Source: Hyphomicrobiales bacterium (GTDB taxonomy: Bacteria > Pseudomonadota > Alphaproteobacteria > Rhizobiales > Xanthobacteraceae). Taken from it: a stretch of 64,000 bases of DNA. The notes beneath the pieces were generated by a model. It saw nothing but the letters and a program-made list of their open reading frames with translations. It searched no databases and had not been told where the DNA came from. Where the stretch lies: positions 1 through 64,000 of the forward strand of contig JAFKKG010000012.1 of the NCBI GenBank assembly GCA_017305715.1. The letters are read 5' to 3'. Shown one piece after another: positions 1 through 64,000 of this stretch. Every line of letters starts with the position of its first letter. Position 1 is the first letter of the stretch. The translations under genes and the position numbers were made by a program.

Positions 1-149
1 CCGACGACAGCCGCGAGGAAAACCCCGTCAACCTCGATCCCCGCATGGCCAAGCTCGCCGGCGGCGTCCACCGCCTCGACGGCCAGCTCATGGTCGTCCT
101 CGACGTCGATCGCGTCCTCGAAATCATGCCGGAGCTGATGGCGGCATAA
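1..149 (+). CDS. cheW: Chemotaxis coupling protein CheW, C-terminal fragment
   Basis: Only the last 48 codons are in the window, read in the frame that ends at TAA 147-149. The visible end (GGVHRLDGQLMVVLDVDRVL and a short acidic tail) is the C-terminal beta strand of a CheW domain, where the protein describes its own conserved VLDVDRVL motif. CheW bridges methyl-accepting chemoreceptors to the CheA kinase. The gene is followed 71 bases later by cheY, then cheB and cheR, so this is the downstream part of a chemotaxis operon whose cheA and first genes lie to the left. Partial because of the window edge. Confidence 0.85.
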   Translation, partial: DDSREENPVNLDPRMAKLAGGVHRLDGQLMVVLDVDRVLEIMPELMAA

Positions 150-220
150 CAAGAAAAGCGAAGCGCAGAGCAATCAAATTGGAAACGTCCCTTTTGGGAG
201 TTGGGAAGTAGAGGCCGAAA

Positions 221-586
221 ATGAGAACATGTCTCGTCGTTGATGACTCCAGCGTCATTCGAAAGGTCGCGCGCCGTATCCTGGAAGGTCTTGATTTCCA
301 GATCATCGAAGCCGAGGACGGCGCCAAAGCACTGGACGTCTGCAAGCGCGCCATGCCCGAAGCCGTTCTGCTCGACTGGAACATGCCCGTCATGGACGGC
401 TATGAATTCCTAGGCAATCTGCGCCGTATGCCCGGCGGCGACGTACCCAAGGTGGTGTTCTGCACCACCGAAAATGATGTCGCGCACATCGCACGCGCGC
501 TGCATGCCGGCGCCAACGAATACATCATGAAGCCGTTCGACAAGGACATCGTTACCGCGAAGTTCCAGGAAGTCGGATTGATCTGA
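221..586 (+). CDS. cheY: Chemotaxis response regulator CheY
   Basis: A 121-residue stand-alone receiver domain. The acidic pocket is VDDS (D8, D9), the phospho-acceptor is D52 in LLDWNMPVMDG, the switch Thr is in CTTEN (T82/T83), and the conserved Lys is K104 in MKPFD. It has no output domain, so it should act by binding the flagellar switch after phosphorylation by CheA. It sits between cheW and cheB in one direction, as in alphaproteobacterial che operons. The family assignment is secure. Whether this paralogue is the main motor-binding CheY or a phosphate sink cannot be told from the sequence. Confidence 0.93.
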   Translation: MRTCLVVDDSSVIRKVARRILEGLDFQIIEAEDGAKALDVCKRAMPEAVLLDWNMPVMDGYEFLGNLRRMPGGDVPKVVFCTTENDVAHIARALHAGANEYIMKPFDKDIVTAKFQEVGLI

Positions 587-667
587 TCTGTACAGACGAT
601 CCGGCGGTCAGGCGGCCCTCGGTGTTATCTTCGTAAGCGTGCCGTCTGATTCGTTTCTGGTGAAGTA

Positions 668-1855
668 ATGAGTATTGCGTCGACAAGTACCCTGGCTCCG
701 ACCTCGACACGGCAGGACAAACTGCGCGTCATGGTGGTCGACGACAGCGTCGTCATCCGCGGGATGATCTCGCGCTGGATCGGAGCCGAGCAGGATATGG
801 AGGTCGTCGCTTCCCTGCGCACCGGCCTCGACGCGGTCAATCAGCTGGAGCGCATCGATCCCGACGTTGCCGTGCTCGATATCGAAATGCCGGAGCTGGA
901 CGGCATCTCCGCGCTTCCGCAATTGCTGGCAAAGAAACGCGACCTCATCATCATCATGGCCTCGACGCTGACCCGCCGCAACGCGGAGATCAGCTTCAAG
1001 GCGCTGTCGCTCGGCGCCTCCGATTACATTCCAAAGCCCGAAAGCACGCGTGAGGCGACGGCCGCCGAAACTTTCCGTCACGATCTGATCCAGAAGATTC
1101 GTCACCTCGGCGCCAAGGTGCGCCGCGCCACGCACGCGCCGGCGCATGCCAGCCCGCCGCTGGCGCCGACCCAACAAGACAAGTCGCGTGAGGCCGCAGC
1201 CCGTGCACCAGTGGCGGCGCCGGCACCAGCCGCGCATCCGACGCCGACACGCCGTGCGTTCGGCATGCTGGCACCCCGCGTACTCCTGATCGGCTCGTCG
1301 ACCGGTGGTCCGCAGGCCCTGATGTCGCTGATCGCCGACATCGGTCCGGTGATCGACCGCTTTCCGGTTCTGATCACGCAGCACATGCCGCCGACCTTCA
1401 CCACGATTCTCGCGGAGCATCTGGGGCGTTCGAGCCGCCGGCCGGCGCACGAGGCCGTCGATGGCGAGATCGTCAAGGCCGGCCGGATCTATCTTGCGCC
1501 GGGCGGCCGGCACATGCGGGTCGTGCGCCATGGCGCGGAGGCGGCGATCGCGCTCGACGACGGGCCGCCGGTGAATTTCTGCAAGCCCGCGGTCGATCCG
1601 CTGTTCACCTCCGCGATCGATGTCTGGCAGGGCGGCATCATGTCGGTGATCCTGACCGGCATGGGCTCCGACGGCATGCGCGGCGGCAAGGACATCGTTG
1701 CCGCCGGCGGCAGCGTGATTGCCCAGGACGAGGCGACCAGCGTGGTGTGGGGCATGCCGGGTGCGGCCGCGCATGCCGGCATCTGCGCTGCGATCCTGCC
1801 GCTCAATCAGATCGCGCCGAAACTTGTTCGGTTGTTTTCGGGAGATCGTTCGTGA
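668..1855 (+). CDS. cheB: Chemotaxis protein-glutamate methylesterase CheB
   Basis: 395 residues. The N-terminal receiver domain (about 20-140) has VVDDS and phospho-acceptor D71 in [12 protein letters not shown] Pro/Ala-rich linker (about 155-200) leads to the CheB methylesterase domain (about 203-390). The catalytic triad is S211 in GSSTGG, H239 in TQHMP and D335 in GMGSDG. It removes methyl groups from (or deamidates) receptor glutamates and is activated by CheA phosphorylation. Its stop codon overlaps the GTG start of cheR, which indicates translational coupling of the opposing methylesterase and methyltransferase. Confidence 0.95.
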
Positions 1856-2733
1856 CGCCCCTGGACTATGAGTATCTGCGTAAGCTTCTGAAGGAGCGTT
1901 CCGGACTGGACCTGTCCGCCGACAAGCAATATCTCGTGGAGAGCCGCTTGGTGCCGCTGGCGCGTAGGGCGGGTCTTGCCGGCATTCCCGACCTCGTCCA
2001 GAAGATGAAGAGCGGCGCCGATGCGTTGACGGCGAACGTGGTCGAGGCGATGACGACCAACGAAACGTTCTTTTTCCGTGACAAGATTCCGTTCGACCAT
2101 CTGAAGGAAGCGGTGCTTCCGGCGCTGGTGCAGGCGCGGGCGGCGCGTCGTTCGCTGCGCATCTGGTGCGCGGCTTCCTCCACCGGGCAGGAGCCATATT
2201 CGATCGCGATGTGCCTGAAGGAAGCCGGCCCCATGCTTGCGGGCTGGCGCACCGAGATCGTCGCGACCGACCTTTCCCAGGAAGTGCTGGAGAAATCCAA
2301 GGCGGGTATCTACAGCCAGTTCGAGGTCCAGCGCGGCCTGCCGATCCAGCTGCTCGTCAAATATTTCAAGCAGAACGGCGAACTCTGGCAGATCAACGCC
2401 GACATCCGCGCCATGGTCCAGCACCGGCAACTCAACCTGCTGCACGATTTTTCGCAGCTCGGCACATTCGACATCGTCTTCTGCCGCAACGTCCTGATCT
2501 ATTTCGACCAGGAAACCAAGGCCAATATCTTCGAGCGCATGTCGCGGATGCTCGAGCCGGATGGCGTGCTGGCGCTGGGGGCTGCCGAATCCGTGGTCGG
2601 GATCACCAACGCCTTCAAGCCTTATCCGGATCGGCGCGGGCTCTATCGTCCGAACGCGGCACCGGTTGTCGTTCGGCCTGGGGTTGCGACCCTGGTACCG
2701 CAGCCGATGAAGTCGGCTGCGTCGGCGCGCTGA
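1852..2733 (+). CDS. cheR: Chemotaxis protein methyltransferase CheR
   Basis: 293 residues. The GTG start at 1852 overlaps the cheB stop (GTGA). An upstream extension in the same frame would lie wholly inside cheB and is not believed. The N-terminal helical domain with [10 protein letters not shown] is followed by a SAM-binding methyltransferase fold with [13 protein letters not shown] and the late motif FCRNVLIYF, all typical of CheR. It methylates receptor glutamates using S-adenosylmethionine, opposing CheB. It is the last gene of the che run and converges with the ATP-grasp gene, whose stop lies about 25 bases downstream. Confidence 0.94.
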
Positions 2734-2758
2734 ACCATCGGTCGATCGATAGCGATCT

Positions 2759-3916
2759 CTACACGATCGCGTGCGGCACGAAGCGCGACGTGTTGCCGGT
2801 GATCGGATTCTCGTCCTCGCGGATCGACAATCCGCAGGGCGTGTGATCGACCAGCCAGCTTCCAATCACCGCATACTGATCGGAAAACGTCGGCAGCGTC
2901 GTCATGGCCTGCCGGATGAAGCCTTCCGCGCCGTAGGGACCCTGCTGCTCCACCAGCGTGGTGCCGCCGCTGACCAGCGCGACATTGGCGCCTTCGCGCG
3001 AATAGAGCGGTTTTCTCACAAAGGAGGAGCCGAGCATGGTCGCCTTCGGATCGTCCTCGAAATAGGCGGGCAGCAAATTCGGATGCTTCGGGAACATCTC
3101 CCAGAGCAAGGGAAGAATGCCCTTGTTGGACAGGATCGCTTTCCACGGTGGCTCGATCCAGCGTGTCGGCGCGCTCGACAATTTTGCGCCGAATGTGTCC
3201 TGAAACATCCATTCCCAGGGGTAGAGCTTGAAGGCAAGCTCTATTGCGCGATCGTCGAGATCGACGAAGCGGCCATCGTCTCCGAGGCCAACGTCCTTGA
3301 TGTCGATCAGGGTGGTCGTCAATCCGGCTTGACTGGCGGTGTCCTGCAGATAGGCCAGCGTGCCGGCGTCTTCGACATTATCGGTCATTCCGGTCAGATG
3401 CAGGTGCTTTGCGCGGCTGTGCTTTTTCCAGGCGTCGATCAGGCGCTCATGGATCGAATTGAACTGGTCGGCGCGCTTCGGGATGATGTTGCGTTCCATC
3501 GCCTGTTCGAGCCACGTCCACTGAAAGACCGCCGCCTCGAAAATCGAGGTCGGTGTATCCGCGTTGTACTCCAGCAGTTTCGCCGGGCTCCAGCCGTCGT
3601 AACTCAGGTCGAGCCGGCCGTAGAGGCTGGCGTCGCGGCGGCGCCAGCTCTCCGACAGCAGCGGCCAGAAGGCTTCGGGGATTTTCAAGCGGCGCAGGTA
3701 TTTCTCGTCGTTGATCGCGCGGCCGACCAATTCGAGGCACATCGCCTCGATCTCGCCGGTGGGCGCCTCGATCCGCCGTTCGATCTCGTTCAGCGTGAAC
3801 GCGTAATAGGCCCGTTCGTCCCAATAAGGCTCGCCGTCGATGGTGTGAAACGTGAACCCTGCGCTTTCGGCGGTGGTGCGCCAGTCGTCGCGTTCGGGGC
3901 AGGGGATCCGCTGCAT
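2759..3916 (-). CDS. Glutathionylspermidine synthase-like ATP-grasp protein (YjfC/YgiC type)
   Basis: 385 residues from the ATG at 3916 (MQRIPCPERDDW). Longer readings would run into the upstream gene and lack family features. It matches the C-terminal synthetase part of glutathionylspermidine synthase: a WDERAYYAFTL segment near the N-terminus, LLEYNADTPTS, PLLWEMFPKHPNLLPAY and a basic VRKPLYSREGANV nucleotide/substrate-loop segment. The amidase half of E. coli Gsp is absent, so it belongs to the YgiC/YjfC group, whose in vivo substrate is unsettled. It is the third gene of an operon with a small Ser-rich protein and a DUF350 membrane protein (spacing 5 and 2 bases), the order seen in E. 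coli yjfLMC. Confidence 0.85.
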   Translation of the reverse strand: MQRIPCPERDDWRTTAESAGFTFHTIDGEPYWDERAYYAFTLNEIERRIEAPTGEIEAMCLELVGRAINDEKYLRRLKIPEAFWPLLSESWRRRDASLYGRLDLSYDGWSPAKLLEYNADTPTSIFEAAVFQWTWLEQAMERNIIPKRADQFNSIHERLIDAWKKHSRAKHLHLTGMTDNVEDAGTLAYLQDTASQAGLTTTLIDIKDVGLGDDGRFVDLDDRAIELAFKLYPWEWMFQDTFGAKLSSAPTRWIEPPWKAILSNKGILPLLWEMFPKHPNLLPAYFEDDPKATMLGSSFVRKPLYSREGANVALVSGGTTLVEQQGPYGAEGFIRQAMTTLPTFSDQYAVIGSWLVDHTPCGLSIREDENPITGNTSRFVPHAIV

Positions 3917-3921
3917 GCAAT

Positions 3922-4323
3922 TCAGCCGCCAGAGAAGCCGACAGCGTGCCCGAACGAGCCGAAGCCGCCGCGCGCGACACTGCTCGATCCGGGAGCGGAC
4001 GTGCTGGAACTCGACGAACCCGACGAGGAGCCGCCGGAATAGAAGCTGCTGTGCGAGGAGCTTCCTCCGCCACCCGATCCGCTGGATGAAGACCCGCGCG
4101 GCGGGCAGTCGGCGTTGCCTTGCAGCGCCGTGTTCGGCGGCTGCTCGCATCGGTTGCTCGGCATCAGGGCGTAGGCGCCGCCGCCGACCGCGAGCGTCCC
4201 CATCAGAAACAGGGCGACATGCCCGGACCGCTTCGCCGGCGGTCCCGATCGCTGGGCCACGTCCGGTACTGACGGCTTGCGTAAGCCGAATTGCTTGTCG
4301 GGCTTGGAGGGCTTGTTTGCCAT
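3922..4323 (-). CDS. Small Gly/Ser-rich anchored protein, possible YjfM/YgiB (DUF1190)-like
   Basis: 133 residues from ATG 4323 (MANKPSKPDK). A basic N-terminus is followed by one hydrophobic segment (about 38-53, VALFLMGTLAVGGGAYAL), then two cysteines (NRCEQ and ADCPP) and a long low-complexity tail of Ser and Gly ending in VARGGFGSFGHAVG. The RGGFG motif near the end and the position between a DUF350 gene and a GspS-like gene are what DUF1190 proteins (YgiB/YjfM) show. Overall similarity cannot be confirmed by eye, so the family is an inference from context. Function is unknown, probably envelope-located. Confidence 0.6.
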   Translation of the reverse strand: MANKPSKPDKQFGLRKPSVPDVAQRSGPPAKRSGHVALFLMGTLAVGGGAYALMPSNRCEQPPNTALQGNADCPPRGSSSSGSGGGGSSSHSSFYSGGSSSGSSSSSTSAPGSSSVARGGFGSFGHAVGFSGG

Positions 4324-4325
4324 GG

Positions 4326-4730
4326 TCAGTAGATCATGCTGGCGGCGTTGAGCGCGCCCGCGGCCAGCGAGGCAAGCCCGAGCCAGATCGCGGCGGCGAG
4401 TTCGCCGCCCGCGATCCGTTGTGACAGGTTCGGCACCGGTATCTTGACGACGAAGTAGACGACGATCTGCACGATCAGTGCGACGACGGCCCAGATCAGA
4501 CAATCCCAGACATTGGCGGAATGCGCGATAGCGCTGACCAATGGCAGCGTGAAACCGATGAGGCTGAGGCCCAACGCGATCGCCGCCGCCGGATTGTTCT
4601 CCCGGATCAGCAGAAACTCGTCATGCGGTGTGACGCGGGTATAGACGAAGAGGTAGGCGGCGACGGAGACCAGCGCCGTGCAGAAATAGACCAGAAACGC
4701 CGGCAGCCCGGCGAGGGATTGCAGGATCAT
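4326..4730 (-). CDS. DUF350 family inner-membrane protein (YjfL-like)
   Basis: 134 residues from ATG 4730 (MILQSLAGLPAF). There are four hydrophobic segments: about 8-28, 47-68, 76-98 and 108-130. The motif FLLIRENNPAAAIALG is the signature I associate with DUF350, whose members are small four-helix membrane proteins encoded beside GspS-like ATP-grasp genes. Only two bases separate it from the next gene, so the three genes form one transcript reading leftwards. Function is not known. The conserved partnership suggests a membrane-linked modification pathway. Confidence 0.8.
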   Translation of the reverse strand: MILQSLAGLPAFLVYFCTALVSVAAYLFVYTRVTPHDEFLLIRENNPAAAIALGLSLIGFTLPLVSAIAHSANVWDCLIWAVVALIVQIVVYFVVKIPVPNLSQRIAGGELAAAIWLGLASLAAGALNAASMIY

Positions 4731-4867
4731 CGATGACGCCCCGGTTCGACCGGTCCCCAATTTCGCACGACTATTGGTCGGTGCATCGGACGGGTCGGTT
4801 CAATCCCAAGGGAAATTCTCAAGGGAAACTGCTCAGGGGAATCTGCCAAGGCCAACAACTCCCCAAA

Positions 4868-4893
4868 CAAAAACCCCGCCATTTGCGGCGGGG
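4868..4893 (-). terminator. Rho-independent terminator of ctrA
   Basis: A perfect 7-bp stem (4874-4880 with 4887-4893, CCCCGCC/GGCGGGG) and 6-base loop. Read on the minus strand it is followed by a T-rich run (TTTTTGTTT). It lies about 46 bases after the ctrA stop. Confidence 0.85.
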
Positions 4894-4938
4894 TCCAGTC
4901 GGGAGGAGTGAGCCTTGCGGCTCGCCGTAAACCCTGGA

Positions 4939-5640
4939 TCAGGCGGGAATGCGTTCTTCCTGCTCGTGCGGCTCGCGCAGCACGTAACCGCGGCCCCACA
5001 CCGTCTCGATGAAGTTGCGGCCTTCGGAAGCATTCGCCAGCTTCTTGCGCAGCTTGCAGATGAAGACGTCGATGATCTTCAGCTCGGGCTCGTCCATGCC
5101 GCCATAGAGGTGGTTGAGGAACATTTCCTTGGTGAGGGTCGTTCCCTTGCGGAGCGAGAGCAGCTCCAGCATCTGGTATTCCTTGCCGGTCAGATGCACG
5201 CGCTGGCCACCGACCTCGACCGTCTTGGTGTCGAGATTGACGACGAGATCGCCGGTCTGGATCACCGATTGGGCATGACCCTTGGAACGGCGCACGATCG
5301 CGTGGATGCGGGCGACCAGTTCGTCCTTGTGGAAGGGCTTGGTCATGTAGTCGTCGGCGCCAACGCCGAGACCCTTGACCTTGTCCTCGATGCCGGCGAG
5401 GCCGGAGAGGATCAGAATGGGGGTCTTGATCTTCGACACCCGCAGCTGCTTGAGCACGTCGTAGCCGGACATGTCGGGCAGATTGAGGTCGAGAAGGATA
5501 ATGTCGTAATCGTAAAGCTTACCGAGATCGACGCCTTCTTCCCCGAGATCCGTCGTATAGACGTTGAAGCTCTCGGATTTAAGCATCAGCTCGATCGACT
5601 GCGCGACGGCGCTGTCATCTTCTATCAGCAAAACGCGCAT
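4939..5640 (-). CDS. ctrA: Cell-cycle master response regulator CtrA
   Basis: 233 residues, full length for CtrA. The receiver domain (1-120) has EDD at 7-9, phospho-acceptor D51 in [11 protein letters not shown] and K in TKPF. The OmpR/PhoB-type winged helix (about 125-228) has [12 protein letters not shown] and the recognition region [12 protein letters not shown] followed by [10 protein letters not shown]. Both halves match CtrA, including the N-terminal [20 protein letters not shown]. It activates or represses genes for flagella, chemotaxis and division by binding TTAA-N7-TTAA. It is divergent from fliI across 366 bases that hold GANTC sites and CtrA-like boxes, and it has its own terminator. 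Confidence 0.96.
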
Positions 5641-5715
5641 GCCAGTCCCCTATAGTCGCCGCTCCGGGCGTCAGGTCGGCCGCACTTGCGGCACTCAAAA
5701 CGCCTTTGAACAACT

Positions 5716-5885
5716 GATTCGGATCCTGACAGACACATGGTTAACAAATACTGATTCGTGTTCGCAAGCTCTAACCGTGCAATTTTTATCGAATCGCCCT
5801 AAGATATTGCGTCGAAGCAGCTTTTCCTTACCTTGCTCGCTCAAGTTCCACATTAAGAGGCGGGCCTAACCGACTCTCGCGACTC
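5716..5885. promoter_or_regulatory. ctrA upstream region with five GANTC (CcrM) sites and a CtrA half-box
   Basis: GANTC occurs at 5716, 5753, 5791, 5872 and 5881, five times in 170 bases. A TTAA-N7-TGAT sequence lies at 5741-5755, about 100 bases upstream of the ctrA start. GANTC is the CcrM methylation site, and methylation state controls ctrA transcription in Caulobacter. The sites are seen directly. Their role here is inference. Confidence 0.6.
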
Positions 5886-5952
5886 ACCCTTCTTCTGATG
5901 GGCGAGCGCTCTCAGTCACCAAAGACAGTGACGCAATGATTAACGATGCGGG

Positions 5953-5967
5953 TAAACACGAGGTTAA
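5953..5967 (+). promoter_or_regulatory. Putative CtrA box upstream of fliI
   Basis: TAAA-N7-TTAA (5953-5967) differs at one base from the CtrA consensus TTAA-N7-TTAA and lies 39 bases before the fliI ATG. An A/T-rich CTTAAGG also lies just before the start. Placement fits activation of a class II flagellar gene by CtrA. Confidence 0.5.
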
Positions 5968-6006
5968 GCGCTCCCTTCAAAAACGTGGAAACTTAAGGTT
6001 TTCGCA

Positions 6007-7332
6007 ATGAAGGCACTCGCAGAACAGATCGGCGACGTCGACGGCGTCAATATTTATGGCCGAGTGGTCGGCGTGCGCGGGCTGATGGTCGAGATCGCCG
6101 GTCCCATCCATGCCATGTCGGTCGGCGCCCGGATCGTGATCGAGACCGGCAGCAACCGATTCATTCCGGCCGAGGTGATCGGTTTCTCCGGGAACAACGC
6201 CGTCGTGATGCCGTTCGCCGGCCTCGACGGTGTCAGGCGCGGCTGCCGCGCCGTGATCGCCAACGCCGCGGGTCAGGTGCGGCCGTCGCCGTCCTGGCTC
6301 GGCCGCGTGCTCAACGCCATGGGGGAGCCGATTGACGGCAAGGGGCCGCTGACGCAAGGGCCCTCGCCGATGCCGTATCGGAACGCGCCGCCGCCGGCGC
6401 ATTCGCGCCAGCGGGTCGGCGCGCCGCTCGATCTCGGCGTGCGCGCCCTGAATACGTTCCTGACCTGCTGTCGCGGCCAGCGGCTCGGCATCTTCGCCGG
6501 TTCGGGTGTCGGCAAATCGGTGTTGCTGTCGATGCTGGCGCGCAATGTCGATGCGGACATTACGGTGATCGGGCTGATCGGCGAACGCGGCCGCGAGGTG
6601 CAGGAGTTCTTGCAGGACGACCTCGGCGACGAGGGCCTCGCGCGCTCGGTGGTGGTGGTGGCGACGTCCGACGAGCCGGCGCTGATGCGGCGGCAGGCGG
6701 CCTATCTGACGCTCGCGATATGCGAGTATTTCCGCGACGAAGGCAGGGACGTGCTGTGCCTGATGGATTCGGTGACGCGCTTTGCGATGGCGCAGCGCGA
6801 GATCGGGCTATCGGCGGGCGAGCCGCCGACCGCCAAGGGCTACACGCCGACGGTGTTCACCGAACTGCCGAAGCTGCTGGAGCGGGCCGGGCCGGGCACC
6901 AGCACGGGCACCATTACCGGCATCTTCACGGTGCTGGTCGATGGCGACGACCATAACGAGCCGATCGCGGACGCCGTGCGCGGCATCCTCGACGGTCACG
7001 TCGTGATGCAGCGCTCGATTGCCGAGCGCGGGCGTTTTCCCGCCATCAACGTCCTCAAATCGGTCTCCCGGACCATGCCGAAATCCGCCGACCAGGCCTA
7101 TCTGCCCGTGATCATGCGGGGCCGTCAGGTGATGGCGACCTACGCCGATATGGAGGAACTGATCCGGCTCGGCGCCTACCGGGCGGGATCGAGTGCGGAG
7201 GTCGACGAGGCGATCCGGCTGCATGAGCCGCTGGAGGGGTTCCTGCGGCAGGGCAAGGACGAAAAAGCCAGCCTTGCCGACGGCTACCAGCAATTGGCGC
7301 AGATCCTGACAAGTTTGGAAACGGAACGCTAA
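6007..7332 (+). CDS. fliI: Flagellum-specific ATPase FliI
   Basis: 441 residues, the normal FliI length. It has an F1-ATPase-beta-like fold with P-loop GSGVGKS (about 165-171), the catalytic segment [14 protein letters not shown], Walker B region [20 protein letters not shown] and the GEPP sequence. It powers or assists unfolding and delivery of flagellar export substrates at the membrane export gate with FliH and FliJ. It is followed by fliJ after 109 bases. Its promoter region is shared with divergent ctrA. Confidence 0.96.
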
Positions 7333-7441
7333 CTTTGTCAGGCCATCATCCCCGGCACACGAATAGCTATGCTGGCGGGGCCCTGCGGGGGAGCCAGCTC
7401 TGTCCCGCGTTCAGATTGGGACTTCTGGGGAGTATGAGTCG

Positions 7442-7861
7442 ATGAAGTCACGTGAAACGCTGATCCGCCTGAAGAAGTTTCAGGTCGATGAGAAGCGCCG
7501 CAGGGTTACCCAGATCGAAGGCATGATCGCTGATTTCCAGCGCATGTCGGTCGACCTCGAGCGCGAAATCCAGACCGAGCAGGATCGGGCCGGGATCAAC
7601 GATCCCACCCACTTCGCCTATCCGACCTATGCCAAGGCGGCGATCCAGCGGCGCGAGAACCTGACCCGTTCGGCCGACGAACTGCGCATCCAGCTCGAGG
7701 ATGCCAAGAGCCTGCTGAGCGAAGCCTTCGAGGAGCTCAAGAAGGTCGAACTGCTGGACGAGCGTGACCAGGCGCGCGAACGCGCCGAGGAGAACGCCCG
7801 CGAGCAGGCCGACATGGATTCCATCGGCCTGATGCGCGCCCGCCTCGGCGCCATCGCCTGA
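7442..7861 (+). CDS. fliJ: Flagellar export protein FliJ
   Basis: 139 residues, almost entirely predicted alpha-helical coiled coil rich in Arg, Glu, Gln and Lys (SRETLIRLKKFQVDEKRRR at the start, then long heptads up to about 125). Length, composition and position directly after fliI identify FliJ, the small helical partner that couples FliI to FlhA. Primary sequence is weakly conserved in this family, so context carries much of the assignment. A strong terminator follows 33 bases after the stop. Confidence 0.85.
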   Translation: MKSRETLIRLKKFQVDEKRRRVTQIEGMIADFQRMSVDLEREIQTEQDRAGINDPTHFAYPTYAKAAIQRRENLTRSADELRIQLEDAKSLLSEAFEELKKVELLDERDQARERAEENAREQADMDSIGLMRARLGAIA

Positions 7862-7893
7862 CGCTTTACCTTGTTCCATCCGATCGTCGATAG

Positions 7894-7922
7894 CCCGGGC
7901 CGCAAGGTCCGGGTTTTTCTTT
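7894..7922 (+). terminator. Rho-independent terminator after fliJ
   Basis: An 8-bp stem (7894-7901 with 7906-7913, one G-U pair) closes on a GCAA tetraloop and is followed by TTTTTCTTT. It closes the fliI-fliJ transcript. Confidence 0.85.
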
Positions 7923-8038
7923 GATAATGTCCACAGACAGGCGTCTTGGTGGCTGGTTTGGTGCAAGGTATGCTAGGAGGATTCTCGATGCCTCCCGGCG
8001 TAATGCGCGATGGGGGATCGCGATTTGGGGGACGCTGA

Positions 8039-8584
8039 ATGCTGACGCCAGCCGAGCTGGTTTGGCTGATTGCCGCTGTTGCGAAGGGGGATCAGGCCGC
8101 TTTTGAGCGGCTTTACGCCGCCACGCGCGCGAAACTCTTCGGTGTCGTCCTCCGTATCTTGCGCCGTCAGGATCTCGCTGAGGAGGTCATTCAGGAGGCT
8201 TACGTCAAGATCTGGAACAGCGCGGGACAGTTCAATCCGGCGCTCGCCTCACCGATTACGTGGATGGCGTCGATCGCGCGCAACCGGGCGATCGACGTCG
8301 TGCGCAAGAAGAGCGAGATCTCGATCGAGGAGGAGCCGACCGCGATGGAAGTGGCGGCCGATTCGCCGGATCCGCTGGCACGGCGCGAGATGACGGAAGA
8401 GTTGAAGCGGCTATTGGAGTGCGTCGGCCGTCTCGAGCCGGATCGGCAGAAGCTGGTGCTGTTGGCCTATTACAATGGCTGGAGCCGCGAGCAATTGGCC
8501 GCCAAATTCGAGACGCCGGTGAATACGGTGAAGACGTGGCTGCGGCGCAGCATGCTGGATATACGGGAATGTCTCGGACTGTAG
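8039..8584 (+). CDS. ECF-type RNA polymerase sigma factor (SigK/RpoE-like)
   Basis: 181 residues. Sigma-70 region 2 (about 20-90) includes EEVIQEAYVKIWNSAGQFNP and ITWMASIARNRAIDVVRKK. Region 4 (about 120-178) has LEPDRQKLVLLAYYNGWSREQLA and the helix-turn-helix TPVNTVKTWLRRSM. No extra domains. The next gene, 31 bases downstream, encodes an RskA-type anti-sigma factor, so the pair forms a sigma/anti-sigma module released by an unknown envelope or oxidative signal. It is not EcfG: the typical PhyR/NepR partners are absent here. Confidence 0.93.
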   Translation: MLTPAELVWLIAAVAKGDQAAFERLYAATRAKLFGVVLRILRRQDLAEEVIQEAYVKIWNSAGQFNPALASPITWMASIARNRAIDVVRKKSEISIEEEPTAMEVAADSPDPLARREMTEELKRLLECVGRLEPDRQKLVLLAYYNGWSREQLAAKFETPVNTVKTWLRRSMLDIRECLGL

Positions 8585-8615
8585 AAATTGGACTCTAGGA
8601 GTTTTTGGACGTTCG

Positions 8616-9500
8616 ATGGCCTATAGCGAAGACCATATCGCGCTCGCTGCGGAATACGCGCTCGGCACCCTCGATGCCGACGAGCGTTCGCAGGTCGAGA
8701 CCATGATGGCCGTCGACACCGAATTCACCGCTATGGTCCACGCGTGGGAATACCGGCTCGGCGTCCTCAACCAGATGGTGGGATCGGTCGAGCCGCGTCC
8801 GATCGTGTGGGAGAACATTCAGCGTGCGATCGGCCATGCCGGCCCGCAGGAGCCGCTGACGCTGCCGGAAGCGGCGCAGCCGGTGCCGCCCGTGACCGCG
8901 GAGCCGGCTCACGTCGAGGACATCCACTGGCCCGAGGACAATCCGAACGTCGTCCACTTGTCTGCAAGGGTGAAGCGCTGGCGCAATGTGGCGTCGTTTG
9001 CCACGGCGGCCGCCGCCGCGCTGATCGCAATGTTGGCGATGCAGGTGTATTCGCCGGATCTGTTGCCGAACGCCCTTCGTCCGAAGGTCCGCACCCAGGT
9101 GGTCGAAGTCAAGTCGCCGCCCATTCCGGCGCCGCCATCGGCGCAATATGTCGCGATCCTGCAGGGCGCCGGCGGCGCGCCGGCGTTCATCCTGACGGTC
9201 GATGCCGCGACCAAGAATTTCACGGTCCGCAAGGTCGGCGCCGAAGCCGAAGCCGGCAAGAGTTTCGAACTCTGGCTGATTTCCGACAAGCTGCCGCAGC
9301 CGCGCTCGCTCGGCGTGATCGGCGGCGGCGACTTCACCGCGCGTCCGGTGCTTTCGTCCTACGATGCCGCCACGATCAACGCCGCCACCTACGCGGTGAC
9401 GGTCGAGCAGGCCGGCGGATCGCCCGACGGCAAGCCGCACTCGGCGCCGGTGTTTTCAGGCAAGCTGATCGAGACCGTGCCCGCCGCGCCGCCGCGCTGA
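8616..9500 (+). CDS. Membrane anti-sigma factor, RskA family
   Basis: 294 residues. The N-terminal cytosolic part (EYALGTLDADER at about 13-24) binds the sigma factor. A single transmembrane segment lies at about 125-145 (FATAAAAALIAMLAMQVY). The C-terminal extracytoplasmic RskA domain has KSFELWLISDKLPQPRSLG followed by a GGGDF segment, the hallmark of anti-sigma-K proteins. The zinc HxxxCxxC motif of ZAS proteins is absent. It should hold the upstream sigma factor inactive until regulated proteolysis. Cotranscribed with it. Confidence 0.9.
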   Translation: MAYSEDHIALAAEYALGTLDADERSQVETMMAVDTEFTAMVHAWEYRLGVLNQMVGSVEPRPIVWENIQRAIGHAGPQEPLTLPEAAQPVPPVTAEPAHVEDIHWPEDNPNVVHLSARVKRWRNVASFATAAAAALIAMLAMQVYSPDLLPNALRPKVRTQVVEVKSPPIPAPPSAQYVAILQGAGGAPAFILTVDAATKNFTVRKVGAEAEAGKSFELWLISDKLPQPRSLGVIGGGDFTARPVLSSYDAATINAATYAVTVEQAGGSPDGKPHSAPVFSGKLIETVPAAPPR

Positions 9501-9528
9501 TACCCCCAAAGCTGATACCCCAAAAGAG

Positions 9529-9555
9529 AAAACGCCCGTGGGGAGCGGGCGTTTT
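9529..9555. terminator. Terminator after the anti-sigma gene (bidirectional)
   Basis: A 10-bp perfect inverted repeat (9529-9538 with 9546-9555, AAAACGCCCG/CGGGCGTTTT) around a 7-base loop. The A/T tracts at both ends let it work from either strand. It lies 29 bases after the rskA-like stop and about 107 bases beyond the end of the convergent small gene. Confidence 0.85.
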
Positions 9556-9661
9556 CGTAGTCAACTTGGGGGTAGTTGGGGTCTTCTAGTACTCACGTGG
9601 CGACTTTGGGGGGCTGTAAAGAGCCGCGTGAATTCGTGAATTTCGTTGGCGCAAATCCTTG

Positions 9662-9868
9662 TTAGCGGACGACCGAATTGCCTGAACTGGTGATCACGAC
9701 CGGCTTGCCGGCCTTCATCACGCGCGTGCTCGCGGTCTGGGTGAGACCTTCGTCGCCATTGTTGCGCGCGGAGATGCTGAAACCGGCGACCAGGATGCCC
9801 ACGACGAGCGCAACGACCACGATCTTGAGATGGGTCGTGCGATCTGCGCTGTAAATCGAGTGGTTCAT
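9662..9868 (-). CDS. Small single-span membrane protein, hypothetical
   Basis: 68 residues (MNHSIYSADRTTHLKIVVVA). The N-terminus is polar. One strong transmembrane helix lies at about 15-33 (IVVVALVVGILVAGFSI), followed by a short periplasmic tail with SARNN and ending in VITSSGNSVVR. The start has a purine-rich leader (AGGAGACTTCC) just upstream. I recall near-identical short proteins in other Bradyrhizobium genomes but know no function. Confidence 0.7.
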   Translation of the reverse strand: MNHSIYSADRTTHLKIVVVALVVGILVAGFSISARNNGDEGLTQTASTRVMKAGKPVVITSSGNSVVR

Positions 9869-10192
9869 GGAAGTCTCCTGCCGCCTTCCCCTGTGTCAAT
9901 TCGTCGGATTGTTCCGGACACAGGTTCAACGTCTCGCGACAAGAAACGTAGGAATTCGACATTTCGTTCCACAGATCCGATCACAAGGCGGTGAAAAGAC
10001 TTGAACGGCCGCGATCGGGAGCGCCGTTCCGGTGGATAAAATCGATATTTATCCAATAATTTCAGTATCTTGAGTTCAATTTGACGCCACTTCGTCAAAA
10101 TCGCGCGGGCGGCTCCGATTTTAACAAACCGTTTGCATGTGGCGAAAACATCTCACGGCGCCGTGACTGATTTGCCGCCTGAAATCACGGTC
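9869..10192. promoter_or_regulatory. 324-base intergenic region with a 21-bp AT-rich palindrome
   Basis: No gene seen. At 10034-10054 an inverted repeat with 7-bp arms (GGATAAA/TTTATCC) encloses ATCGATA, so almost the whole 21 bases are self-complementary. It lies 166 bases upstream of the small membrane gene (minus strand) and 139 bases beyond the flhA stop. It could be an operator or a weak hairpin for flhA transcripts. Confidence 0.35.
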
Positions 10193-12325
10193 TTAGACGC
10201 TGCCCACGGTCTTGAGGCGGGCGCGCGGGTGGATTTCGGCCTGCGACAGCACGGTGGTCTGCGAGCGGAAGCGCTCGACCAGCGAGCGGACGAACGGGCG
10301 GATCGCCGCCGAGGTCACCAGCACCGGCGCCTCGCCCTCTTGCGCGGCGCGCTCGAAGGCGTTGCGCACCGCGGTCATGAACTCCGACAGTTTGGACGGC
10401 TGCATCGCGAGGCTGCGGTCCTCGCCGGTGCCGACGATGGATTCGGCGAACGCCTGCTCCCACCGCGCCGACAGCGCGATCAGCGGCAGATACCCGTTGT
10501 AGGAGGTGTTCTGGGCGCAGATCTGGCGCGCCAGCCGGGCGCGGACGTGCTCGACCATGGTGGCCGGATTGCGCGAGAACGCCAGCGCGTCGGCAATGCC
10601 CTCCAGGATGGTGGAGAGATCGCGGATCGAGATCCGCTCGGCCAGCAGCAATTGCAGCACGCGCTGGATGCCCGACATGGTGACCTGGCTCGGCACGATG
10701 TCCTTGACCAGCTCGCCCTGTTCCTTCGGCAGGTCCTTGATCAGTTTCTGCACCTCGCCATAGGACAGCAGGTCGGACATGTTGTTCTTCAGGAGCTCGG
10801 TCAAATGCGTCGACAGCACGGTGGCGGCGTCGACCACCGTATAGCCCTTCAGCGAAGCTTCTTCCTTCAGGCTGGCGTCGACCCAGGTCGCGGGCAATCC
10901 AAAGGTCGGCTCGACGGTGTGGATGCCGGGCACGCCGACCTGGTTGCCGGCGGGGTCCATGACCATGAACTGGGCCGGCCAGATCTTGCCGGTGCCGGCG
11001 TCGACTTCCTTGATCTTGATGATGTAGGTGTTGGCCTCGAGCTGGACGTTGTCGAGGATGCGCACCGCCGGCATCACAAAGCCCATCTCGACCGCAAGCT
11101 GACGCCGCAGCGCCTTGATCTGTTCGGTGAGGCGGTCGGTGCCGTCGGGGCCGTTGACCAGCGGCAGCAGCGCATAGCCGAGTTCGATCTTCAGATCGTC
11201 GATCTTGAGCGAACTCGAGATCGGCTCTTCCGCCGCGGCACTTGCGGCCGCCGCGGCAATATCGGGCGCCGCCAGTTCGGCGGCTTCCTTGGCCTTGGCG
11301 AAGCGGTTGTGCTTCTGCGCCTTCCAGGCGAGGTAGGCGGCGCCGCCGCCAAGGGCGAGGAACGGCGCCATCGGAATGCCCGGCAGCAGCCCGAGCACCA
11401 GCATGACGCCGGCCGACATGCCGAGCGCCTGCGGATAGCCCGAGAGCTGCTTCATCATCGCCTTGTCGGCCGAACCGGTGATCCCGGCCTTGGAGACCAG
11501 CAAGCCCGCCGCGGTGGAGACGATCAGTGCCGGCACCTGGGTGACGAGGCCGTCGCCGACAGTCAGCACCGTGTAGGTGCGGGCGGCATCGCCGAAGCTC
11601 ATGCCCTGCTGGGCGACGCCGATGATGATGCCGCCGATGATGTTGATGAACACGATCAGCAGGCCGGCGATGGCATCGCCGCGGACGAATTTCGAGGCAC
11701 CGTCCATGGCGCCGAAGAAGCCGCTTTCGTCTTCCAGCTCCTTGCGGCGCGCCTTGGCGGTCTTTTCGTCGATCAGGCCGGCGGACAAATCGGCGTCGAT
11801 CGCCATCTGCTTGCCTGGCATCGAGTCGAGCTGGAAGCGGGCGGCGACTTCGGCGATACGGCCCGAACCCTTGGTGATGACGACGAAGTTCACAATCACC
11901 AGAATCGCGAACACGATAATTCCGATCACGAAATTACCGCTCATCACGAAACTGCCGAACGCCTCGATGACGTGGCCGGCGGCCGCCGTGCCCTCATGGC
12001 CGTGGCTCAGGATCAGCCGGGTCGAGGCCATGTTGAGCGACAGCCGCAGCATGGTCGAGATCAACAGGATGGTCGGGAACGACGAGAATTCCAGCGGCGT
12101 CTGGATGAACAGCGAGGTCATCAGGATCAGGATCGACACCGTGATCGAGATCGCCAGGAAAAGGTCGAGCACGATCGCGGGCAGCGGCAGGATCAGCACC
12201 ACCAGGATGGTGAGGACGCCGAAGGCGAGGAAGAGATCGCCGCGCTTGAGGATATCGCCGATTTCGCCGAGCGACGGAAAGCCGACGCTCGCCCGTTTGC
12301 TCTGACCTGCCGTGACGTCGACCAT
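10193..12325 (-). CDS. flhA: Flagellar export gate protein FlhA
   Basis: 710 residues from the ATG at 12325 (MVDVTAGQSKRAS), preferred over an upstream ATG because a GGGGGGAAG run precedes it and the length then fits FlhA (about 690-710). The N-terminal half has eight hydrophobic segments with the FHIPEP signature region (PTILLISTMLRLSLNMASTR) and IAGLLIVFINIIGG. The C-terminal cytosolic domain runs from about 360 to 710. It forms the nonameric ring that receives chaperone-substrate complexes and drives export by proton motive force. It is a lone gene here, away from flhB. A CtrA-like box lies upstream. Confidence 0.96.
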   Translation of the reverse strand: MVDVTAGQSKRASVGFPSLGEIGDILKRGDLFLAFGVLTILVVLILPLPAIVLDLFLAISITVSILILMTSLFIQTPLEFSSFPTILLISTMLRLSLNMASTRLILSHGHEGTAAAGHVIEAFGSFVMSGNFVIGIIVFAILVIVNFVVITKGSGRIAEVAARFQLDSMPGKQMAIDADLSAGLIDEKTAKARRKELEDESGFFGAMDGASKFVRGDAIAGLLIVFINIIGGIIIGVAQQGMSFGDAARTYTVLTVGDGLVTQVPALIVSTAAGLLVSKAGITGSADKAMMKQLSGYPQALGMSAGVMLVLGLLPGIPMAPFLALGGGAAYLAWKAQKHNRFAKAKEAAELAAPDIAAAAASAAAEEPISSSLKIDDLKIELGYALLPLVNGPDGTDRLTEQIKALRRQLAVEMGFVMPAVRILDNVQLEANTYIIKIKEVDAGTGKIWPAQFMVMDPAGNQVGVPGIHTVEPTFGLPATWVDASLKEEASLKGYTVVDAATVLSTHLTELLKNNMSDLLSYGEVQKLIKDLPKEQGELVKDIVPSQVTMSGIQRVLQLLLAERISIRDLSTILEGIADALAFSRNPATMVEHVRARLARQICAQNTSYNGYLPLIALSARWEQAFAESIVGTGEDRSLAMQPSKLSEFMTAVRNAFERAAQEGEAPVLVTSAAIRPFVRSLVERFRSQTTVLSQAEIHPRARLKTVGSV

Positions 12326-12495
12326 GGTTGCCGCTTCCCCCCGCGTTTGCCGGCCACGGCCGCCAAACGTCTTCGCGACGGCCGAAGGGCCGCCGGTCCG
12401 TAAGTGAGGCACCGCACTGGCGTCCACGGGGTTCCTCCCGTTCTACGCGGCTGACGACACTCGACTTCACTGGGCAAATTTTGCCCGGTGTATGG

Positions 12496-12510
12496 TTAGC
12501 AAAGGGTTAA
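12496..12510 (-). promoter_or_regulatory. Putative CtrA box upstream of flhA
   Basis: TTAG-N7-TTAA at 12496-12510, one mismatch from the CtrA consensus, about 170 bases upstream of the flhA start. A perfect 7-1-7 palindrome (GGGCAAA-T-TTTGCCC, 12472-12486) lies beside it. Confidence 0.4.
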
Positions 12511-12554
12511 TTTCCGGTGTTCGGGCGGTTGTTTGGCCGCCGGATTTCCCCTTA

Positions 12555-13110
12555 CGCGCCCGTGTCATACCCGCGCATGCGGGTATCCAGGACGCCGCGG
12601 CTTTTCGGGTCTTTCATCGGCCCCGCTACGCCAAGGCTTCTACGCCAGGGCTTCCCATGCTGGCACGCCGGAGCTTTAGCGCAGGCGGCAAGCCGGCGAT
12701 GGCACCCAAACACACCGCCGCGATCCCGCGGCGCGATGCGCCCGGGTGGTCGATGCCGTTTCTCCCCGAAACAAGGGAGCAGGGAATGCCGGATGCGCGC
12801 TGCACCCGCGATCTCATGTGCAATGTGCACAAGGAAGTGCGCACATGAGCATACAGGGCAGCGGAGAACATCCGACATTCCCTGCGCAATGGCTTTACGG
12901 CTTATAACGTGCTCTCCCCGGAGAACGGCTCTTTTGCCTCCGTTGCGCCCTGGGAAGTCGAACGCCTCCAGGTGCATGGACGCCAGCAACGCGGCGTCAG
13001 GACCACACGACTTCGCCGTACGCTCGCGCGCCGTTCGTCTTCGGCGCTACCGGCGTCCACCGCATCCCACCCCACGTCCGTGACGATCGCGATACGCCCC
13101 TCGTGAAGGG
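12555..13110. repeat. Long intergenic repeat module (Bradyrhizobium-type)
   Basis: From about 12555 (GTGTCATACCCGCGCATGCG, itself a small palindrome) to about 13110 the sequence has no credible gene in any frame. I recognise it as a segment dispersed between genes in Bradyrhizobium and related genomes, including the stretches GGGAGCAGGGAATGCCGGAT, ATGAGCATACAGGGCAGCGG and CTCCCCGGAGAACGGCTCTT. Short open frames here on both strands look like chance products of the repeat. Copy number cannot be checked from this window. Confidence 0.55.
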
Positions 13111-13398
13111 ATGAGACGGGATGGATATATTGCTGATTTGGCGAAGTGTCAAGAGAAAATTCTGTAAATCTGAATCTGGTTGCAGGCTGTTTCCGGCCCC
13201 GCCGGATGCGGATTGCGCGGGCCTGTCCGCCGTCACCCTTCGCGACCTGTCCCGCCGTAGCTCGAAGAGCGAAAGGTATTGCGGTGACAGCGCTTGACTC
13301 TCATTGTGACTTCGTCCCCGCACGCGTGAAGTGCGCGGAGGATCGATTGAGTGCACTCGCACTCCAATTTCGTATTTGACCTCGAATGTATCGCTTTC

Positions 13399-13490
13399 TC
13401 GTCATGGCCGGGCTTGTCCCGGCCATCCACGTCTTTCTTGCCTGGTGGAAGCCAAGACGTGGATGCCCGGCACAAGGCCGGGCATGACGA
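13399..13490. repeat. Large imperfect inverted repeat (REP/palindromic element)
   Basis: Two arms of about 37 bases (13399-13435 and 13454-13490) begin TCGTCATG and end CATGACGA. They are complementary except for about four G/C exchanges and are separated by 18 bases. This CGTCATGGCCGGGCTTGTCC type of palindrome is common between genes of Bradyrhizobium. The rest of 13110-13620 holds no convincing gene. Confidence 0.75.
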
Positions 13491-13619
13491 CGTTCGGCGC
13501 AAGTGCTATTTCATTGATCTTATTCTGCCGCGGCCATTACCGGATGACGCGCCGCAGATCGTGGCGCGCGGCGTCGACGAGGAAGACAAGACCGCGGTAG
13601 TTCAGCGCGTAATCCCGGC

Positions 13620-13778
13620 TTATCGCGACCGCGTGGCGCCAGCTTCCTTGGCAATGGCGGCAAGCGAGTTGCCGCTCTTGCGGACGATGCCGTTTAGCTC
13701 AGACCCGGAAAGTTTGAGTCGTCGCCGCAACACCCGCACCTGAACCTTGTCCCTCAAATCGAGGGCGTTGCGAAACAT
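13620..13778 (-). CDS. Small DUF3606-like protein (tentative)
   Basis: 52 residues from ATG 13778 (MFRNALDLRDKVQVRVLRRR). The segment LDLRDKVQVRVLRRRLKLS and then a VRKSGNSLAAIAKE stretch recalls DUF3606, a family of tiny rhizobial proteins with a conserved NVxExYEVRYWTK-like helix and a V-x-K-x-G-x-S-x-x-A end. Similarity is weak and there is no clear ribosome-binding site. The ORF continues upstream without a better start. Could be a decayed gene. Confidence 0.4.
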   Translation of the reverse strand: MFRNALDLRDKVQVRVLRRRLKLSGSELNGIVRKSGNSLAAIAKEAGATRSR

Positions 13779-14249
13779 GACAGGCTTGCGGTGTTGCACG
13801 ATCCATCTCCATCGAGAGAGCGCCCGCGCTCCCGTTGCTTTGAGAACGGAGCGAGTGGGGCCCAGGTTCCACCAATAACGCGACCTCAAAAGGAAACGGC
13901 CCCAGCCTCGGGGGACGCGCTGGGGCCGCCTCAAGTTTGCGTCCGATGTCACTCAGGACACGGTGATTAAACCGCGGTCGTTGCCACTTGTTCCCGAGAT
14001 TCTTCGTCTCTGTTGGTTGATGGGCGGTTGTGCATTCCGGGTTCTGCGCCGTGACCTGTTTGGGATCAGCCGGCACGCCCGGTGCGGGGCCTGTCCTCTC
14101 CCTGGTGGCGTCGGAACGTCACGACGCTCTCAAGGCAAAGTCATGTTTTTCTCTGATGGCGCCGTCACAGTCGCCGGGCTTTGCCGGGCCTAACCCTCCG
14201 TGGCGGATGGCGGGAATGGTCCCCCACCGAAACATTGGAGAAGACGAGG
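13779..14249. other. 471-base stretch without a convincing gene
   Basis: Apart from the hairpin at 13897-13928 I see only short overlapping frames with unremarkable composition. The stretch ends in the leader region of the small double-glycine peptide gene at 14250. No GTGA-N6-TCAC palindrome is present here, unlike upstream of other small genes in this area. Confidence 0.5.
13886..13928 (-). terminator. Hairpin, possible minus-strand terminator
   Basis: A 10-bp stem (13897-13906 with 13919-13928, CGGCCCCAGC/GCTGGGGCCG) and 12-base loop, followed on the minus strand by TTTCCTTTTG. No convincing gene upstream on that strand was found, so it may end a small RNA or a lost gene. Confidence 0.45.
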
Positions 14250-14438
14250 ATGAACCCGACCAACAACAAAGCCGACGAACTGAAGCTCGACGAACTCGAC
14301 AAGGCGTCCGGTGGCGCTTTTCACATTTCGTGGAGTGCAGGCTCCCGCTGCATCGACATCGGCTTCGGCAGCACCGGCATCTGGTTCGGTGCCGCTGGTG
14401 CCGGCTGGTATTCGGGCGACAAGTCGGGCCGTCTGTGA
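14250..14438 (+). CDS. Small peptide with double-glycine leader (GG peptide 1)
   Basis: 62 residues from ATG 14250, preceded by GGAGAAGACGAGG. The acidic leader MNPTNNKADELKLDELDKAS ends in GG (residues 21-22) and fits L-x3-E-L-x4-GG, the bacteriocin/microcin-type double-glycine signal. The predicted 40-residue product is rich in Gly, Ala, Ser and Trp with one Cys (WSAGSRCIDIGFGSTGIWFG). No modification enzyme, immunity gene or C39 peptidase transporter is adjacent. A strong terminator follows immediately, so it is a one-gene transcript. Function unknown. Three further peptides with the same leader pattern lie within 8.6 kb. Confidence 0.75.
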   Translation: MNPTNNKADELKLDELDKASGGAFHISWSAGSRCIDIGFGSTGIWFGAAGAGWYSGDKSGRL

Positions 14439-14456
14439 TTTCAGCGACCCGCGTGA

Positions 14457-14484
14457 AGAGGCCGCCTCGGTCGGCGGCCTCTTT
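14457..14484 (+). terminator. Rho-independent terminator after GG peptide 1
   Basis: A 10-bp stem (14457-14466 with 14473-14482, AGAGGCCGCC/GGCGGCCTCT) with a 6-base loop, followed by TTTGCTT. It is 19 bases after the stop. Confidence 0.85.
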
Positions 14485-14505
14485 GCTTCAGGCTCATCCG
14501 AGCAT

Positions 14506-14521
14506 AGTGACCCGCGTCACA
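14506..14521. promoter_or_regulatory. GTGA-N6-TCAC palindrome (Crp/Fnr-like site) upstream of the membrane protein gene
   Basis: AGTGA-CCCGCG-TCACA at 14506-14521, 46 bases before the start at 14568. It is one of five such sites in this area. Confidence 0.5.
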
Positions 14522-14567
14522 GTGATGGCGTCACGTGTCCGGCATGTTCGGTGCAAAGGAGACGGCG

Positions 14568-14930
14568 ATGACATATCTCGAAGCCCAGCAGCGACCCCTT
14601 GCCGCGGACAGGATCCTCGCGGTCGCGATCTACCTGCTTTACTGCGTGGGTTACTTCACCGGCGTCTCGGCGCTGATTGGCGTCATCATCGCACACGTCA
14701 AGGCCGGTGATGCCGACCCGGTGATGCGGTCGCATTTCCAGTTTCAGATCAGGACTTTCTGGATCGGGCTGCTTTACATGGTGATCGGCGTTTTGCTTTG
14801 CGTCCTTCTGATCGGCTTCCTGGTTCTGGCCTGGTGGTTCGTGTGGTCGCTGGTCCGCATCGTCAAAGGCATTCTGTTGGCCAGTGAGAACAGGCCGATC
14901 GCCAATCCCCAGTCCTGGCTGTTCGGATAA
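14568..14930 (+). CDS. Small membrane protein, DUF4870-like
   Basis: 120 residues from ATG 14568 with an AAGGAGA ribosome-binding site. Three hydrophobic segments: about 13-46, 63-87 and 84-100 (LLYMVIGVLLCVLLIGFLVLAWWFVWSLVRI). The pattern of a short N-terminus, YLLYCVGYFTG, HFQFQIRTFWIG and a final VRIVKG segment with RPI resembles the DUF4870/Tic20-like membrane proteins. Function unknown. It is preceded by a GTGA-N6-TCAC palindrome. Confidence 0.65.
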   Translation: MTYLEAQQRPLAADRILAVAIYLLYCVGYFTGVSALIGVIIAHVKAGDADPVMRSHFQFQIRTFWIGLLYMVIGVLLCVLLIGFLVLAWWFVWSLVRIVKGILLASENRPIANPQSWLFG

Positions 14931-15040
14931 TCACGCCATTCACGATCCGCCATTTGTTTTTCGATCGGAGTGGAAACGCGCTGTCGCTTATCTGCCCCAC
15001 GTACCGTTACCGCCGCATCTAAGCCCGGTTGAATCCCGCC

Positions 15041-15217
15041 ATGTCAAAGGCAATCATTGCATTCATTGGAGCTGCGGTCGGTGCGCTGCTCATTTATTTT
15101 GGCCTGAATTTCCACATCGGGTCATGGTGGCTCAGTGGAGCAGCCGCTTATGTCCCCGCCGCCATTGCCGGCGCAGTTACGGCGCTTCTGATCCGCACCC
15201 TGCTTTCGCATCGTTAA
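15041..15217 (+). CDS. Small two-helix membrane protein, hypothetical
   Basis: 58 residues from ATG 15041 (MSKAIIAFIGAAVGALLIYF). A TTG four codons earlier is possible. Two transmembrane helices: about 4-22, and 35-52 (AAYVPAAIAGAVTALLIRTL). No recognised family and no close partner. The gap to the membrane-protein gene upstream is 110 bases. Confidence 0.55.
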   Translation: MSKAIIAFIGAAVGALLIYFGLNFHIGSWWLSGAAAYVPAAIAGAVTALLIRTLLSHR

Positions 15218-15351
15218 CCGCAACGGGATACATTTCACGTTCCGTACTTGTCGCTATCCTGCGCGCCGGAACTCCGTCGTCATATTGAAAACCTGATTTT
15301 TTGCACGAACCTGTATTGAAATACGAAACCCGAATTTGGAGCGCGTTATTC

Positions 15352-15681
15352 ATGCTCAAGCCTGCCATCCTGTTTCTGATGATCTCCGCCTCGATTTGCT
15401 CGGTTTCCGCGCAGGAGGCCCGCTCCGTACAGATGTTCGGGATTGGATTGAAAACGTGCAGTTATTGGCGGGCCACCAAGGCCAACATCGCCGAAGGGCA
15501 GATCTGGATCTACGGCTTCTGGAGCGCCCTCAATCTCGCCATCGAGGGACACCGCGTCGGGGAAGGCATCGATGGCCTGGACATCGTTGCTGCGGTCAAG
15601 AAGACGTGCGACGCGCGCCCGTCGACAACGCTGTACCAGGCGGCGGCCGCGACCTTCGAGGAAATGGCTGGCAAGCAATAG
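15352..15681 (+). CDS. Secreted small Cys-pair protein (Rap1a/HdeA-like fold, tentative)
   Basis: 109 residues from ATG 15352. A signal peptide (MLKPAILFLMISASICSVSA, cleavage after SVSA) leads a mature domain with cysteines in LKTCSYW and KKTCDAR spaced about 50 residues apart, and a central QIWIYGFWSALNLA. A secreted domain of about 85 residues with one disulfide and a GFWSxLN motif is typical of HdeA/Rap1-type periplasmic proteins. I assign the fold only tentatively. No operon partner. Confidence 0.6.
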   Translation: MLKPAILFLMISASICSVSAQEARSVQMFGIGLKTCSYWRATKANIAEGQIWIYGFWSALNLAIEGHRVGEGIDGLDIVAAVKKTCDARPSTTLYQAAAATFEEMAGKQ

Positions 15682-15784
15682 GCGGGTCAATCGGTGTTGC
15701 GGCCGAGGGGCTGCCACACGCTCCAGCGCAAGCCGCCCTTGCTCCGCAAGGCCCGGCCAGATGCCGGCGCAAAAGAACGGCGCA

Positions 15785-15817
15785 AATGAAAAGGTGTGCC
15801 GGGATACCCGACACACC
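15785..15817 (-). terminator. Terminator of the Gly/Arg-rich protein gene
   Basis: An 11-base stem with one mismatch (15793-15803 with 15807-15817, GGTGTG..CGGG/CCCG..CACACC), followed on the minus strand by TTTTCATTT. It lies 48 bases after the stop of the Gly/Arg-rich gene. Confidence 0.7.
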
Positions 15818-15864
15818 TGATCTTCGTTCCGATCCGGCGTCGATGACGCCGGTCGTGCAGGCTC

Positions 15865-16227
15865 TCAATAGCTGCAGACGCGCTCGTCGTCTTCGTTCCA
15901 CCAGCAGCTCGGGGCGACATAGCCGTAGCCATAGCCGCGACCCCAGCCGCGACCGCGACCCCAGCCACGACCACGGCCCCAGCCACGACCACGGCCACCA
16001 CCGCGCCCACGGCCGCCGCCACGGAATCCGCCGCCGCGACCGCGACCGCCGCCACGACCGCGACCGCCGCCACGACCGCCGCCACGGCCACCGCCGCCGC
16101 GTCCGCCACGGGCAAACGCCGAACTGGTGGTTGCGCCCACCAGCATGGCAGACGTACTGAAGACATAGACAAACATCAAAGCGAGTGCTGCCAGGCAGCG
16201 GGTCAGGATAGTATAGCGTTTTTTCAT
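15865..16227 (-). CDS. Secreted Gly/Arg-rich repeat protein
   Basis: 120 residues from ATG 16227 (MKKRYTILTRCLAALALMFV). A signal peptide of about 40 residues ending near SSAFA is followed by about 55 residues made almost only of Gly and Arg (GGGRGGGRGGGRGRGGG and then repeated GRGRGW), then a short end with GYGYGYVAPSCWWNEDDERVCSY. The mature protein would be very basic, with one possible C-terminal disulfide. The DNA is a tandem repeat (about 15935-16110). I recall similar proteins annotated as hypothetical in Bradyrhizobium. Nucleic-acid or polyanion binding at the surface is only a guess. Confidence 0.65.
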   Translation of the reverse strand: MKKRYTILTRCLAALALMFVYVFSTSAMLVGATTSSAFARGGRGGGGRGGGRGGGRGRGGGRGRGGGFRGGGRGRGGGRGRGWGRGRGWGRGRGWGRGYGYGYVAPSCWWNEDDERVCSY

Positions 16228-16451
16228 TCCAGGATCTCCGGGACTAAATTTCTCCCGGCGCGCCAATCGCTCCGGCGAGGTGATCGATCATCGCAAACTC
16301 AAAGCGAACGATATGTGCGCGCGCTCACACTGAACCGGGGGGCCGTGAGCTTTCCATGAGGTGCCCACATCAGGTGTCGTTGCGGAGCTGCTAAGCGGAT
16401 TGAGCCCAAGGGACGAAGCATCGCGACGCGAGGACTGCCTGCCTTGCGCCG

Positions 16452-16664
16452 TTACTTCGGCGCGGGCGACGGCGGCGGCACAGGAACGGGCTCCTGCTTG
16501 CGCTTCCGCACGATGATGGCGTCGCCTTGCTCGGCAATGCCGATGTTGCGGACCATCGGCGGGTTCGGCGCCTGGGCAGGCTCAGTTACGGGCGCGGGTG
16601 GGTTCGTCTCGGCGCTGGCGCTGCCGATCGAAAGAAGAAGTGCGATGACAAGCCGCTTGTTCAT
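16452..16664 (-). CDS. Small secreted Pro-rich protein, hypothetical
   Basis: 70 residues. A signal peptide (MNKRLVIALLLSIGSASAET) leads a short mature chain with Pro-rich ends (PPAPVTEPAQAPNPP and VPVPPPSPAPK) around MVRNIGIAEQGDAIIVRKR. No cysteines. It is divergent from the two-helix membrane gene at 16806, with an 18-bp palindrome almost exactly midway. No known family. Confidence 0.6.
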   Translation of the reverse strand: MNKRLVIALLLSIGSASAETNPPAPVTEPAQAPNPPMVRNIGIAEQGDAIIVRKRKQEPVPVPPPSPAPK

Positions 16665-16725
16665 GGGTGTCCCCTTCGATGTGAGGGGGCACCATACGGC
16701 GCCGGACGGGTGGTGCTGTGATGCC

Positions 16726-16743
16726 GGTCACAGTAGGCGATAC
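16726..16743. promoter_or_regulatory. Perfect CTGTGA-N6-TCACAG palindrome between divergent small genes
   Basis: 16726-16743, a perfect Crp-type box (TGTGA-N6-TCACA plus one more pair). The centre is about 70 bases from the start at 16664 (minus) and from the start at 16806 (plus), a natural position for control of both. Confidence 0.6.
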
Positions 16744-16805
16744 GGCCCCTGCGCATGTTCGGTCCGGATCAACGGTCGGCAACCCATCAGCCATGAAAGC
16801 TTTCG

Positions 16806-16994
16806 ATGTCATTGAACCAATTCAAGCGGCTGGGTGGCCTTCCCGAAGCGTTTTTGGCCGTGGTGCTGGGCGTTGCCGTTTGGAGCTTTTACGGCTTTCC
16901 CTACGTCACGGAAGTTGCGCTCGGATGCGTCGCGCTCGGCGGCATCGGCGCATTGATCTTGAGGTGGAAGAAATCGTTGGATCAGGCGGATTAG
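16806..16994 (+). CDS. Small two-helix membrane protein, hypothetical
   Basis: 62 residues from ATG 16806 (MSLNQFKRLGGLPEAFLAVV). Two hydrophobic helices: about 14-28 and 34-53 (VTEVALGCVALGGIGALIL), ending in a charged RWKKSLDQAD tail. No recognised family. Shares its promoter region with the divergent secreted Pro-rich protein. Confidence 0.55.
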   Translation: MSLNQFKRLGGLPEAFLAVVLGVAVWSFYGFPYVTEVALGCVALGGIGALILRWKKSLDQAD

Positions 16995-17009
16995 CCGAAG
17001 CCGGGCGGA

Positions 17010-17198
17010 TCAAGCCGCCACGGATTGCGCTTCCGGCCTGACGGAAACCACGCCGGCGCGCCTGACATTCAAGATCTGCCATTTCGAGGTATCGAAATAA
17101 TCGGCGGCCTTGGTCTCCGCGGCTGCGGCATCGGGTGCCTGAATGGCGGTGTGGAATTTCCGTGCACCGTCACTCATCGTAACTCTGAAAACCTGCAT
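17010..17198 (-). CDS. Small conserved hypothetical protein
   Basis: 62 residues from the ATG at 17198 (MQVFRVTMSDGARKFHTAIQ), chosen because GGAGGG lies 7 bases before it. An ATG at 17213 would add five residues. Predicted alpha/beta with an Ala-rich helix (APDAAAAETKAADYF) and KWQILNVRRAGVVSV. The layout of a strand, helix and strand suggests a small soluble domain. Family not recognised. Confidence 0.55.
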   Translation of the reverse strand: MQVFRVTMSDGARKFHTAIQAPDAAAAETKAADYFDTSKWQILNVRRAGVVSVRPEAQSVAA

Positions 17199-17383
17199 TC
17201 CCGTGCCCTCCATTTTTCCGAAGGGTGGAACGGGCAGGGTTAATTTTTCGTTACCGGGGTTCACGGGGGGCGGTGCCTCGTTGCAGCGCGGGACAAGAAG
17301 GACGCCGGCAGCCCCCCGCGACAGAACAACGCGCGGCGAGCTGCCGGATATGCCGGCGCTCACGCCGGCAGCAAGAATGGCAG

Positions 17384-17563
17384 ATGGGACTGCCGATCTG
17401 CCCAAGCTGCGACGTCGAGCGTACGCTGATCGAGATCGAGCCAGCGCGCCGGGACTATGTCATCAGGACATTTCAATGTCCCAATTGCCGCGGTGTTTTG
17501 AAGGTGGTCGGCAAGATTGACGATTATACCGACCTGATCGATCGGCCGAAAAAGCCTTCCTGA
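17384..17563 (+). CDS. Small zinc-ribbon protein
   Basis: 59 residues from ATG 17384 (MGLPICPSCDVERTLIEIEP). Two CPxC knuckles, CPSC (6-9) and CPNC (about 32-35), form a four-cysteine zinc ribbon around a beta hairpin, followed by a short acidic and basic tail (DDYTDLIDRPKKPS). The protein is cytosolic. Such ribbons act in nucleic-acid or protein contacts. The partner is unknown. Confidence 0.6.
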   Translation: MGLPICPSCDVERTLIEIEPARRDYVIRTFQCPNCRGVLKVVGKIDDYTDLIDRPKKPS

Positions 17564-17593
17564 AGGGGGGCATCGGCGGCATCGTCACCTGTC

Positions 17594-17670
17594 TAAAGCG
17601 CGATGAGATTAAGTTTAACCGTCATCGCGCTTTAGCTCCTTGTATGAGCATGATCTTTTCGGAAAACCGC
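17594..17670. repeat. REP-like element with perfect 13-bp inverted repeat
   Basis: TAAAGCGCGATGA (17594-17606) and its exact complement (17622-17634) are separated by 15 bases and followed by GAGCATGATCTTTTCGGAAA (from about 17646). I know this combination as a dispersed intergenic element in Bradyrhizobium and other Rhizobiales. Confidence 0.7.
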
Positions 17671-17769
17671 TCCCCCCGTCATGATGCCGTACAAGGGCAT
17701 GCCAGCGGCAATCGAAATGGCCGCGACAATCGCGGCGATGATCGCAGGTTTTGGCAGGGCGGTGTCCAT
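17632..17769 (-). CDS. Tiny single-helix membrane protein (tentative)
   Basis: 45 codons from ATG 17769: MDTALPKPAIIAAIVAAISI, then AAGMPLYGIM, TGGAV and a basic end RKDHAHTRS. One clear transmembrane helix at about 9-30. The last 12 codons and the stop lie inside the REP-like element, so the repeat supplies the C-terminus. The ribosome-binding site is weak. Composition favours a real protein, but this could be chance. Confidence 0.35.
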   Translation of the reverse strand: MDTALPKPAIIAAIVAAISIAAGMPLYGIMTGGAVFRKDHAHTRS

Positions 17770-17924
17770 GCACGTCAACGGCCGCCAACCCGCCGGGTTT
17801 CCCGTCCCGAGGCGCCATCCGCAGCCTTAATAGGGGCTCCGATCCTACCAACCGTACACTTGTGAACACCGGATATGAGTGCTCTCATCCGGTCAGCCGT
17901 CCATTGGGAAGTCAGCCGGATATC

Positions 17925-18593
17925 ATGGGTTTCTTCGAGCGATTAAAGGCAGCGGCCTCATCCGAGTGGCGCGCCTATACCGAACATCCCTTCACCAACG
18001 CGCTGGCTGACGGTTCGCTTCCCGAAGCGGCGTTTCGTCACTATCTCGTTCAGGACTACCTGTTCCTGATCGAGTTTGCCCGCGCCTACGCGCTTGCGGT
18101 CTACAAGTCGCCCTCGCTCGCCGACATGCGCGAGGCGGCGGCGGGCCTTTCGGCCATTCTCGATGTCGAAATGGACCTGCACATCAAGCTCTGCGACGGC
18201 TGGGGGCTCTCGGCCGATGATCTCGAACGCGCCCCGCCGGCGGTCGAAATGCTGGCCTATACGCGCTATGTGCTCGATGCCGGCATGCGCGGCGACCTGC
18301 TGTCGCTCAAGGTGGCGCTGGCGCCTTGCGTGATCGGCTACGCCGAGATCGCGGGCCGGCTCGCCGCGCACCCCAATGCGCTGCTCGCAACGAACCCCTA
18401 TCGCGTCTGGATCGGCGAATATGCCGGGGCGCCCTATCAGGAGGTCGCGGCGAAGGCGCAAGCGCATCTGGAAGCGCTCGCCGACCGCTACGCGACGCCG
18501 GCCCGCGAGGCAGAGCTGATCGCGGTCTTCCGGGAAGCCACCAGGCTGGAAGCCGATTTTTGGGAAATGGGCTGGCGCGTCGGCAAGCGTTGA
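17925..18593 (+). CDS. tenA: Thiaminase II / aminopyrimidine aminohydrolase TenA
   Basis: 222 residues from ATG 17925 (MGFFERLKAAASSEWRAYTE). An all-helical TenA/HOP fold with HPF near the N-terminus, FRHYLVQDYLFLIEFARAYA, catalytic Cys 135 in LAPCVIGYAEI and the acidic C-terminal LEADFWEMGW. It hydrolyses aminomethylpyrimidine derivatives to HMP in thiamine salvage. No thiamine biosynthesis or transport gene is nearby, so it appears to be a stand-alone salvage gene. Confidence 0.9.
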   Translation: MGFFERLKAAASSEWRAYTEHPFTNALADGSLPEAAFRHYLVQDYLFLIEFARAYALAVYKSPSLADMREAAAGLSAILDVEMDLHIKLCDGWGLSADDLERAPPAVEMLAYTRYVLDAGMRGDLLSLKVALAPCVIGYAEIAGRLAAHPNALLATNPYRVWIGEYAGAPYQEVAAKAQAHLEALADRYATPAREAELIAVFREATRLEADFWEMGWRVGKR

Positions 18594-18645
18594 GGGAACG
18601 CTGGCACTGTCCTTCGATCCGGCCGCCGGTGAAGCAGGTCCATTG

Positions 18646-18661
18646 TGTGACCGGGATCACG
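18646..18661. promoter_or_regulatory. GTGA-N6-TCAC palindrome upstream of GG peptide 2
   Basis: TGTGA-CCGGGA-TCACG at 18646-18661, about 90 bases before the start at 18752. Confidence 0.5.
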
Positions 18662-18751
18662 GCGGCTGCCGGCATTCCCCACGATCATGCCTGCATCGAC
18701 GGCGGCCAGCGCCGGACCGCCCGGAACGGGATCAACAAGGGGATTAGCAAG

Positions 18752-18937
18752 ATGAACAAGATCGTGCACGAACTGGCGGACGGCGAACTCGACCGCGTTT
18801 GCGGCGGAGGCTGCGAACTGTCCATGATCCAACTGCAATCGGTGGTCTCCCAGCGGCAGATGGTCATCCAGATGATCGGCAACCTGTTCCAGGCCATGCG
18901 CCAGACCAACAGCGCGGTGATCAAGAATATCAGGTAA
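18752..18937 (+). CDS. Small peptide with double-glycine leader (GG peptide 2)
   Basis: 61 residues from ATG 18752, preceded by AAGGGG. The leader MNKIVHELADGELDRVCGG fits L-x3-E-L-x4-GG, with GG at 18-19. The predicted 42-residue remainder begins GCELSMIQLQSVVSQRQMV and is an amphipathic helix rich in Gln, Met, Ile and Val (QMIGNLFQAMRQTNSAVIKN), quite unlike the Gly-rich product of GG peptide 1. It has cysteines at the leader end and at residue 21. A Crp-like palindrome lies upstream. No transporter or maturation gene is adjacent. Confidence 0.7.
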   Translation: MNKIVHELADGELDRVCGGGCELSMIQLQSVVSQRQMVIQMIGNLFQAMRQTNSAVIKNIR

Positions 18938-19011
18938 CCCCGGCGTCGAGCCGCGGGACGAGATGCGTTGATCGGGCCGCGCCGGATGTGGCCCGTTTCG
19001 TCTCCCCCGCC

Positions 19012-19986
19012 TCAGGCGGCGGCGCGCCGCTTGCCGGTTTCATCGAGCAGACCTGCGGCCACCAGCGCCTCAAGAATGCACGCGATCTCCGCATCCCCGA
19101 TCTTGACCAGCGGCGGCCGCACCACCGCGCGCGGCAGGCGGCCGAGAAGAACCAGCGCCTCCTTCATGCGGTTGTGCATGTCGACGAAGGGATCGGCGTA
19201 GAACACGCTCATCAACGGATGGATACGATCGTTCAGCCGCCGCGCCTCGGCGAGGTCGTTGGCGATGACCGCGCGGAACAGCCGGGCCTGCAGATCCGAT
19301 ATCACGCTGCCGCTTCCCGACAGCAAGCCGTTGCAGCCGAGCACCAGCGAGCTCAGCAGCCAGGCGCTGTTGGTCGACAGCACGTTGACCGGCGGCTTTC
19401 GCGATTGCAGCAGCCGCACATGCGACTCGTGCTGCGGCACGCTTTGCGACCAGTCCTTGATGGCGCGGATGGTTGGGATTTCGTCGAGCAGGCGGGTCAG
19501 CGTCGCCGCGGGATAACCTTGTCCGGTCGCGAGCGGATACTGGAAAACGATCAGCGGCAGATCGGAGGCCGCGGCAATCGCCTTGAAGTGCGCGAGCGCC
19601 ATGTCCGCGCTCTGGCCGAGCGTGAAGGGCGCCGGCGGAAACACCAGCAGCGCCGACGCGCCGCCGGCCTGCGCGCGCCTTGCGATCCGCGCCGCCTCGA
19701 GGCTGCCGTCGGCCCAGATGCCATGGATCAGCGGCAGCCGGTCGCCGATCTCGTCGCCGGCGATGTCGAGCACGCGGCTCTGCTCGTCGGCGGTGCAGGA
19801 CGCCACCTCGGTCGAATGCGCATTGATCGTCACCGCCGCCAGTCCCTCGACAGCGGCGACGTCGCGCAGATGGCTGCGGAAGCTGGGTTCGTCGATGGAA
19901 AAATCGTCGTGGAACGGCAGCAATACGGCGGGGATCACCCCCTGCGGAACGAAGTCCTTGAAGCGAGCCTCCTTGAAGTGAGCCAT
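19012..19986 (-). CDS. Dihydrodipicolinate synthase/N-acetylneuraminate lyase family aldolase
   Basis: 324 residues, a TIM-barrel class I aldolase of the DapA family. The Schiff-base lysine is K177 in TIRAIKDWS, with Y150 in VFQYP. GLLSGSGSVISD follows at the expected later position. The usual GTTGE loop is replaced by NAHSTE, so it is not a true DapA and the substrate is likely another 2-keto acid. It is a single gene with no sugar or lysine genes around, and converges on GG peptide 2. Confidence 0.8.
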   Translation of the reverse strand: MAHFKEARFKDFVPQGVIPAVLLPFHDDFSIDEPSFRSHLRDVAAVEGLAAVTINAHSTEVASCTADEQSRVLDIAGDEIGDRLPLIHGIWADGSLEAARIARRAQAGGASALLVFPPAPFTLGQSADMALAHFKAIAAASDLPLIVFQYPLATGQGYPAATLTRLLDEIPTIRAIKDWSQSVPQHESHVRLLQSRKPPVNVLSTNSAWLLSSLVLGCNGLLSGSGSVISDLQARLFRAVIANDLAEARRLNDRIHPLMSVFYADPFVDMHNRMKEALVLLGRLPRAVVRPPLVKIGDAEIACILEALVAAGLLDETGKRRAAA

Positions 19987-20160
19987 GACGATCTCCCGCC
20001 GGTTCTGATTGTTTCGCCCTGACTATCACAGCCGCAAGATGCGAGCCAGCCGGCAGCGGCGGGCAGCGCCATGCGCCGAAGGAAGGAGCGCGGCCGGCAC
20101 GCGAACATTGTCGCGAACCGGACAATCAACGCGAAGGCGGGACCGCCGATGCAAGCGGCG

Positions 20161-20340
20161 TCACTTCACGTACCAGTAGGTACCGGAGCATGTGGAGGTC
20201 GCCCAGATCACCAGCACCTGGCCGCCGAACGGGATGCTCACTTCCATCCGCGGCGGGCCATGGTTGCAGACACGGCCGCCCGCGATCGCATCGAGTTCGG
20301 ATTCGCCGAGCGGCTTCGTTTCCATTTGCGTGCGGTCCAT
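20161..20340 (-). CDS. Small peptide with double-glycine leader (GG peptide 3)
   Basis: 59 residues from ATG 20340, chosen because AAGGAGAG lies 5 bases upstream. An ATG at 20358 would start inside that site. The leader MDRTQMETKPLGESELDAIA plus GG (21-22) matches L-x3-E-L-x2-I-x-GG, the closest of the four to class II bacteriocin leaders. The 37-residue product begins RVCNHGPPRMEVSIPFGG and ends in a Thr/Ser/Trp/Tyr segment with a second Cys (CSGTYWYVK), so a disulfide is possible. An 8-3-8 palindrome lies 22 bases upstream. Confidence 0.75.
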   Translation of the reverse strand: MDRTQMETKPLGESELDAIAGGRVCNHGPPRMEVSIPFGGQVLVIWATSTCSGTYWYVK

Positions 20341-20361
20341 GCGCTCTCTCCTTGTCATGAA

Positions 20362-20380
20362 ACGAAGTGATCCACTTCGT
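20362..20380 (-). promoter_or_regulatory. 8-3-8 palindrome in the leader of GG peptide 3
   Basis: ACGAAGTG-ATC-CACTTCGT, perfect arms, ending 22 bases before the start codon. It could be an operator or an mRNA hairpin next to the ribosome-binding site. Confidence 0.45.
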
Positions 20381-20670
20381 CGGAGCGAGCAGGCTAGGTT
20401 CGCATCGGCAACGTACCGTGAGGAAGATCATAGTCCGGAAATTCGCAACCGTCCTGTCGCGCGCTGATCGCGGGGGGCGAAAACGCGAAAGCCCGGCGCA
20501 AACGGCCGGGCCCTCGTGAAATATGCTTTGGTGATGAAAGCCGACATTCAATATGTAATGCCAATGCGATTAACTTATTCCTTCGATGGCGCGATGGGGA
20601 CTCCGTATGAATGCGGAGCGCGCGCCGGTGCGCATGCGGGCGCACAAAGGTGCGCATCGCAGGTGGGGCA

Positions 20671-20696
20671 TGAAGAAGCCGGCGGGTCACGCCGGC
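20671..20696 (-). terminator. Terminator of the SMP-30 gene
   Basis: A 7-bp stem (20678-20684 with 20690-20696, GCCGGCG/CGCCGGC) with a 5-base loop and TTCTTCA following on the minus strand, 30 bases after the stop. Confidence 0.65.
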
Positions 20697-20725
20697 GTCT
20701 CCTTTGCCGTTGCGGTGACGAACAG

Positions 20726-21961
20726 TCAGCCCGGGCCGGCGCCTTGCGTTGCCGTATAGACGGCATAGAGCGACTGGCTCGCGGCCATGAACAGCCGGTT
20801 GCGCTTCGGCCCGCCGAAACAGATGTTGCCACACACTTCGGGCAGCCGGATCCGCCCGATCAGCTTGCCGTCCGGGTTCCATACCGTGACGCCATTATAG
20901 CCGACGGCGCGGCCGGCATTGCTCGACGCCCAGACATTGCCGTTGACGTCGCAGCGCACGCCGTCCGGTCCGCATTTGACGCCATCGATCATGAAGTCGG
21001 AAAAGCGCTTGCCGTTCGAGAGCTTGTTGTCGGCGCCGACGTCGAACACGAACATGTCGCCCTTGCCGCCGGGCCCGGTATCGCCGGGCCCCTTGCCGGT
21101 GCTGGCGACGTACAGCTTCTTGTAGTCGGGCGAGAAACACAGCCCGTTGGGATCGGGAACCTGTTCCTCGGTCACCACGAGGTCGATGCGGCCCGAGGGG
21201 TCGATGCGATAGCAATTGGTCGGCAGTTCGCGCTTGCCCGGCACGAAGCCGGCAGGCTGGCCGATCCGCGGATTGAGCTTGCCGGCCGGGTTGCTGGCGC
21301 CGCCCGCCACATCCGGCTCGCCCTCATAGAGCTGGCCGCCATAGGGCGGGTCGGTGAACCAGTAGCTGCCATCCGGATGGGCGACGACATCATTGGGTGA
21401 ATTGAGTTTCTTGCCGCCGAAATTGTCGGCCAGCACGGTGGCGGTGCCGTCGTGCTCGTAGCGCACCACCCGGCGGGCGAGATGCTCGCAGGAGAGCTGC
21501 CGGCCCTGGAAGTCGAAGGAGTTGCCGTTGGAATTGTTGGACGGCGTGCGGAACACGGTGACGCGGCCGTCGTCTTCCAGCCACCGCATCTGCCGGTTGT
21601 TGGGAATGTCGCTCCACAGGAGATAGCGGCCCTGCGCGCTCCAGGCCGGGCCTTCGGCCCACAGCAGGCCGGTGGCGAGGCGCTTGATCGCGGTGTTGGG
21701 CTGGGCGATGTCGTTGAACGACGGATCGACCGCGATGATGTCGGGATCCCAGAAATAGGTGGTCGGTGCACCGCGCGGGCCGAAATCGCGCGGCGGGGTG
21801 GTGATGACGGAGGGGGGCCCCAATGGGGCGGCCGGTTGGGCCTGCTGGGCCAGCGCGCCGGTCACCCCGGCCGCGGTGGCGCCGGCGGCGGCCGCGAGGC
21901 CCCCGACGAGCGTTCGCCGTGAAATCATGGAATCCGGATCGCGCCGCACTTCGCGTGTCAT
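20726..21961 (-). CDS. Tat-exported SMP-30/gluconolactonase-like protein
   Basis: 411 residues from ATG 21961 with GGGAGGAT upstream. The twin-arginine signal SRRTLVGG (about 14-21) plus an Ala-rich helix and ALAQQA cleavage region point to periplasmic export. The six-bladed propeller of the SMP-30/LRE family shows in LLWAEGPAWS, YLLWSDIPNN, LNSPNDVVAHPDGSYWFTDP and LCFSPDYKKLYVA, with the acidic and Asn metal ligands typical of Ca/Zn lactonases. Likely hydrolyses a sugar lactone or related ester. It has its own terminator and no sugar genes next to it. Confidence 0.88.
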   Translation of the reverse strand: MTREVRRDPDSMISRRTLVGGLAAAAGATAAGVTGALAQQAQPAAPLGPPSVITTPPRDFGPRGAPTTYFWDPDIIAVDPSFNDIAQPNTAIKRLATGLLWAEGPAWSAQGRYLLWSDIPNNRQMRWLEDDGRVTVFRTPSNNSNGNSFDFQGRQLSCEHLARRVVRYEHDGTATVLADNFGGKKLNSPNDVVAHPDGSYWFTDPPYGGQLYEGEPDVAGGASNPAGKLNPRIGQPAGFVPGKRELPTNCYRIDPSGRIDLVVTEEQVPDPNGLCFSPDYKKLYVASTGKGPGDTGPGGKGDMFVFDVGADNKLSNGKRFSDFMIDGVKCGPDGVRCDVNGNVWASSNAGRAVGYNGVTVWNPDGKLIGRIRLPEVCGNICFGGPKRNRLFMAASQSLYAVYTATQGAGPG

Positions 21962-22132
21962 TGCATCCTCCCGATTGATCTGCGCCGGCCGGTTGATCCG
22001 GCCATGCGGGGGTGAGGCTAATCCGTTCGGGAGCCGGTTGCGAGAGGCAAAGCGCACAATGCGAGATGGCATTGCTTCGGCAAATTCATGTTCATCAAAA
22101 GGCAGGGCCGTGATGGGCGCGCGCCCGCGGAT

Positions 22133-22405
22133 TCACTGGGCCGGTTGGTTAGCCGCGCGGTAGCGCTTCCAGTTTTCGATGGTGGCTTCGTAGCGCACCG
22201 GTTTTTTGCCAACGGGGACCGGCTCCGGCTTGACGGACGCCAGGCCGGCGGGCTGACGCTGTCCCGCATGGATCACATGCGCCGCCTGCATCGGATAAAA
22301 CGCGGCGAGGCCGAGCAGGCCCGCAATCACCAACCCGAACGGGATCGCGATGGCCCAATCATGATGCGTACGCCCGGTGACGTCATGGCGCAGGACTTTT
22401 GGCAC
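22133..22405 (-). CDS. Small single-span membrane protein, hypothetical
   Basis: 90 residues from a GTG at 22405 with GGGAG 7 bases upstream. An N-terminal cytosolic stretch (PKVLRHDVTGRTHHDW) leads one transmembrane helix (about 18-39, AIAIPFGLVIAGLLGLAAFYP). The extracytoplasmic part is Pro/Lys-rich and ends in a basic NWKRYRAANQPAQ. No family recognised. A GTGA-N6-TCAC palindrome lies 53 bases upstream of the start. Confidence 0.6.
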   Translation of the reverse strand: MPKVLRHDVTGRTHHDWAIAIPFGLVIAGLLGLAAFYPMQAAHVIHAGQRQPAGLASVKPEPVPVGKKPVRYEATIENWKRYRAANQPAQ

Positions 22406-22457
22406 GGTTCGCTCCCACGTTGGATTGGCATTTGTAGGTCGAGACGCGCGGCGGCAT

Positions 22458-22473
22458 CGTGAGCTGGATCACT
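22458..22473. promoter_or_regulatory. GTGA-N6-TCAC palindrome between divergent small genes (site A)
   Basis: CGTGA-GCTGGA-TCACT at 22458-22473, 53 bases upstream of the GTG start at 22405 on the minus strand. Confidence 0.45.
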
Positions 22474-22556
22474 ATTGACGCTCACTAATCCGTCAGCCGC
22501 GGTCGAACGAGGCGCCAGGCCCTGCGCGCTGTCTGAACGATCCGTGCTTTCAAAAA

Positions 22557-22572
22557 AGTGATTTGGATCACG
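22557..22572. promoter_or_regulatory. GTGA-N6-TCAC palindrome upstream of GG peptide 4 (site B)
   Basis: AGTGA-TTTGGA-TCACG at 22557-22572, about 73 bases before the start at 22645. It shares the half GGATCAC with site A. Confidence 0.5.
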
Positions 22573-22644
22573 GAACTGCGTTTGTCGGTGCCGCACCGTG
22601 AGTGCGGCATTGGGCCGAAGATTCTTTCAACCAGGAGATTAGAC

Positions 22645-22827
22645 ATGACCACCAAACTGATCGATCAGAGCAAAGTTGGCGCCGGCTTCCTTTCGGATGA
22701 AGCGCTGGCTCTCGTCGCCGGCGGCCTCAATCCGCAGCCGCTGCCGCCGAAAGAAGCTTTCAGCATTCGATCGCTGTTTAGCGTTTCCGTGGCGCGTTTT
22801 TCGGTTGCACGCTTTTTCTTTCGTTGA
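22645..22827 (+). CDS. Small peptide with double-glycine leader (GG peptide 4)
   Basis: 60 residues from ATG 22645 with CCAGGAGA upstream. The leader MTTKLIDQSKVGAGFLSDEA is followed by LALVAGG, so GG is at 26-27, fitting L-x3-[EA]-L-x2-V-x-GG. The 33-residue product begins LNPQPLPPKE, a motif I have seen after GG in other Bradyrhizobium small proteins, and ends with repeated SVARFSVARFFFR, hydrophobic and basic. No cysteines. A Crp-like palindrome lies upstream and no processing gene is adjacent. Confidence 0.75.
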   Translation: MTTKLIDQSKVGAGFLSDEALALVAGGLNPQPLPPKEAFSIRSLFSVSVARFSVARFFFR

Positions 22828-22935
22828 TCGCTTCTAAATCGATCGATGACGGACTCGGCGTGTCGGGCGCGCAAGCGTCTCGACACGCGGCCTCTCGGCC
22901 CCTAACCTCCGTTCCATAATTGGAGGAGAACGGAA

Positions 22936-24510
22936 TTGGCCAAGAGAGCTGAGAAGAAAACCGTGAAGCGCGCTGCGCAAAAGACGCAAGCAAAGAAAGC
23001 GACGAAAAAAGCCGCTGTCCGCGCCGGCAAGACCGCGAAGGCGGCCGGCAAGAGCGGAAAAGCCAGAACCACATCGCGCAAGCCGGCGGTGCCCAAGGGG
23101 CCGGTCTGGCAATGGTCGGCGCTGGAGACCGCGGCCGCGATCCGGTCCGGCGCGATTTCTTCGCTCGAGGTGACCGAGGCCCACATCGCGCGGATGCATG
23201 CGGTCAATCCAAAACTCAACGCTGTCGTCGTCGATCTCTCGGACGACGCGCGCAAGGCCGCCAGGGCGGCGGACCAGGCGCGGGCCAAAGGCACCGAGCT
23301 CGGCCTCTTGCACGGCGTGCCGATCACGATCAAGGAAAACGTCGACTACGAGGGCAGGCCCAATCCCAATGGCGTGCCGGCGCAGATGAACATCATCGCG
23401 CCCTCGGACGCACCGGTCGTGCGCAATCTCCGGAAGGCCGGCGCTGTTGTGCTGGGCCTGACCAATACGCCGGAATTCTCGTTCCGCGGCTTTACCGACA
23501 ATCCGCTGCATGGGCTGACGCTCAATCCGTGGGACCCCGAGATCACCTGCGGCGGATCATCGGGCGGCGCCGGCTCGGCGGTCGCGGCCGGCATCGGCAC
23601 GATCGCGCATGGCAACGATATCGGCGGCTCGCTGCGCTGGCCGGCGCATTGCAACGGCATCGCCACCATCAAGCCGACGCAGGGCCGTGTTCCCGCCTTC
23701 AATCAGAGCGCGGCGGCCGAGCGGCCGATGCTCGCCCATCTGATGTCGGCGCAGGGACCGCTGGCGCGCAGCGTCGGCGACGTCAGACTGGGGCTCGAGG
23801 TGATGTGCCAGCGCGATCCGCGCGATCCCTGGTGGGTGCCGGCCCCCTTGGACGGTCCGAAACCGAAAGGGCCGATCAAGGTCGCGCTGGCAAAGCTGCC
23901 CGCCGACATGAACGTCGATCCATCGGTGCGCGCGGCGCTCCGGCAGGCGGCCGACCATCTCGCGCGCGCCGGCTATCGCGTCAGCGAAGTCGAGGTGCCC
24001 GATATCAACGGCGTCTGGCAGACCTGGTGCGACATCATCGTCAATGAAGTCGCGGTGCTGCAGGAAGCCGCGATGCTGGCGGTGACGTCGCCCGATTTCC
24101 ACATCGCCTGGGGCGGCATCCGGGCAAAGGCGAACACGCTCGATCTGGCGGGCTGGATGCGTGCGACGGCGGCGCGCAGCGGCCATATCCGCGCCTGGCA
24201 GGCCTTCTTCGAGGATCATCCCATCGTGCTGGCGCCGACGAGCGTGATGCCGACACCCGGGCCGCGCGCGGACACGACCAGCCTGGAGCGGGTCGCCGAG
24301 ATGTTCTGGAACGATCTGCGCTTCATTTCCGCGATCAATGTGTTGGGCCTGCCATCGGCAGTGGTGCCCGTCGCGCTGCACGAGGGCAAGCCGATCGGCG
24401 TGCAATTGATCGCGGGCCGCTATCGCGAGGACCTGGCGCTGGATGCGGCGTCCGCGATCGAGCAACGCGCCGGCGTGCTGGTGCAAAAATTATGGCAGCA
24501 GATGGCGTGA
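22936..24510 (+). CDS. Amidase-signature enzyme with histone-H1-like N-terminal tail
   Basis: 524 residues from a TTG at 22936 with GGAGGAG upstream. Residues 1-54 are almost all Lys, Ala, Arg and Thr (KKATKKAAVRAGKTAKAAGK), like bacterial H1/AlgP-type tails. From about 57 a full amidase-signature domain follows. The Ser-cisSer-Lys triad is K133 in ITIKENVD, S208/S209 in GGSSGGAGSA and S232 in DIGGSLRWP. It hydrolyses carboxylic amides, with substrate unknown. The basic tail is unusual for a cytosolic amidase and may bind nucleic acid or another polyanion. The MFS transporter gene follows after 122 bases. Confidence 0.9.
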   Translation: MAKRAEKKTVKRAAQKTQAKKATKKAAVRAGKTAKAAGKSGKARTTSRKPAVPKGPVWQWSALETAAAIRSGAISSLEVTEAHIARMHAVNPKLNAVVVDLSDDARKAARAADQARAKGTELGLLHGVPITIKENVDYEGRPNPNGVPAQMNIIAPSDAPVVRNLRKAGAVVLGLTNTPEFSFRGFTDNPLHGLTLNPWDPEITCGGSSGGAGSAVAAGIGTIAHGNDIGGSLRWPAHCNGIATIKPTQGRVPAFNQSAAAERPMLAHLMSAQGPLARSVGDVRLGLEVMCQRDPRDPWWVPAPLDGPKPKGPIKVALAKLPADMNVDPSVRAALRQAADHLARAGYRVSEVEVPDINGVWQTWCDIIVNEVAVLQEAAMLAVTSPDFHIAWGGIRAKANTLDLAGWMRATAARSGHIRAWQAFFEDHPIVLAPTSVMPTPGPRADTTSLERVAEMFWNDLRFISAINVLGLPSAVVPVALHEGKPIGVQLIAGRYREDLALDAASAIEQRAGVLVQKLWQQMA

Positions 24511-24600
24511 GCGGACGCTGATTGCTCCGAGGGAGGCGGTGACAAGTTCACGCCTACCTCCACATTTGCATGCCCAATATCGCGCCAACGTGGCTTGACC

Positions 24601-24619
24601 TCTAGGCAATTGACCTAGA
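24601..24619. promoter_or_regulatory. Candidate operator TCTAGG-N7-CCTAGA before the MFS gene
   Basis: A near-perfect 19-bp palindrome (24601-24619) with an AATT centre, ending 13 bases before the GTG start at 24633. Confidence 0.4.
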
Positions 24620-24632
24620 AGTTGCCCGCGCC

Positions 24633-25868
24633 GTGGTCATTTCTTCTGAATTCATCCGAGACTCCGAACTGTTCGTTCCCGACTCGCGCCGAGCCTGGGC
24701 CCGGCTTGCCGTGGCCGTGCTGATCGGCTCGCTCGGCAGCGTCGGCATGTGGTCGGTGGTGGTCGCGCTGCCGGTGGTGCAGCAGGACTTTGCCGCCGCC
24801 CGAGGCACGGCGTCGCTGGCCTTCACCATGGTCATGCTCGGTTTCGGTCTGGGCCAGGTGATCACCGGCAAGATCTCCGACCGCTTCGGCATCGTCGCCG
24901 CGATCGGGATTGGCATCGGTATTTTGGGTCTCGGCTATATCGTCGCCGGAATGTCGTGGTCGATTTGGCCGTACATCATCATGCATTTTGCCATCGGGCT
25001 TTCTTCGGCGGCGACGTTCGGCCCGCTGATGGCGGAAGCTTCGCACTGGTTCGAGCGCTACCGCGGGCTCGCGGTGGCGGTCGCCGCCAGCGGCAACTAC
25101 ATCGGCGGCACGATCTGGCCGCCGCTGGTGAACTGGGGCATACAGACCTATGGCTGGCGCACCACCCATATCGCCGTCGGCATCTTCACCGCGGTAGCGA
25201 TGACGCTGGCGCTGTTCGGCCTGCGGCTCTTGATGGGGGCCGCGACGCGCCGCAGTCACGTCAACGCGCCGCCGCCGCGTATCGACCTGAAGCTGTCGAC
25301 CAATGCGCTCACCATCATCCTGGGGCTTGCCAGCTTCTCCTGCTGCGTGGCGATGTCGATGCCGCAGGTGCATATCGTTGCCTATTGCAACGATCTCGGC
25401 TATGGCGTGGCGCGCGGCGCCGAAATGCTGTCGCTGATGCTGGGCCTCGGCATCATCAGCCGCATCGGCTCGGGGTTTCTCGCCGACAAGATCGGCGGCA
25501 TCCCGACGTTGCTGATCGGTTCGATCGCGCAAGGCACCGCGCTGCTATTCTATCTGTTCTTCGACGGCCTGACCTCGCTCTTCCTCATCTCGGCGATGTT
25601 CGGGCTGTTCCAGGGCGGCATCGTGCCGAGCTACGCGATCATCGTCCGCGAGACGATGCCGGCTTCCGAAGCCGCGACGCGGGTCGGCATCGTGCTCCTG
25701 GCTTCCGTGTTCGGCATGTCGTTCGGCGGCTGGATCTCGGGCGTGATCTTCGACGCCACCGGCTCCTACGCCGCGGCGTTCACCAATGGCGGCGGCTGGA
25801 ATCTGGTCAACGTCACCATCATGGTGCTGCTGTTGCTGCGCGCGCGGCAGCGGATGGCGATGGCGTGA
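24633..25868 (+). CDS. Major facilitator superfamily transporter
   Basis: 411 residues from a GTG at 24633. Twelve hydrophobic segments in two sets of six with a polar central loop (about 200-225, ATRRSHVNAPPPRIDLK). The loop between helices 2 and 3 has GQVITGKISDRFG, the MFS motif A. The N-terminal pattern (VVALPVVQQDFAAARG) recalls monocarboxylate/oxalate-formate type carriers. Substrate unknown. Following the amidase, it may import an amide or a carboxylate. It converges with the formamidase gene. Confidence 0.85.
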   Translation: MVISSEFIRDSELFVPDSRRAWARLAVAVLIGSLGSVGMWSVVVALPVVQQDFAAARGTASLAFTMVMLGFGLGQVITGKISDRFGIVAAIGIGIGILGLGYIVAGMSWSIWPYIIMHFAIGLSSAATFGPLMAEASHWFERYRGLAVAVAASGNYIGGTIWPPLVNWGIQTYGWRTTHIAVGIFTAVAMTLALFGLRLLMGAATRRSHVNAPPPRIDLKLSTNALTIILGLASFSCCVAMSMPQVHIVAYCNDLGYGVARGAEMLSLMLGLGIISRIGSGFLADKIGGIPTLLIGSIAQGTALLFYLFFDGLTSLFLISAMFGLFQGGIVPSYAIIVRETMPASEAATRVGIVLLASVFGMSFGGWISGVIFDATGSYAAAFTNGGGWNLVNVTIMVLLLLRARQRMAMA

Positions 25869-25906
25869 TTCTCGTTATCCGCTTGCCGTGAACAGCGCAA
25901 AGCACC

Positions 25907-26845
25907 TTACAGGCACGATTTGGCGAGCAACATGTGGATGCCCTTGTTGCCATCCACGAGTTGGGTCACCCGCAAATTGCCCACCAGCGAGCACAACATA
26001 TAGGCTTCGTTGCGGGTGAGATTGGTCCGAGCGCAGACGTGCTTCACCATCTCCCGAACGGCCTGCCTGGCGGCGTCGTCGAGGTCCTCGTCGAGGCCGA
26101 TCGACATCAGATGCGTCGCACTCTCGGCGAACGGCCAGTCCAGTTCCATGTCCTTACGCACAGTGAGGCGAAAGCTGCCGGTGACGCCGGTCTCCAAAGC
26201 GGTGATGCACACTTCGCCGTCGCCCTGGACCGCATGGCCGTCGCCGGCGAAGAACAGAGCGCCCTCATTGAACACGGGCAGATACAGTGTGGTCCCGGCG
26301 CGCAGTTCCTTGTTGTCCATGTTGCCGCCGAAGGCGCGCGGCACCGGCGAGCCGACCCGGCCCCAGCCCGGCGGCGGCGCAGTCGCGATGATGCCGAAGA
26401 ACGGATCGATCGGAATTTCGGTGCCCCATGGCATGGTGCAGATATTGCGCTGACGATCGATCGTTGGATGGATGGTCTCGTAGTCGGTGAACTCGTTGGG
26501 CAGGGTGCCCAGCAAAGGCAGGATAGACACGAAGCCCCAGTCCTGCCGTACCTTCACGTCGAGGATATCGATCTGAAGGGCATCGCCGGGCCGCGCGCCT
26601 CGCACATAAACGGGTCCGGTGATGAAATGCGGACCCGGTCCAGGCGGTAATGTTTCGAGCGCTGCCAGATAGTCGGCACCGACCTTGCTTATGTCGTCGG
26701 GCAGGGTTTCCTTTCCACCTGCCGGGAAGCTGTGCAGCGTGACAATGTCGCCCGAATTAACTTCGAGCACCGGAGGCGTTGAACTATCAAGGTATCCCCA
26801 TACCATAACATCCGGCGTGGCTGGGAGTTCGTGACGTCGTGCCAT
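25907..26845 (-). CDS. Acetamidase/formamidase family protein (copy 1)
   Basis: 312 residues, the usual FmdA/AmdA length. Motifs: TGPVYVRGARPGDALQIDIL, GDGHAVQGDGEVC and the acid residues around FGGNMDNKELRAGT, which match the formamidase metal and active site. Releases ammonia and a carboxylate from short amides. It is divergent from a nitrate/taurine-type ABC operon that carries a second paralogue at 30530, with an orphan transposase-like gene in between. Confidence 0.85.
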   Translation of the reverse strand: MARRHELPATPDVMVWGYLDSSTPPVLEVNSGDIVTLHSFPAGGKETLPDDISKVGADYLAALETLPPGPGPHFITGPVYVRGARPGDALQIDILDVKVRQDWGFVSILPLLGTLPNEFTDYETIHPTIDRQRNICTMPWGTEIPIDPFFGIIATAPPPGWGRVGSPVPRAFGGNMDNKELRAGTTLYLPVFNEGALFFAGDGHAVQGDGEVCITALETGVTGSFRLTVRKDMELDWPFAESATHLMSIGLDEDLDDAARQAVREMVKHVCARTNLTRNEAYMLCSLVGNLRVTQLVDGNKGIHMLLAKSCL

Positions 26846-27054
26846 GAAAAATCACTCCAGAATCGGCAGAGCCGATCAACTCCATAGGGGCAAGCCGGCT
26901 CGTGATCCGGCGGTGACGTCAACAGATAGCACCGCGCCGTCACACGGTATTCTAGGAGGCCAATGGTATTGGCGCTATCATCGAGTTGGATGGGCAACCT
27001 TGTGCGCGTCGCGCCGGAACGCAAGCACAGGCCGCGCCGTCTGCCGTCGCACGC

Positions 27055-27459
27055 ATGGAGCATCCGATGAGACGTTCCCAATTCACCGACAATGAAATCC
27101 TGCATCTGTTGTACGAAGCCTCGACCGGCGTTTCCGTGGCGGAGATTTGCAGCACCGCGGGCATATCACTGCGAACCTACTATAGGTGGCGTAGCCGGTT
27201 CGGCGGTCTCAATGCGCCGGCGGTGATGCGGATGAAGGAACTGGCGGCGGAGAACGCCCGCCTGCGCGGTCTCGTCAGCAACCTGTTCGAGCGTCTGCGC
27301 GATCCGTCCGACAACCCGTCGCCGTCACCAGCCGCGCCGGCGAACGGCTCAACTGGCGACAACACCGAGCGCAAGCGGGAGCAGGCCATCCGCAGCGCGG
27401 CGAAAAAATGCGGTGGCGCGGTGACCGGCCGTTTCGCTTCGTTGCGGGTCCATCCCTGA
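27055..27459 (+). CDS. Orphan IS3-type OrfA-like helix-turn-helix protein
   Basis: 134 residues from ATG 27055 (an ATG at 27067 is also possible). Residues about 6-55 (RRSQFTDNEILHLLYEASTG and AEICSTAGISLRTYYRWRSR) form the HTH of IS3-family OrfA, with a following leucine zipper-like AAENARLRGLV. The rest (SDNPSPSPAAPANGSTGD onward) has no transposase similarity that I can see. No OrfB, no terminal inverted repeats and no frameshift window were found. Either a remnant or a domesticated DNA-binding protein. Confidence 0.6.
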   Translation: MEHPMRRSQFTDNEILHLLYEASTGVSVAEICSTAGISLRTYYRWRSRFGGLNAPAVMRMKELAAENARLRGLVSNLFERLRDPSDNPSPSPAAPANGSTGDNTERKREQAIRSAAKKCGGAVTGRFASLRVHP

Positions 27460-27794
27460 ACGCTCGCGCGTCATCGAATCGTTCCGATCGATGCGCGGAC
27501 AAGTTGAAAATCTCCGAGGCTGCGCGATGATGTTTCTTTGGGCGGCCATAATGTCAAAAGTGACATAATGAGATCCGGCATGCCGCCGGATTGTTCATCG
27601 AGGCGCTTGCGCAAGCACACAAGTCACGAAACACGTTCAGCTCGCGGATCATTGTGTCACAGGTTGTGACGCAATGACTTGCGCTGATAAGATCAGAGCA
27701 ATGGCTGTCGCTTCTTTCAACTTGCTGCGCTTTTGATCGGCGGATTACTCTGCTGCATCCACTGCCGATTTATTTTCGCCAGGAGTTCAGAGCC
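27460..27794. promoter_or_regulatory. Control region of the amide-uptake operon with two long palindromes
   Basis: Palindrome 1 is 27547-27570 (CATAATGTCA-AAAG-TGACATAATG, 9 of 10 pairs). Palindrome 2 is 27651-27675 (ATTGTGTCACA-GGT-TGTGACGCAAT, 10 of 11 pairs), about 120 bases before the binding-protein start. Both contain inward-facing TGTCA half-sites. No other gene is seen in this 335-base region. Confidence 0.6.
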
Positions 27795-28823
27795 ATGACC
27801 GACTATCACCGCCGTCTCGTCACCAGCCGTCGCCGCTTCCTGACGAATGCGGCGGCCATCGCGGGTGGTATCGGCGCTACTTCCTTGATCGGTCCGAGAA
27901 GCTCAGAGGCGCAGACGTTGAAGACCGTGCGCTTCAGCGAAGCGGTGCATAACCTCGGCTACATCAATCTCTATGTCGGCATGCATGCCGGCATCTTCAA
28001 AAAGAACGGGCTCGACATGAAGGTGAGCGCCGCCGGCGGCGACACCCAGACTTTCGCGGCCGTGCTCGGCGGATCGGCGGACTTCGCAATAGGTGATGCG
28101 ACGATGGCGCAAATCTCGCGTGAGAATGGCGGTCCCGGTGTTGTTGTCGGAACCGTCGTGCAGCGCGCGCATTATTTCGGCGTGTCCAAGACGCTGCAGC
28201 CGATCACCGATCCGAAAGCCTTCAAGGGATTGAAGATCGTCACTTCGCCCGAACCGAACACAAATTACAGCGTTGCCAAACGGCTGCTCGAAAAGGCGGG
28301 ACTCAAAGTCGGCGTCGATGCCACCATCGTTCCGGTGAATCCAGGTACCGAAATCGCAGCCATGCTGGCCGGCCAGGCGGATATCGCCATCGCCTATCAG
28401 CCGAGCGTGGCCGCGGCCGAAGCGCAGGGTGCCAAGGTGGTGTTTGATTTCTCCACCTATATCGGTCCGTTCTGCAACACCGGCATCATGGTACTGCCCT
28501 CCACGATCCAGAAAGACCCGGCAATGGTACAGGCGCTGGTCACCTCGTTCGAAGAGGCCTCGCGCAAGACCTATGCCGACCCGGCCTTCTCCAAGGAAGT
28601 CGCGCGCAAGGAGTTTCCGGATCTGCCGGGTGACGTCGTCGACAAGGCGATCGATGCAGAACTCAAATTCCTGATTCCCGCGCAGTCCGTGGTGACCAAA
28701 CCGGATCAGTGGAAGAACCTGATGGAGATGCAGGTCTATCTGGGCAACGCCAAGGGCAGCATCCCGTTCGACCAGATAATCGACAATTCGTTCGCGGACA
28801 AGGCGGTCGCCAGCCTCAAATGA
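27795..28823 (+). CDS. Tat-exported ABC transporter substrate-binding protein (NMT1/SsuA-like)
   Basis: 342 residues. The twin-arginine motif SRRRFLTN (about 11-18) precedes a hydrophobic signal. The mature domain is a two-lobed periplasmic binding protein of the nitrate/taurine/NMT1 class: GYINLYVGMHAGIFKKNGLD, VLGGSADFAIGDAT and FKGLKIVTSP. It would capture a small organic ligand, most plausibly an amide or amide-like compound given the formamidase at the end of the operon. Its stop overlaps the ATG of the ATPase gene. Confidence 0.88.
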   Translation: MTDYHRRLVTSRRRFLTNAAAIAGGIGATSLIGPRSSEAQTLKTVRFSEAVHNLGYINLYVGMHAGIFKKNGLDMKVSAAGGDTQTFAAVLGGSADFAIGDATMAQISRENGGPGVVVGTVVQRAHYFGVSKTLQPITDPKAFKGLKIVTSPEPNTNYSVAKRLLEKAGLKVGVDATIVPVNPGTEIAAMLAGQADIAIAYQPSVAAAEAQGAKVVFDFSTYIGPFCNTGIMVLPSTIQKDPAMVQALVTSFEEASRKTYADPAFSKEVARKEFPDLPGDVVDKAIDAELKFLIPAQSVVTKPDQWKNLMEMQVYLGNAKGSIPFDQIIDNSFADKAVASLK

Positions 28824-29647
28824 CGGGAGCTCGCGTTCACGAGTCCGTTGATTCAGATATGGTCATCGGCAGCGCTTCAACCCCGCCGCTGGTGGTGGAG
28901 CATGTTGCAAAGAGTTACGAGGTCAACGGGCGCATCTCGCCTGTCATAGGTGACCTCAGTCTGACGCTGCGCGAGGGAGAGATCGTCAGTATTGTCGGGC
29001 CATCCGGCTGCGGCAAGACCACGCTGCTCAACACGCTCTGCGGGTTGCTGACGCCGGATTCCGGACGGATTCGCTGGCACGGCCGCGAAGTATCCGGACA
29101 GCCGCAGAATGTCGGCTACATGCTTCAGAAGGATCTGCTGCTGCCATGGCGGACGGCGCTCGGCAACACCATGCTGGGGCTCGAAATCCGTGGCGTCGCT
29201 CCGAGCGAAGCCCAGGACCGCAGCCATGCCATGCTGGATCAGCTTGGGCTGCACGGGTTTGCCGATCATTACCCCTCGACCCTTTCGGGCGGCATGCGGC
29301 AGCGGGTCGCGCTCGCCCGCACGCTGGTTCACGAGCCCGAAGTACTGCTGCTGGACGAGCCGTTTGCCGCGCTGGACTTCCAGAGCAAGCTGTTGATCGA
29401 GAGCGACACCGCGGCGCTGGTGCGGAAAAGCAGACGTTCCATGCTGCTGATCACCCACGATATCGAAGAGGCGGTCTCGCTGGCCGATCGCGTTATCGTG
29501 CTGTCGAAGCGGCCGACCCGCGTCAAGGCGGTCTACGACATCGCCCTTGGCGCTGAGCGCACCGACATGATCGGGTTGCGCCAAAGCCCGGAGTTCAGTC
29601 AATATGTCCGCCGCATCTGGGCCGATCTCGACGTGGTCCTGCAATGA
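28820..29647 (+). CDS. ABC transporter ATP-binding protein (nitrate/taurine type)
   Basis: 275 residues from ATG 28820, overlapping the stop of the binding protein by four bases (ATGA). Walker A GPSGCGKTT (about 58-66), Q-loop LQKDLLLPWRT, signature LSGGMRQRVALAR, Walker B VLLLDEPFAALD and switch His in LLITHDIEEA are all present. The LLPWRT and DFQSK segments are typical of the SsuB/TauB group. Drives uptake with the next permease, whose start again overlaps by ATGA. Confidence 0.92.
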   Translation: MTGARVHESVDSDMVIGSASTPPLVVEHVAKSYEVNGRISPVIGDLSLTLREGEIVSIVGPSGCGKTTLLNTLCGLLTPDSGRIRWHGREVSGQPQNVGYMLQKDLLLPWRTALGNTMLGLEIRGVAPSEAQDRSHAMLDQLGLHGFADHYPSTLSGGMRQRVALARTLVHEPEVLLLDEPFAALDFQSKLLIESDTAALVRKSRRSMLLITHDIEEAVSLADRVIVLSKRPTRVKAVYDIALGAERTDMIGLRQSPEFSQYVRRIWADLDVVLQ

Positions 29648-30492
29648 CGGCGGAAGCGGACACTGGAATGGTGCGCTCTACGGATTCGTCCGGACCGCTG
29701 CCGGCCACGGTCGCCAAGCGGCGATGGAAAAAGCTGCGTTCGACCGCCATCGTGCTCGCGACGCAGGTTGCAATTCTCGTCGCGTTTCTCGGCTTCTGGG
29801 ATTACATGACGTCGAACGACCGCGCGGCCGCCTTCATGTTCGGGTCGCCGACGGCGATTGCAGGGTTCCTGGTCCAGATGGCGCGCGACGGCAGTCTGTG
29901 GCGCGACCTTTATGTGACCGGGAGCGAGACCCTGCTCGGGTTCTTTGCTGGCAACTTGGTCGGTACCGTGATCGGCCTGTCGCTGTGGTACTCGCGGTTC
30001 GTGTCCCGCGTCGTCGAACCCTTTGTGATCGCGCTCGGCTCTATTCCCATTATCGCGCTGGCGCCGATCATCATCATCTGGTTCGGCACCGGACTGATCT
30101 CGAAAGTAGCGATGTCGACCTTGTCGGTGGTCATCGTGGCCCTGGTGACATCCTACAAAGGCGCGCTCGGCGTCGATCCGGACCAGATCAACCTGATGCG
30201 GACGCTGGGGGCATCGAAGTTCCAGATCTTCCGCAAGCTGGTGGTGCCCGCCTCGCTCACCGACATCTTCGCCGGACTGAAGCTCACGGTCGGCTTCGCG
30301 CTGATCGGCGCCATCGTCGGCGAGTTCATGTCGTCATCGGAAGGGCTCGGCCACGCCATCTTCAAGGCGGGCTCGCTTTACATCATTCCGAAGGTATTCG
30401 CCGCGCTGGTGGCGACGATCGCGCTGGCGCTGGTGCTGACCTTCATCGTCGGCAAGATCGAACGGCTGCTGATGCCGTGGCGCCGCCTGTGA
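29644..30492 (+). CDS. ABC transporter permease (nitrate/taurine type)
   Basis: 282 residues. Six hydrophobic segments of the BPD-transport family, with the EAA-like cytosolic loop near INLMRTLGASKFQIFRKLVVPASL (Gly at the conserved place) that docks on the ATPase. The start at 29644 overlaps the ATPase stop. It completes a three-gene importer followed after about 37 bases by a formamidase paralogue. Confidence 0.9.
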   Translation: MTAEADTGMVRSTDSSGPLPATVAKRRWKKLRSTAIVLATQVAILVAFLGFWDYMTSNDRAAAFMFGSPTAIAGFLVQMARDGSLWRDLYVTGSETLLGFFAGNLVGTVIGLSLWYSRFVSRVVEPFVIALGSIPIIALAPIIIIWFGTGLISKVAMSTLSVVIVALVTSYKGALGVDPDQINLMRTLGASKFQIFRKLVVPASLTDIFAGLKLTVGFALIGAIVGEFMSSSEGLGHAIFKAGSLYIIPKVFAALVATIALALVLTFIVGKIERLLMPWRRL

Positions 30493-30529
30493 TTTCCGTA
30501 ACGCTCGTTCAAATAGCCCGGGAGTGAAT

Positions 30530-31453
30530 ATGTCCAAGCGCATCAGCAAGGCCAACAACATCAAATATGCTCTGTCCGGCGACGAGAAGTACATCGCCAG
30601 CGTCGAACCCGGTGAAACCTTCGTGGTGGAATGTGCGATCAATGCCAATGACGGCACTATCCGTCATCTCGGGCAGCAACTGACCGCGGCCGACGTCACT
30701 TTGCCCTTCGTCAATGGCGCGACCGGGCCGATCGAGGTTCGGGGATCGAAAGTCGGCGACATGCTGAAGGTCGAAATCGTCAACATGGAACTCGACAGGC
30801 TCGGATTCACCGCGCTGTGGCCCGGCATCGGCATGTTCCCTGACTGGGTCCGGCGCAAGGAATTCGGCATCCAGACCCGCGTGGTCGAGGTCAAGGACGG
30901 CCTCGTGCACTGGAACGAGCACCTCAAGCTGCCGATCAAGCCGATGATCGGTGTGCTCGGCGTCGCTCCGGTACATGGCGCCGTTCTGACCGTCGACAAT
31001 GGCCCGAACGGCGGCAATCTCGACGTGCAGGAAATCACCACCGGCAATACCGTGATGTTCCGCGTCAACAAGGACGGCACGCATCTGTTCATGGGCGATT
31101 GCCACGCCATCCAGGGCGATGGCGAGTGCAACGGGATGGGCGCTATCGAAATCGCCGCGACCCTGACGGTCAAAGTGTCGTTGGAGAAAGCCCCGGCGCG
31201 CCTCAATCACCCGCGTATCGAAACGCCAACCCACATCGGCACGCTCGGCTGCGCCCGGCCGCTCGAAGACGCCATGCGCATTGCATTCGAGGAAATGGTC
31301 TACTGGATGGAAGATGAATGGAAGATACCGGCCGCTGAAGGATACATGCTGCTCGGTCAGATCGCCGAAGCGCGTTGCACCCAGGTCGTCAATCCGAAAT
31401 ATACCTACATCTGCAAGGTCGATAAAAGCCTGCTCGCCAGATATTACGGGTGA
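30530..31453 (+). CDS. Acetamidase/formamidase family protein (copy 2)
   Basis: 307 residues from ATG 30530, preferred over a GTG two codons upstream because GGGAG then sits at a good distance. FmdA/AmdA motifs: TGPIEVRGSKVGDMLKVEIV, MGDCHAIQGDGECNGMG and VTLPFVNGATG. It differs strongly from copy 1 at 25907, so it is an old paralogue, not a recent duplication. Fourth gene of the ABC operon, so the importer probably supplies its substrate. Confidence 0.88.
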   Translation: MSKRISKANNIKYALSGDEKYIASVEPGETFVVECAINANDGTIRHLGQQLTAADVTLPFVNGATGPIEVRGSKVGDMLKVEIVNMELDRLGFTALWPGIGMFPDWVRRKEFGIQTRVVEVKDGLVHWNEHLKLPIKPMIGVLGVAPVHGAVLTVDNGPNGGNLDVQEITTGNTVMFRVNKDGTHLFMGDCHAIQGDGECNGMGAIEIAATLTVKVSLEKAPARLNHPRIETPTHIGTLGCARPLEDAMRIAFEEMVYWMEDEWKIPAAEGYMLLGQIAEARCTQVVNPKYTYICKVDKSLLARYYG

Positions 31454-31462
31454 GCCAGGCCG

Positions 31463-31867
31463 CTACACCGCCTGACCGGCCTTCAGCAGCGAGCAGCCCG
31501 TGATCTTCAAACTGCCGTCGGGCTGTTGCTCCAGCGTGTAGAGCGCCTCCCACGCCTCGCCATTGTCGTCGACGATATGGACGCGCTGGGCGATCTGGCC
31601 GCCCGCCGCGCGGGCTTCGCCGAACTCGAAACTCCTGTGGCGATAGACCGGCGGATAGGCTTGCTGCACCATCTGCAGGAAAATGTCCGCTTCCGGAAAG
31701 ATCTGCTTGATCGCCGGCGCGGCGTGCGAATAGGCAGCCGCGGCATCGCCGCGGCCGAAGGCCTGCTCCTGCGCGCGGATGACGCCTTGCGCGGCTGAAA
31801 CGTCGTCGGCGAGGGCGGGCGATCCCAATCCGATCAGGAAGGCCATGACAAGAACGAGAGCACGCAT
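31463..31867 (-). CDS. Secreted DUF4864 protein
   Basis: 134 residues. A signal peptide (MRALVLVMAFLIGLGSPALA) leads a single SnoaL/NTF2-like mature domain: VIRAQEQAFGRGDAAAAYSH, FPEADIFLQMVQQAYPPVYR and a terminal ITGCSLL. This is the DUF4864 pattern. Function unknown. Monocistronic and convergent with the formamidase copy 2 stop (9 bases apart). Confidence 0.8.
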   Translation of the reverse strand: MRALVLVMAFLIGLGSPALADDVSAAQGVIRAQEQAFGRGDAAAAYSHAAPAIKQIFPEADIFLQMVQQAYPPVYRHRSFEFGEARAAGGQIAQRVHIVDDNGEAWEALYTLEQQPDGSLKITGCSLLKAGQAV

Positions 31868-31947
31868 GCGGATATTTCCCGGCTGATGGTGCTAATTACG
31901 GCCAAGTCGGCCGAAAGTTGCATCCATCCGGCCGGAGGGGCAAGGGG

Positions 31948-32139
31948 TTATTGGCCGCTCGCCAGGCGCCGCAGGCCGGACGCAGTCAGGCCCAGTTCGC
32001 CGAGCCGCCGCACGGCGTAGCCGAGACCGACCAGCCGCTCCCAGTGCAACTGGGGAATCTCGCTTTGTGCCTCGCCCTTGCTGACTTCACGTAGCGAAGC
32101 GAATTCGTCGGCGCTCAGCGCTGGGTGAGGACCGCTCAC
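31948..32139 (-). CDS. Small hypothetical protein, coupled to the transglutaminase gene
   Basis: 63 residues from a GTG at 32139 that overlaps the upstream gene stop (GTGA), beginning MSGPHPALSADEFASLREVS. Compact helical composition ending in LRRLASGQ. It may be a wHTH-like module (LHWERLVGLGYAVRRLGELGLTASGLRRL resembles an archaeal-type or MarR-like winged helix with L-x-x-GL-x-LT). Family not certain. Confidence 0.6.
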   Translation of the reverse strand: MSGPHPALSADEFASLREVSKGEAQSEIPQLHWERLVGLGYAVRRLGELGLTASGLRRLASGQ

Positions 32140-32945
32140 GCTGCAATCTCGTCGGTCCACACCTTGAAGCTCGCCAGATTGTTGGGTCCGAAGGTCTGGG
32201 TGATCGGAACGTCGGAGGCGTCGCGTCCCTGCGCGATCAGGACGCGGCCGATCCGCGGCACATTGTTGCGCGGATCGAACATGTGCCAGCGGCCGCCGAT
32301 ATAGGCTTCGAACCAGCCGGCGAAATCGCCGACGGCCCAGGGCTTGGGCGTGCCGATGTCGCTGAGATACCCCGTGCAATAGCGCGCCGGAATGTTCATG
32401 CAGCGGCAGAACGTGATGGCAAGATGGGCATAGTCGCGGCAGACGCCCTTACCCTCCTGATAGGCTTCCCACGCCGTCTTGGTCACGCGCGCGTGCTCGT
32501 AGCCGAAGGCGATATGGCGGTGGACGAAATCGCAGATCGCCTGCACCCGCGCCCAGCCCGGCGGCGTCTTCTCGAACAATTGCCAGGCGATGTCCGAGAG
32601 CCGGTCGGTCTCGCAATAGCGGCTGCCAAGCAGATAGACCAGGGTGTCCGCAGGCAAATCCTCGACCGCGTGCTGGATCGCGGAGGCAAATGCTGGATCG
32701 GGCAGGCCGGAATCGCGAATGACCCCATCGGCGGCGAGACGTACGCGCCCGGCGGGCGCCACCATGCGGCTGCACCAATTGCCGAACAGGTCGCGATAGG
32801 GCGTGATCTCGACGGCAGGGGTGGTGGTCAGAAAGTCCGGCACGATGACATCGGAGGCGCGCGTGAAATGCGTGCCCAGCACCATGATCATCGGCGTCGG
32901 TTGCGGGAAGTCGTAGAGCATTTCGAATCCGACGCGAAGTTTCAT
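32136..32945 (-). CDS. Transglutaminase-like cysteine peptidase
   Basis: 269 residues. Transglutaminase core with catalytic C169 in GVCRDYAH, H221 in GRWHMFDPR and D224. The N-terminal beta domain (MKLRVGFEMLYDFPQPTPMI) is as in bacterial transglutaminase-like/BTLCP proteins. No signal peptide, so cytosolic. Probably a peptidase or amidase, not a cross-linker. The downstream 63-residue gene overlaps its stop. Confidence 0.85.
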   Translation of the reverse strand: MKLRVGFEMLYDFPQPTPMIMVLGTHFTRASDVIVPDFLTTTPAVEITPYRDLFGNWCSRMVAPAGRVRLAADGVIRDSGLPDPAFASAIQHAVEDLPADTLVYLLGSRYCETDRLSDIAWQLFEKTPPGWARVQAICDFVHRHIAFGYEHARVTKTAWEAYQEGKGVCRDYAHLAITFCRCMNIPARYCTGYLSDIGTPKPWAVGDFAGWFEAYIGGRWHMFDPRNNVPRIGRVLIAQGRDASDVPITQTFGPNNLASFKVWTDEIAA

Positions 32946-33137
32946 TCGAAATACTTTCCTGACTGGAGTGAGCTTGAAATGGCTACGAAGGCGGCGAATA
33001 CAAGGTTTGGCCGCCTTATTCGGTCAAATGAGCGCAGCGACAGAGAAAATGATGGCTAATTGCCGCAAAAGCGCGCACGGTCTGGCAATGTCCCAACAAG
33101 CCGATGGTTCCGTGCGCAGACCGGCCGGTCTGCTGCC

Positions 33138-33404
33138 ATGACGATGCGCTCGCGACGCGAAATCATTCATTTCAGGCACCCGTTCCGCATCAAGGGAATC
33201 GATCGCGAGCTCGCGCCGGGGGCCTACGAAGTCGTCAGCGACGAGGAAATGATCGAAGGCCTTTCGTTTCCGTGCTTCCGGCGTGTCGCTACCATGATCA
33301 TGGTGCCCGCGGCGGCGCCGCACCGGTCTTCGACGGAAATGATCTCGATCAGTTCGGCCGACCTCTGCGAGGCGCGGCGCATCGACGCGAGCGCGCCGAA
33401 GTGA
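33138..33404 (+). CDS. Small conserved hypothetical protein (rhizobial)
   Basis: 88 residues from ATG 33138 (MTMRSRREIIHFRHPFRIKG). An all-beta layout: FRIKGIDRELAPGAYEVVSDEE and then FRRVATMIMVPA. I recall similar sequences in Bradyrhizobium with no function. Its stop overlaps the GTG start of the next gene, so the two are translationally coupled. Confidence 0.7.
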   Translation: MTMRSRREIIHFRHPFRIKGIDRELAPGAYEVVSDEEMIEGLSFPCFRRVATMIMVPAAAPHRSSTEMISISSADLCEARRIDASAPK

Positions 33405-33727
33405 CCGAGATCCCAATCGAGCTCGACAGGCATCGCGGCATGGCGGCGCAGAAGGCAACCGATATCCGCCGCGTACTCGCCGACGTCGAGGCCAACGCGA
33501 AACTGTTGCGCGACAAGCAGAGCGTGGTCGAACTCCAACTGCTGGCGGTGCCCGCGGAGTCCTGGTCCGAAGCGGTGGCCAAGGCACGCTACGTCCTCAA
33601 TCTTTATTCGGCCAGTCTGGCGCCATCGGATTCGCATCACCGCGATCTCGTCGCGGCGGTGCTCGCCGATCTCACCCGGCTCGCCGGGGAGGATCCCTCA
33701 CCCAACGTTCCCGATTCGGCAATCTGA
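33401..33727 (+). CDS. Small helical hypothetical protein
   Basis: 108 residues from a GTG at 33401 overlapping the previous stop (GTGA). All-helical prediction: TDIRRVLADVEANAKLLRDK, AESWSEAVAKARYVLNLYS and LVAAVLADLTRL. Charged and cytosolic. Coupled to the 88-residue protein, so the two may interact. Family not recognised. Confidence 0.65.
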   Translation: MTEIPIELDRHRGMAAQKATDIRRVLADVEANAKLLRDKQSVVELQLLAVPAESWSEAVAKARYVLNLYSASLAPSDSHHRDLVAAVLADLTRLAGEDPSPNVPDSAI

Positions 33728-33781
33728 AGATTTCATCCCGCGCGTTCGACGCAAGATCGACCGGCCAACCGAAAGTACCTG

Positions 33782-33967
33782 ATGCAAAATCTCTCGCCCC
33801 GTCACGTCAAGACAGAAGAATCGCTCCGCCTCGGTGTCGTGTCCGGCTGGTATTCGATCAAGGTCAGCGGTACCTTCGTCTCGGGCCCGCACGATACCGA
33901 AGCCGACTGCCTGCGCAAGATCGCTGAAATCAATCCGCCGCCGGCCAGGAAAAAGGCGATCGGCTGA
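33782..33967 (+). CDS. Small hypothetical protein
   Basis: 61 residues (MQNLSPRHVKTEESLRLGVV). Short beta-rich core (VVSGWYSIKVSGTFVSGPHD) and a helical TEADCLRKIAEINPPPARKK. Soluble. Downstream of the coupled pair and 50 bases ahead of the DUF1488 gene, so probably in the same small-protein cluster. Confidence 0.55.
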   Translation: MQNLSPRHVKTEESLRLGVVSGWYSIKVSGTFVSGPHDTEADCLRKIAEINPPPARKKAIG

Positions 33968-34016
33968 ATGGGCGATGACCATCGCACCGTCGATCCGTTC
34001 GGAGGAGGAAATTCCA

Positions 34017-34295
34017 ATGACCCTCGCACGCGGCAATATCGAAGGCTATGAATTCGACCGCATGGTGCTGAAGTTTTCGATGATGGACGGCGCCAGGGAA
34101 GTTCCCTGCGCCGTCAGCGCCTCGGCGATGGACGAGATGGAACGCGGCGTGCGGACCGCGCCCACCCAACGTGAAGCGCAGTTCGTCCGCTTGCGCGACC
34201 GGATCGAACAATGCGCGTCACGCAAATTCCAGGCGCAGGAGTTCGAGGGCACCCCTCCCGGTCTCATTCTGCGCAGCATCGATTTTCGTAATTGA
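34017..34295 (+). CDS. DUF1488 family protein
   Basis: 92 residues from ATG 34017 with GGAGGAAA upstream. A DUF1488 protein by the pattern GNIEGYEFDRMVLKFSMMDG, EVPCAVSASAMDEM and FVRLRDRIEQCASRKF, ending in GLILRSIDF. Function unknown. Members are common single-domain proteins of alphaproteobacteria. Confidence 0.82.
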   Translation: MTLARGNIEGYEFDRMVLKFSMMDGAREVPCAVSASAMDEMERGVRTAPTQREAQFVRLRDRIEQCASRKFQAQEFEGTPPGLILRSIDFRN

Positions 34296-34487
34296 TGGCC
34301 GCCGCCGTGGCGCGGTGCACCATTGGCGGCGCTGCCGCGAACGCTGGCGTTGACGCTTGCCTCAATTGGCAAGCGCGGGGCGATGCAAATAAAAGCTGAA
34401 ATGGCGGAACACTGCATCCGCAGCGACGTTGCCAACCGATCCCCAAGCGCAGCGGGATCGGCGATCCGCCACAGTCAGCAGTCCCAA

Positions 34488-34769
34488 ATGATCAAATCCA
34501 TCTCAGCCCTGGCGATATTTTCGCTGTTGGGAGCGGCCGTGATCGCCTTGCCGGGCTTTGCGCCTGCCGTGAAAGCCGACGAAGTCGCAGTGCTGGCAAA
34601 GGCTGTGCTCGCTAAGGCTGTGCTCGCCAAGGCAGACCGGCTCGCGAGCCCTCCGGTTGCCGGAAATTGCGGCAACCAGATCTGGCCGAACATTGCGTCG
34701 TCCTGCCTGCGCGATGCGGGATCGGGTGAGGCCGTTCGCGAGGCGCGTCTGGTTACGGCGCGTCGATGA
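34488..34769 (+). CDS. Small secreted protein with VLAKA repeats
   Basis: 93 residues from ATG 34488. A signal peptide (MIKSISALAIFSLLGAAVIA to about 33) is followed by three near-perfect copies of AVLAKA in a row (encoded by tandem 15-18 base repeats near 34590-34640), then a conserved end with CGNQIWPNIASSCLRD, the W-P-x-x-x-x-x-C-L pattern I recall from Rhizobiales secreted peptides. Two cysteines could pair. Ends 7 bases before the receiver gene. Confidence 0.6.
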   Translation: MIKSISALAIFSLLGAAVIALPGFAPAVKADEVAVLAKAVLAKAVLAKADRLASPPVAGNCGNQIWPNIASSCLRDAGSGEAVREARLVTARR

Positions 34770-34776
34770 GCCCTGC

Positions 34777-35163
34777 ATGATGCCTCTGAATCATTCTCGG
34801 CTTCCCCACATTGTGCTCGTCGTTGAAGACGAGATGCTGCTGCGCATGCGCGTCGTGGATATGGTGGAAGACGCTGGCTACGTCCCGGTCGAGGCCGTGG
34901 ACGCGGACGAAGCCATGGCGATACTCCTTTCCCGGTCCGACATCGCGCTGATGCTTACTGACGTTCAGATGCCGGGCAGCATGAACGGGCTGCAACTGGC
35001 GCACGCCGTTCATGAGCGTTGGCCGCCGATCAGGATCATCCTGGCATCCGGACAACTCAAACTGTCCGGGAGCGAGATTCCGCAAAACAGCCGGTTTTTC
35101 GGGAAACCGCTCCAATCCGACGAAATTATCGCGGAAATGCGCGAGATGCTCGGCCGGGCCTGA
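34777..35163 (+). CDS. Single-domain response regulator
   Basis: 128 residues from ATG 34777 (a second ATG is the next codon). Receiver with EDE at 17-19, phospho-acceptor D62 in MLTDVQMPGSMNG, and K110 in FFGKPLQ. No output domain. It is followed in the same direction by an HWE kinase, 110 bases downstream, so they probably form a two-component pair. Similar receivers are common beside HWE kinases in Rhizobiales. Confidence 0.85.
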   Translation: MMPLNHSRLPHIVLVVEDEMLLRMRVVDMVEDAGYVPVEAVDADEAMAILLSRSDIALMLTDVQMPGSMNGLQLAHAVHERWPPIRIILASGQLKLSGSEIPQNSRFFGKPLQSDEIIAEMREMLGRA

Positions 35164-35273
35164 AATCGGCGGGATCGGGAAGACCGATCGCTTCCGCATT
35201 CTGAAAGGCGGATTGCCGGAATAGTGACGAAAAGAAACGTCCGGAACCGGACAGATAGTGGTATTCGTTGACG

Positions 35274-36047
35274 ATGCTCAAAACCGATCATGGTCGGGAC
35301 GCCTCTCTCGAGGTGTCCGATCCGACGTCACCGCAAGAGGTCTTGGCGGCGGAGAATGTCAGTCTGCGGTTGCTGCTGACACAGGCGAAGCTGAGTGCCG
35401 AGACGTTGCTGGCGCAGGCCGGCATCGAGGCCAGGGAGCGCGACGCCGCCGACAAGCTGCAGAAACTCATCCTCGAAGAACTTCATCACCGCATCAAGAA
35501 TACGCTGGCAACCGTGGGCGCCATTGCGTCGCAAAGTCTTCGCAGCGCGCCGAGCACGCAGCACGCGCAGCACGCGATCGAGGGCCGCCTGCAGGCGCTT
35601 GGCCGGGCACATGATCTGCTGTTGCTGGCGCGGTGGACCGGTGCGGATCTGCGAAAGATCGTCCATGGTGCGACCGAGCCGTTCGACAATCCGGATAAAC
35701 CCCGTTTTTCCATTGTCGGGCCCGATGTGCAGACCGCATCAGGGGCGGTCATTGCGATTGCGATGACGCTGAACGAGCTCTGCACCAACACCACGAAATT
35801 CGGCGCGCTGTCGGTGCCCGCCGGTCATGTGGCGATCAGTTGGGCCGTGGATTCGCCGGGATCGCGGCTGCATTTTACCTGGAAGGAACAGGGTGGTCCG
35901 CCGGTCGTGGCCCCGACGCGCCAGAGTTTTGGCACGCGCTTGATCGAGACGCTTGGGCGACAGCTCAAAGGCATTGTCAAGCTGACCTATGAGCCGAGCG
36001 GCTTCGTCTATTTCCTCGATATTCCCTTGCTCTCGCTCGAGTCGTGA
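35274..36047 (+). CDS. HWE-family sensor histidine kinase, no visible sensor domain
   Basis: 257 residues from ATG 35274 (a TTG two codons upstream is possible). A short coiled coil (about 25-68) leads the HisKA_2/HWE dimerisation motif EELHHRIKNTLATVGAIASQ with phospho-His H72, then the ATPase N-box LNELCTNTTKFGALS and the C-terminal WKEQGGPPV and FGTRLIE motifs typical of HWE kinases. There is no PAS, GAF or transmembrane segment. Input must come from the coiled coil or a partner protein. Confidence 0.85.
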   Translation: MLKTDHGRDASLEVSDPTSPQEVLAAENVSLRLLLTQAKLSAETLLAQAGIEARERDAADKLQKLILEELHHRIKNTLATVGAIASQSLRSAPSTQHAQHAIEGRLQALGRAHDLLLLARWTGADLRKIVHGATEPFDNPDKPRFSIVGPDVQTASGAVIAIAMTLNELCTNTTKFGALSVPAGHVAISWAVDSPGSRLHFTWKEQGGPPVVAPTRQSFGTRLIETLGRQLKGIVKLTYEPSGFVYFLDIPLLSLES

Positions 36048-36097
36048 GCGACCCAGTTTCGAGTCGCATCACCATGTCCCTGCTGCGATCATGCGCA

Positions 36098-37687
36098 TCA
36101 GGCTTGCGCGACCGCCTCGCTCCAGGGCTGGAACGGCTCGACCGCACCGCTGTTGGTGTCGCCGTCGCGCAGCACCACGCTCGGGCAGGCGAATTTCATC
36201 GGCATGGTCTGGATCCGCGCTTCCTCGTAATCGAACTGCGCGCGCAAGCTTTCCCGCGCCGCCGCCGGCAGGCGGACGTCGCCGATCACGACCGCGCCTT
36301 CACTGGCGTCGATCCGCGGCTGATGGATCGCGGCATCCAGATCCATGCCGTAATCCATCACGAACGACAAAAGCTGCGTCACCGCGGGCAGGATGCGGCG
36401 ACCGCCGGAGGCGCCGATGGCAGCGCGGCGACCGTCGGCGGCCTGCGCCAGTACCGGCGTGTAGTTGGTCAGGCAGCGCTTGCCCGGCGCCAGTGAATTC
36501 GGCGTGCCCGGCGTCGGGTCGAACCACATGATGCCGTTGTTCATGGTGATGCCGGTTTGCGGGCAGACGAATCGGGAGCCGAACGACGAGAGCAGGGTTT
36601 GCGTTACCGCCGCCATGTTGCCGTCGCGGTCGACGGCCGAGAAATGCGTGGTGCAGGCCGGCGCCAGCGCCTCAGCGCCGAGTGCGCGCCTGCCGTCGGC
36701 GTCGCCCATGTCCTTCAGGCGTTCGCGGTAGGCGGTCTGTAGCGCTTCGGCATAGGCGGTGTAAGCCGCCGCATTCGGTCCGCCTTTCGCAGGCGTCAGG
36801 TTCTGCTGCAGCAAGCCCAGCGCCCGTGTCAGCGTCGGTCCGGCGGTGAGTTCCGGCGTCGCAAACACCTTGCCGCCGCGATAGGGGATCGCCAGCGGCT
36901 CACGCAGATACGCCTTGAACGGCATCAAATCCTCGACCGACAGCGCGCCGCCGGCGGATCGTATGTCGGCGGCGAGGCTGCGCGCGAGATCGCCTTGGTA
37001 GAAATCGCGCGGGCCTTGCGCGGCCAGATGCGCCATCGTGGCTTTCAGCCGGTCCTGCGGCAGGCGCACCTGGGTCTTGATCCCCCATGCCGCGTTCGGC
37101 GGCAGGCCATCCTGCAAATAGGCCGTGGCGCTGGCGGGATAACGCCGCAGATCGGCGGCCGCGCTCGCGACCATCAGCGTGGTCCACCAGTCTACCGCGA
37201 GGCCGTCGCCGGCGAGCGCGACGCTCGGCGCCAGCAATTCCTGCCATGGCATTCTGGCGTGACGGCGATGCGCTTCCTCCATGCCGGCGACCACGCCGGG
37301 CACCGCGATCGCGCCGGGACCATGGATGTTGCGGTCGTCCTTGACCCGCGCCCACGGAAACAGGTCGGAGGCCGCACCGCCGCTCAGCGGATAATCCTCA
37401 ACGCGAAGGCTGAGCGGCGCGCGCATGCCGTAGTCGATCACCTCATAGCGGTTTTCGCGGGCGCGGTAGAGCACCATCGCGCCGCCGCCGCCGAGCCCGC
37501 TCATCCAGGGCTCCAGCACACCCAGCGCAAAGGTCGTCGCGATCACGGCATCGACGCAGTCACCGCCCGCCGCCAGCACCTCGGCGCCGACGGCCGCGGC
37601 CTTGCCCGATTGCGCGGCGACGATGCCGCCCCTGGAAGTCACCGCGGGCTTGCGGATCTGCTGGGTGTCGGTGAACTGGTCGCGCAT
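36098..37687 (-). CDS. Gamma-glutamyltransferase family protein
   Basis: 529 residues. An Ntn-hydrolase of the GGT family: autoprocessing and catalytic Thr at T346 in CTTHFSAVDRDGNM, plus WMSGLGGGGAMVLY and GSRFVCPQTGITMNNGIMWF. No signal peptide is seen, so probably cytosolic, unlike the secreted E. coli enzyme. Could cleave gamma-glutamyl amides or act on another acylated substrate. Convergent with the HWE kinase and 52 bases from the enoyl-CoA hydratase gene. Confidence 0.86.
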   Translation of the reverse strand: MRDQFTDTQQIRKPAVTSRGGIVAAQSGKAAAVGAEVLAAGGDCVDAVIATTFALGVLEPWMSGLGGGGAMVLYRARENRYEVIDYGMRAPLSLRVEDYPLSGGAASDLFPWARVKDDRNIHGPGAIAVPGVVAGMEEAHRRHARMPWQELLAPSVALAGDGLAVDWWTTLMVASAAADLRRYPASATAYLQDGLPPNAAWGIKTQVRLPQDRLKATMAHLAAQGPRDFYQGDLARSLAADIRSAGGALSVEDLMPFKAYLREPLAIPYRGGKVFATPELTAGPTLTRALGLLQQNLTPAKGGPNAAAYTAYAEALQTAYRERLKDMGDADGRRALGAEALAPACTTHFSAVDRDGNMAAVTQTLLSSFGSRFVCPQTGITMNNGIMWFDPTPGTPNSLAPGKRCLTNYTPVLAQAADGRRAAIGASGGRRILPAVTQLLSFVMDYGMDLDAAIHQPRIDASEGAVVIGDVRLPAAARESLRAQFDYEEARIQTMPMKFACPSVVLRDGDTNSGAVEPFQPWSEAVAQA

Positions 37688-37739
37688 GCTGTTGCCCTTA
37701 CTATTCGTCGTTTGCGTTGATTGTCACAGATCGCGGCGG

Positions 37740-38585
37740 CTATTTCCACCAGGGATACTGGCTCGGCATGTCCTCGGATACTTTCCCCGGAAATGCCGGT
37801 GGCCGCTTTTCGAGGAAAGCCTTGACGCCTTCGCGGACATCGGCGTGGCCGCCGCGCTCGATCGACATCGGCTTGTCGATGCCAAGCAGGTCGAAAGGGG
37901 CTGGCGCGCCGGAGAAGCGCCACAGCATCTGCCGCGTCAAGGCGACCGAAACCGCGGATGTCTGTTCGGTCATTTCGCGCGCGATTTCTTTTGCCCGCGC
38001 CAATAATTCCGCGGGATCGACGACGTCACTGACAAGGCCGCCTTGCCGCGCTTCATCGGCATCGAACGTCCTTCCCGACAGGCACCAGCGCAGGGCCTGC
38101 GGCAGCCCGACGAGTTTCGGCAGGAACCAGGCGCTGCCAGCTTCCGGAACGAGGCCGCGGCGCGCAAAGATGAACCCGATCTTTGCGCCTTTTGCGGCAA
38201 TCCTGACGTCCATCGGCAAGGTCATCGTGATGCCGACACCCACCGCTGGACCGTTGATCGCCGCGATCGAAGGCTTGCGGCAATTGAAGATGGCCTCGAC
38301 AAACCGGCCGCCACCGGGGTTCGGGCCGGCAAATACGCCGGCGCCATGACTGCCGGACGTGTCGAAACTCGCCGCGCCGCCGGAGACGTCGGCACCAGCG
38401 CTGAACGCACGGCCGGCGCCGGTGACGATGACGGCGCGGACGTTGTCGTCGACATCGGCGCGCTCAAAGGCACCGGCGATTTCGGCGCCCATCTGGCCGG
38501 TATATGCGTTGAGCCTGTCCGGCCGGTTGAGGGTGACGATCATGAGCGCACCGTCGACCTCGCAAGTGATGTGCTGGTAATTCAT
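37740..38585 (-). CDS. Enoyl-CoA hydratase/isomerase family protein
   Basis: 281 residues from ATG 38585 (MNYQHITCEVDGALMIVTLN). Crotonase fold with oxyanion loop GRAFSAGADVSGG and a second Gly-rich turn PAVGVGITMTLPMDVRIA, and the catalytic acid E in LVPEAGSAWF. Acts on acyl-CoA. The next gene upstream on the strand, a VOC protein, starts 28 bases away, so they may be cotranscribed. Substrate unknown. Confidence 0.88.
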   Translation of the reverse strand: MNYQHITCEVDGALMIVTLNRPDRLNAYTGQMGAEIAGAFERADVDDNVRAVIVTGAGRAFSAGADVSGGAASFDTSGSHGAGVFAGPNPGGGRFVEAIFNCRKPSIAAINGPAVGVGITMTLPMDVRIAAKGAKIGFIFARRGLVPEAGSAWFLPKLVGLPQALRWCLSGRTFDADEARQGGLVSDVVDPAELLARAKEIAREMTEQTSAVSVALTRQMLWRFSGAPAPFDLLGIDKPMSIERGGHADVREGVKAFLEKRPPAFPGKVSEDMPSQYPWWK

Positions 38586-38612
38586 GGCCGTCTCCGACTG
38601 CTTGCGTTTCAA

Positions 38613-39014
38613 CTATGCCAGACAAAACAGGCAGAGCTTGTTGCCGGTAGGGTCGCGCAGATATGCGGCGTAAAAACCCTTCTCTTCTTCCGGCGGCCGG
38701 AAGCCAGGTTCGCCCTCGTCGGTGCCGCCATTCCGGATGCCGCCGGCATAGGCGGCCTGGATCTCGCCGGGCGTCTTGCCCTGGTAGGCGATCATGATGC
38801 CGTTGCCGGCGCGCGCTTCCTTGCCGTCATGCGGTGGGCAGATCGAGGTGTGACAATCCATGATGCTCTTCCCGGGGCCGATCACGCCGTAGCCGATCCA
38901 GCCGTCGTTTTCGAGCTTGCGCTCGCTGCCGAGCGCGCCGAACACCGCGTCGTAAAAAGCGCCGGATTTCCCGCCGTCAATCGCGCCGATGGTGACAAAG
39001 CCGATCTTGCTCAT
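38613..39014 (-). CDS. VOC/glyoxalase family protein
   Basis: 133 residues from ATG 39014 (MSKIGFVTIGAIDGGKSGAF). A vicinal-oxygen-chelate fold: AFYDAVFGALG, GNGIMIAYQG and the last strand YLRDPTGNKLCLF. Metal residues are not obvious, as in many small VOC members. Encoded 28 bases upstream of the enoyl-CoA hydratase in the same direction. Substrate unknown. Confidence 0.8.
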   Translation of the reverse strand: MSKIGFVTIGAIDGGKSGAFYDAVFGALGSERKLENDGWIGYGVIGPGKSIMDCHTSICPPHDGKEARAGNGIMIAYQGKTPGEIQAAYAGGIRNGGTDEGEPGFRPPEEEKGFYAAYLRDPTGNKLCLFCLA

Positions 39015-39180
39015 GGTCCGCTTGCCTCGCTCAGGGGCTTTGGCTGCTTTCAAACAATGTTTTACCGCCGGTTGCGATCCAGGCCCCGGCATCCTGACGC
39101 AAGTGCATTGCCGCGGATGTTTGCTATAGTGAACCACAAAGCGCCGTCATTGCCAAAAAGAACAAGCCGCGGAGTGAAGC

Positions 39181-40854
39181 ATGACCGAGGGGACCAAATC
39201 GCATTACGAAGTGATCGTGATCGGCGCGGGCGTCGCCGGCATCTACCAGATCAAGCGGCTGGCCGATCTCGGGGTGGATGCCACGGTGCTGGACGGCTCC
39301 CCCGATCTCGGCGGGACCTGGTATCGCAACCGCTATCCGGGCGCGCGCTTCGACTCGGAGAGCTACACCTACGGTTATTCCTTCTCGCGGGAATTGCTCG
39401 ACGAGTGGCACTGGAAGGAACGGTTTTCCGGGCAGCCCGAAAACCTGCGCTATCTCAACCATGTCACCGACAAATTCGGCCTGCGCAAATACATGCAGTT
39501 CAACGCCAGGGTTCTGGCGGCGCAGTTCGATGAAGCCCAGTGCATCTGGCGGCTCAGCATCGATGACGGCCGCGAACTGACCTGCCGGTTCGTGATCCTG
39601 GCGATCGGGCTGCTCTCGACGCCGACATTGCCGCGCCTGCAAGGCATGGACAGCTTCAAGGGCCGCTCGTTCCACACCTTCTACTGGCCGCACGAGCCGG
39701 TCGAGATGGCGGGCAAGAAGGTTGCGATCATCGGCACCGGCGCCACCGCCATTCAGATCATCGGCGAGATCGCCGACAAGGTCGGCGAACTCACCGTGTT
39801 CCAGCGCCGGCCGAACTGGGCCGCGCCGCTCAACAACGGACCGATCTCGGACGAGGAGATGGCCGACATCCGGTCGCGCTATGACGACATCTTCGCGGCA
39901 TGCGCCCGCAGCCCCGGCGGCTTCGAGCATGAACCGGACCGGCGCGGATTCTATGAGGTGACGCGCGAGGAGCGGCTGGCGCTGTGGGACAGGCTGTACG
40001 ACGAGCCAGGGTTCGGGATCTGGCTCAGCAATTTCCGCGAAATCTTCACCGATGAGGCCGCCAACGCCGAGTTCTCCGCCTACATCGCCGACCGCATCCG
40101 CCGGCGCGTCAAGGACCCGGTCACCGCGGAGAAACTGATCCCGAAAGACCATGGCTTCGGCGTGCAGCGGGTGCCGCTGGAGACGCATTACTACGAGGCC
40201 TATAACCGCGACAACGTCCACCTCGTCGACATCAACGAGACGCCGCTCGAACGCGTCACGGAGAACGGCTTGCGCACGTCCGTGCGGGACTATGATTTCG
40301 ACATCATCATCTACTCCACCGGCTTCGACGCCATCACCGGCGCGTACGACCAGATCGACATCACCGGCATCGGCGGGCAGAAACTATGCGACAAATGGCA
40401 CGACGGCCCGGCGACCTTCCTCGGCATGCTGGTGCACGGCTTCCCGAACCTGCTGATGCCGACGGGGCCGCAGAGCGGTTCGGCCTCGACCAATTTTCCG
40501 CGCGGCATCGAGACCGGCGTCAACTGGTGCATGGGTTTGCTCGAGTACATGTGGGAGCGCGGTTACACCAGCGCCGATCCCACTTTGGCGGCGCAGGAGC
40601 GCTGGAGCGCCCATGTGAAAAAGATGTACGCCATCATGCTGATGCGCAACGCCAAGTCGTGGTTCACCGGCTACAACTCCAACGTTCCCGGCCACGAACA
40701 CGGCAAGGTCCGCTATTTCGTCTATAATGGCGGCACGCCGAAATACGTCTCCGCCATCAACGATGCCGTCGCCAGGGGGTACGAGGACATCGTCTTTACG
40801 TCCGGCGCGCGGCCGTCGGTGCGGCCAAAGGTCAGATCGAGCGCTGCGGAGTAA
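39181..40854 (+). CDS. Baeyer-Villiger monooxygenase (flavin-containing)
   Basis: 557 residues. N-terminal FAD Rossmann motif IGAGVAGI (about 14-21), then the Baeyer-Villiger fingerprint FKGRSFHTFYWPHE (F-x-G-x3-H-x3-W-P/D), a second dinucleotide motif IGTGATAIQI for NADPH, and a late ATG-type segment YSTGFDAITG. Inserts oxygen next to a ketone, giving an ester or lactone. Convergent with a cytochrome P450 whose gene overlaps its last 23 bases. Probably part of a catabolic route for a cyclic or aromatic ketone, by context only. Confidence 0.92.
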   Translation: MTEGTKSHYEVIVIGAGVAGIYQIKRLADLGVDATVLDGSPDLGGTWYRNRYPGARFDSESYTYGYSFSRELLDEWHWKERFSGQPENLRYLNHVTDKFGLRKYMQFNARVLAAQFDEAQCIWRLSIDDGRELTCRFVILAIGLLSTPTLPRLQGMDSFKGRSFHTFYWPHEPVEMAGKKVAIIGTGATAIQIIGEIADKVGELTVFQRRPNWAAPLNNGPISDEEMADIRSRYDDIFAACARSPGGFEHEPDRRGFYEVTREERLALWDRLYDEPGFGIWLSNFREIFTDEAANAEFSAYIADRIRRRVKDPVTAEKLIPKDHGFGVQRVPLETHYYEAYNRDNVHLVDINETPLERVTENGLRTSVRDYDFDIIIYSTGFDAITGAYDQIDITGIGGQKLCDKWHDGPATFLGMLVHGFPNLLMPTGPQSGSASTNFPRGIETGVNWCMGLLEYMWERGYTSADPTLAAQERWSAHVKKMYAIMLMRNAKSWFTGYNSNVPGHEHGKVRYFVYNGGTPKYVSAINDAVARGYEDIVFTSGARPSVRPKVRSSAAE

Positions 40855-42169
40855 AGCGCACCGGCAATTTCCGGATGGCATGAACAAAGTTGTTCGGCGC
40901 CATTTCGATGCCGCCGGCGTATTCGATGTCCGGTAGCCGCGTCAGCAACTGGCGATAGACTTCTTCGAGCTGCAACTGGGCCACGCGCTTGCCGATGCAG
41001 ACATGCGGGCCGAAGCCGAAGGCGATGTTCTTGGCGGCGTTGGCGCGGCGGATGTCGAGCCTGTCCGGGTCGGGGAAAACGGCGGGGTCGCGGTTGGCGG
41101 CGCCGTAATACATGATGACTTTTTCGCCGGCGGCGATCTTCTGGCGGCCGATCTCGGTATCTTCGGTGGCGGTGCGGCGCATGTAGATGACAGGGCTGAT
41201 CATGCGGATCAATTCGTCCACCGCGTTCGGCAGCAGCGACAGATCGTTCATCAGTGCGCGCTTCTGATCGGGGAATTCGGTCAGCAGCTTCATCGAGCCG
41301 GAAATCGAATTGCGCGTGGTATCGTTGCCGGCGAACACGATCAGCAGCCAGGAGCCGTCGAGATATTCGTCGCGCAGCAACTCGCCGTCGATGGTGGCGC
41401 GCGCGATGGCGCTCATCAGGTCCGGCTTCGGATCGGCGCGTCGCTTCTGCAGCATGTGCTGGCCATAGGCGAACATCTCGGAGACGTTTTCGTTGAACGC
41501 CTTGACGAATGCCATGAACTCCGGTGTCGGCTGCGGATTCTTGCGCTGGGTCGCCGCGACATGGCCGGCCACTTCGAGGTAGTGCATCCAGTCGAGGAAT
41601 TTCGTACGGTCGGATTCCGGCACGCCGAGGATTTCGCACAGCGTGAACAGCGGCAGGCGCGACGACAGCGTCTCGACCAGGTCGCATTCGCCAAGCCCGG
41701 CCATGCCGTCGATCAGCCGCGTGGTCTCATGGGCCACCTTCTCCCGGACTCCGGCGAGGTAGCCAGGCGTGAAATAGGGCATGTGCTCCTTGCGAAGTTG
41801 CAGGTGCCACGGCGCGTCCATGTTGATCATGGCGTCGACGGAGGCGCGGAACAGCAGCGGGTGCCGCGTCTCGGGCGGGCCATAGGCCATCAGGATGCCG
41901 CCCTTTTGCGACGAGAAGGTCTTGGGATCGCCGTCGACGCGCATCACGTCGTTATACTGGGTCAGCGCCCAGAAGCCGGGGCCGTTATTGCCCTCGCGCT
42001 GCCATGCCACCGGCGCCTCGTGACGCAGTTTTGCGTAGATGTCGAACGGCTGTCCCTGCAGGAACAGTTCGACATTGGACAGCGCGTCCGCCTCGATCTC
42101 GGGGTAGGCCTTGGAAAATACGGGTCCACTCGGCAGGCCCATGGGGAAGTCTTCGCTCAGAAGGCGCAT
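40832..42169 (-). CDS. Cytochrome P450
   Basis: 445 residues. Class I bacterial P450: oxygen-binding I-helix AGNDTTRN (about 280-287), the ExxR motif ELIR (319-322), and the heme loop FGFGPHVCIGKR with the axial ligand C391. Needs ferredoxin and a reductase, not encoded in this window. It is adjacent to the Baeyer-Villiger monooxygenase and to the Liv-type importer, so the set may degrade an imported hydrophobic compound. Confidence 0.93.
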   Translation of the reverse strand: MRLLSEDFPMGLPSGPVFSKAYPEIEADALSNVELFLQGQPFDIYAKLRHEAPVAWQREGNNGPGFWALTQYNDVMRVDGDPKTFSSQKGGILMAYGPPETRHPLLFRASVDAMINMDAPWHLQLRKEHMPYFTPGYLAGVREKVAHETTRLIDGMAGLGECDLVETLSSRLPLFTLCEILGVPESDRTKFLDWMHYLEVAGHVAATQRKNPQPTPEFMAFVKAFNENVSEMFAYGQHMLQKRRADPKPDLMSAIARATIDGELLRDEYLDGSWLLIVFAGNDTTRNSISGSMKLLTEFPDQKRALMNDLSLLPNAVDELIRMISPVIYMRRTATEDTEIGRQKIAAGEKVIMYYGAANRDPAVFPDPDRLDIRRANAAKNIAFGFGPHVCIGKRVAQLQLEEVYRQLLTRLPDIEYAGGIEMAPNNFVHAIRKLPVRFTPQRSI

Positions 42170-42231
42170 CGGCTGGTTTCTCCGGTCAGGCCGCCAAGTT
42201 TACGGGAAGCTGTTCGCGCCGTCTTGCGCCA

Positions 42232-42969
42232 TCAGGCTACGCCGCCGAGATAGAGTCGCTTGACGATGTCGTTGCCCTTCAACTCGTCGACGGAACCGGC
42301 CGAAACCACGATCTCGCCATGCACGATGATGTAACCGCGGTTGGCGATGCGGATCGCCTGATTAAAATTCTGTTCCGCCATCAGCACGGTGAGGCCGAGG
42401 CGCTGGTTGAGGTCGCCGATCTTGCTGATGGTCTGCGACACCAATAGCGGCGACAGGCCGACCGACGGCTCGTCGACCAATAGCAGGCGCGGCGAGGACA
42501 TCAGCGCGCGGGCGATGGCGAGCATCTGCTGCTGGCCGCCCGACATCGTGCCGGCGAGCTGCTTTTTGAGGTCCTTCAGCACCGGAAAGGTCTCGAACGC
42601 CTGCGCCAGGTTTTTGTCGATGTCGCGCCGGGCGGCCTTGCGGAAGGCGCCGAGCATCAGGTTTTCCAGCACGGTCAGTTTTGGAAACAGCCGCCGCCCT
42701 TCCGGCACCATCGCGACACCGAGATCGACGATCGCTTCCGGCGACAGCTTGGTCAGGTCGTGCGCGGTGCCGTCGATCGTCAGCTGCACGATGCCGCGCT
42801 GCGGCCGGACCAAGCCGGCGACGCATTTCATCAGCGTGCTCTTGCCGTTGCCATTGGTGCCGAGCAGGGCGACGGTCTCGCCGGAGGCGACATCGAGCGA
42901 GACGCCGCGCAGCGCCTTGACGGCGCCGTAACCCGCATCGAGGCCTGAGATTGCGAGGCTAAGTGCCAA
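42232..42969 (-). CDS. livF: Branched-chain amino acid-type ABC transporter ATPase LivF
   Basis: 245 residues from a TTG at 42969 with GCAGGAGG upstream. Walker A GTNGNGKST, signature MSGGQQQMLAIAR and Walker B LLLVDEPSVGLS are complete. LivF-type features: GYGAVKALRGVSLDV and PEGRRLFPKLTV. It overlaps livG by 11 bases. Last of a livKHMGF order reading leftwards. Substrate is not necessarily amino acids. Liv-type systems also carry aromatic acids. Confidence 0.9.
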   Translation of the reverse strand: MALSLAISGLDAGYGAVKALRGVSLDVASGETVALLGTNGNGKSTLMKCVAGLVRPQRGIVQLTIDGTAHDLTKLSPEAIVDLGVAMVPEGRRLFPKLTVLENLMLGAFRKAARRDIDKNLAQAFETFPVLKDLKKQLAGTMSGGQQQMLAIARALMSSPRLLLVDEPSVGLSPLLVSQTISKIGDLNQRLGLTVLMAEQNFNQAIRIANRGYIIVHGEIVVSAGSVDELKGNDIVKRLYLGGVA

Positions 42970-43699
42970 GATAGGCCTCCTGCACCCGCTGGTTGGCCAT
43001 CACTTCGTTCGGCGCACCGATCGCGATGATCTTGCCGGCGTCGAGGCACATCACGCGCTGCGAAAACCGCATCACGGCCTGCATGATGTGCTCGATCATG
43101 ATCACCGTGATGTCATGCTCCGCAAGGCTCATCAGCAGATCGAGCACCTCGTCGACTTCCGAACTGGAGAGCCCGGCCATCGCCTCGTCGGAGATCAACA
43201 GCTTCGGCCGCGTCGCCATCGCGCGCGCGAGCTCCATCTTGCGCAATTCGACCTGGCTCAGCGTGGTCGCCGACGCGTCGGCCTTGGAGGCGAGACCCAT
43301 GCCTGATAGAATCGACATCGCGGTTTCGTGCCGGTGCGCGGCGGAGGTGAAATCGCCGGCGGCGGCCGCGAAATCGAGCGCGACCATCAGATTTTCGACC
43401 ACCGTCATGCTGCGGAACGGCCGCGGGATCTGGAAGCTGCGCGCGATGCCGCGGCGGGTGCGGACATGCGCCGGCAATTGCGTGATGTCCTCGCCGCGGA
43501 ACAGCACGGTGCGGGCCTCGGTGCGGAACGCGCCGGAGATGCAATTGATCAGCGTCGTCTTGCCGGAGCCGTTGGGGCCGATCAGGCCAAAGCGCTCGCC
43601 GGGCTTGATATCGACGCTGACATTGTCGAGCGCGGTAAACCCGCCGAAGCGTTTTGTCAGCCCCGATATCTGCAGCAGTGGCGCGTCGGGAGGTGTCAT
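42959..43699 (-). CDS. livG: Branched-chain amino acid-type ABC transporter ATPase LivG
   Basis: 246 residues from ATG 43699 with GGAGGG upstream. Walker A GPNGSGKTT (about 44-52), signature LSQVELRKMELARAM, Walker B LISDEAMAGLSSSEV. The LSQVELRK signature is a divergent form of LSGGQ (Q and V replace G-G), which is unusual. LivG-type N-terminus LQISGLTKRFGGFTALDNVS. The start overlaps the livM stop by ATGA. Confidence 0.9.
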   Translation of the reverse strand: MTPPDAPLLQISGLTKRFGGFTALDNVSVDIKPGERFGLIGPNGSGKTTLINCISGAFRTEARTVLFRGEDITQLPAHVRTRRGIARSFQIPRPFRSMTVVENLMVALDFAAAAGDFTSAAHRHETAMSILSGMGLASKADASATTLSQVELRKMELARAMATRPKLLISDEAMAGLSSSEVDEVLDLLMSLAEHDITVIMIEHIMQAVMRFSQRVMCLDAGKIIAIGAPNEVMANQRVQEAYLGT

Positions 43700-44649
43700 G
43701 ACTTGCCCTCCTTGCGACGAATCCGGCGCAAGAGGCCGATCAGCCCTTCGGGTGCGGCGACCACGAACAGCACCAGCATGACGCCGAGCACCAGCACGTT
43801 GATTTCCGAGGAGATCGTCACGGTCAGCAATTGCTGGGTCGAGCCGAGCAGGATGGCGCCGACGATCGGACCTGCCCAATGCGCGGTGCCGCCGATCAGC
43901 GACATCGCGAGCACCGAGACCGAGTAATTGAGATTGAACGCCGACGAAGGATCCGCGTATTGCAGGTACATCGCCGCGGGCGCGCCGGCCGCGCACATCA
44001 GCGCGCCGGAGATCACGCACGCCAGCACCTTGAGCCGCAGGGTCGGCACGCCTGTGCATTCCGCGGCAAGCTCATCGTCCCGCAGCGCCTGCAGGCCCCG
44101 GCCGATCCAGGAATTCTGGATGTAGCGCGAGATCGCGACCGCGAGCACCACGAGCGCGGCCTGGACGAAAAACAGCATCTGCACATAGCCCGAGAACGGC
44201 CAGGTCACCGGCGGCCGCAGCAACTGGATGCCGGCCGCGCCGCCGACATAGCGCCAGTTGGTGATCGAGGTCTCGATCACGATGGTCAGCGCGATGGTCG
44301 CGATCGAGAAGAAGATGCCCTGCATGCGCAGGGTCAGCAGGCCGAGCAAGAAGCCCATCAGGGCGCCGACGGCGGCAGCCGCGGCGATCTGCACGAGGAG
44401 GGGCGCACCCGCCACCTTGAACAGGAACACGGCGGTGTAGACGCCCATGCCGAAGAACGCGCTGGTGCCGAAATTCACGTAACCGGCATGGCCGCCGAGG
44501 ATGCTCCAGGCCACCGCCAGCACGATGAATTGCAGGATCACATAGCCGGCGAAGAACGGGTATTCGTTGCCGATGAGCTTCGTCATCAGTGCGATGGCGA
44601 CCAGAAAGACGATCGCCCCGATCCAGAAGAAGATGCCGCGCCGCTTCAT
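43696..44649 (-). CDS. livM: Branched-chain amino acid-type ABC permease LivM
   Basis: 317 residues from ATG 44649 (MKRRGIFFWIGAIVFLVAIA). About ten hydrophobic segments of the LivM family with YVNFGTSAFFGMGVYTAVFL and the conserved AGAPAAMYL and SLIGGTAHWAGPIVGAILL regions. Overlaps livH and livG by four bases each, a tightly coupled operon. Confidence 0.88.
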   Translation of the reverse strand: MKRRGIFFWIGAIVFLVAIALMTKLIGNEYPFFAGYVILQFIVLAVAWSILGGHAGYVNFGTSAFFGMGVYTAVFLFKVAGAPLLVQIAAAAAVGALMGFLLGLLTLRMQGIFFSIATIALTIVIETSITNWRYVGGAAGIQLLRPPVTWPFSGYVQMLFFVQAALVVLAVAISRYIQNSWIGRGLQALRDDELAAECTGVPTLRLKVLACVISGALMCAAGAPAAMYLQYADPSSAFNLNYSVSVLAMSLIGGTAHWAGPIVGAILLGSTQQLLTVTISSEINVLVLGVMLVLFVVAAPEGLIGLLRRIRRKEGKS

Positions 44650-45527
44650 GATCGCCTGCCGAACAGGCCCTGCGGCCGCACGGCGAGAACGCCGAGCAGC
44701 ATCGCAAACGAGATCGCCGGCGCCCAGGAGGCGCCGAACAGCGTCAGCACGATCGATTCGGCGACGCCGAGGATGATGGCGGCAACCAGGGTGCCGGTCA
44801 TGCTGCCGAGCCCGGCCATGACGACGACGCAGAAGGTGCGCCCGATATAGGCGCGGTCGAGCGTTGGATCGACCGGGGCGACGATGATCAGCAGCGCGCC
44901 TGATATGCCGAGCACGGCGGTGGCGATGCCGAACGCCCACTGCTTGATCCGGATCGGATTGGCGCCCATCAGCCGCAGCGCCTCCTGATCCTGCGCGACG
45001 GCGCGGATCGCGCGGCCCATGAAGGTCTTCGACAAATAAAGTGCCAGCAGGATCGTCAGGCCGGCGGCGACCGCGAACGCCACCAGAAGCCGGAACGGAA
45101 TCCGCATGTCGCCGATCCGCCAGGCCTTGCCGATATAGGTCGCGGTGACCGAGCGCTGATCGACGCCGAATTGCAGGATGATCAGCACCTCGATGATGAA
45201 GGCGATGCCGAAGAAGAACGCGATGCCGCGCACGCCGGCATCGCTGCCGCGCTTTTCGAAGGTTTCGTAATAGAGGCGATAGGCGGCAAGACCGAGTACG
45301 AACAGGAACGGCGTGATCAGCAGCCCCGCCAGCAGCGGGTCGATCCCATAATGTTCGTTGAGCACATACACGGCGTAGGACGCCAGCACCAGAAACGCCG
45401 GGTGCGCGACGTGGGGAACGTCGAGCAGGCCGAATGCGACCGATAGACCGAGGCTGACGGCCGCGTAGAAGCAGCCGAGCAGCACCCCGAGCACCACTGC
45501 ATCGAGCAGCAGGTCAAATGAAAACAC
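44646..45527 (-). CDS. livH: Branched-chain amino acid-type ABC permease LivH
   Basis: 293 residues from a GTG at 45527 preceded by GGGGGAC. Eight hydrophobic helices of the LivH family: SVAFGLLDVPHVAHPAFLVL (the G-L-x-N/D-x-x-H region) and VAQDQEALRLMGANPIRIKQ as the ATPase-docking loop. Overlaps livM by ATGA. The binding protein gene begins 136 bases away. Confidence 0.88.
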   Translation of the reverse strand: MFSFDLLLDAVVLGVLLGCFYAAVSLGLSVAFGLLDVPHVAHPAFLVLASYAVYVLNEHYGIDPLLAGLLITPFLFVLGLAAYRLYYETFEKRGSDAGVRGIAFFFGIAFIIEVLIILQFGVDQRSVTATYIGKAWRIGDMRIPFRLLVAFAVAAGLTILLALYLSKTFMGRAIRAVAQDQEALRLMGANPIRIKQWAFGIATAVLGISGALLIIVAPVDPTLDRAYIGRTFCVVVMAGLGSMTGTLVAAIILGVAESIVLTLFGASWAPAISFAMLLGVLAVRPQGLFGRRS

Positions 45528-45663
45528 GCAACGTCCCCCTTGACCCGCTCCCGAGCCGCCGCTTTCCCGGTTCGTGCACGCCCGTCAATTCCATTCCCTT
45601 GCTCGGGAGGCGAATGCGCCGACCGTGGTCAATGCATCCGGACCGGAGCGAAGCCGCGAAAGC

Positions 45664-46920
45664 CTATTTCCGGGCCGCCTCGAAGGGACTGATGAGATCG
45701 CCGGACTTCATTTTCTCCGGGAACAGGATCACCTGGGTGCCCGGCTTGCGGAACTGATCGATATTCTTGTCGACGACGCCGCGGAATTGCGCTTGCAGGG
45801 TCGCGGATTCCTTGCGCTCGCCGTCCGCCGAAAACGAGATCGGGCCGACGATGGTCTTGTGCTCGTTCTCGCGCAGGTATTTCGCGAGCGCTTTCTGGTC
45901 GAGCGACCCCACCGCCTTGACGGCCTGCTCGAGCATTTCACCGCTGGCGTAGCCGAACGGCGCCAGATAATAGCCGAGCGGGTCGACCTTGGCTTCGATG
46001 GCGCGCTTGGTGTATTTCTCGAAGAACGCCTTGGTGCCTTCATTGATCATGCTCGGTTCCGGCAGCCAGGTGTTGTAGTTGACGACGCCGTTGAGCAGCG
46101 AGCCGAGGTTTTCCATGACCGCGCCGAATTGCAGGCCGACCATGCCGCCGCCGAAGATCTTGACGTTGTCGCCGATCCCGATTTCGTTCACGGCGCGCAA
46201 AATTCCGGCCGAATCCGGCGGATAGGACGCGACATAGACGATGTCTGGCTTGGCGGCCTTGAGCGCGCGCAGGATCGAGGAGAATTCCACCGTGTTGGGC
46301 GGATAGGCCTGGTCGAACACAACAGGCATGTTCATCCGCTTGGCGACGTCGCGTGCGGTCACCGCCAGATTCTGCGCGAATTCCTGGTCGGCCGAGAGCA
46401 GCGCGACGGTCTTGCCGCCGGCCTTCTGGCCAAGCTCGAGGAACGAGGCCGCCCAGCTGTCGGCCGGTCCCCATGGCGCGTTGTTGAACCACATGTCGTG
46501 GCCCACCTTGCTGTTCACCTGGAACGAGAAGTTGCCCATCAACAGCAGGCCGCGCTGCTTGACCATCGGCATCAGCGGCGCGGTCGGCACGGTCGCATAG
46601 GGCGCGAACAGGATATCAACCTTGTCGACGTCCAGGAGTTTCGAATAGATCGCAGGGGTTTCCGAAGCGCTCGACTTGTCGTCATAGACGATGAGTTCGA
46701 CCTTGCGGCCGAGCAGGCCGCCCTTGGCATTGACGTCGTCGCGCCAGATTTCGATGCCGAGCTGCGAGGCCTTGCCGCCGCCGGCCAGACCGCCGGTTTG
46801 CGCCATCGACATGCCGATCTTGATCGGCGGTTGCTGGGCGAGGGCGGCTGAAGTGAGCCCAAAAGTTAGGCCAAGCACGGCGGTGGCGATCGTTCCGCCG
46901 AGAAGCGTCCTGCGTTCCAT
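45664..46920 (-). CDS. livK: Periplasmic binding protein of the LivK type
   Basis: 418 residues from ATG 46920 with GGGAGGATC upstream. An N-terminal export signal (ERRTLLGGTIATAVLGLTFG to AALAQQ), then the two-lobed Peripla_BP_6 fold: KIGMSMAQTGGLAGGGKASQ, LIVYDDKSSASETPAIY and SADQEFAQNLAVTARD. First gene of the Liv set reading leftwards. Length is typical. Substrate unclear, since these receptors bind amino acids, amides or aromatic acids. Confidence 0.88.
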   Translation of the reverse strand: MERRTLLGGTIATAVLGLTFGLTSAALAQQPPIKIGMSMAQTGGLAGGGKASQLGIEIWRDDVNAKGGLLGRKVELIVYDDKSSASETPAIYSKLLDVDKVDILFAPYATVPTAPLMPMVKQRGLLLMGNFSFQVNSKVGHDMWFNNAPWGPADSWAASFLELGQKAGGKTVALLSADQEFAQNLAVTARDVAKRMNMPVVFDQAYPPNTVEFSSILRALKAAKPDIVYVASYPPDSAGILRAVNEIGIGDNVKIFGGGMVGLQFGAVMENLGSLLNGVVNYNTWLPEPSMINEGTKAFFEKYTKRAIEAKVDPLGYYLAPFGYASGEMLEQAVKAVGSLDQKALAKYLRENEHKTIVGPISFSADGERKESATLQAQFRGVVDKNIDQFRKPGTQVILFPEKMKSGDLISPFEAARK

Positions 46921-47287
46921 TGATCCTCCCAAGGGTCCTGTTTTTGTTCGGTTCTTGCTGCCTGTCCGCGCTCTATGGCGCCTTTGCCGCAAGGTTAGAA
47001 CTAAAGCCAGCCCGGCCACAAGCCACAATGAAACGCAGATGCGCCCTTTGGCACCCTACATTCGTGGGGATCATCCGAAGCGGCGATGGCGCGGCGGTTG
47101 GGTGGGCGGCGGTTTCAGGATCGTGCGGCCGGGAGATGGGAGACGGGACAGCCGCCGCACACGGACCAGTAGCGGCGATTGCACACGGTAGAGTTTCAGA
47201 ACACAGTGCGAACGAGGTACCGGAGCCGTCCCCAAAGCGGCAGGGCTCCGGCTAAACGCGCGCACGCGATCGTTGGAGGTATCCGCC

Positions 47288-48457
47288 ATGGCGAAAATCA
47301 GGGTCGGTCTGGCCGGCTGCGGTTTCGTGTCCGAGCTGCATATGTATGCTTACAAGCGCGTCTACGGCGTGGACGTCGAGGTCCGGGCGGTCGCGGCGCG
47401 GGGCGATCATGTGCGCGAGTTTGCCCGTCGGCACCAGATCGCGACGGCATATCGCAGCTTTCGCGAATTGATCGCCGACAGCGAACTCGATGTCATCGAT
47501 ATCTGCACGCCGCCCAATCTGCACGCCGCGATGATCGTCGAGGCGATGCAGGCCGGCAAGCACGTGATCTGCGAAAAGCCGTTCGCGGGCTATTTCGGGC
47601 GCGACGGCGACAAGGCGCCGATCGGCAAGCATGTGCCCAAGGCAGTGATGTACCAGCGCGTGCTGGAGGAGATGGAAAAGACCCGCGCGGCAATCGGGAA
47701 GACCGGAAAACTCTTCATGTATGCCGAGGACTGGATCTACGCGCCCGCGGTGGCCAAGACCGTCGAGATCCTGCGCGCCACCAAGGACAAGATCCTGTTC
47801 ATGAAGGGTGAGGAGAGCCACAGCGGCTCGCATGCGGCGCATGCCGCGCAATGGGCGATGACCGGCGGCGGCTCGCTGATCCGCATGGGATGCCACCCGC
47901 TATCTGCGGTGCTCTATCTGAAGCAGGTCGAGGCCAGGGCGCGGGGCGAGGCGATCAGCGTCACCGGCGTGACCTGCGATGTCGGCAACGTCGCGGCGTG
48001 CCTCGGGCCAAACGAGCGCGGCGTCATCAAGTCCAATCCGGTCGATGTCGAGGATTGGGGCACGCTCACCGCCACCTTCTCCGACGGCACCAAGGCGACG
48101 ATCTTTTCCGGCGACATGATCGCGGGCGGCGTGCGCAATCTGATCGAAACCTATACCAGCGGCGGCGCGCTGTTCGCCAACATCACGCCGAACAATCACA
48201 TGATGAGCTACCAGACCTCCGAGGAAAAGCTGGCGAGCGTCTACATCACCGAAAAGGTCGACCGCAAGACCGGCTGGCAATATGTCTGCCTCGAGGAGGA
48301 ATGGACGCGTGGCTATCTGCAGGAAATCCAGGATTTCATGGAATGCGTCGCGACCGGCCGGCAGCCGCTTGCGGACCTCGCGCTGGCCTTCGAAACGATC
48401 AAGGTCAATTATGCCGGCTATTGGGCGGCCGAGGAGGGGCGGCGGGTGACGCTGTGA
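47288..48457 (+). CDS. Gfo/Idh/MocA-family oxidoreductase
   Basis: 389 residues from ATG 47288 with TTGGAGGT upstream. N-terminal NAD(P) Rossmann domain with GLAGCGFVSELHMYAY, IDICTPPNLH and the catalytic Lys in CEKPFAGYF. After this Lys there is an insertion (FGRDGDKAPIGKHVPKAVMY) longer than in most relatives. The C-terminal alpha/beta domain includes GSLIRMGCHPLSAVLY with the active-site His. Oxidises or reduces a polyol or sugar-like carbonyl. Divergent from livK. Confidence 0.88.
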   Translation: MAKIRVGLAGCGFVSELHMYAYKRVYGVDVEVRAVAARGDHVREFARRHQIATAYRSFRELIADSELDVIDICTPPNLHAAMIVEAMQAGKHVICEKPFAGYFGRDGDKAPIGKHVPKAVMYQRVLEEMEKTRAAIGKTGKLFMYAEDWIYAPAVAKTVEILRATKDKILFMKGEESHSGSHAAHAAQWAMTGGGSLIRMGCHPLSAVLYLKQVEARARGEAISVTGVTCDVGNVAACLGPNERGVIKSNPVDVEDWGTLTATFSDGTKATIFSGDMIAGGVRNLIETYTSGGALFANITPNNHMMSYQTSEEKLASVYITEKVDRKTGWQYVCLEEEWTRGYLQEIQDFMECVATGRQPLADLALAFETIKVNYAGYWAAEEGRRVTL

Positions 48458-48646
48458 GTGATCTCCCTCGCCCCGCTCCTGCGGAGTCGAGATGAGCGAA
48501 GCTCGCTCTTAGAGGGTTGGGGTGAGGGCACGGTGGGAGATGAGGTCGCGGCGAATCCCCCTCACCCGGAATTCAAGCTGCGCTTGAATTCCGACCTCTG
48601 CCCGCAAGCGGGGCGAGGTAAAGTGCCAGCGCGCTACCCGATCGCC
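48458..48646. repeat. Intergenic REP-like palindromes
   Basis: The 189 bases hold a perfect 11-bp inverted repeat (48568-48578 with 48582-48592, GGAATTCAAGC/GCTTGAATTCC) flanked by complementary CTCACCC/GGGTGAGG-type and CTCGCCCCGC/GCGGGGCGAG sequences (about 48468-48630). The layout is that of a REP/BIME unit at the end of an operon. No gene seen. Confidence 0.65.
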
Positions 48647-49957
48647 CTACGCCGCGTAGACCGATGATTTCGGCAGCGGGAATACCGGGTCCTGCGTCCT
48701 GATATTGGTCGGCCAGGCCACCGTGATGCGCTCGCCGGCGTTCTGCATCACGACCGGGGTCGAGCGCTCGTTCTGGCCGGCCATCGGTGTACCCGGTGGA
48801 TAGAACTTCACGCCGTAGCCCTGGATCGTGCCGCCCGGCGGGATGTCGACGTCGAGCGCGGCCTTGCGCACGGCCTCGGGATCGAAGCCGCCATATTTCG
48901 CCTTGGCGACGGGCAGCACGCTGTTGAGCAGGATCCAGGTCTGGTTGAAGCCCATCGAGCAGTGCGGCGGGACCTCGGTCGCGTTGGTTTTCGCCTTGTA
49001 GCGTTCGACCATGGTCTTGGTGAGATCGCCGATCCCCGGCGCCAGTTTGGCGGGGTCGAGCAATTGCGCCGGCACCGGGTCGATATTGCAGAAATTGTCG
49101 ATGTCCGCGCCGAAGGTGGCGCGCAGCTTGTCGAGTTGGCTGTAGCCCGCGCCGGCGCCGAACAGCATCTTGAATTTGAGGCCGCTCTCACGCGCCTGGC
49201 GCAGGAACAGGGTGATGTCAGGATTGTATCCGGCGTGCGAGATCACGTCGGCTCTGGCGCGCTTAAGCTTGGTCACCAGCACCGACAGATCAGGCGCCGA
49301 CGCCGAGTAACCTTCCTTGAGGACGATCTGGAGCCCGGCCTCCTTGGCATAGGCTTCGTCGGCCGCCGCAACGCCGACGCCGTAGGGGCCGTCCTCGTGA
49401 ATCAGCGCAACCTTGACGTCCTTCGGGTCCATGCCGAGCTTCGCCTTGCAATGCTCGGCGAGGAAGCCCGCAAAGGCCTGGCCGTACTGATCGGAATGAA
49501 TCTGCGCGCGGAAGACGTATTGCAGGTTCTTGTCCTTGAATACGGCGGTCGAGACCGCGGTCGTGATCCAGAGGATCTTCTTCTGTTGCTCGACCTTGGC
49601 TGCGAGCGGGACCGCGTGCGAACTTGCAAAGACGCCGGTGATGATGTCGATCTTTTCCTGGTCGATCAGGCGTACCGCCTCATTGATCGCGACCTCGGGC
49701 TTGCTCTGGGAATCGACCGCGACGCCGGCGACCTTGTACTTGCCGCCGACGCCACCCTTTTCATTGATGAGGTCGATGGCCGTCTGCGCGCCGATCGAGG
49801 AGGCGACCGATCCGCCCGCCGCAAAGGGGCCCGTCAGGTCGTAAACCAGGCCGATGCGTACCGTTTCGGCCTGCGCCTGCGCGCGTGTCCAATCGAAGCT
49901 GAATGCGGCGGCCGCAGCCGCGGAAGTCTTCAGCAGCGTCCTGCGTGAAGTGGGCAT
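48647..49957 (-). CDS. Tat-exported Liv-type periplasmic binding protein
   Basis: 436 residues. The twin-arginine start TSRRTLLKTSAAAAAAF precedes a two-lobed Peripla_BP_6 protein (VRIGLVYDLTGPFAAGGSVA, KIDIITGVFASSHAVPLAAK and VALIHEDGPYGVGVA). It has no transporter beside it and is separated from the livFGMHK set by the oxidoreductase gene, so it is an orphan receptor that may use that set. Its N-terminal leader region is 261 bases from the next gene on the other strand. Confidence 0.86.
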   Translation of the reverse strand: MPTSRRTLLKTSAAAAAAFSFDWTRAQAQAETVRIGLVYDLTGPFAAGGSVASSIGAQTAIDLINEKGGVGGKYKVAGVAVDSQSKPEVAINEAVRLIDQEKIDIITGVFASSHAVPLAAKVEQQKKILWITTAVSTAVFKDKNLQYVFRAQIHSDQYGQAFAGFLAEHCKAKLGMDPKDVKVALIHEDGPYGVGVAAADEAYAKEAGLQIVLKEGYSASAPDLSVLVTKLKRARADVISHAGYNPDITLFLRQARESGLKFKMLFGAGAGYSQLDKLRATFGADIDNFCNIDPVPAQLLDPAKLAPGIGDLTKTMVERYKAKTNATEVPPHCSMGFNQTWILLNSVLPVAKAKYGGFDPEAVRKAALDVDIPPGGTIQGYGVKFYPPGTPMAGQNERSTPVVMQNAGERITVAWPTNIRTQDPVFPLPKSSVYAA

Positions 49958-50218
49958 CGTGTCCTCCCATCGCGTTATGTTGGTTTTTCTTGGGTTTTTC
50001 TTGCTTATGGACGAGTATTTTGACTATGCGCGGGAAAGTCAACATTGGCCGTCGTAGCAGTTCGTCGGGACGCTGGCCGGCGCGAACGGTTGCACCGCGA
50101 AAGCGACGTTCGCCTTCGCTGCAAGGCGTCGGAGGTTTTCCGGAAGACCCAAGGCGTTCATAAAAACGATCGAATGCTGGCAGAGGAGAGCATCTCCGTC
50201 AGTCGTGGAGGCATCATC

Positions 50219-51097
50219 GTGGTCAACCTTCGTGCGACATGGCGCCGGCGCGCCAAGATAGTCCCCGGTGTTCTCAGCGCCATTGTCAGGATCGTGCTCG
50301 CATCCGCCTTGGCCTGGGGGGCCGGCACGATGGCGGCTGCGGGGACCGAACTGTATCGGGCGCAGGCCATCGTCACGGGGCAGGGTGAGGCGAATCGCAT
50401 CGTCGGCTTTGCGTCATGTCTGGAGGACGTCCTCATCAAAGTATCCGGCGCGCAGAAGCTTGCGGGGGACCGCCGGCTGGCGGCCTATAAATCCAATGCG
50501 AAAAGCGTCGTCAAAGCGTTCAGCTATCACGACCAGTTCTCGGGTAAACCGCATCGGGACGAGCAGGGCACGCGCGATCGGCCCTATGATCTGACCGTGG
50601 ATTTTGATGAAGCTAAAGTCGGCGGCATTCTCAAAGCGCTTGCGCTCAAGCCATGGCTTTCGCCCCGTCCGCGCCTTGCCGTCTTTGTCGAGATGAAGCA
50701 AGGGCCGAAGAACTTCATCGTCACGGCAGATGGAGCGCAGTCCGACTTGCAACGCGACGCGTTGCTCGCCGCGGCCGACCGCCGCGGGATGGACATTGTG
50801 CTGCCGAGCGCCGCAGCGTTGACGAAAGCGAGCCTCGACGGCGCGGAGCTGAAGGCCGTGCCGTTCTCGACCCTGGCATCGGTTGCCGCCGAACAGGGCG
50901 GCGAAGTCGCCTTGGTCGGGGAGCTGGTCTGGGATGAGCGGAAGCTTGGATGGGCTACGCAGTGGCGGGTGGACTGGCGCGGCCGGACGTACCGTTGGCA
51001 GGTTCGCGGCGGCACATTCGACGAAGCTTTCCGGCGTGGGATCGGCGGCGCCGCCCAGGTCCTGTCAGGCAATGGTGATCCCGGCGGCCGGGGTTGA
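50219..51097 (+). CDS. DUF2066 family protein, membrane anchored
   Basis: 292 residues from a GTG at 50219 with GGAGG 7 bases upstream. An ATG at 50174 in frame is possible but has no ribosome-binding site. N-terminal basic stretch and hydrophobic segment (about 14-38) act as signal or anchor. Then the DUF2066 domain: YRAQAIVTGQGEANRIVGFA, SCLEDVLIKVSG and WVDWRGRTYRWQV-like end (WRVDWRGRTYRWQVRGG). Function not known. Convergent with the TRAP transporter genes. Confidence 0.8.
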   Translation: MVNLRATWRRRAKIVPGVLSAIVRIVLASALAWGAGTMAAAGTELYRAQAIVTGQGEANRIVGFASCLEDVLIKVSGAQKLAGDRRLAAYKSNAKSVVKAFSYHDQFSGKPHRDEQGTRDRPYDLTVDFDEAKVGGILKALALKPWLSPRPRLAVFVEMKQGPKNFIVTADGAQSDLQRDALLAAADRRGMDIVLPSAAALTKASLDGAELKAVPFSTLASVAAEQGGEVALVGELVWDERKLGWATQWRVDWRGRTYRWQVRGGTFDEAFRRGIGGAAQVLSGNGDPGGRG

Positions 51098-51182
51098 TGC
51101 GAAGCATCCGACAGGCGCGGCAGACCGGCGAGGCCGGTGTCCGGCGGCCGAACGCCGGACACCGGGGCACAACGGCAATCGC

Positions 51183-52154
51183 CTATTTTTTATAGGCGGC
51201 GATCACGGCTTCACCCTCGGCGCCGGCCTTTTTCGACCAATCGGCCGTCAGTTGCTCGCCGATTTTCTCGAGGCCGGTCTTCAGCGCGGGCGGCGGCGGA
51301 AGCACCCGCATCTTGTTGGCTTGCAGTTGTTCGAGATACCACTTCGCCTTTTCTTCCGCGAGTTTCCAGCCGCGTTCCTCGGCGACGACAGCCGCCTTGA
51401 GAATTGCTTCCTGCGTCGGCTTGTCGAGCGCGTCGAACGCCGCCTTGTTCACGAAGGTGACGTTCTTCGGGATCCAGGCCTGCGTATCATAGAAGTGCGT
51501 CATGGTTTCCCAAGCCTTGCTGTCGTAGCCGGTCGAGCCCGAGGTCATGAAGGCGTTGACGACCCCCGTGGCCAGCGCCTGCGGCAATTCCGCCGCCTGG
51601 ATCGTGACGGGCTGGGCGCCGACGAGCTCGGCGATGCGCGAGGTGCCGACATTGTAGGCGCGCCACTTCAGCCCTTTCATGTCGTCCATGGTGTTGAGGT
51701 CCTTCTTGGCATAGATGCCCTGCGGCCCCCACGGCACCGCGAACAACAGCATCAGGCCTTGCGAGGCAAGCTTCTTCTCGATCGCCGGCTTCGACGCCAG
51801 CCACAGCTTTTTGGAGGAAGGATAGCTGGTGGCCAGGAACGGAATGACGTCGACACCGAACAGCGGGTCTTCGTTCTCATGCAGCGAGATCAGAACTTCG
51901 CCCGCCTGCGCCTGGCCGGTGGCCACCGCGCGCTTGATTTCCGGCGCCTTGAACAGCGATGCGGCCGCATGCACGGTGATTTGCAGCTTGCCGCCGGTGG
52001 CGTCGCCGACGTCCTTGGCAAACGCGAGCAGGTTCACCGAATGCGGATTGTCCGCCGGATAGGCCGCGGGAAGATTCCATTTTGTTTGCGCCGCCGCGGG
52101 AACGACAAACGCGGTAGCGGCCGCCAATACCAACGCCCTAACAAGCCTCAACAT
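51183..52154 (-). CDS. dctP: TRAP transporter solute-binding protein DctP
   Basis: 323 residues from ATG 52154, preferred over a GTG at 52163 because AAAGG lies 8 bases before it. A signal peptide (MLRLVRALVLAAATAFVVPA ending AAAQ) leads a mature receptor with WNLPAAYPADNPHSVN, GEVLISLHENEDPLFGVDVI and the Arg-rich ligand region GLKWRAYNVGTSR typical of DctP. Binds an organic acid. Follows dctM by 15 bases on the transcript. Confidence 0.88.
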   Translation of the reverse strand: MLRLVRALVLAAATAFVVPAAAQTKWNLPAAYPADNPHSVNLLAFAKDVGDATGGKLQITVHAAASLFKAPEIKRAVATGQAQAGEVLISLHENEDPLFGVDVIPFLATSYPSSKKLWLASKPAIEKKLASQGLMLLFAVPWGPQGIYAKKDLNTMDDMKGLKWRAYNVGTSRIAELVGAQPVTIQAAELPQALATGVVNAFMTSGSTGYDSKAWETMTHFYDTQAWIPKNVTFVNKAAFDALDKPTQEAILKAAVVAEERGWKLAEEKAKWYLEQLQANKMRVLPPPPALKTGLEKIGEQLTADWSKKAGAEGEAVIAAYKK

Positions 52155-52169
52155 GAAAAACACCTTTCT

Positions 52170-53477
52170 CTAGCCAGGAAACGCCATGCGCGGCAGCACC
52201 ATCACGATATCAGGGAAGACCGTGATGATGGCAACCGCGAGAACGAGCAGGAAGAAGAACGGCAGGGCCGCCTTGGCGACCGTGTTGGAATCCTTGCCGC
52301 TCATGGTCTGCAACACGAACAGATTGAAGCCGACGGGCGGCGAGACTTCCGCCATTTCCACCACCAGCACCAGGAAGATGCCGAACCAGACCAGATCGAA
52401 CCCGGCCTGCTTGACCATCGGGATGACGATGGCGGTGGTCAGCACGATCATGGAAATGCCGTCGAGCGCCGTGCCGAGCACGATGTACATCACGGTGAGC
52501 GCCGCGATCAGCGAATAGGGGCTGAGCTGGAGCGAGTTCACCCAGGTCGCGAGCGCCAGCGGGATGCCGGTATAGGCCATCGATGTGCCCATGTAGGAGG
52601 CGCCGGCCAGGATCAGCAGGATCATGCAATTGACCCTTGTTGCGCCCATCACGCTCGCCCAGAAGGATTCCCAGGTCAGTCCGTCCTGCCACCATGCGAT
52701 CGCGAGCGATCCCAGCACGCCCCAGGCCGCGCACTCCGTCGCGGTGGCCCATCCCATCAAGAGTGACAGAAAGACGAAGGCGATCAGCAGCAGGCAGGGA
52801 ATGAGGTTGAGCGATTCGGCGATGCGCTTGCGAAAGCTCATCGGCGGCTCCGCCGGCGGCGTGCGCTTCGGATTGGCGAGCGACCAGATCACGATGTATC
52901 CGGAATAAAGCGCCATCACCAGGAACCCCGGCAGGAATCCGGCGAGGAAGACCTGAATGATGGAGACGTTGGCCTGCACCGCGTAGACGACCATGGTGAT
53001 CGACGGCGGAATGAGAATGCCGAGCGTGCCGGCGCCGGCCAGCGAGCCAAGGCTCAGATTTTCGTCATAGCCGCGCTTCTTCAATTCCGGCAGGGCGATT
53101 TTGGCCACCGTGGCGCAGGTCGCCGCCGATGAACCCGACACCGAACCGAACACGCCGCAGGCGAGCACATTGACGTGCATCAGCCGGCCCGGCAGCCAGT
53201 TCAGCCAGGGCGCAAAGCCGCGAAACATTTCCTCGGACAATCGCGTGCGGAACAGGATTTCGCCCATCCAGATGAAGAGCGGCAAAGCGGCGAGCGACCA
53301 CGAGGCGCTGGAGCCCCATACCGTCGTCGCCAGCACGCTGCCGGCCGGAATGCCGCCGCCGGCGAACTGCATGCCGGCCCATCCCGTCGCCATCAGCGCG
53401 ACGGCGATCCAGACGCCGGCCCCCAGCAGCAGTGCAAGAAATCCCAGCAGAAGGGCTGCGATCGAGAGCAATTCCAC
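52170..53477 (-). CDS. dctM: TRAP transporter large permease DctM
   Basis: 435 residues from a GTG at 53477, one base after the dctQ stop. Eleven or twelve hydrophobic segments of the DctM family: GVFGSVSGSSAATCATVAKIA, GTLGILIPPSITMVVYAV and VEMAEVSPPVGFNLFVLQ, all signature regions. It uses the sodium gradient with DctQ and DctP. The gene order is dctQ-dctM-dctP reading leftwards. Confidence 0.92.
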   Translation of the reverse strand: MELLSIAALLLGFLALLLGAGVWIAVALMATGWAGMQFAGGGIPAGSVLATTVWGSSASWSLAALPLFIWMGEILFRTRLSEEMFRGFAPWLNWLPGRLMHVNVLACGVFGSVSGSSAATCATVAKIALPELKKRGYDENLSLGSLAGAGTLGILIPPSITMVVYAVQANVSIIQVFLAGFLPGFLVMALYSGYIVIWSLANPKRTPPAEPPMSFRKRIAESLNLIPCLLLIAFVFLSLLMGWATATECAAWGVLGSLAIAWWQDGLTWESFWASVMGATRVNCMILLILAGASYMGTSMAYTGIPLALATWVNSLQLSPYSLIAALTVMYIVLGTALDGISMIVLTTAIVIPMVKQAGFDLVWFGIFLVLVVEMAEVSPPVGFNLFVLQTMSGKDSNTVAKAALPFFFLLVLAVAIITVFPDIVMVLPRMAFPG

Positions 53478-53478
53478 G

Positions 53479-54024
53479 TCAGACCCCGCTCTGCATCGCG
53501 CGCTCGACGATTTCCTCGGCGGTCTCCGGCTTTGGCTGTTCGTAACGCGGCGCACCGCCGCGCAGGACGTGTATCAGTTCATCGACAAACGCGATGAAAA
53601 GGATCACGAGGCCGCCGCTGTAGCCGAGCTGCGGAATCCACAGCGGCACGGCGACGACGCCCTGCGAGATGTCGAAAAACTTCCATGACTGCCAGGTCAT
53701 GACCACGGCGTACCAGGCGAAAAAGCCGATGAAGCCGGTGCCGACCAGGAGGGCCGCGATCTCCACACAATGGCGGGCTTTGTCGCCCAGACGGTCGATC
53801 AGGAGACCGACGCGGATCATTTCGCCGTGCTTGAAGGTATGGGCGAGCCCGAGGAAGGCCGTGGCCGCCATGCACCAGGAGATGAAATCATCGCCCGCGG
53901 GAATGTTGATGCCGAGCGGCCGGCCGGCCGACAGCAGCATCATCAGCACGAAAATCGCAATCAGGAAAAGTCCGGCGAGATAGCCGGAGAAAAGGTAGAG
54001 CCGATCGAGAAACCCGCGGATCAT
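53479..54024 (-). CDS. dctQ: TRAP transporter small permease DctQ
   Basis: 181 residues from ATG 54024 (MIRGFLDRLYLFSGYLAGLF). Four transmembrane helices (about 12-35, 48-66, 88-111, 128-152) as in DctQ, with a moderately conserved WCMAATAFLGLAHTFKHGEMIRVG region, followed by a cytosolic tail. First gene of the TRAP operon. The promoter lies in the 316 bases before it. Confidence 0.88.
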   Translation of the reverse strand: MIRGFLDRLYLFSGYLAGLFLIAIFVLMMLLSAGRPLGINIPAGDDFISWCMAATAFLGLAHTFKHGEMIRVGLLIDRLGDKARHCVEIAALLVGTGFIGFFAWYAVVMTWQSWKFFDISQGVVAVPLWIPQLGYSGGLVILFIAFVDELIHVLRGGAPRYEQPKPETAEEIVERAMQSGV

Positions 54025-54340
54025 GGTCGTGCACTGCCCCCTCACACGCCTGCTGCCCGGAAGCAACAGGCGCACCACTCCGGGGCAATGATCCCTTTCC
54101 GGCACAGGACGGTCGGTCCTGGCCGGGCCGAAAAATGGCTGCTGAAATCAGTCCCCAGAAGAGCGCACAGGTTTTCGGAGTTGCTCCGCAACGTCAAGGC
54201 GCGAGAGTCCGGCAAGTCGGATTTGTCGCGGGCAGCCGTGATTTTGGGCCATTGCCCGCCTCAGCGGCAGAATATCGATCGGGATCGTTGATTTTACGAT
54301 GGTTTCGCCGGGTTTCGATCGCGTTTGCCGTGGTCCGCGT
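54025..54340. promoter_or_regulatory. 316-base region before the TRAP operon
   Basis: It separates dctQ (minus) from the AraC-type regulator stop at 54341. I see no gene. The stretch carries the dctQ promoter. No clear palindrome was found, so control by the neighbouring AraC protein is only a suggestion. Confidence 0.35.
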
Positions 54341-55375
54341 TCAGTTCGCAAACCTCGCGCGGCGGCCGCGCTGCCCCAGCGTCTGCGAAGGATATTCACC
54401 GAACAAGGTGCGATAATATCGGGAGAACCGCCCGAGTTCGACAAAGCCATGTCGGAGCGCAACCTCGGTGACGGTGGTCTCCCCCGGCGAGAGATCCTTT
54501 AGAGCCGAATAAATCGCGCATAATCGCTTGTGGCGCAGAAACGTCACCGGTCCGATGCCGAATGCGTCATGAAAGGCGCGATGCAGCCTGCGTCGCGACA
54601 CCTGAAAGGCGGCGCAGAGCTCCGACACATGCACCGGCCGCGCTTCAGCGGCGGCAAGGTAATCCTCGACATCGTGCACGAGCCGCAGCGCCGACGGCAG
54701 CGTTCCCGTCTCGTCGGGTGGCAACGACTGGAAGATCGTTGCGGTGACGCAGTCGACGATGGCGCGTTTCCAGAAATCGGCAGACGCCTCCGTCAACGTA
54801 TCCTGATGCTGTGCGAGGCGGGAGACGATCTGCGGCAGGCGTGCGGTCGTCACCGTTGCGACGGCTGGATCGGCGCGATAGCGATTCTTCTCGCACCAGG
54901 TCGCGGGATCGCTCAGCCGTGCGTCGCCGGCAAAGATGTTGGCGACGTCGGCGAGATCGAAGCGCAGCGCCGCGTAGGACGAGGCGCCATGGAAGATGCC
55001 GTCATGTTCGACCGACGGCGGAATCACGAGGACGTCGGCCGGGCGCATGTCGAACGCAAAATGGCTGACGCGGTCTTCCGCCGACAGCAGCATACCGACG
55101 ATCAGTTTCGTGTCGCTGGAGGTGCGCTGCGTGCGGACACCGACGTTGAACGAGCCGACGCTGAGGGAGAAATCATCGATACCGACATGCGAGAGTCTGC
55201 CACGCAACGTGCCGCGCCCGAGCTGCATGACGTCGACATGCGAGCCCTGCACGGCTTCATGCAGTCCCTCGAAGCCATTTAAGTCACAGCTCGTGACCGA
55301 AAGGCGCGTGCCCATCCGAATGAGTCTCTGACCGTCGTGCGAACATCGTAGCACATGCAAACGGCTGGCGATCAT
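54341..55375 (-). CDS. AraC-family transcriptional regulator
   Basis: 344 residues from ATG 55375 (a later ATG at 55315 is possible). The N-terminal half is a cupin-like ligand/dimer domain with VLVIPPSVEHDGIFHG. The C-terminal AraC DNA-binding domain (about 240-335) has VHVSELCAAFQVSRRRLHRAFHD as the first HTH and TEVALRHGFVELGRFSRYYR as the second. Divided from the dctQMP operon by 316 bases in the same direction. It may control that operon or the LysR cluster. Target unknown. Confidence 0.9.
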   Translation of the reverse strand: MIASRLHVLRCSHDGQRLIRMGTRLSVTSCDLNGFEGLHEAVQGSHVDVMQLGRGTLRGRLSHVGIDDFSLSVGSFNVGVRTQRTSSDTKLIVGMLLSAEDRVSHFAFDMRPADVLVIPPSVEHDGIFHGASSYAALRFDLADVANIFAGDARLSDPATWCEKNRYRADPAVATVTTARLPQIVSRLAQHQDTLTEASADFWKRAIVDCVTATIFQSLPPDETGTLPSALRLVHDVEDYLAAAEARPVHVSELCAAFQVSRRRLHRAFHDAFGIGPVTFLRHKRLCAIYSALKDLSPGETTVTEVALRHGFVELGRFSRYYRTLFGEYPSQTLGQRGRRARFAN

Positions 55376-55643
55376 TTTTTTGCGACGACGACGGTCTTAT
55401 ACACCGCCGGGCGGTGTCGCGCGGATGGCCTGCCGCAACTTTGTGCGTCCCGAACCTCCCGCCAATTTTCATAAAGCTGATGCGCACGAGGTGGGTTGAG
55501 CAGACCATTGTTGGAGAGTTTCCATCAAGCGTGCTGCGGCGGGATTCGACATCTGACATGCACTGCACCGCCTTTGCCCGAGATGCGATGCCCATCATTG
55601 TTCGACAGTTGCGACGGCCGCCGCGACAATTCATGTGCCTCAC
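55376..55643. other. 268 bases between AraC and LysR genes
   Basis: The AraC promoter should be here. No gene seen on either strand. It is the left edge of the cluster that runs to the tRNA fragment at 62210. Confidence 0.4.
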
Positions 55644-56558
55644 TCATCCAGCGCTGCGTGCCGCGCGCTGGCGCAGCAGCTTGACGAAGGCTTCCGCGGG
55701 GGGTGAGAGCGCAAGCCCGCGCCGTTGATAGATATAGTAGCGGCGGTGGATTTCAGGAGCGCGCAATTTGATGAAGCGCACGTTGAAATTTGGCGCGAAC
55801 AGGCGTCCGTAGTCGGGAACGACCGCCAGGCCGGTACCGACGCCCACCAACGACAATGCGGTGGTGAGATATTTGACCTCGACCGCAGTCTGCATGGAAA
55901 GCGAACTGTCGTTCGCGTGGAGCAGGCTCTCCAGGTGCCGGTTGAACTCGCTGGAATAAATCACCCAGCGCGCATCGCGCAGCTTTTTCCACGAGACGGC
56001 GCGTTGCAGCGCCAGCGGGTGCCGTGCCGAGCAGACCACGCGCATTGGAACGTCCATCAGGAACGTGCTGGTTACATCCTCGCCGGTGGCGCGCTCGGGG
56101 CCGACGCCCAATTCCGCCTCGCCCCGGCGCACGGTGCTTACGACTTCATCCGCCATGGCGTCGGCCACACGAAGGCCGACCTCGGGATAGGCCAGTTCGA
56201 ACTCGCCGAGCACTGCCGCCACCCAGGTGCACGCCAGCATCTGCGGCGCTACGACACGCAACAGGCCGGTCCGCAGGGAGCGAAGGTCCGAAGCACCCTC
56301 TGCAATCTGCTGCAGGTCGTCCAGGATCCGGCGCGCCAGGGGAAGCAATTGCTGGCCGGCCGCCGTCAACGTCACGACGGAGCCCCGATCGAACAGTTGC
56401 AGGCCGAGGGCCTGCTCAAGCTGCTGGACCAGCATGCTGACGGCCGACTGCGTCAGGTTCATCTGCCGCGCTGCCGACGTGAAGCTGCCTGCCCGGGCGA
56501 CCGCGGCGAAGGCGCGCATCTGGCGCAGACTAAGGGCGGAAAGTGCTGCGGGGCGCAT
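55644..56558 (-). CDS. LysR-family transcriptional regulator
   Basis: 304 residues from ATG 56558 (MRPAALSALSLRQMRAFAAV) with GAGGAT upstream. HTH at about 20-60 (GSFTSAARQMNLTQSAVSML with QQLEQALGLQLFDR). C-terminal effector domain of the periplasmic-binding type with GPERATGEDVTSTFLMDVPM. Divergent from the FAD oxidoreductase gene, 101 bases away, across a short palindrome, so it is the likely regulator of the downstream catabolic genes. Confidence 0.9.
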   Translation of the reverse strand: MRPAALSALSLRQMRAFAAVARAGSFTSAARQMNLTQSAVSMLVQQLEQALGLQLFDRGSVVTLTAAGQQLLPLARRILDDLQQIAEGASDLRSLRTGLLRVVAPQMLACTWVAAVLGEFELAYPEVGLRVADAMADEVVSTVRRGEAELGVGPERATGEDVTSTFLMDVPMRVVCSARHPLALQRAVSWKKLRDARWVIYSSEFNRHLESLLHANDSSLSMQTAVEVKYLTTALSLVGVGTGLAVVPDYGRLFAPNFNVRFIKLRAPEIHRRYYIYQRRGLALSPPAEAFVKLLRQRAARSAG

Positions 56559-56592
56559 GCGGTATCCTCGCGGGAATGGATCCATTATCAGA

Positions 56593-56610
56593 AATGCTGA
56601 TGATAGCATT
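56593..56610. promoter_or_regulatory. AATGCT-N6-AGCATT inverted repeat (LysR site candidate)
   Basis: Perfect 6-bp arms at 56593-56598 and 56605-56610 in an AT-rich stretch, 50 bases before the FAD oxidoreductase start and 34 bases from the LysR start. Confidence 0.45.
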
Positions 56611-56659
56611 AAAAGAATTCGCTTGTGTGATGGATGAATTATTTTCCAGAATCCCCGGC

Positions 56660-57898
56660 ATGCACATTGCGATCATCGGAACCGGAATCGTCGGCACTTG
56701 CACTGCGGCGTGGCTGCAGCGCGACGGCCATAGCGTGACGTTCGTCGACCCGCTGGACGCCGGCGAGGCCTGCTCCTTCGGCAATGCCGGCTCGCTTTCG
56801 CCCAGCGCCTGCCTGCCGGTGGGCATGCCGGGCATGTGGAAGAGGGTGCCGCGCTGGCTGCTCGATCCGCTCGGGCCGCTGACCGTGCGTTGGGCCTATG
56901 CGCCGCAAGTGGTGCCGTGGCTGTTGCGGATGCTCCGCCATTCATCGCGCGAAGAGGTGACACGGATCGCCACCGCGTTGCGTTCCCTGCTGGCGCCGAT
57001 CTTCGACTGCTACGGTCCGCTGCTCGCCCATGCGGACGCTGAGCCATTGGTGCGGCGAAGCGGCTGCCTGTATGTCTTTTCTACACGCGAGACGGCGGCG
57101 CAGTGGGCTTGGGGCATGAACCTGCGGCGCTCGCTGGGCGTGCGGATGCAGGACGTGGAACAGGACGAATTGGAAAGTCTCGAGCCCGACCTGAAGGGAC
57201 GCTTTCGTTTTGGCATTCTGGCGCCCGAGAACGGCTCTACTTCCGACCCGTCCACCCTCGTCAAGACGCTGTACAACCGCTGCATCGCGGACGGCGCGCG
57301 CCACGTTCGGGACCGCGTCCGCGGTTTCGAGCGTCGGGGCCGGCGCGTAACGGCACTGCAGTTGGAGCACGGCGAACCGCTGCCGGTGGACGGCGTGGTG
57401 GTGGCGGCCGGTGCCTGGTCGGGTCCATTGGCCGCGTCGCTCGATAGTCCGGTGATGCTGGAGACGCAGCGCGGTTACCACATCACCGTGCAGAGCTCGA
57501 ACTTGACGCTGCGCCACACCGTGATGGCGGTGGAGCACAACCTGATGGTCAACCCGATGGCCATGGGCTTGCGATTGGCCGGCACGGTGGAGTTCGCCGG
57601 TCTGCACGCGGCACCCAACATGGCGCGCGCCGACGCGCTGCTTCGTCAGGGGCAGCAGTTATTCCCGCACCTGGACACCTCGTCCTTCACGCGCTGGATG
57701 GGCCATCGCCCGTGCCTTCCCGATAGCCTGCCTGTGGTGGGTCCAGCACGCGCCGCCGACAACGCCTGGCTGGCGTTCGGCCATGGCCATATGGGCATGT
57801 GCATGGGAGCCGCCACCGGCCGCGAGATCGCGCATCTGGTGGCCGGACGGCAGACGCAGGTCGATCTGGCGCCCTTTTCGCCGGAGCGGTTCCATTGA
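56660..57898 (+). CDS. FAD-dependent oxidoreductase, D-amino acid dehydrogenase (DadA)-like
   Basis: 412 residues from ATG 56660 (MHIAIIGTGIVGTCTAAWLQ). The N-terminal FAD motif IGTGIVG-x-x-x-A is at 4-15. DAO fold marks: SFGNAGSLSPSACLPVGMPG, GYHITVQ and the C-terminal GHGHMGMCMGAATGREIA. This matches DadA-type dehydrogenases, which oxidise a D-amino acid to the keto acid and pass electrons to quinone. First gene of a run with hyuA and hyuB, with ends overlapping (TTGA, TGATG). It may act on the amino acid made by ring opening. Confidence 0.85.
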   Translation: MHIAIIGTGIVGTCTAAWLQRDGHSVTFVDPLDAGEACSFGNAGSLSPSACLPVGMPGMWKRVPRWLLDPLGPLTVRWAYAPQVVPWLLRMLRHSSREEVTRIATALRSLLAPIFDCYGPLLAHADAEPLVRRSGCLYVFSTRETAAQWAWGMNLRRSLGVRMQDVEQDELESLEPDLKGRFRFGILAPENGSTSDPSTLVKTLYNRCIADGARHVRDRVRGFERRGRRVTALQLEHGEPLPVDGVVVAAGAWSGPLAASLDSPVMLETQRGYHITVQSSNLTLRHTVMAVEHNLMVNPMAMGLRLAGTVEFAGLHAAPNMARADALLRQGQQLFPHLDTSSFTRWMGHRPCLPDSLPVVGPARAADNAWLAFGHGHMGMCMGAATGREIAHLVAGRQTQVDLAPFSPERFH

Positions 57899-59523
57899 AC
57901 GCTCCCTGGTCCGTTGCCTTGGACATGGGCGGCACCTTCATCGATGCCGTGGCCCTGCATGGCGACGGACACATCGCGGCGCTCAAATATCCTCGCGCGG
58001 GAGGCCGCCTGGTCGAGCCGGTCGTCGAGGCACTCGATCAACTTTGCGCGCAGGCAGGCATCACGGCCGGCGACATCGACCGCGTGGTGCACGGCTCCAC
58101 CGTCATCACCAACTTGCTGCTGGAGTTGAACGAGCCGCCGGTGGCGCTGGTGCTGACGCGCGGCCTTCGCGACGTGCCGGTATTGGCGCGCCAGGACCGC
58201 AAGGAACTGTATGAGCCGGTGATCGTGCCGGCCGTGCCCGAAGCGAAGTTGTTTCCGGCACCGCTGCGTTTCGAGATAGGCGGGCGGATCGATGCCGAGG
58301 GTCGCGAGGTGGAAGCGCTGGACCTGTCGGCCGTCGATGCCATTGCGGATGCCGTGAGCGCCGCCGGCGTCCGGGCGCTGGCGGTCGGCCTGTTATTTTC
58401 TCACCGCAATCCGGTGCATGAGCGCGCGCTGCGCACGGCGCTGCGTGCGCGCCTCCCGGACCTGTATGTTTCCCTGTCCAGCGAGGTCGATCCGCAACCG
58501 CGCGAGTTCGAGCGCTGGCTGACCGCGGCACTGGACGCCTATGCCAAGCCTCTGGCAGCAGACTATTTGCGCGCGCTGGCCGACGCACTGGGAAAGCGTG
58601 GTCTGCCGGCGCTGCATCTGATGCGATCGGCGGGCGGCACTGGGCACTGGCATGATTTGGCCGAGCAGCCTATCGGCCTCGCCATGTCCGGTCCCTGCGC
58701 GGCGTTGCAGGGAGTGGCCGCCTACCTGGGAGGATCTGATTCCGGCGCCGTGATCACGCTGGATATCGGGGGCACCAGCGCCGACATCAGTCTCCTCGTG
58801 AACGATCGGCCGACCTTTACCGATTCGCTGGAGTGTGGCGGCCTGCCGATCCGCCAGCGCTGCGCGGATATCACCTCCATCGCGACTGGAGGCGGCAGCG
58901 TGGTGTCGGTGCTGCCTGGCGGCGCGCTGCGCCTCGGGCCGCGCTCGCAGGGAGCTTGGCCCGGGCCCGCCGCCTATGGTCTGGGCGGCGACCTGCCCAC
59001 GCTAAGCGATGCGCTGTGCGTACTGGACCGCTTGCCGCCGCGACTGGCCGGCGGGATGGCGCTGGACCGCGCCGCCGCCGGGATCGTGCTGCACGATGTG
59101 GCCGGCGGGCTCGGTCTGTCGGTGTCGCAAACAGCCGAGGCCGTCGTGAGCGCGGCCGCAGCCGGGATTGCCGAGGCGCTCAAGACCCATGCCTTCCAGC
59201 GCGGCCTGGATCCGGCGGATGCGGTGCTCGTCGCCATCGGTGGCGGCGGCGCGCAGCATGCGGCCGAGGTCGCCGAACTGGCCGGCATGCGCCGCGTGCT
59301 GGTGATGCCGCAGGCCGGCGTGATGGCGGCGCTCGGCATGCTGTGCAGCCCGGACGAGGGCGACGTTCGCCCGGCGGCGAACGAAAGCCTGTGGGATTCG
59401 CTGCCGCCGCAAGGCGAGGGGCCGCGCTCCCTGTTCGCGCCGATGACCACCGTCTGGGTCCCGGCGGGCTGGTCTTGGCGGCTGATGCCGGATCAGACGT
59501 TGGCGCTGGAGGCAAAGGCGTGA
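57895..59523 (+). CDS. hyuA: Hydantoinase/oxoprolinase subunit A (HyuA family)
   Basis: 542 residues from a TTG at 57895, overlapping the previous stop (TTGA), with GGAG 9 bases upstream. Sugar-kinase/actin-like ATP site: DMGGTFIDAVALHGDG near the start and ITLDIGGTSADISLL in the middle. Then GGGSVVSVLPGGALRLGPRS. HyuA and HyuB together hydrolyse hydantoin, N-methylhydantoin or 5-oxoproline using ATP, or act like acetone carboxylase subunits. At about 540 residues it is shorter than the 680-700 of many HyuA, so the C-terminal part is reduced. Substrate not provable. Confidence 0.87.
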   Translation: MNAPWSVALDMGGTFIDAVALHGDGHIAALKYPRAGGRLVEPVVEALDQLCAQAGITAGDIDRVVHGSTVITNLLLELNEPPVALVLTRGLRDVPVLARQDRKELYEPVIVPAVPEAKLFPAPLRFEIGGRIDAEGREVEALDLSAVDAIADAVSAAGVRALAVGLLFSHRNPVHERALRTALRARLPDLYVSLSSEVDPQPREFERWLTAALDAYAKPLAADYLRALADALGKRGLPALHLMRSAGGTGHWHDLAEQPIGLAMSGPCAALQGVAAYLGGSDSGAVITLDIGGTSADISLLVNDRPTFTDSLECGGLPIRQRCADITSIATGGGSVVSVLPGGALRLGPRSQGAWPGPAAYGLGGDLPTLSDALCVLDRLPPRLAGGMALDRAAAGIVLHDVAGGLGLSVSQTAEAVVSAAAAGIAEALKTHAFQRGLDPADAVLVAIGGGGAQHAAEVAELAGMRRVLVMPQAGVMAALGMLCSPDEGDVRPAANESLWDSLPPQGEGPRSLFAPMTTVWVPAGWSWRLMPDQTLALEAKA

Positions 59524-61139
59524 TGCCGCTGCCGCGCGATGTACCCGATCCTGCCATTGCCATGCGCATGGAGCCGCTCCGTTTGGCGCTGCAAGGCACG
59601 GCCGATCGCATGCAGGACGGCATGATGCGCGCCGCGGTGTCTTCCATCGCCCGCGAGGGCGGCGACTGTGCTGCAGCGCTGTTCCTGCCGGACGGGCGCT
59701 TGCTGGCCCAGGCACGTTCGCTGCCGCTGTTGCTGGGCTCGCTGATTCCCGCTGTCGCCGGCGTGCTCGCCCGCTTTCCGCTCGCCGACATGTCCGAGGG
59801 AGACGCCTATCTGCTCAACGATCCCTGGTCCGGCGGCACCCACTTGCCGGACCTTGTCCTGGTACACCCTGTCTTCCACGACGGCGAGGTGATTGCTTTG
59901 GTCGCCGCCAATTTGCATCACCAGGACGTGGGCGGCATGGCCCCCGGTTCGATCCCGCCTGATGCACACGAAGTGTACCAGGAGGGTCTGCGCCTGCCGC
60001 CGGTGCGCTGGCGCAGTGCTGAAGGTGTGCGGCCCGACATCGATGCCATACTGGCCGCCAACTCGCGCACGCCCGACAATCTGCGTGGCGACCTGGAAGC
60101 GCAGTGGACGGCGCTGACGCAAGGCGCGCGAGAACTGAAGCAGATCGCGCGGCGCAACGGCGCTCGTTTCGCGGCGGTCTGCGACGCCCTGATCGCGCAG
60201 ACCGAACGCATGACCCGCGCGGCCCTTGCAGCCGCCCCCGACGGCGAATGGACTTGGCACGATCAACTCGACGGCGACGGCATCGACACCGCGCCGGTAA
60301 CCATCGCCGTGCGGCTAAGCAAGCAAGGTGATGCGCTGGTGATCGACTTCGAGGGGAGCGCGCCGCAGGTGCGGGGACCGCTCAACGCATCGCCGGCGGC
60401 GATGCTGTCGGCAGCTCTGTTCTTCATGCGCACGCTGGCGCCGGACGCACCCAACAATGCCGGCTGCCTGGTGCCGCTGACGCTGAAGCTGCCACCCGGC
60501 AGCCTGGTCAATCCGACGCTGCCGGCCGCGGTGAATGCGCGCACGGCCACCGTGAAATTGGCCTGCAACGCCATTCTCGGTGCGTGGTCACAGTCGGCAA
60601 GCGGCACCGGCGTCGCACCGCATGCCGGGGTCGCCACCGTCATCGCGCTGAGCGGCACGCGGACGGACGGGCGGAACTGGATGTTCACCGAGATCATCGC
60701 CAGCGGCGCAGGCGCCAGCGCCCATGCGCCGGGCCGCGCCGGCGTCTCCACCGACGTAGGCAACGCCCGCAACACTCCAGTGGAAGTGATCGAGGCCGAG
60801 GCGCCGCTGCGTGTGGAATGCTACGAGATCCGCCGCGGCAGCGGCGGCGTCGGCATGCAATGCGGCGGCGACGGAGTTCGGCGCATCTATCGCCTGCTCG
60901 AAGGTCAGGGCTGGATCGCCTATCGCGGAGAGCGTCATGTCGGCCGTGCGCGCGGCGCTCAGGGCGGCGGCGCCGGTGCAAACTCCGTAGCCCGGATCTT
61001 GCATGCGGACGGAGGCGTCGATTTCTTGCCTGCTCGCGCCCGCATCGCCTGGTCCGCCGGCGACACGCTGATCATCGAAACCGCTGGCGGCGGAGGCTGG
61101 GGTTGTCTCGCTCCGATTGTATCCGTGACCCATCCGTAA
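59523..61139 (+). CDS. hyuB: Hydantoinase/oxoprolinase subunit B (HyuB family)
   Basis: 538 residues from ATG 59523, overlapping the hyuA stop (TGATG). HyuB motifs: FLPDGRLLAQARSLPLLLGS, LLNDPWSGGTHLPDLVLVHP and the HHQDVGGMAPGSIP metal site, with the late VRCYEIR-like VECYEIRRGSGGVGMQCGGD. Works with HyuA. The Bug-type receptor follows 10 bases later. All four genes run together from the divergent LysR promoter. Confidence 0.9.
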   Translation: MPLPRDVPDPAIAMRMEPLRLALQGTADRMQDGMMRAAVSSIAREGGDCAAALFLPDGRLLAQARSLPLLLGSLIPAVAGVLARFPLADMSEGDAYLLNDPWSGGTHLPDLVLVHPVFHDGEVIALVAANLHHQDVGGMAPGSIPPDAHEVYQEGLRLPPVRWRSAEGVRPDIDAILAANSRTPDNLRGDLEAQWTALTQGARELKQIARRNGARFAAVCDALIAQTERMTRAALAAAPDGEWTWHDQLDGDGIDTAPVTIAVRLSKQGDALVIDFEGSAPQVRGPLNASPAAMLSAALFFMRTLAPDAPNNAGCLVPLTLKLPPGSLVNPTLPAAVNARTATVKLACNAILGAWSQSASGTGVAPHAGVATVIALSGTRTDGRNWMFTEIIASGAGASAHAPGRAGVSTDVGNARNTPVEVIEAEAPLRVECYEIRRGSGGVGMQCGGDGVRRIYRLLEGQGWIAYRGERHVGRARGAQGGGAGANSVARILHADGGVDFLPARARIAWSAGDTLIIETAGGGGWGCLAPIVSVTHP

Positions 61140-61149
61140 GGAGTTATCC

Positions 61150-62136
61150 ATGATTCGTTTCCTGATTCCGCGCCGCGTCGTGCTGGCGCTGGCTAGCGTC
61201 GCACTGCTCCTGCCTGCGCCGGGTCACGCGCAAGCAACCTATCCGAACAAACCGATCCGTATCGTGGTGCCTTTCGCGCCCGGCGGCAGCACCGACCTGC
61301 TCGCGCGGCGTGTCGGGGACAAGCTCGCAGCGGCCTGGGGCCAGCCGGTGGTGGTCGACAATCGCCCCGGCGCCGGCGGCACCATCGGCGCCGACTTCGT
61401 GGCCAAATCCGCACCTGACGGCTACACCCTGTTGGTGGGTGTCACCGGCAGCAACGCCATCGCGCAGGCGCTGTATCCGAAATTGCCCTACGACGTGATG
61501 AAGGACTTCGCGCCGGTGTCGATGATCGCGAGTGCGCCGCTGGTGTTGGCGGTCAATCCTGACGTGGCAGCGAAAACGGCGACCGAGTTTCTCGCTTTGG
61601 CCAAGTCGAAACCGGGAGCGCTGAGTTACGGCTCGGCCGGTAACGGCACGTCCATGCATCTCACCGGCGAAATGTACAAGCAGGCCGCCGATGTCTCCAT
61701 GGTGCACGTTCCCTACCGCGGTAGCGCCGGCATGCTCACCGACCTTATGAGCGGTCAAATCCAGGTCACGTTCGGCGACGTGCTGGTGCTGTTGCCGCAG
61801 ATCGAGGCCGGCAAGATTCGCGCGCTGGCCGTCACCTCCAAGGCAAGGCTTCCGATCCTGCGCGACGTGCCGACACTGAATGAATCGGGGCTCGAGGGTT
61901 TCGAAGCGCTTTCATGGCAAGGCGTTTTTGCGCCCGCCGGCACGCCGCCCGAACTGGTGGAAAAGCTGAGCGCGGAAGTGAACAGGGCCATGCAGTCTCC
62001 CGACATCAAGGATTACTTCGCGGCGCGCGGCTTCATCGTCGACGGCACGACCCCCGAGGCGTTCAAGACCTTTATCGCGAGCGAGGTGAAGAAGTGGACG
62101 CCGATCGTGAAGGGGGCGGGCGTCCAGGCCGATTGA
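61150..62136 (+). CDS. Bug/TctC-family tripartite tricarboxylate transporter receptor
   Basis: 328 residues, 10 bases after hyuB. A signal peptide (MIRFLIPRRVVLALASVALL to GHAQ) and the Bug fold: PIRIVVPFAPGGSTDLLARR, VVVDNRPGAGGTIGADFVAK and VPYRGSAGMLTDLMSGQIQV. TctA and TctB are not here, as is common for Bug proteins. It likely binds a cyclic amide or dicarboxylate for import or sensing. Last gene of the operon. Confidence 0.88.
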   Translation: MIRFLIPRRVVLALASVALLLPAPGHAQATYPNKPIRIVVPFAPGGSTDLLARRVGDKLAAAWGQPVVVDNRPGAGGTIGADFVAKSAPDGYTLLVGVTGSNAIAQALYPKLPYDVMKDFAPVSMIASAPLVLAVNPDVAAKTATEFLALAKSKPGALSYGSAGNGTSMHLTGEMYKQAADVSMVHVPYRGSAGMLTDLMSGQIQVTFGDVLVLLPQIEAGKIRALAVTSKARLPILRDVPTLNESGLEGFEALSWQGVFAPAGTPPELVEKLSAEVNRAMQSPDIKDYFAARGFIVDGTTPEAFKTFIASEVKKWTPIVKGAGVQAD

Positions 62137-62377
62137 GATGGTGACGCCAGCTATGTGCCTGGTGCGGTGACGCTGCGTGGCAACCTTCGTCGTTTTCGCA
62201 AGCGAAGGCTGGTGGGCCCGGCTGGACTCGAACCTGCAACCGGACCGTTACGAGCGACGTGGCGAGGCGATGGCGTGTCTTCTGCCGCCATGAAGCTTTC
62301 AAGAAATCGGGTATCCATCAACGAAGCTTTGCGTCGATATGAATGGCGGCTTTACGCTCGAACACCGGCATCTGGGA
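62137..62377. other. 241-base region between the Bug gene and the GntR gene, holding a 3' tRNA fragment
   Basis: The stretch contains a hairpin at 62184-62208 (CCTTCG/CGAAGG ends) directly beside the tRNA fragment described separately. No gene is seen in it. Confidence 0.5.
62210..62257 (-). pseudogene. 3' fragment of a tRNA gene (CAU-type, tRNA-Ile2/Met-like)
   Basis: On the minus strand the sequence reads through a T-arm-like GCAGG-TTCGAGT-CCAGC, then CGGGCCC and ACCA, as in the last 45 or so bases of an alphaproteobacterial tRNA with CAU anticodon (recalled as CTCATAA in the loop). The remnant reads CTCGTAA, and the A-A mismatch in the T stem and missing D arm show it is not functional. 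The 5' half is replaced by unrelated DNA at about 62257. Likely an attachment-site remnant of an integrated element. Confidence 0.55.
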
Positions 62378-63097
62378 TCACAGGGGGGCGGGCGAGAATG
62401 CGTGGACGTCCTGCTCATACTGATCGATGTGTCGCGCGACCGCTTGATAGGCGGCTTCCGGGTTGGAAGCTTCGACCGCGGACAGAATGTCCTGGTGGCA
62501 GATGACGATTCGTTCGCGGACGGCTCTGAGCATTTTGTGCGGGCTCATCACCGTGAGGTTTTTTATGATCGGCTCCAGCCATACCGGATATAGCCTGTTC
62601 CCGGATGCGCGAGCCAACAGGGTATGAAAATCGATGTCTTCCTTGAAGAACGACTCCGCGTCCCCGATCGCGGCCTTCATCGTGCGAAGATTCTTCGTGA
62701 GCGTCTTCAGGTCGGCTTCCGTCCGGTGTCTGGCAGCCAGTGTCGCAATGTGACCCTCAAGAAACCTTCGAGCGTCGATGAATTCCTCGAGCGGGATCGC
62801 TTCACGAAGCAGGTGTTCCGACAATGCGACCGTCGTTTTCTGAAAGCCTCCGTCAATCACGAACACACCGCGCGCGGCGCTTGTCTCGACGATGCCTTTG
62901 CTCTCCAGTATGTCGATGGCCTCACGCAGGACGGTCCGGCTTATTCCGAACGATCGACTGAGGAAGCGCTCACCGGGGAGCTTTGAACCCACGGTCATTC
63001 CGGAGGACCGGATATATTCCTCGATCTGTTCGGCCACGCCCGGCGAAAGGTTCTGCCGCGCGGGATGTGGAGAATGCGCGCCCGGGCTGACTCTCAT
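62378..63097 (-). CDS. GntR/FadR-type (FCD) transcriptional regulator
   Basis: 239 residues from ATG 63097 (MRVSPGAHSPHPARQNLSPG). An earlier ATG at 63163 in frame would add 22 residues. wHTH at about 20-80 with KLPGERFLSRSFGISRTVLREAIDIL. C-terminal FCD helical domain with FIDARRFLEGHIATLAARH, DFHTLLARASGN and a His-rich end (ICHQDIL, ARHIDQYEQDVH) providing metal ligands. Divergent from the RraA-like gene with two GGT-N3-ACC palindromes between, so it probably represses that gene and itself. Confidence 0.88.
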   Translation of the reverse strand: MRVSPGAHSPHPARQNLSPGVAEQIEEYIRSSGMTVGSKLPGERFLSRSFGISRTVLREAIDILESKGIVETSAARGVFVIDGGFQKTTVALSEHLLREAIPLEEFIDARRFLEGHIATLAARHRTEADLKTLTKNLRTMKAAIGDAESFFKEDIDFHTLLARASGNRLYPVWLEPIIKNLTVMSPHKMLRAVRERIVICHQDILSAVEASNPEAAYQAVARHIDQYEQDVHAFSPAPL

Positions 63098-63513
63098 AAT
63101 GTTCGGTACCTTCACGTCCCGCCTTTCCTCGGAAATCAAATTGCCTACCCGCCAGGCGTTCATGCCACCAACGGAATAGCCTTTGCGCTGCGCAACGGAA
63201 AGCCCGGCGCGCCACAGGTCTATTCTGTCGCGGGACGCCTCCCGCAAGCAATCAGCAGCCAGTTCCTGTGCACGATGTGATTGAAATTTGCTCAATCAAG
63301 CTGCTTGCCAGCAAAAGATTAATGCCCTAGCGTGCAAGTCTAACTGGTCCAACCAGATTGAATATTGCTTAAAAGGCAAGGTTTTACCTTGTCAAAGCAG
63401 GTATTTGGGTGAGTGGACTCAAGAGAAGCGCGACAACGCTCTCGGCGCCTGGATGGGCGCCCGGGCCTGACGCGCCCGAAATAAAAGATGAGAGAACCGG
63501 GGGTATTGTAATC
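63098..63513. promoter_or_regulatory. Divergent promoter region with two GGT-N3-ACC palindromes
   Basis: Operator 1 is CTGGT-CCA-ACCAG at 63344-63356, close to the FadR/GntR consensus TGGT-N3-ACCA. Operator 2 is CAAGGT-TTT-ACCTTG at 63377-63391. Both share GGT-N3-ACC and lie 123 to 170 bases before the RraA-like start at 63514. No gene is seen in the region. Confidence 0.6.
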
Positions 63514-64000
63514 GTGTACGATCTCTTTCCTCTTCCGTCGCAAGTCGAGCCTCGGCTTCTCGACATTCTGCGCAAGGCCGAGCCGGCCACGATCGGTCAC
63601 TTCATGGACACCGGATTCATGGACCCCGCGATCCGCGGCTTGCTGCCTGATTTCCGCATTGCCGGCACCGCCATCACGGTCAGGATGCCTGGTCCCGACG
63701 GGACGATGATGCATTATGCGATTGGACAGGCGCGCCCTGGCGATATCATCGTCGTCGACCGCTGCCACGACCTCAAATACGCATGTCTGGGGGGTGCGGT
63801 CGCGTATGCCGCGAAGAAGGCGGGCGTTGCGGGCATCATCGTCGATGGTCTTGTGACCGACATCGGAGAATTGCGCCAATACGGGGTGCCGGTGTGGGCG
63901 CGCGGACTGTCGCCGGTCACCACCAAGCGCATGGGTCTTGATGGCGAGTTTTGCTCGACGATTTCCTGCGGTGGGGTTTCGGTGAAGCCGGGGGCTGCGG
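63514..64000 (+). CDS. RraA-like/HMG-aldolase-family protein, 5' part
   Basis: Cut by the window edge: 162 codons from GTG 63514 (VYDLFPLPSQVEPRLLDILR) with GGGGG 10 bases upstream. The RraA/4-hydroxy-4-methyl-2-oxoglutarate aldolase fold shows in ATIGHFMDTGFMDPAIRGLL, HYAIGQARPGDIIVVD and GGAVAYAAKKAGVAGIIVDG. In the diagnostic G-x20-R-D motif, Thr stands where Arg is usual (LVTDIGEL), keeping the Asp. The enzyme may cleave another oxo-acid or be non-catalytic. Divergent from the GntR gene. The stop codon lies beyond base 64000. Confidence 0.75.
   Translation, partial: MYDLFPLPSQVEPRLLDILRKAEPATIGHFMDTGFMDPAIRGLLPDFRIAGTAITVRMPGPDGTMMHYAIGQARPGDIIVVDRCHDLKYACLGGAVAYAAKKAGVAGIIVDGLVTDIGELRQYGVPVWARGLSPVTTKRMGLDGEFCSTISCGGVSVKPGAA

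What the first reader, a model, noticed from the sequence alone, without database searches (positions are those of the whole stretch)
14250..22827. Four small proteins with one aligned double-glycine leader in 8.6 kb, and no exporter or maturation genes
Seen: genes at 14250, 18752, 20161 (minus) and 22645 encode 59-62 residue proteins. Leader ends align without gaps as LKLDELDKASGG, LADGELDRVCGG, LGESELDAIAGG and LSDEALALVAGG, that is L-x3-[EA]-L-x2-[IVA]-x-G-G, the consensus cleaved by C39-peptidase ABC exporters in class II bacteriocins and microcins. The predicted products (40, 42, 37 and 33 residues) are unrelated to each other. The genes are single, on both strands and spread among unrelated genes, unlike a normal bacteriocin operon. 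Inference: a dispersed set of secreted peptides sharing one export route, possibly for signalling or competition, in a rhizobial genome.
Basis: partly seen in the sequence, partly recalled or inferred. Interest (0 to 1): 0.85.

Follow-up and report, generated by a model that had tools for sequence, protein, structure and literature searches.

The report
Dispersed exported peptides sharing one exporter
A soil Bradyrhizobium appears to scatter about thirty small genes over its chromosome whose products carry the same export-and-cut signal and probably leave the cell through one pump encoded far away, so searches that look only next to the pump would miss nearly all of them.

Summary
In detail: four ORFs (14250, 18752, 20340-, 22645) carry the aligned GG leader; the stricter motif occurs 3 times in the window against 0.02 expected. 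'No exporter' is true only locally. The genome shows one C39 peptidase, inside a complete NHLP-type cassette on another contig, with a GG-leader peptide just behind the second ABC gene. The four belong to a set of 30 candidate genes on 13 contigs with 26 core clusters. In 242 genus genomes the leader family occurs in 52 of 63 with the exporter and 8 of 179 without. In some relatives several such genes lie near the exporter. A minority share a hairpin about 40 nt before the start codon; a model of it met further peptide genes. P3's core is under purifying selection; P4 looks young. I read them as leader-cleaved exported peptides, most likely for competition; neither secretion nor function is shown. 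Leader and exporter are known kinds, and unlinked precursors are in print; this scale and the hairpin I did not find described.

The parts
14250..14438 (+). P1: GG-leader peptide, 62 aa (leader 14250-14315, core 14316-14435)
   Evidence: no related core among 129 at the cut used
14207..14252 (+). 5' hairpin (GGGA-AUGG-UCCC) plus ribosome-binding site and start codon of P1
   Evidence: training sequence of the covariance model R1; R1 E 5.4e-6
18752..18937 (+). P2: GG-leader peptide, 61 aa (leader 18752-18808)
   Evidence: homologues in L071, L072, L074 but on the other side of the dapA-like gene
20161..20340 (-). P3: GG-leader peptide, 59 aa (leader 20275-20340, core 20164-20274)
   Evidence: orthologues in L071, L072, L074 with 35-36 of 37 core residues identical
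20361..20381 (-). Nine-pair hairpin 5' of P3 (GACGAAGTG-GAT-CACTTCGTT), same position but different loop
   Evidence: not matched by R1
22645..22827 (+). P4: GG-leader peptide, 60 aa, core begins LNPQPLPP (leader 22645-22725)
   Evidence: its front is absent from L071, L072, L074 and its 3' end aligns with DNA there that holds no such gene
22580..22766 (.). Stretch with the start, leader and first part of the core of P4 that three close relatives lack (approximate ends)
   Evidence: BLAST gap, alignment

Best explanation
The four genes belong to a genome-wide set of about 30 small, mostly stand-alone genes for exported peptides. Inferred mechanism: each short-leader pre-peptide has a leader of 15-40 residues whose last 13 residues form a short helix with Leu-12, Leu-7 and a mostly hydrophobic residue at -4 and end in Gly-Gly. 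The C39 domain of the single NHLP-type exporter found (contig C40: HlyD fusion protein, peptidase-ABC, second ABC) binds that helix and cuts after Gly-Gly, and the pump with an outer-membrane partner (not sought here) releases the 19-50 residue core. Because recognition needs only the leader, cores can differ freely and genes can sit anywhere. A subset is preceded by a short hairpin just upstream of the ribosome-binding site, which suggests shared post-transcriptional control. Shown: gene set, leader, exporter with triad residues, co-occurrence, linkage in relatives, selection on one core, the hairpin as a sequence feature. Inferred: helix, cleavage, secretion, and the role, most likely competition between bacteria.
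For: One C39 domain at E<=0.001 in the genome, in a three-gene cassette over the curated cut-offs of TIGR03794, TIGR03796 and TIGR03797, with Q40, C46, H119, D135 spaced 6/73/16 against Gln21, Cys27, His101, Asp117 in LahT (passages of PMC6363468). A GG-leader peptide starts 128 bp past the end of the second ABC gene; a counterpart lies on the same strand at the same distance (about 2.9-3.0 kb past the peptidase-ABC match) in G184, G278, G393 and G209, and its core is related to a dispersed one on C35. Peptides with this leader near the exporter in G194 (8 candidates in 20 kb) and G056 (5), and one with an LNPQPLPP core like that of P4 in G046. Co-occurrence over 242 genus genomes 52/63 versus 8/179, p 3e-33; over 198 family genomes 6/15 versus 3/183, p 5e-6; own genome included in both. 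Permuted and reversed leader HMMs give 0 hits of 14 bits or more in 1.74 Mb, the true one 25. P3 core 9-10 synonymous versus 1-2 nonsynonymous changed codons. In print: the last 13 leader residues suffice for a C39 protease, and NHLP-type leaders are cut (passages).
Against: No peptide or cleavage has been observed. 11 of 63 exporter genomes have no leader match at E<=0.01, and 8 of 179 without the exporter have one; of these one has 20 (G283, 87% complete, about 1020 contigs) and one 4 (G292, 67% complete). Of 8 exporter regions first read, 3 had no peptide and 1 a doubtful one. No immunity or maturation partner was seen: among 28 own loci (1.5 kb each side) the recurrent neighbours were repeat DNA, other frames of paralogous peptide genes and one SDR-like protein (name by eye) (33 pairs, 30 printed); known immunity families were not searched. 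None of the four window peptides passes a curated family cut-off. Genomes of one genus are related, so the Fisher p values overstate independence, and the leader models were refined on their own hits.
Confidence: 0.8

Rival explanations
1. The same peptides are exported but serve as signals, biofilm or surface components, or plant- or fungus-directed effectors rather than weapons.
For: No recurrent partner that could give immunity was seen; the P3 core is almost invariant between relatives, unusual for a weapon in an arms race. Small GG-motif secreted proteins take part in biofilm control in Synechococcus elongatus (abstract start in the listing, PMC4997328).
Against: Great diversity of cores (30 peptides in 26 clusters) and, by eye, some glycine-zipper and amphipathic cores fit membrane-active bacteriocins better. 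Bradyrhizobium japonicum FN1 inhibits other bradyrhizobia, cause not identified (passages of PMC4520892).
Confidence: 0.35
2. They are RiPP precursors: the leader also recruits a modification enzyme and the mature products are modified.
For: The exporter family is tied to modified NHLP and Nif11 peptides (passages of PMC2887384). The genome has one true NHLP precursor (TIGR03793 75.6 bits, cut-off 50.9) next to JmjC_2, TfuA and YcaO genes. P3 has a weak match to a radical-SAM-modified RiPP family (TIGR04149, 11.7 bits, cut-off 25).
Against: No LanC-like protein; the single YcaO found sits with the long-leader NHLP; 17 of 30 cores have no Cys. Radical SAM enzymes were not searched.
Confidence: 0.2
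3. Many of the dispersed genes are decaying or accidental remnants of former exporter-linked clusters.
For: P4 has a front part missing in three relatives and a tail that aligns with DNA there that holds no such gene; P1 and 10 other own cores have no relative at the cut used.
Against: P3 is under purifying selection; 15 of 26 own core clusters have a relative in the sample or a paralogue; ribosome-binding sites are strong: GGAG before 59 of 76 peptides of all genomes read, versus 26 of 210 long ORFs whose starts were not curated.
Confidence: 0.1
4. The shared leader is chance or a cytosolic motif unrelated to export.
For: No direct export data.
Against: controls; hairpin hits; co-occurrence; exporter linkage.
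Confidence: 0.03

Closest known systems
NHLP/Nif11 precursors with the three-gene exporter TIGR03794/03796/03797 (Haft, Basu and Mitchell 2010, PMC2887384; passages read)
   Same: Same exporter cassette (all three over the curated cut-off); Gly-Gly leader end with a similar logo; hypervariable cores; precursors may lie far from the export genes; one true NHLP occurs in this genome.
   Different: The window leaders are 19-27 residues and pass no NHLP or Nif11 model; no modification enzyme was recognised beside them; about 30 candidates in one genome; a 5' hairpin on a subset.
Class II bacteriocins/microcins with double-glycine leader (TIGR01847; PMC9746304 listing; PMC7018657 passages)
   Same: Leader length, L-12/E-8/L-7/-4/GG pattern, C39 exporter as predicted route.
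   Different: Normally exporter-linked with immunity genes (recalled); the window genes are far from the exporter and show no recognised immunity gene, and none of the four passes the TIGR01847 cut-off.
Genome-wide screens for double-glycine peptides in Gram-negative bacteria (cited in PMC3140520, passages; I recall the cited work as Dirix et al. 2004, not seen)
   Same: Same idea of a leader-first search; consensus M(R/K)ELX3E(I/L)X2(I/V)XG(G/A) is close.
   Different: The passages seen concern cyanobacteria; Bradyrhizobium appears there only as an outgroup of a tree.
Prochlorosin-type precursors (listing of PMC10783134; rest recalled)
   Same: Many precursors per genome, some unlinked, diverse cores.
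   Different: Those have Nif11-type leaders and one promiscuous modifying enzyme; here leaders are short and no LanC-like protein was found.
GG-motif secreted small proteins of Synechococcus elongatus (PMC4997328; abstract start in the listing)
   Same: Small GG-leader proteins in a Gram-negative with a role other than killing.
   Different: Four proteins involved in biofilm, not about 30 with unrelated cores.

Membership tests
Double-glycine (GG) leader peptides, substrates of C39-peptidase exporters | Short leader with L-12, L-7, hydrophobic -4 and GG at the cleavage site | tested here: met
   P1 has Ala at -4
Double-glycine (GG) leader peptides, substrates of C39-peptidase exporters | A C39-peptidase ABC exporter with catalytic residues in the genome | tested here: met
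Double-glycine (GG) leader peptides, substrates of C39-peptidase exporters | Cleavage after GG and export by that transporter | not testable with these tools
   needs a cleavage assay or secretome
Class II bacteriocin/microcin operon | Exporter encoded beside the precursor | tested here: not met
   for the four window genes, exporter on contig C40; met for one other peptide behind the exporter
Class II bacteriocin/microcin operon | Adjacent immunity gene | tested here: inconclusive
   no obvious recurrent partner; immunity families not searched; P1 is followed by a DUF4870 protein
TIGR01847 bacteriocin signal family | Score over the curated cut-off | tested here: not met
   none of P1-P4 is listed; of seven other short own peptides scanned one scores 15.9 against 15.7
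NHLP precursor family (TIGR03793) | Long nitrile-hydratase-like leader over the cut-off | tested here: not met
   P1-P4 not listed; met by the C35 peptide
NHLP-type exporter cassette | TIGR03794, TIGR03796 and TIGR03797 over their cut-offs, genes adjacent | tested here: met
   overlapping genes

The most novel reading that the evidence does not exclude
A genome-wide regulon of about 30 unlinked exported peptides, tied together by one leader, one exporter and, for a subset, a new cis-acting RNA hairpin about 40 nt before the start codon. In it a 5' cassette (hairpin, ribosome-binding site, leader) can be joined to new coding ends, as P4, whose tail aligns with DNA that holds no such gene in relatives, may show: a natural system for turning new peptide cores into secreted molecules.
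Probability: 0.25. Interest if true: 0.85.

Novelty: new variant of a known kind. Interest (0 to 1): 0.62.

Why it matters
Searches for bacteriocins and RiPPs that start from the exporter or a maturase would miss nearly all of these genes. If they are exported, one alphaproteobacterial pump handles about 30 peptides with some 26 kinds of core, which gives a direct handle on what soil Bradyrhizobium releases into its surroundings. The shared hairpin would make dispersed secretome genes findable from the 5' side and testable as a regulon.

Tried and rejected
Rejected: chance; a second C39 exporter (one match of four candidates scored); the idea that all cores are unrelated (30 own peptides fall in 26 clusters: three pairs, and the operon peptide with a dispersed one); a LanM-type maturase. 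A neighbour test for an immunity or maturation partner gave repeat DNA, other frames of paralogous peptide genes and one SDR-like protein. Plasmid searches for two peptides gave no match. The paper search for NPQPLPP found nothing. Rfam showed no family for the hairpin in the window stretch and seven loci searched.

Results against a general hairpin. A loop-free folding test was only moderately positive: mean z -1.04 for 120 peptides, -0.74 further upstream of the same genes (p 0.04), -0.19 for 206 long ORFs, -0.43 for the 46 of these with a ribosome-binding site (p 0.007). A hairpin-site-start pattern scan of 484 kb of own sequence gave 12 matches, 4 of them before GG genes. So I claim the hairpin for a subset only: stem of 5 or more in 22 of 76 in the discovery set, 3 of 206 long ORFs, 2 of 76 further upstream, 1.1 of 76 in mononucleotide shuffles, loop definition chosen after seeing the data; 14 of 49 in later loci, several of them orthologues or repeats of the first set. 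In the pair count 26 of 500 shuffles also reach four pairs with changes on both sides, though 0 of 500 reach the covariation score.
Full report
Observation. The four ORFs exist at the stated coordinates and their leader ends align without gaps. The leader pattern with E at -8 occurs three times in 64 kb, all here, against 0.02 expected from dinucleotide shuffles. P4 carries A instead of E. For P3 the start used here (MDRTQ) is the one that aligns with the relatives, although an in-frame ATG lies further upstream. The genome is taken to be Bradyrhizobium because the best named relatives of a window protein, 92-93% identical, are.

Exporter. The whole genome (G000, 7.45 Mb, 51 contigs; window = C36:1-64000) has one C39 domain at E<=0.001. 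It lies among three overlapping genes on C40: HlyD (TIGR03794, 292.6 bits, cut-off 156.2), peptidase-ABC (TIGR03796, 1060.2, cut-off 853.3) and second ABC (TIGR03797, 860.9, cut-off 709.4). Q40, C46, H119 and D135 are spaced as in the LahT protease within one residue (passages of PMC6363468). A GG-leader peptide starts 128 bp past the end of the second ABC gene (11.0 bits, below the 14 used elsewhere), with a counterpart on the same strand at the same distance from the peptidase-ABC match in G184, G278, G393 and G209.

A genome-wide set. A profile of the four leaders found 20 matches at E<=10: the four themselves, 14 further short ORFs with a GG leader, and two false ones (a frame antisense to an RND-type pump gene and an AraC-like protein, names by eye). 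Rounds two and three, the hairpin model and the exporter locus brought the set to 30 genes on 13 contigs: C36 four, C35 four, C25 four, C1 four, C41, C18, C44, C12 and C40 two each, C17, C27, C31 and C38 one each. One of the 30 is a true long-leader NHLP. The short leaders of the 25 measured run from 15 to 40 residues and the cores from 19 to 50, with start codons chosen by script. The 30 cores fall into 26 clusters by BLASTP at E<1e-3 (129 peptides of all genomes, 60 clusters, 35 single). The genes lie singly or in small islets: four in 8.6 kb here, three in about 3 kb on C25, three in about 1.6 kb on C1. A permuted and a reversed leader model give 0 hits of 14 bits or more in 1.74 Mb where the true model gives 25 (4 in the window, 12 in own stretches chosen around known hits, 9 in the 80 relatives' loci). 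The count of 30 is a best estimate: weak members rest on leader, short frame and ribosome-binding site, not on expression data.

Co-occurrence. In 242 genus genomes the leader profile (E<=0.01) hits 60 and the exporter model (E<=1e-240) 63, of which 62 over its cut-off; 52 have both, 11 the exporter only, 8 the peptides only, 171 neither (Fisher p 3e-33, uncorrected for kinship). Of the eight peptide-only genomes six have a single match; the other two (20 and 4 matches) are 87% and 67% complete. The profile includes sequences of several of these genomes. In 198 family genomes, with the profile A3 built from own sequences, 6 of 15 genomes with the exporter over its cut-off and 3 of 183 others have matches. 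Among genomes with a match, numbers range from 1 to 35, with six at 20 or more; scoring was limited to 37 candidates per genome, so the highest are lower bounds.

Linkage in relatives. Of eight exporter regions read, G194 has eight candidate peptides within 20 kb, G056 five, G184 one, G046 one whose core begins LNPQPLPP as in P4, G012 a doubtful one; none was seen at the exporters of G163 and G073 or at the second one of G056 (cut at 9 bits). Later G278, G393 and G209 showed one each and G321 two.

Selection and history. P3: against L071, L072 and L074 the 37-codon core shows 9-10 synonymous and 1-2 nonsynonymous changed codons; the 22-codon leader 1-2 and 9-10, with L-12, E-8, L-7, I-4 and GG kept. 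The core is thus the selected part, and the leader keeps what the protease reads. In these relatives a P2 homologue and a third GG peptide stand beside P3 in another arrangement; P1 and P4 were not found in the fetched loci (17-21 kb each). About 0.19 kb around the front of P4 is missing in all three while the end of its core aligns with their DNA: an insertion here or a deletion there.

The 5' hairpin. Upstream sequences show a GGAG site (59 of 76, against 26 of 210 long ORFs whose starts were not curated) and, in a subset, a hairpin that begins 46 to 32 nt before the start codon, with varying stem and similar loop, such as GGCGGGA-AUGG-UCCUGCC, GAAGGA-UGA-UCCUUC, CGCGA-UGG-UCGCG. On 13 sequences the stem is 86.8% paired, four of seven pairs change on both sides, and slid structures reach at most 56% (the sequences were picked for having the hairpin, and some are orthologues). 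The covariance model of hairpin plus ribosome-binding site was run over the whole genome (150 of 1804 first-look candidates were scored; 36 matches at E<=10). Its seven best hits (E<=7.5e-4) all lie directly before GG-leader genes: six are training sequences, the other (C1:174055, E 3.9e-7) is a gene the leader profiles had missed, whose orthologue in G194 was in the training set. Of the next 23 hits read (E 0.16-6.9), two lie before GG-leader genes with no orthologue in the training set (C44:144633 and C38:34552; both genes are also leader-profile hits), one before a variant ending AAG (C41:165467), and 20 before other sequence; 6 weaker hits were not read. In 40 loci of four other genomes, chosen by leader only, the model gave 17 hits at E<=1, nine of them at E<=1.4e-5, some being orthologues of training sequences. 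In 304 kb of own sequence with few other peptide genes it gave P1 alone below E 0.02. No Rfam family matched it in the stretches searched. Its role is unknown; control of translation is my inference.

Maturation. One YcaO sits with TfuA and JmjC_2 proteins about 3 kb from the true NHLP on C35; no LanC-like protein. Radical SAM maturases were not searched, and P3 has a weak match far below cut-off to a radical-SAM-modified family. So my guess is that most of the set is exported unmodified apart from leader removal and, for the eight cores with two Cys, perhaps a disulphide.

Known and new. That Gly-Gly precursors of this exporter family can lie far from it is in print (PMC2887384, passages), as are the leader code (PMC6363468, PMC7018657, passages) and leader-first screens (cited in PMC3140520, passages). 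Bradyrhizobium bacteriocin activity is in print too; for strain FN1 the genes were only proposed with genome-mining tools and not named in the passages seen (PMC4520892). Searches for double-glycine with Bradyrhizobium (3 papers), nitrile hydratase leader peptide with Bradyrhizobium (0), bacteriocin genome mining with Bradyrhizobium (12 of 54 seen in the listing), dispersed orphan precursors (0) and GG small proteins in Rhizobiales (9) showed, by title and abstract start, no paper that describes this set or the hairpin; only open-access papers are held.

Noticed in passing
L219:9520-13861 (G000:C35:280520-284861): True NHLP precursor followed by JmjC_2, TfuA and YcaO genes: a probable thioamide or azole RiPP cluster that may use the same exporter.
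   Followed up: partly
window 12718-13110: Repeat DNA with matches of about 80-97% identity in six of the 22 own stretches searched; most of the stretches were chosen around GG-leader genes or the exporter, so enrichment near them is not shown.
   Followed up: partly
window 13400-13489: Stretch that matches the Rfam microRNA family mir-5882 on both strands, below its gathering score (38.8 of 95 bits); most likely a palindromic repeat, not a microRNA.
   Followed up: no
G000:C41:165467 (L179): Hairpin-model hit before an ORF whose leader ends QLEIVAAG instead of GG; possibly a variant or decayed precursor, not counted in the 30.
   Followed up: no
G387:C4 (four places): Four leader matches with nearly the same score at widely separated places of one genome, which suggests duplication and spread.
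   Followed up: no
window 15865-16266 (-): 133-aa ORF with long glycine/arginine repeats.
   Followed up: no
L152:999-1529 and 8909-9403: Two nearly identical pairs of GG-leader genes on the two sides of the exporter in G056.
   Followed up: no
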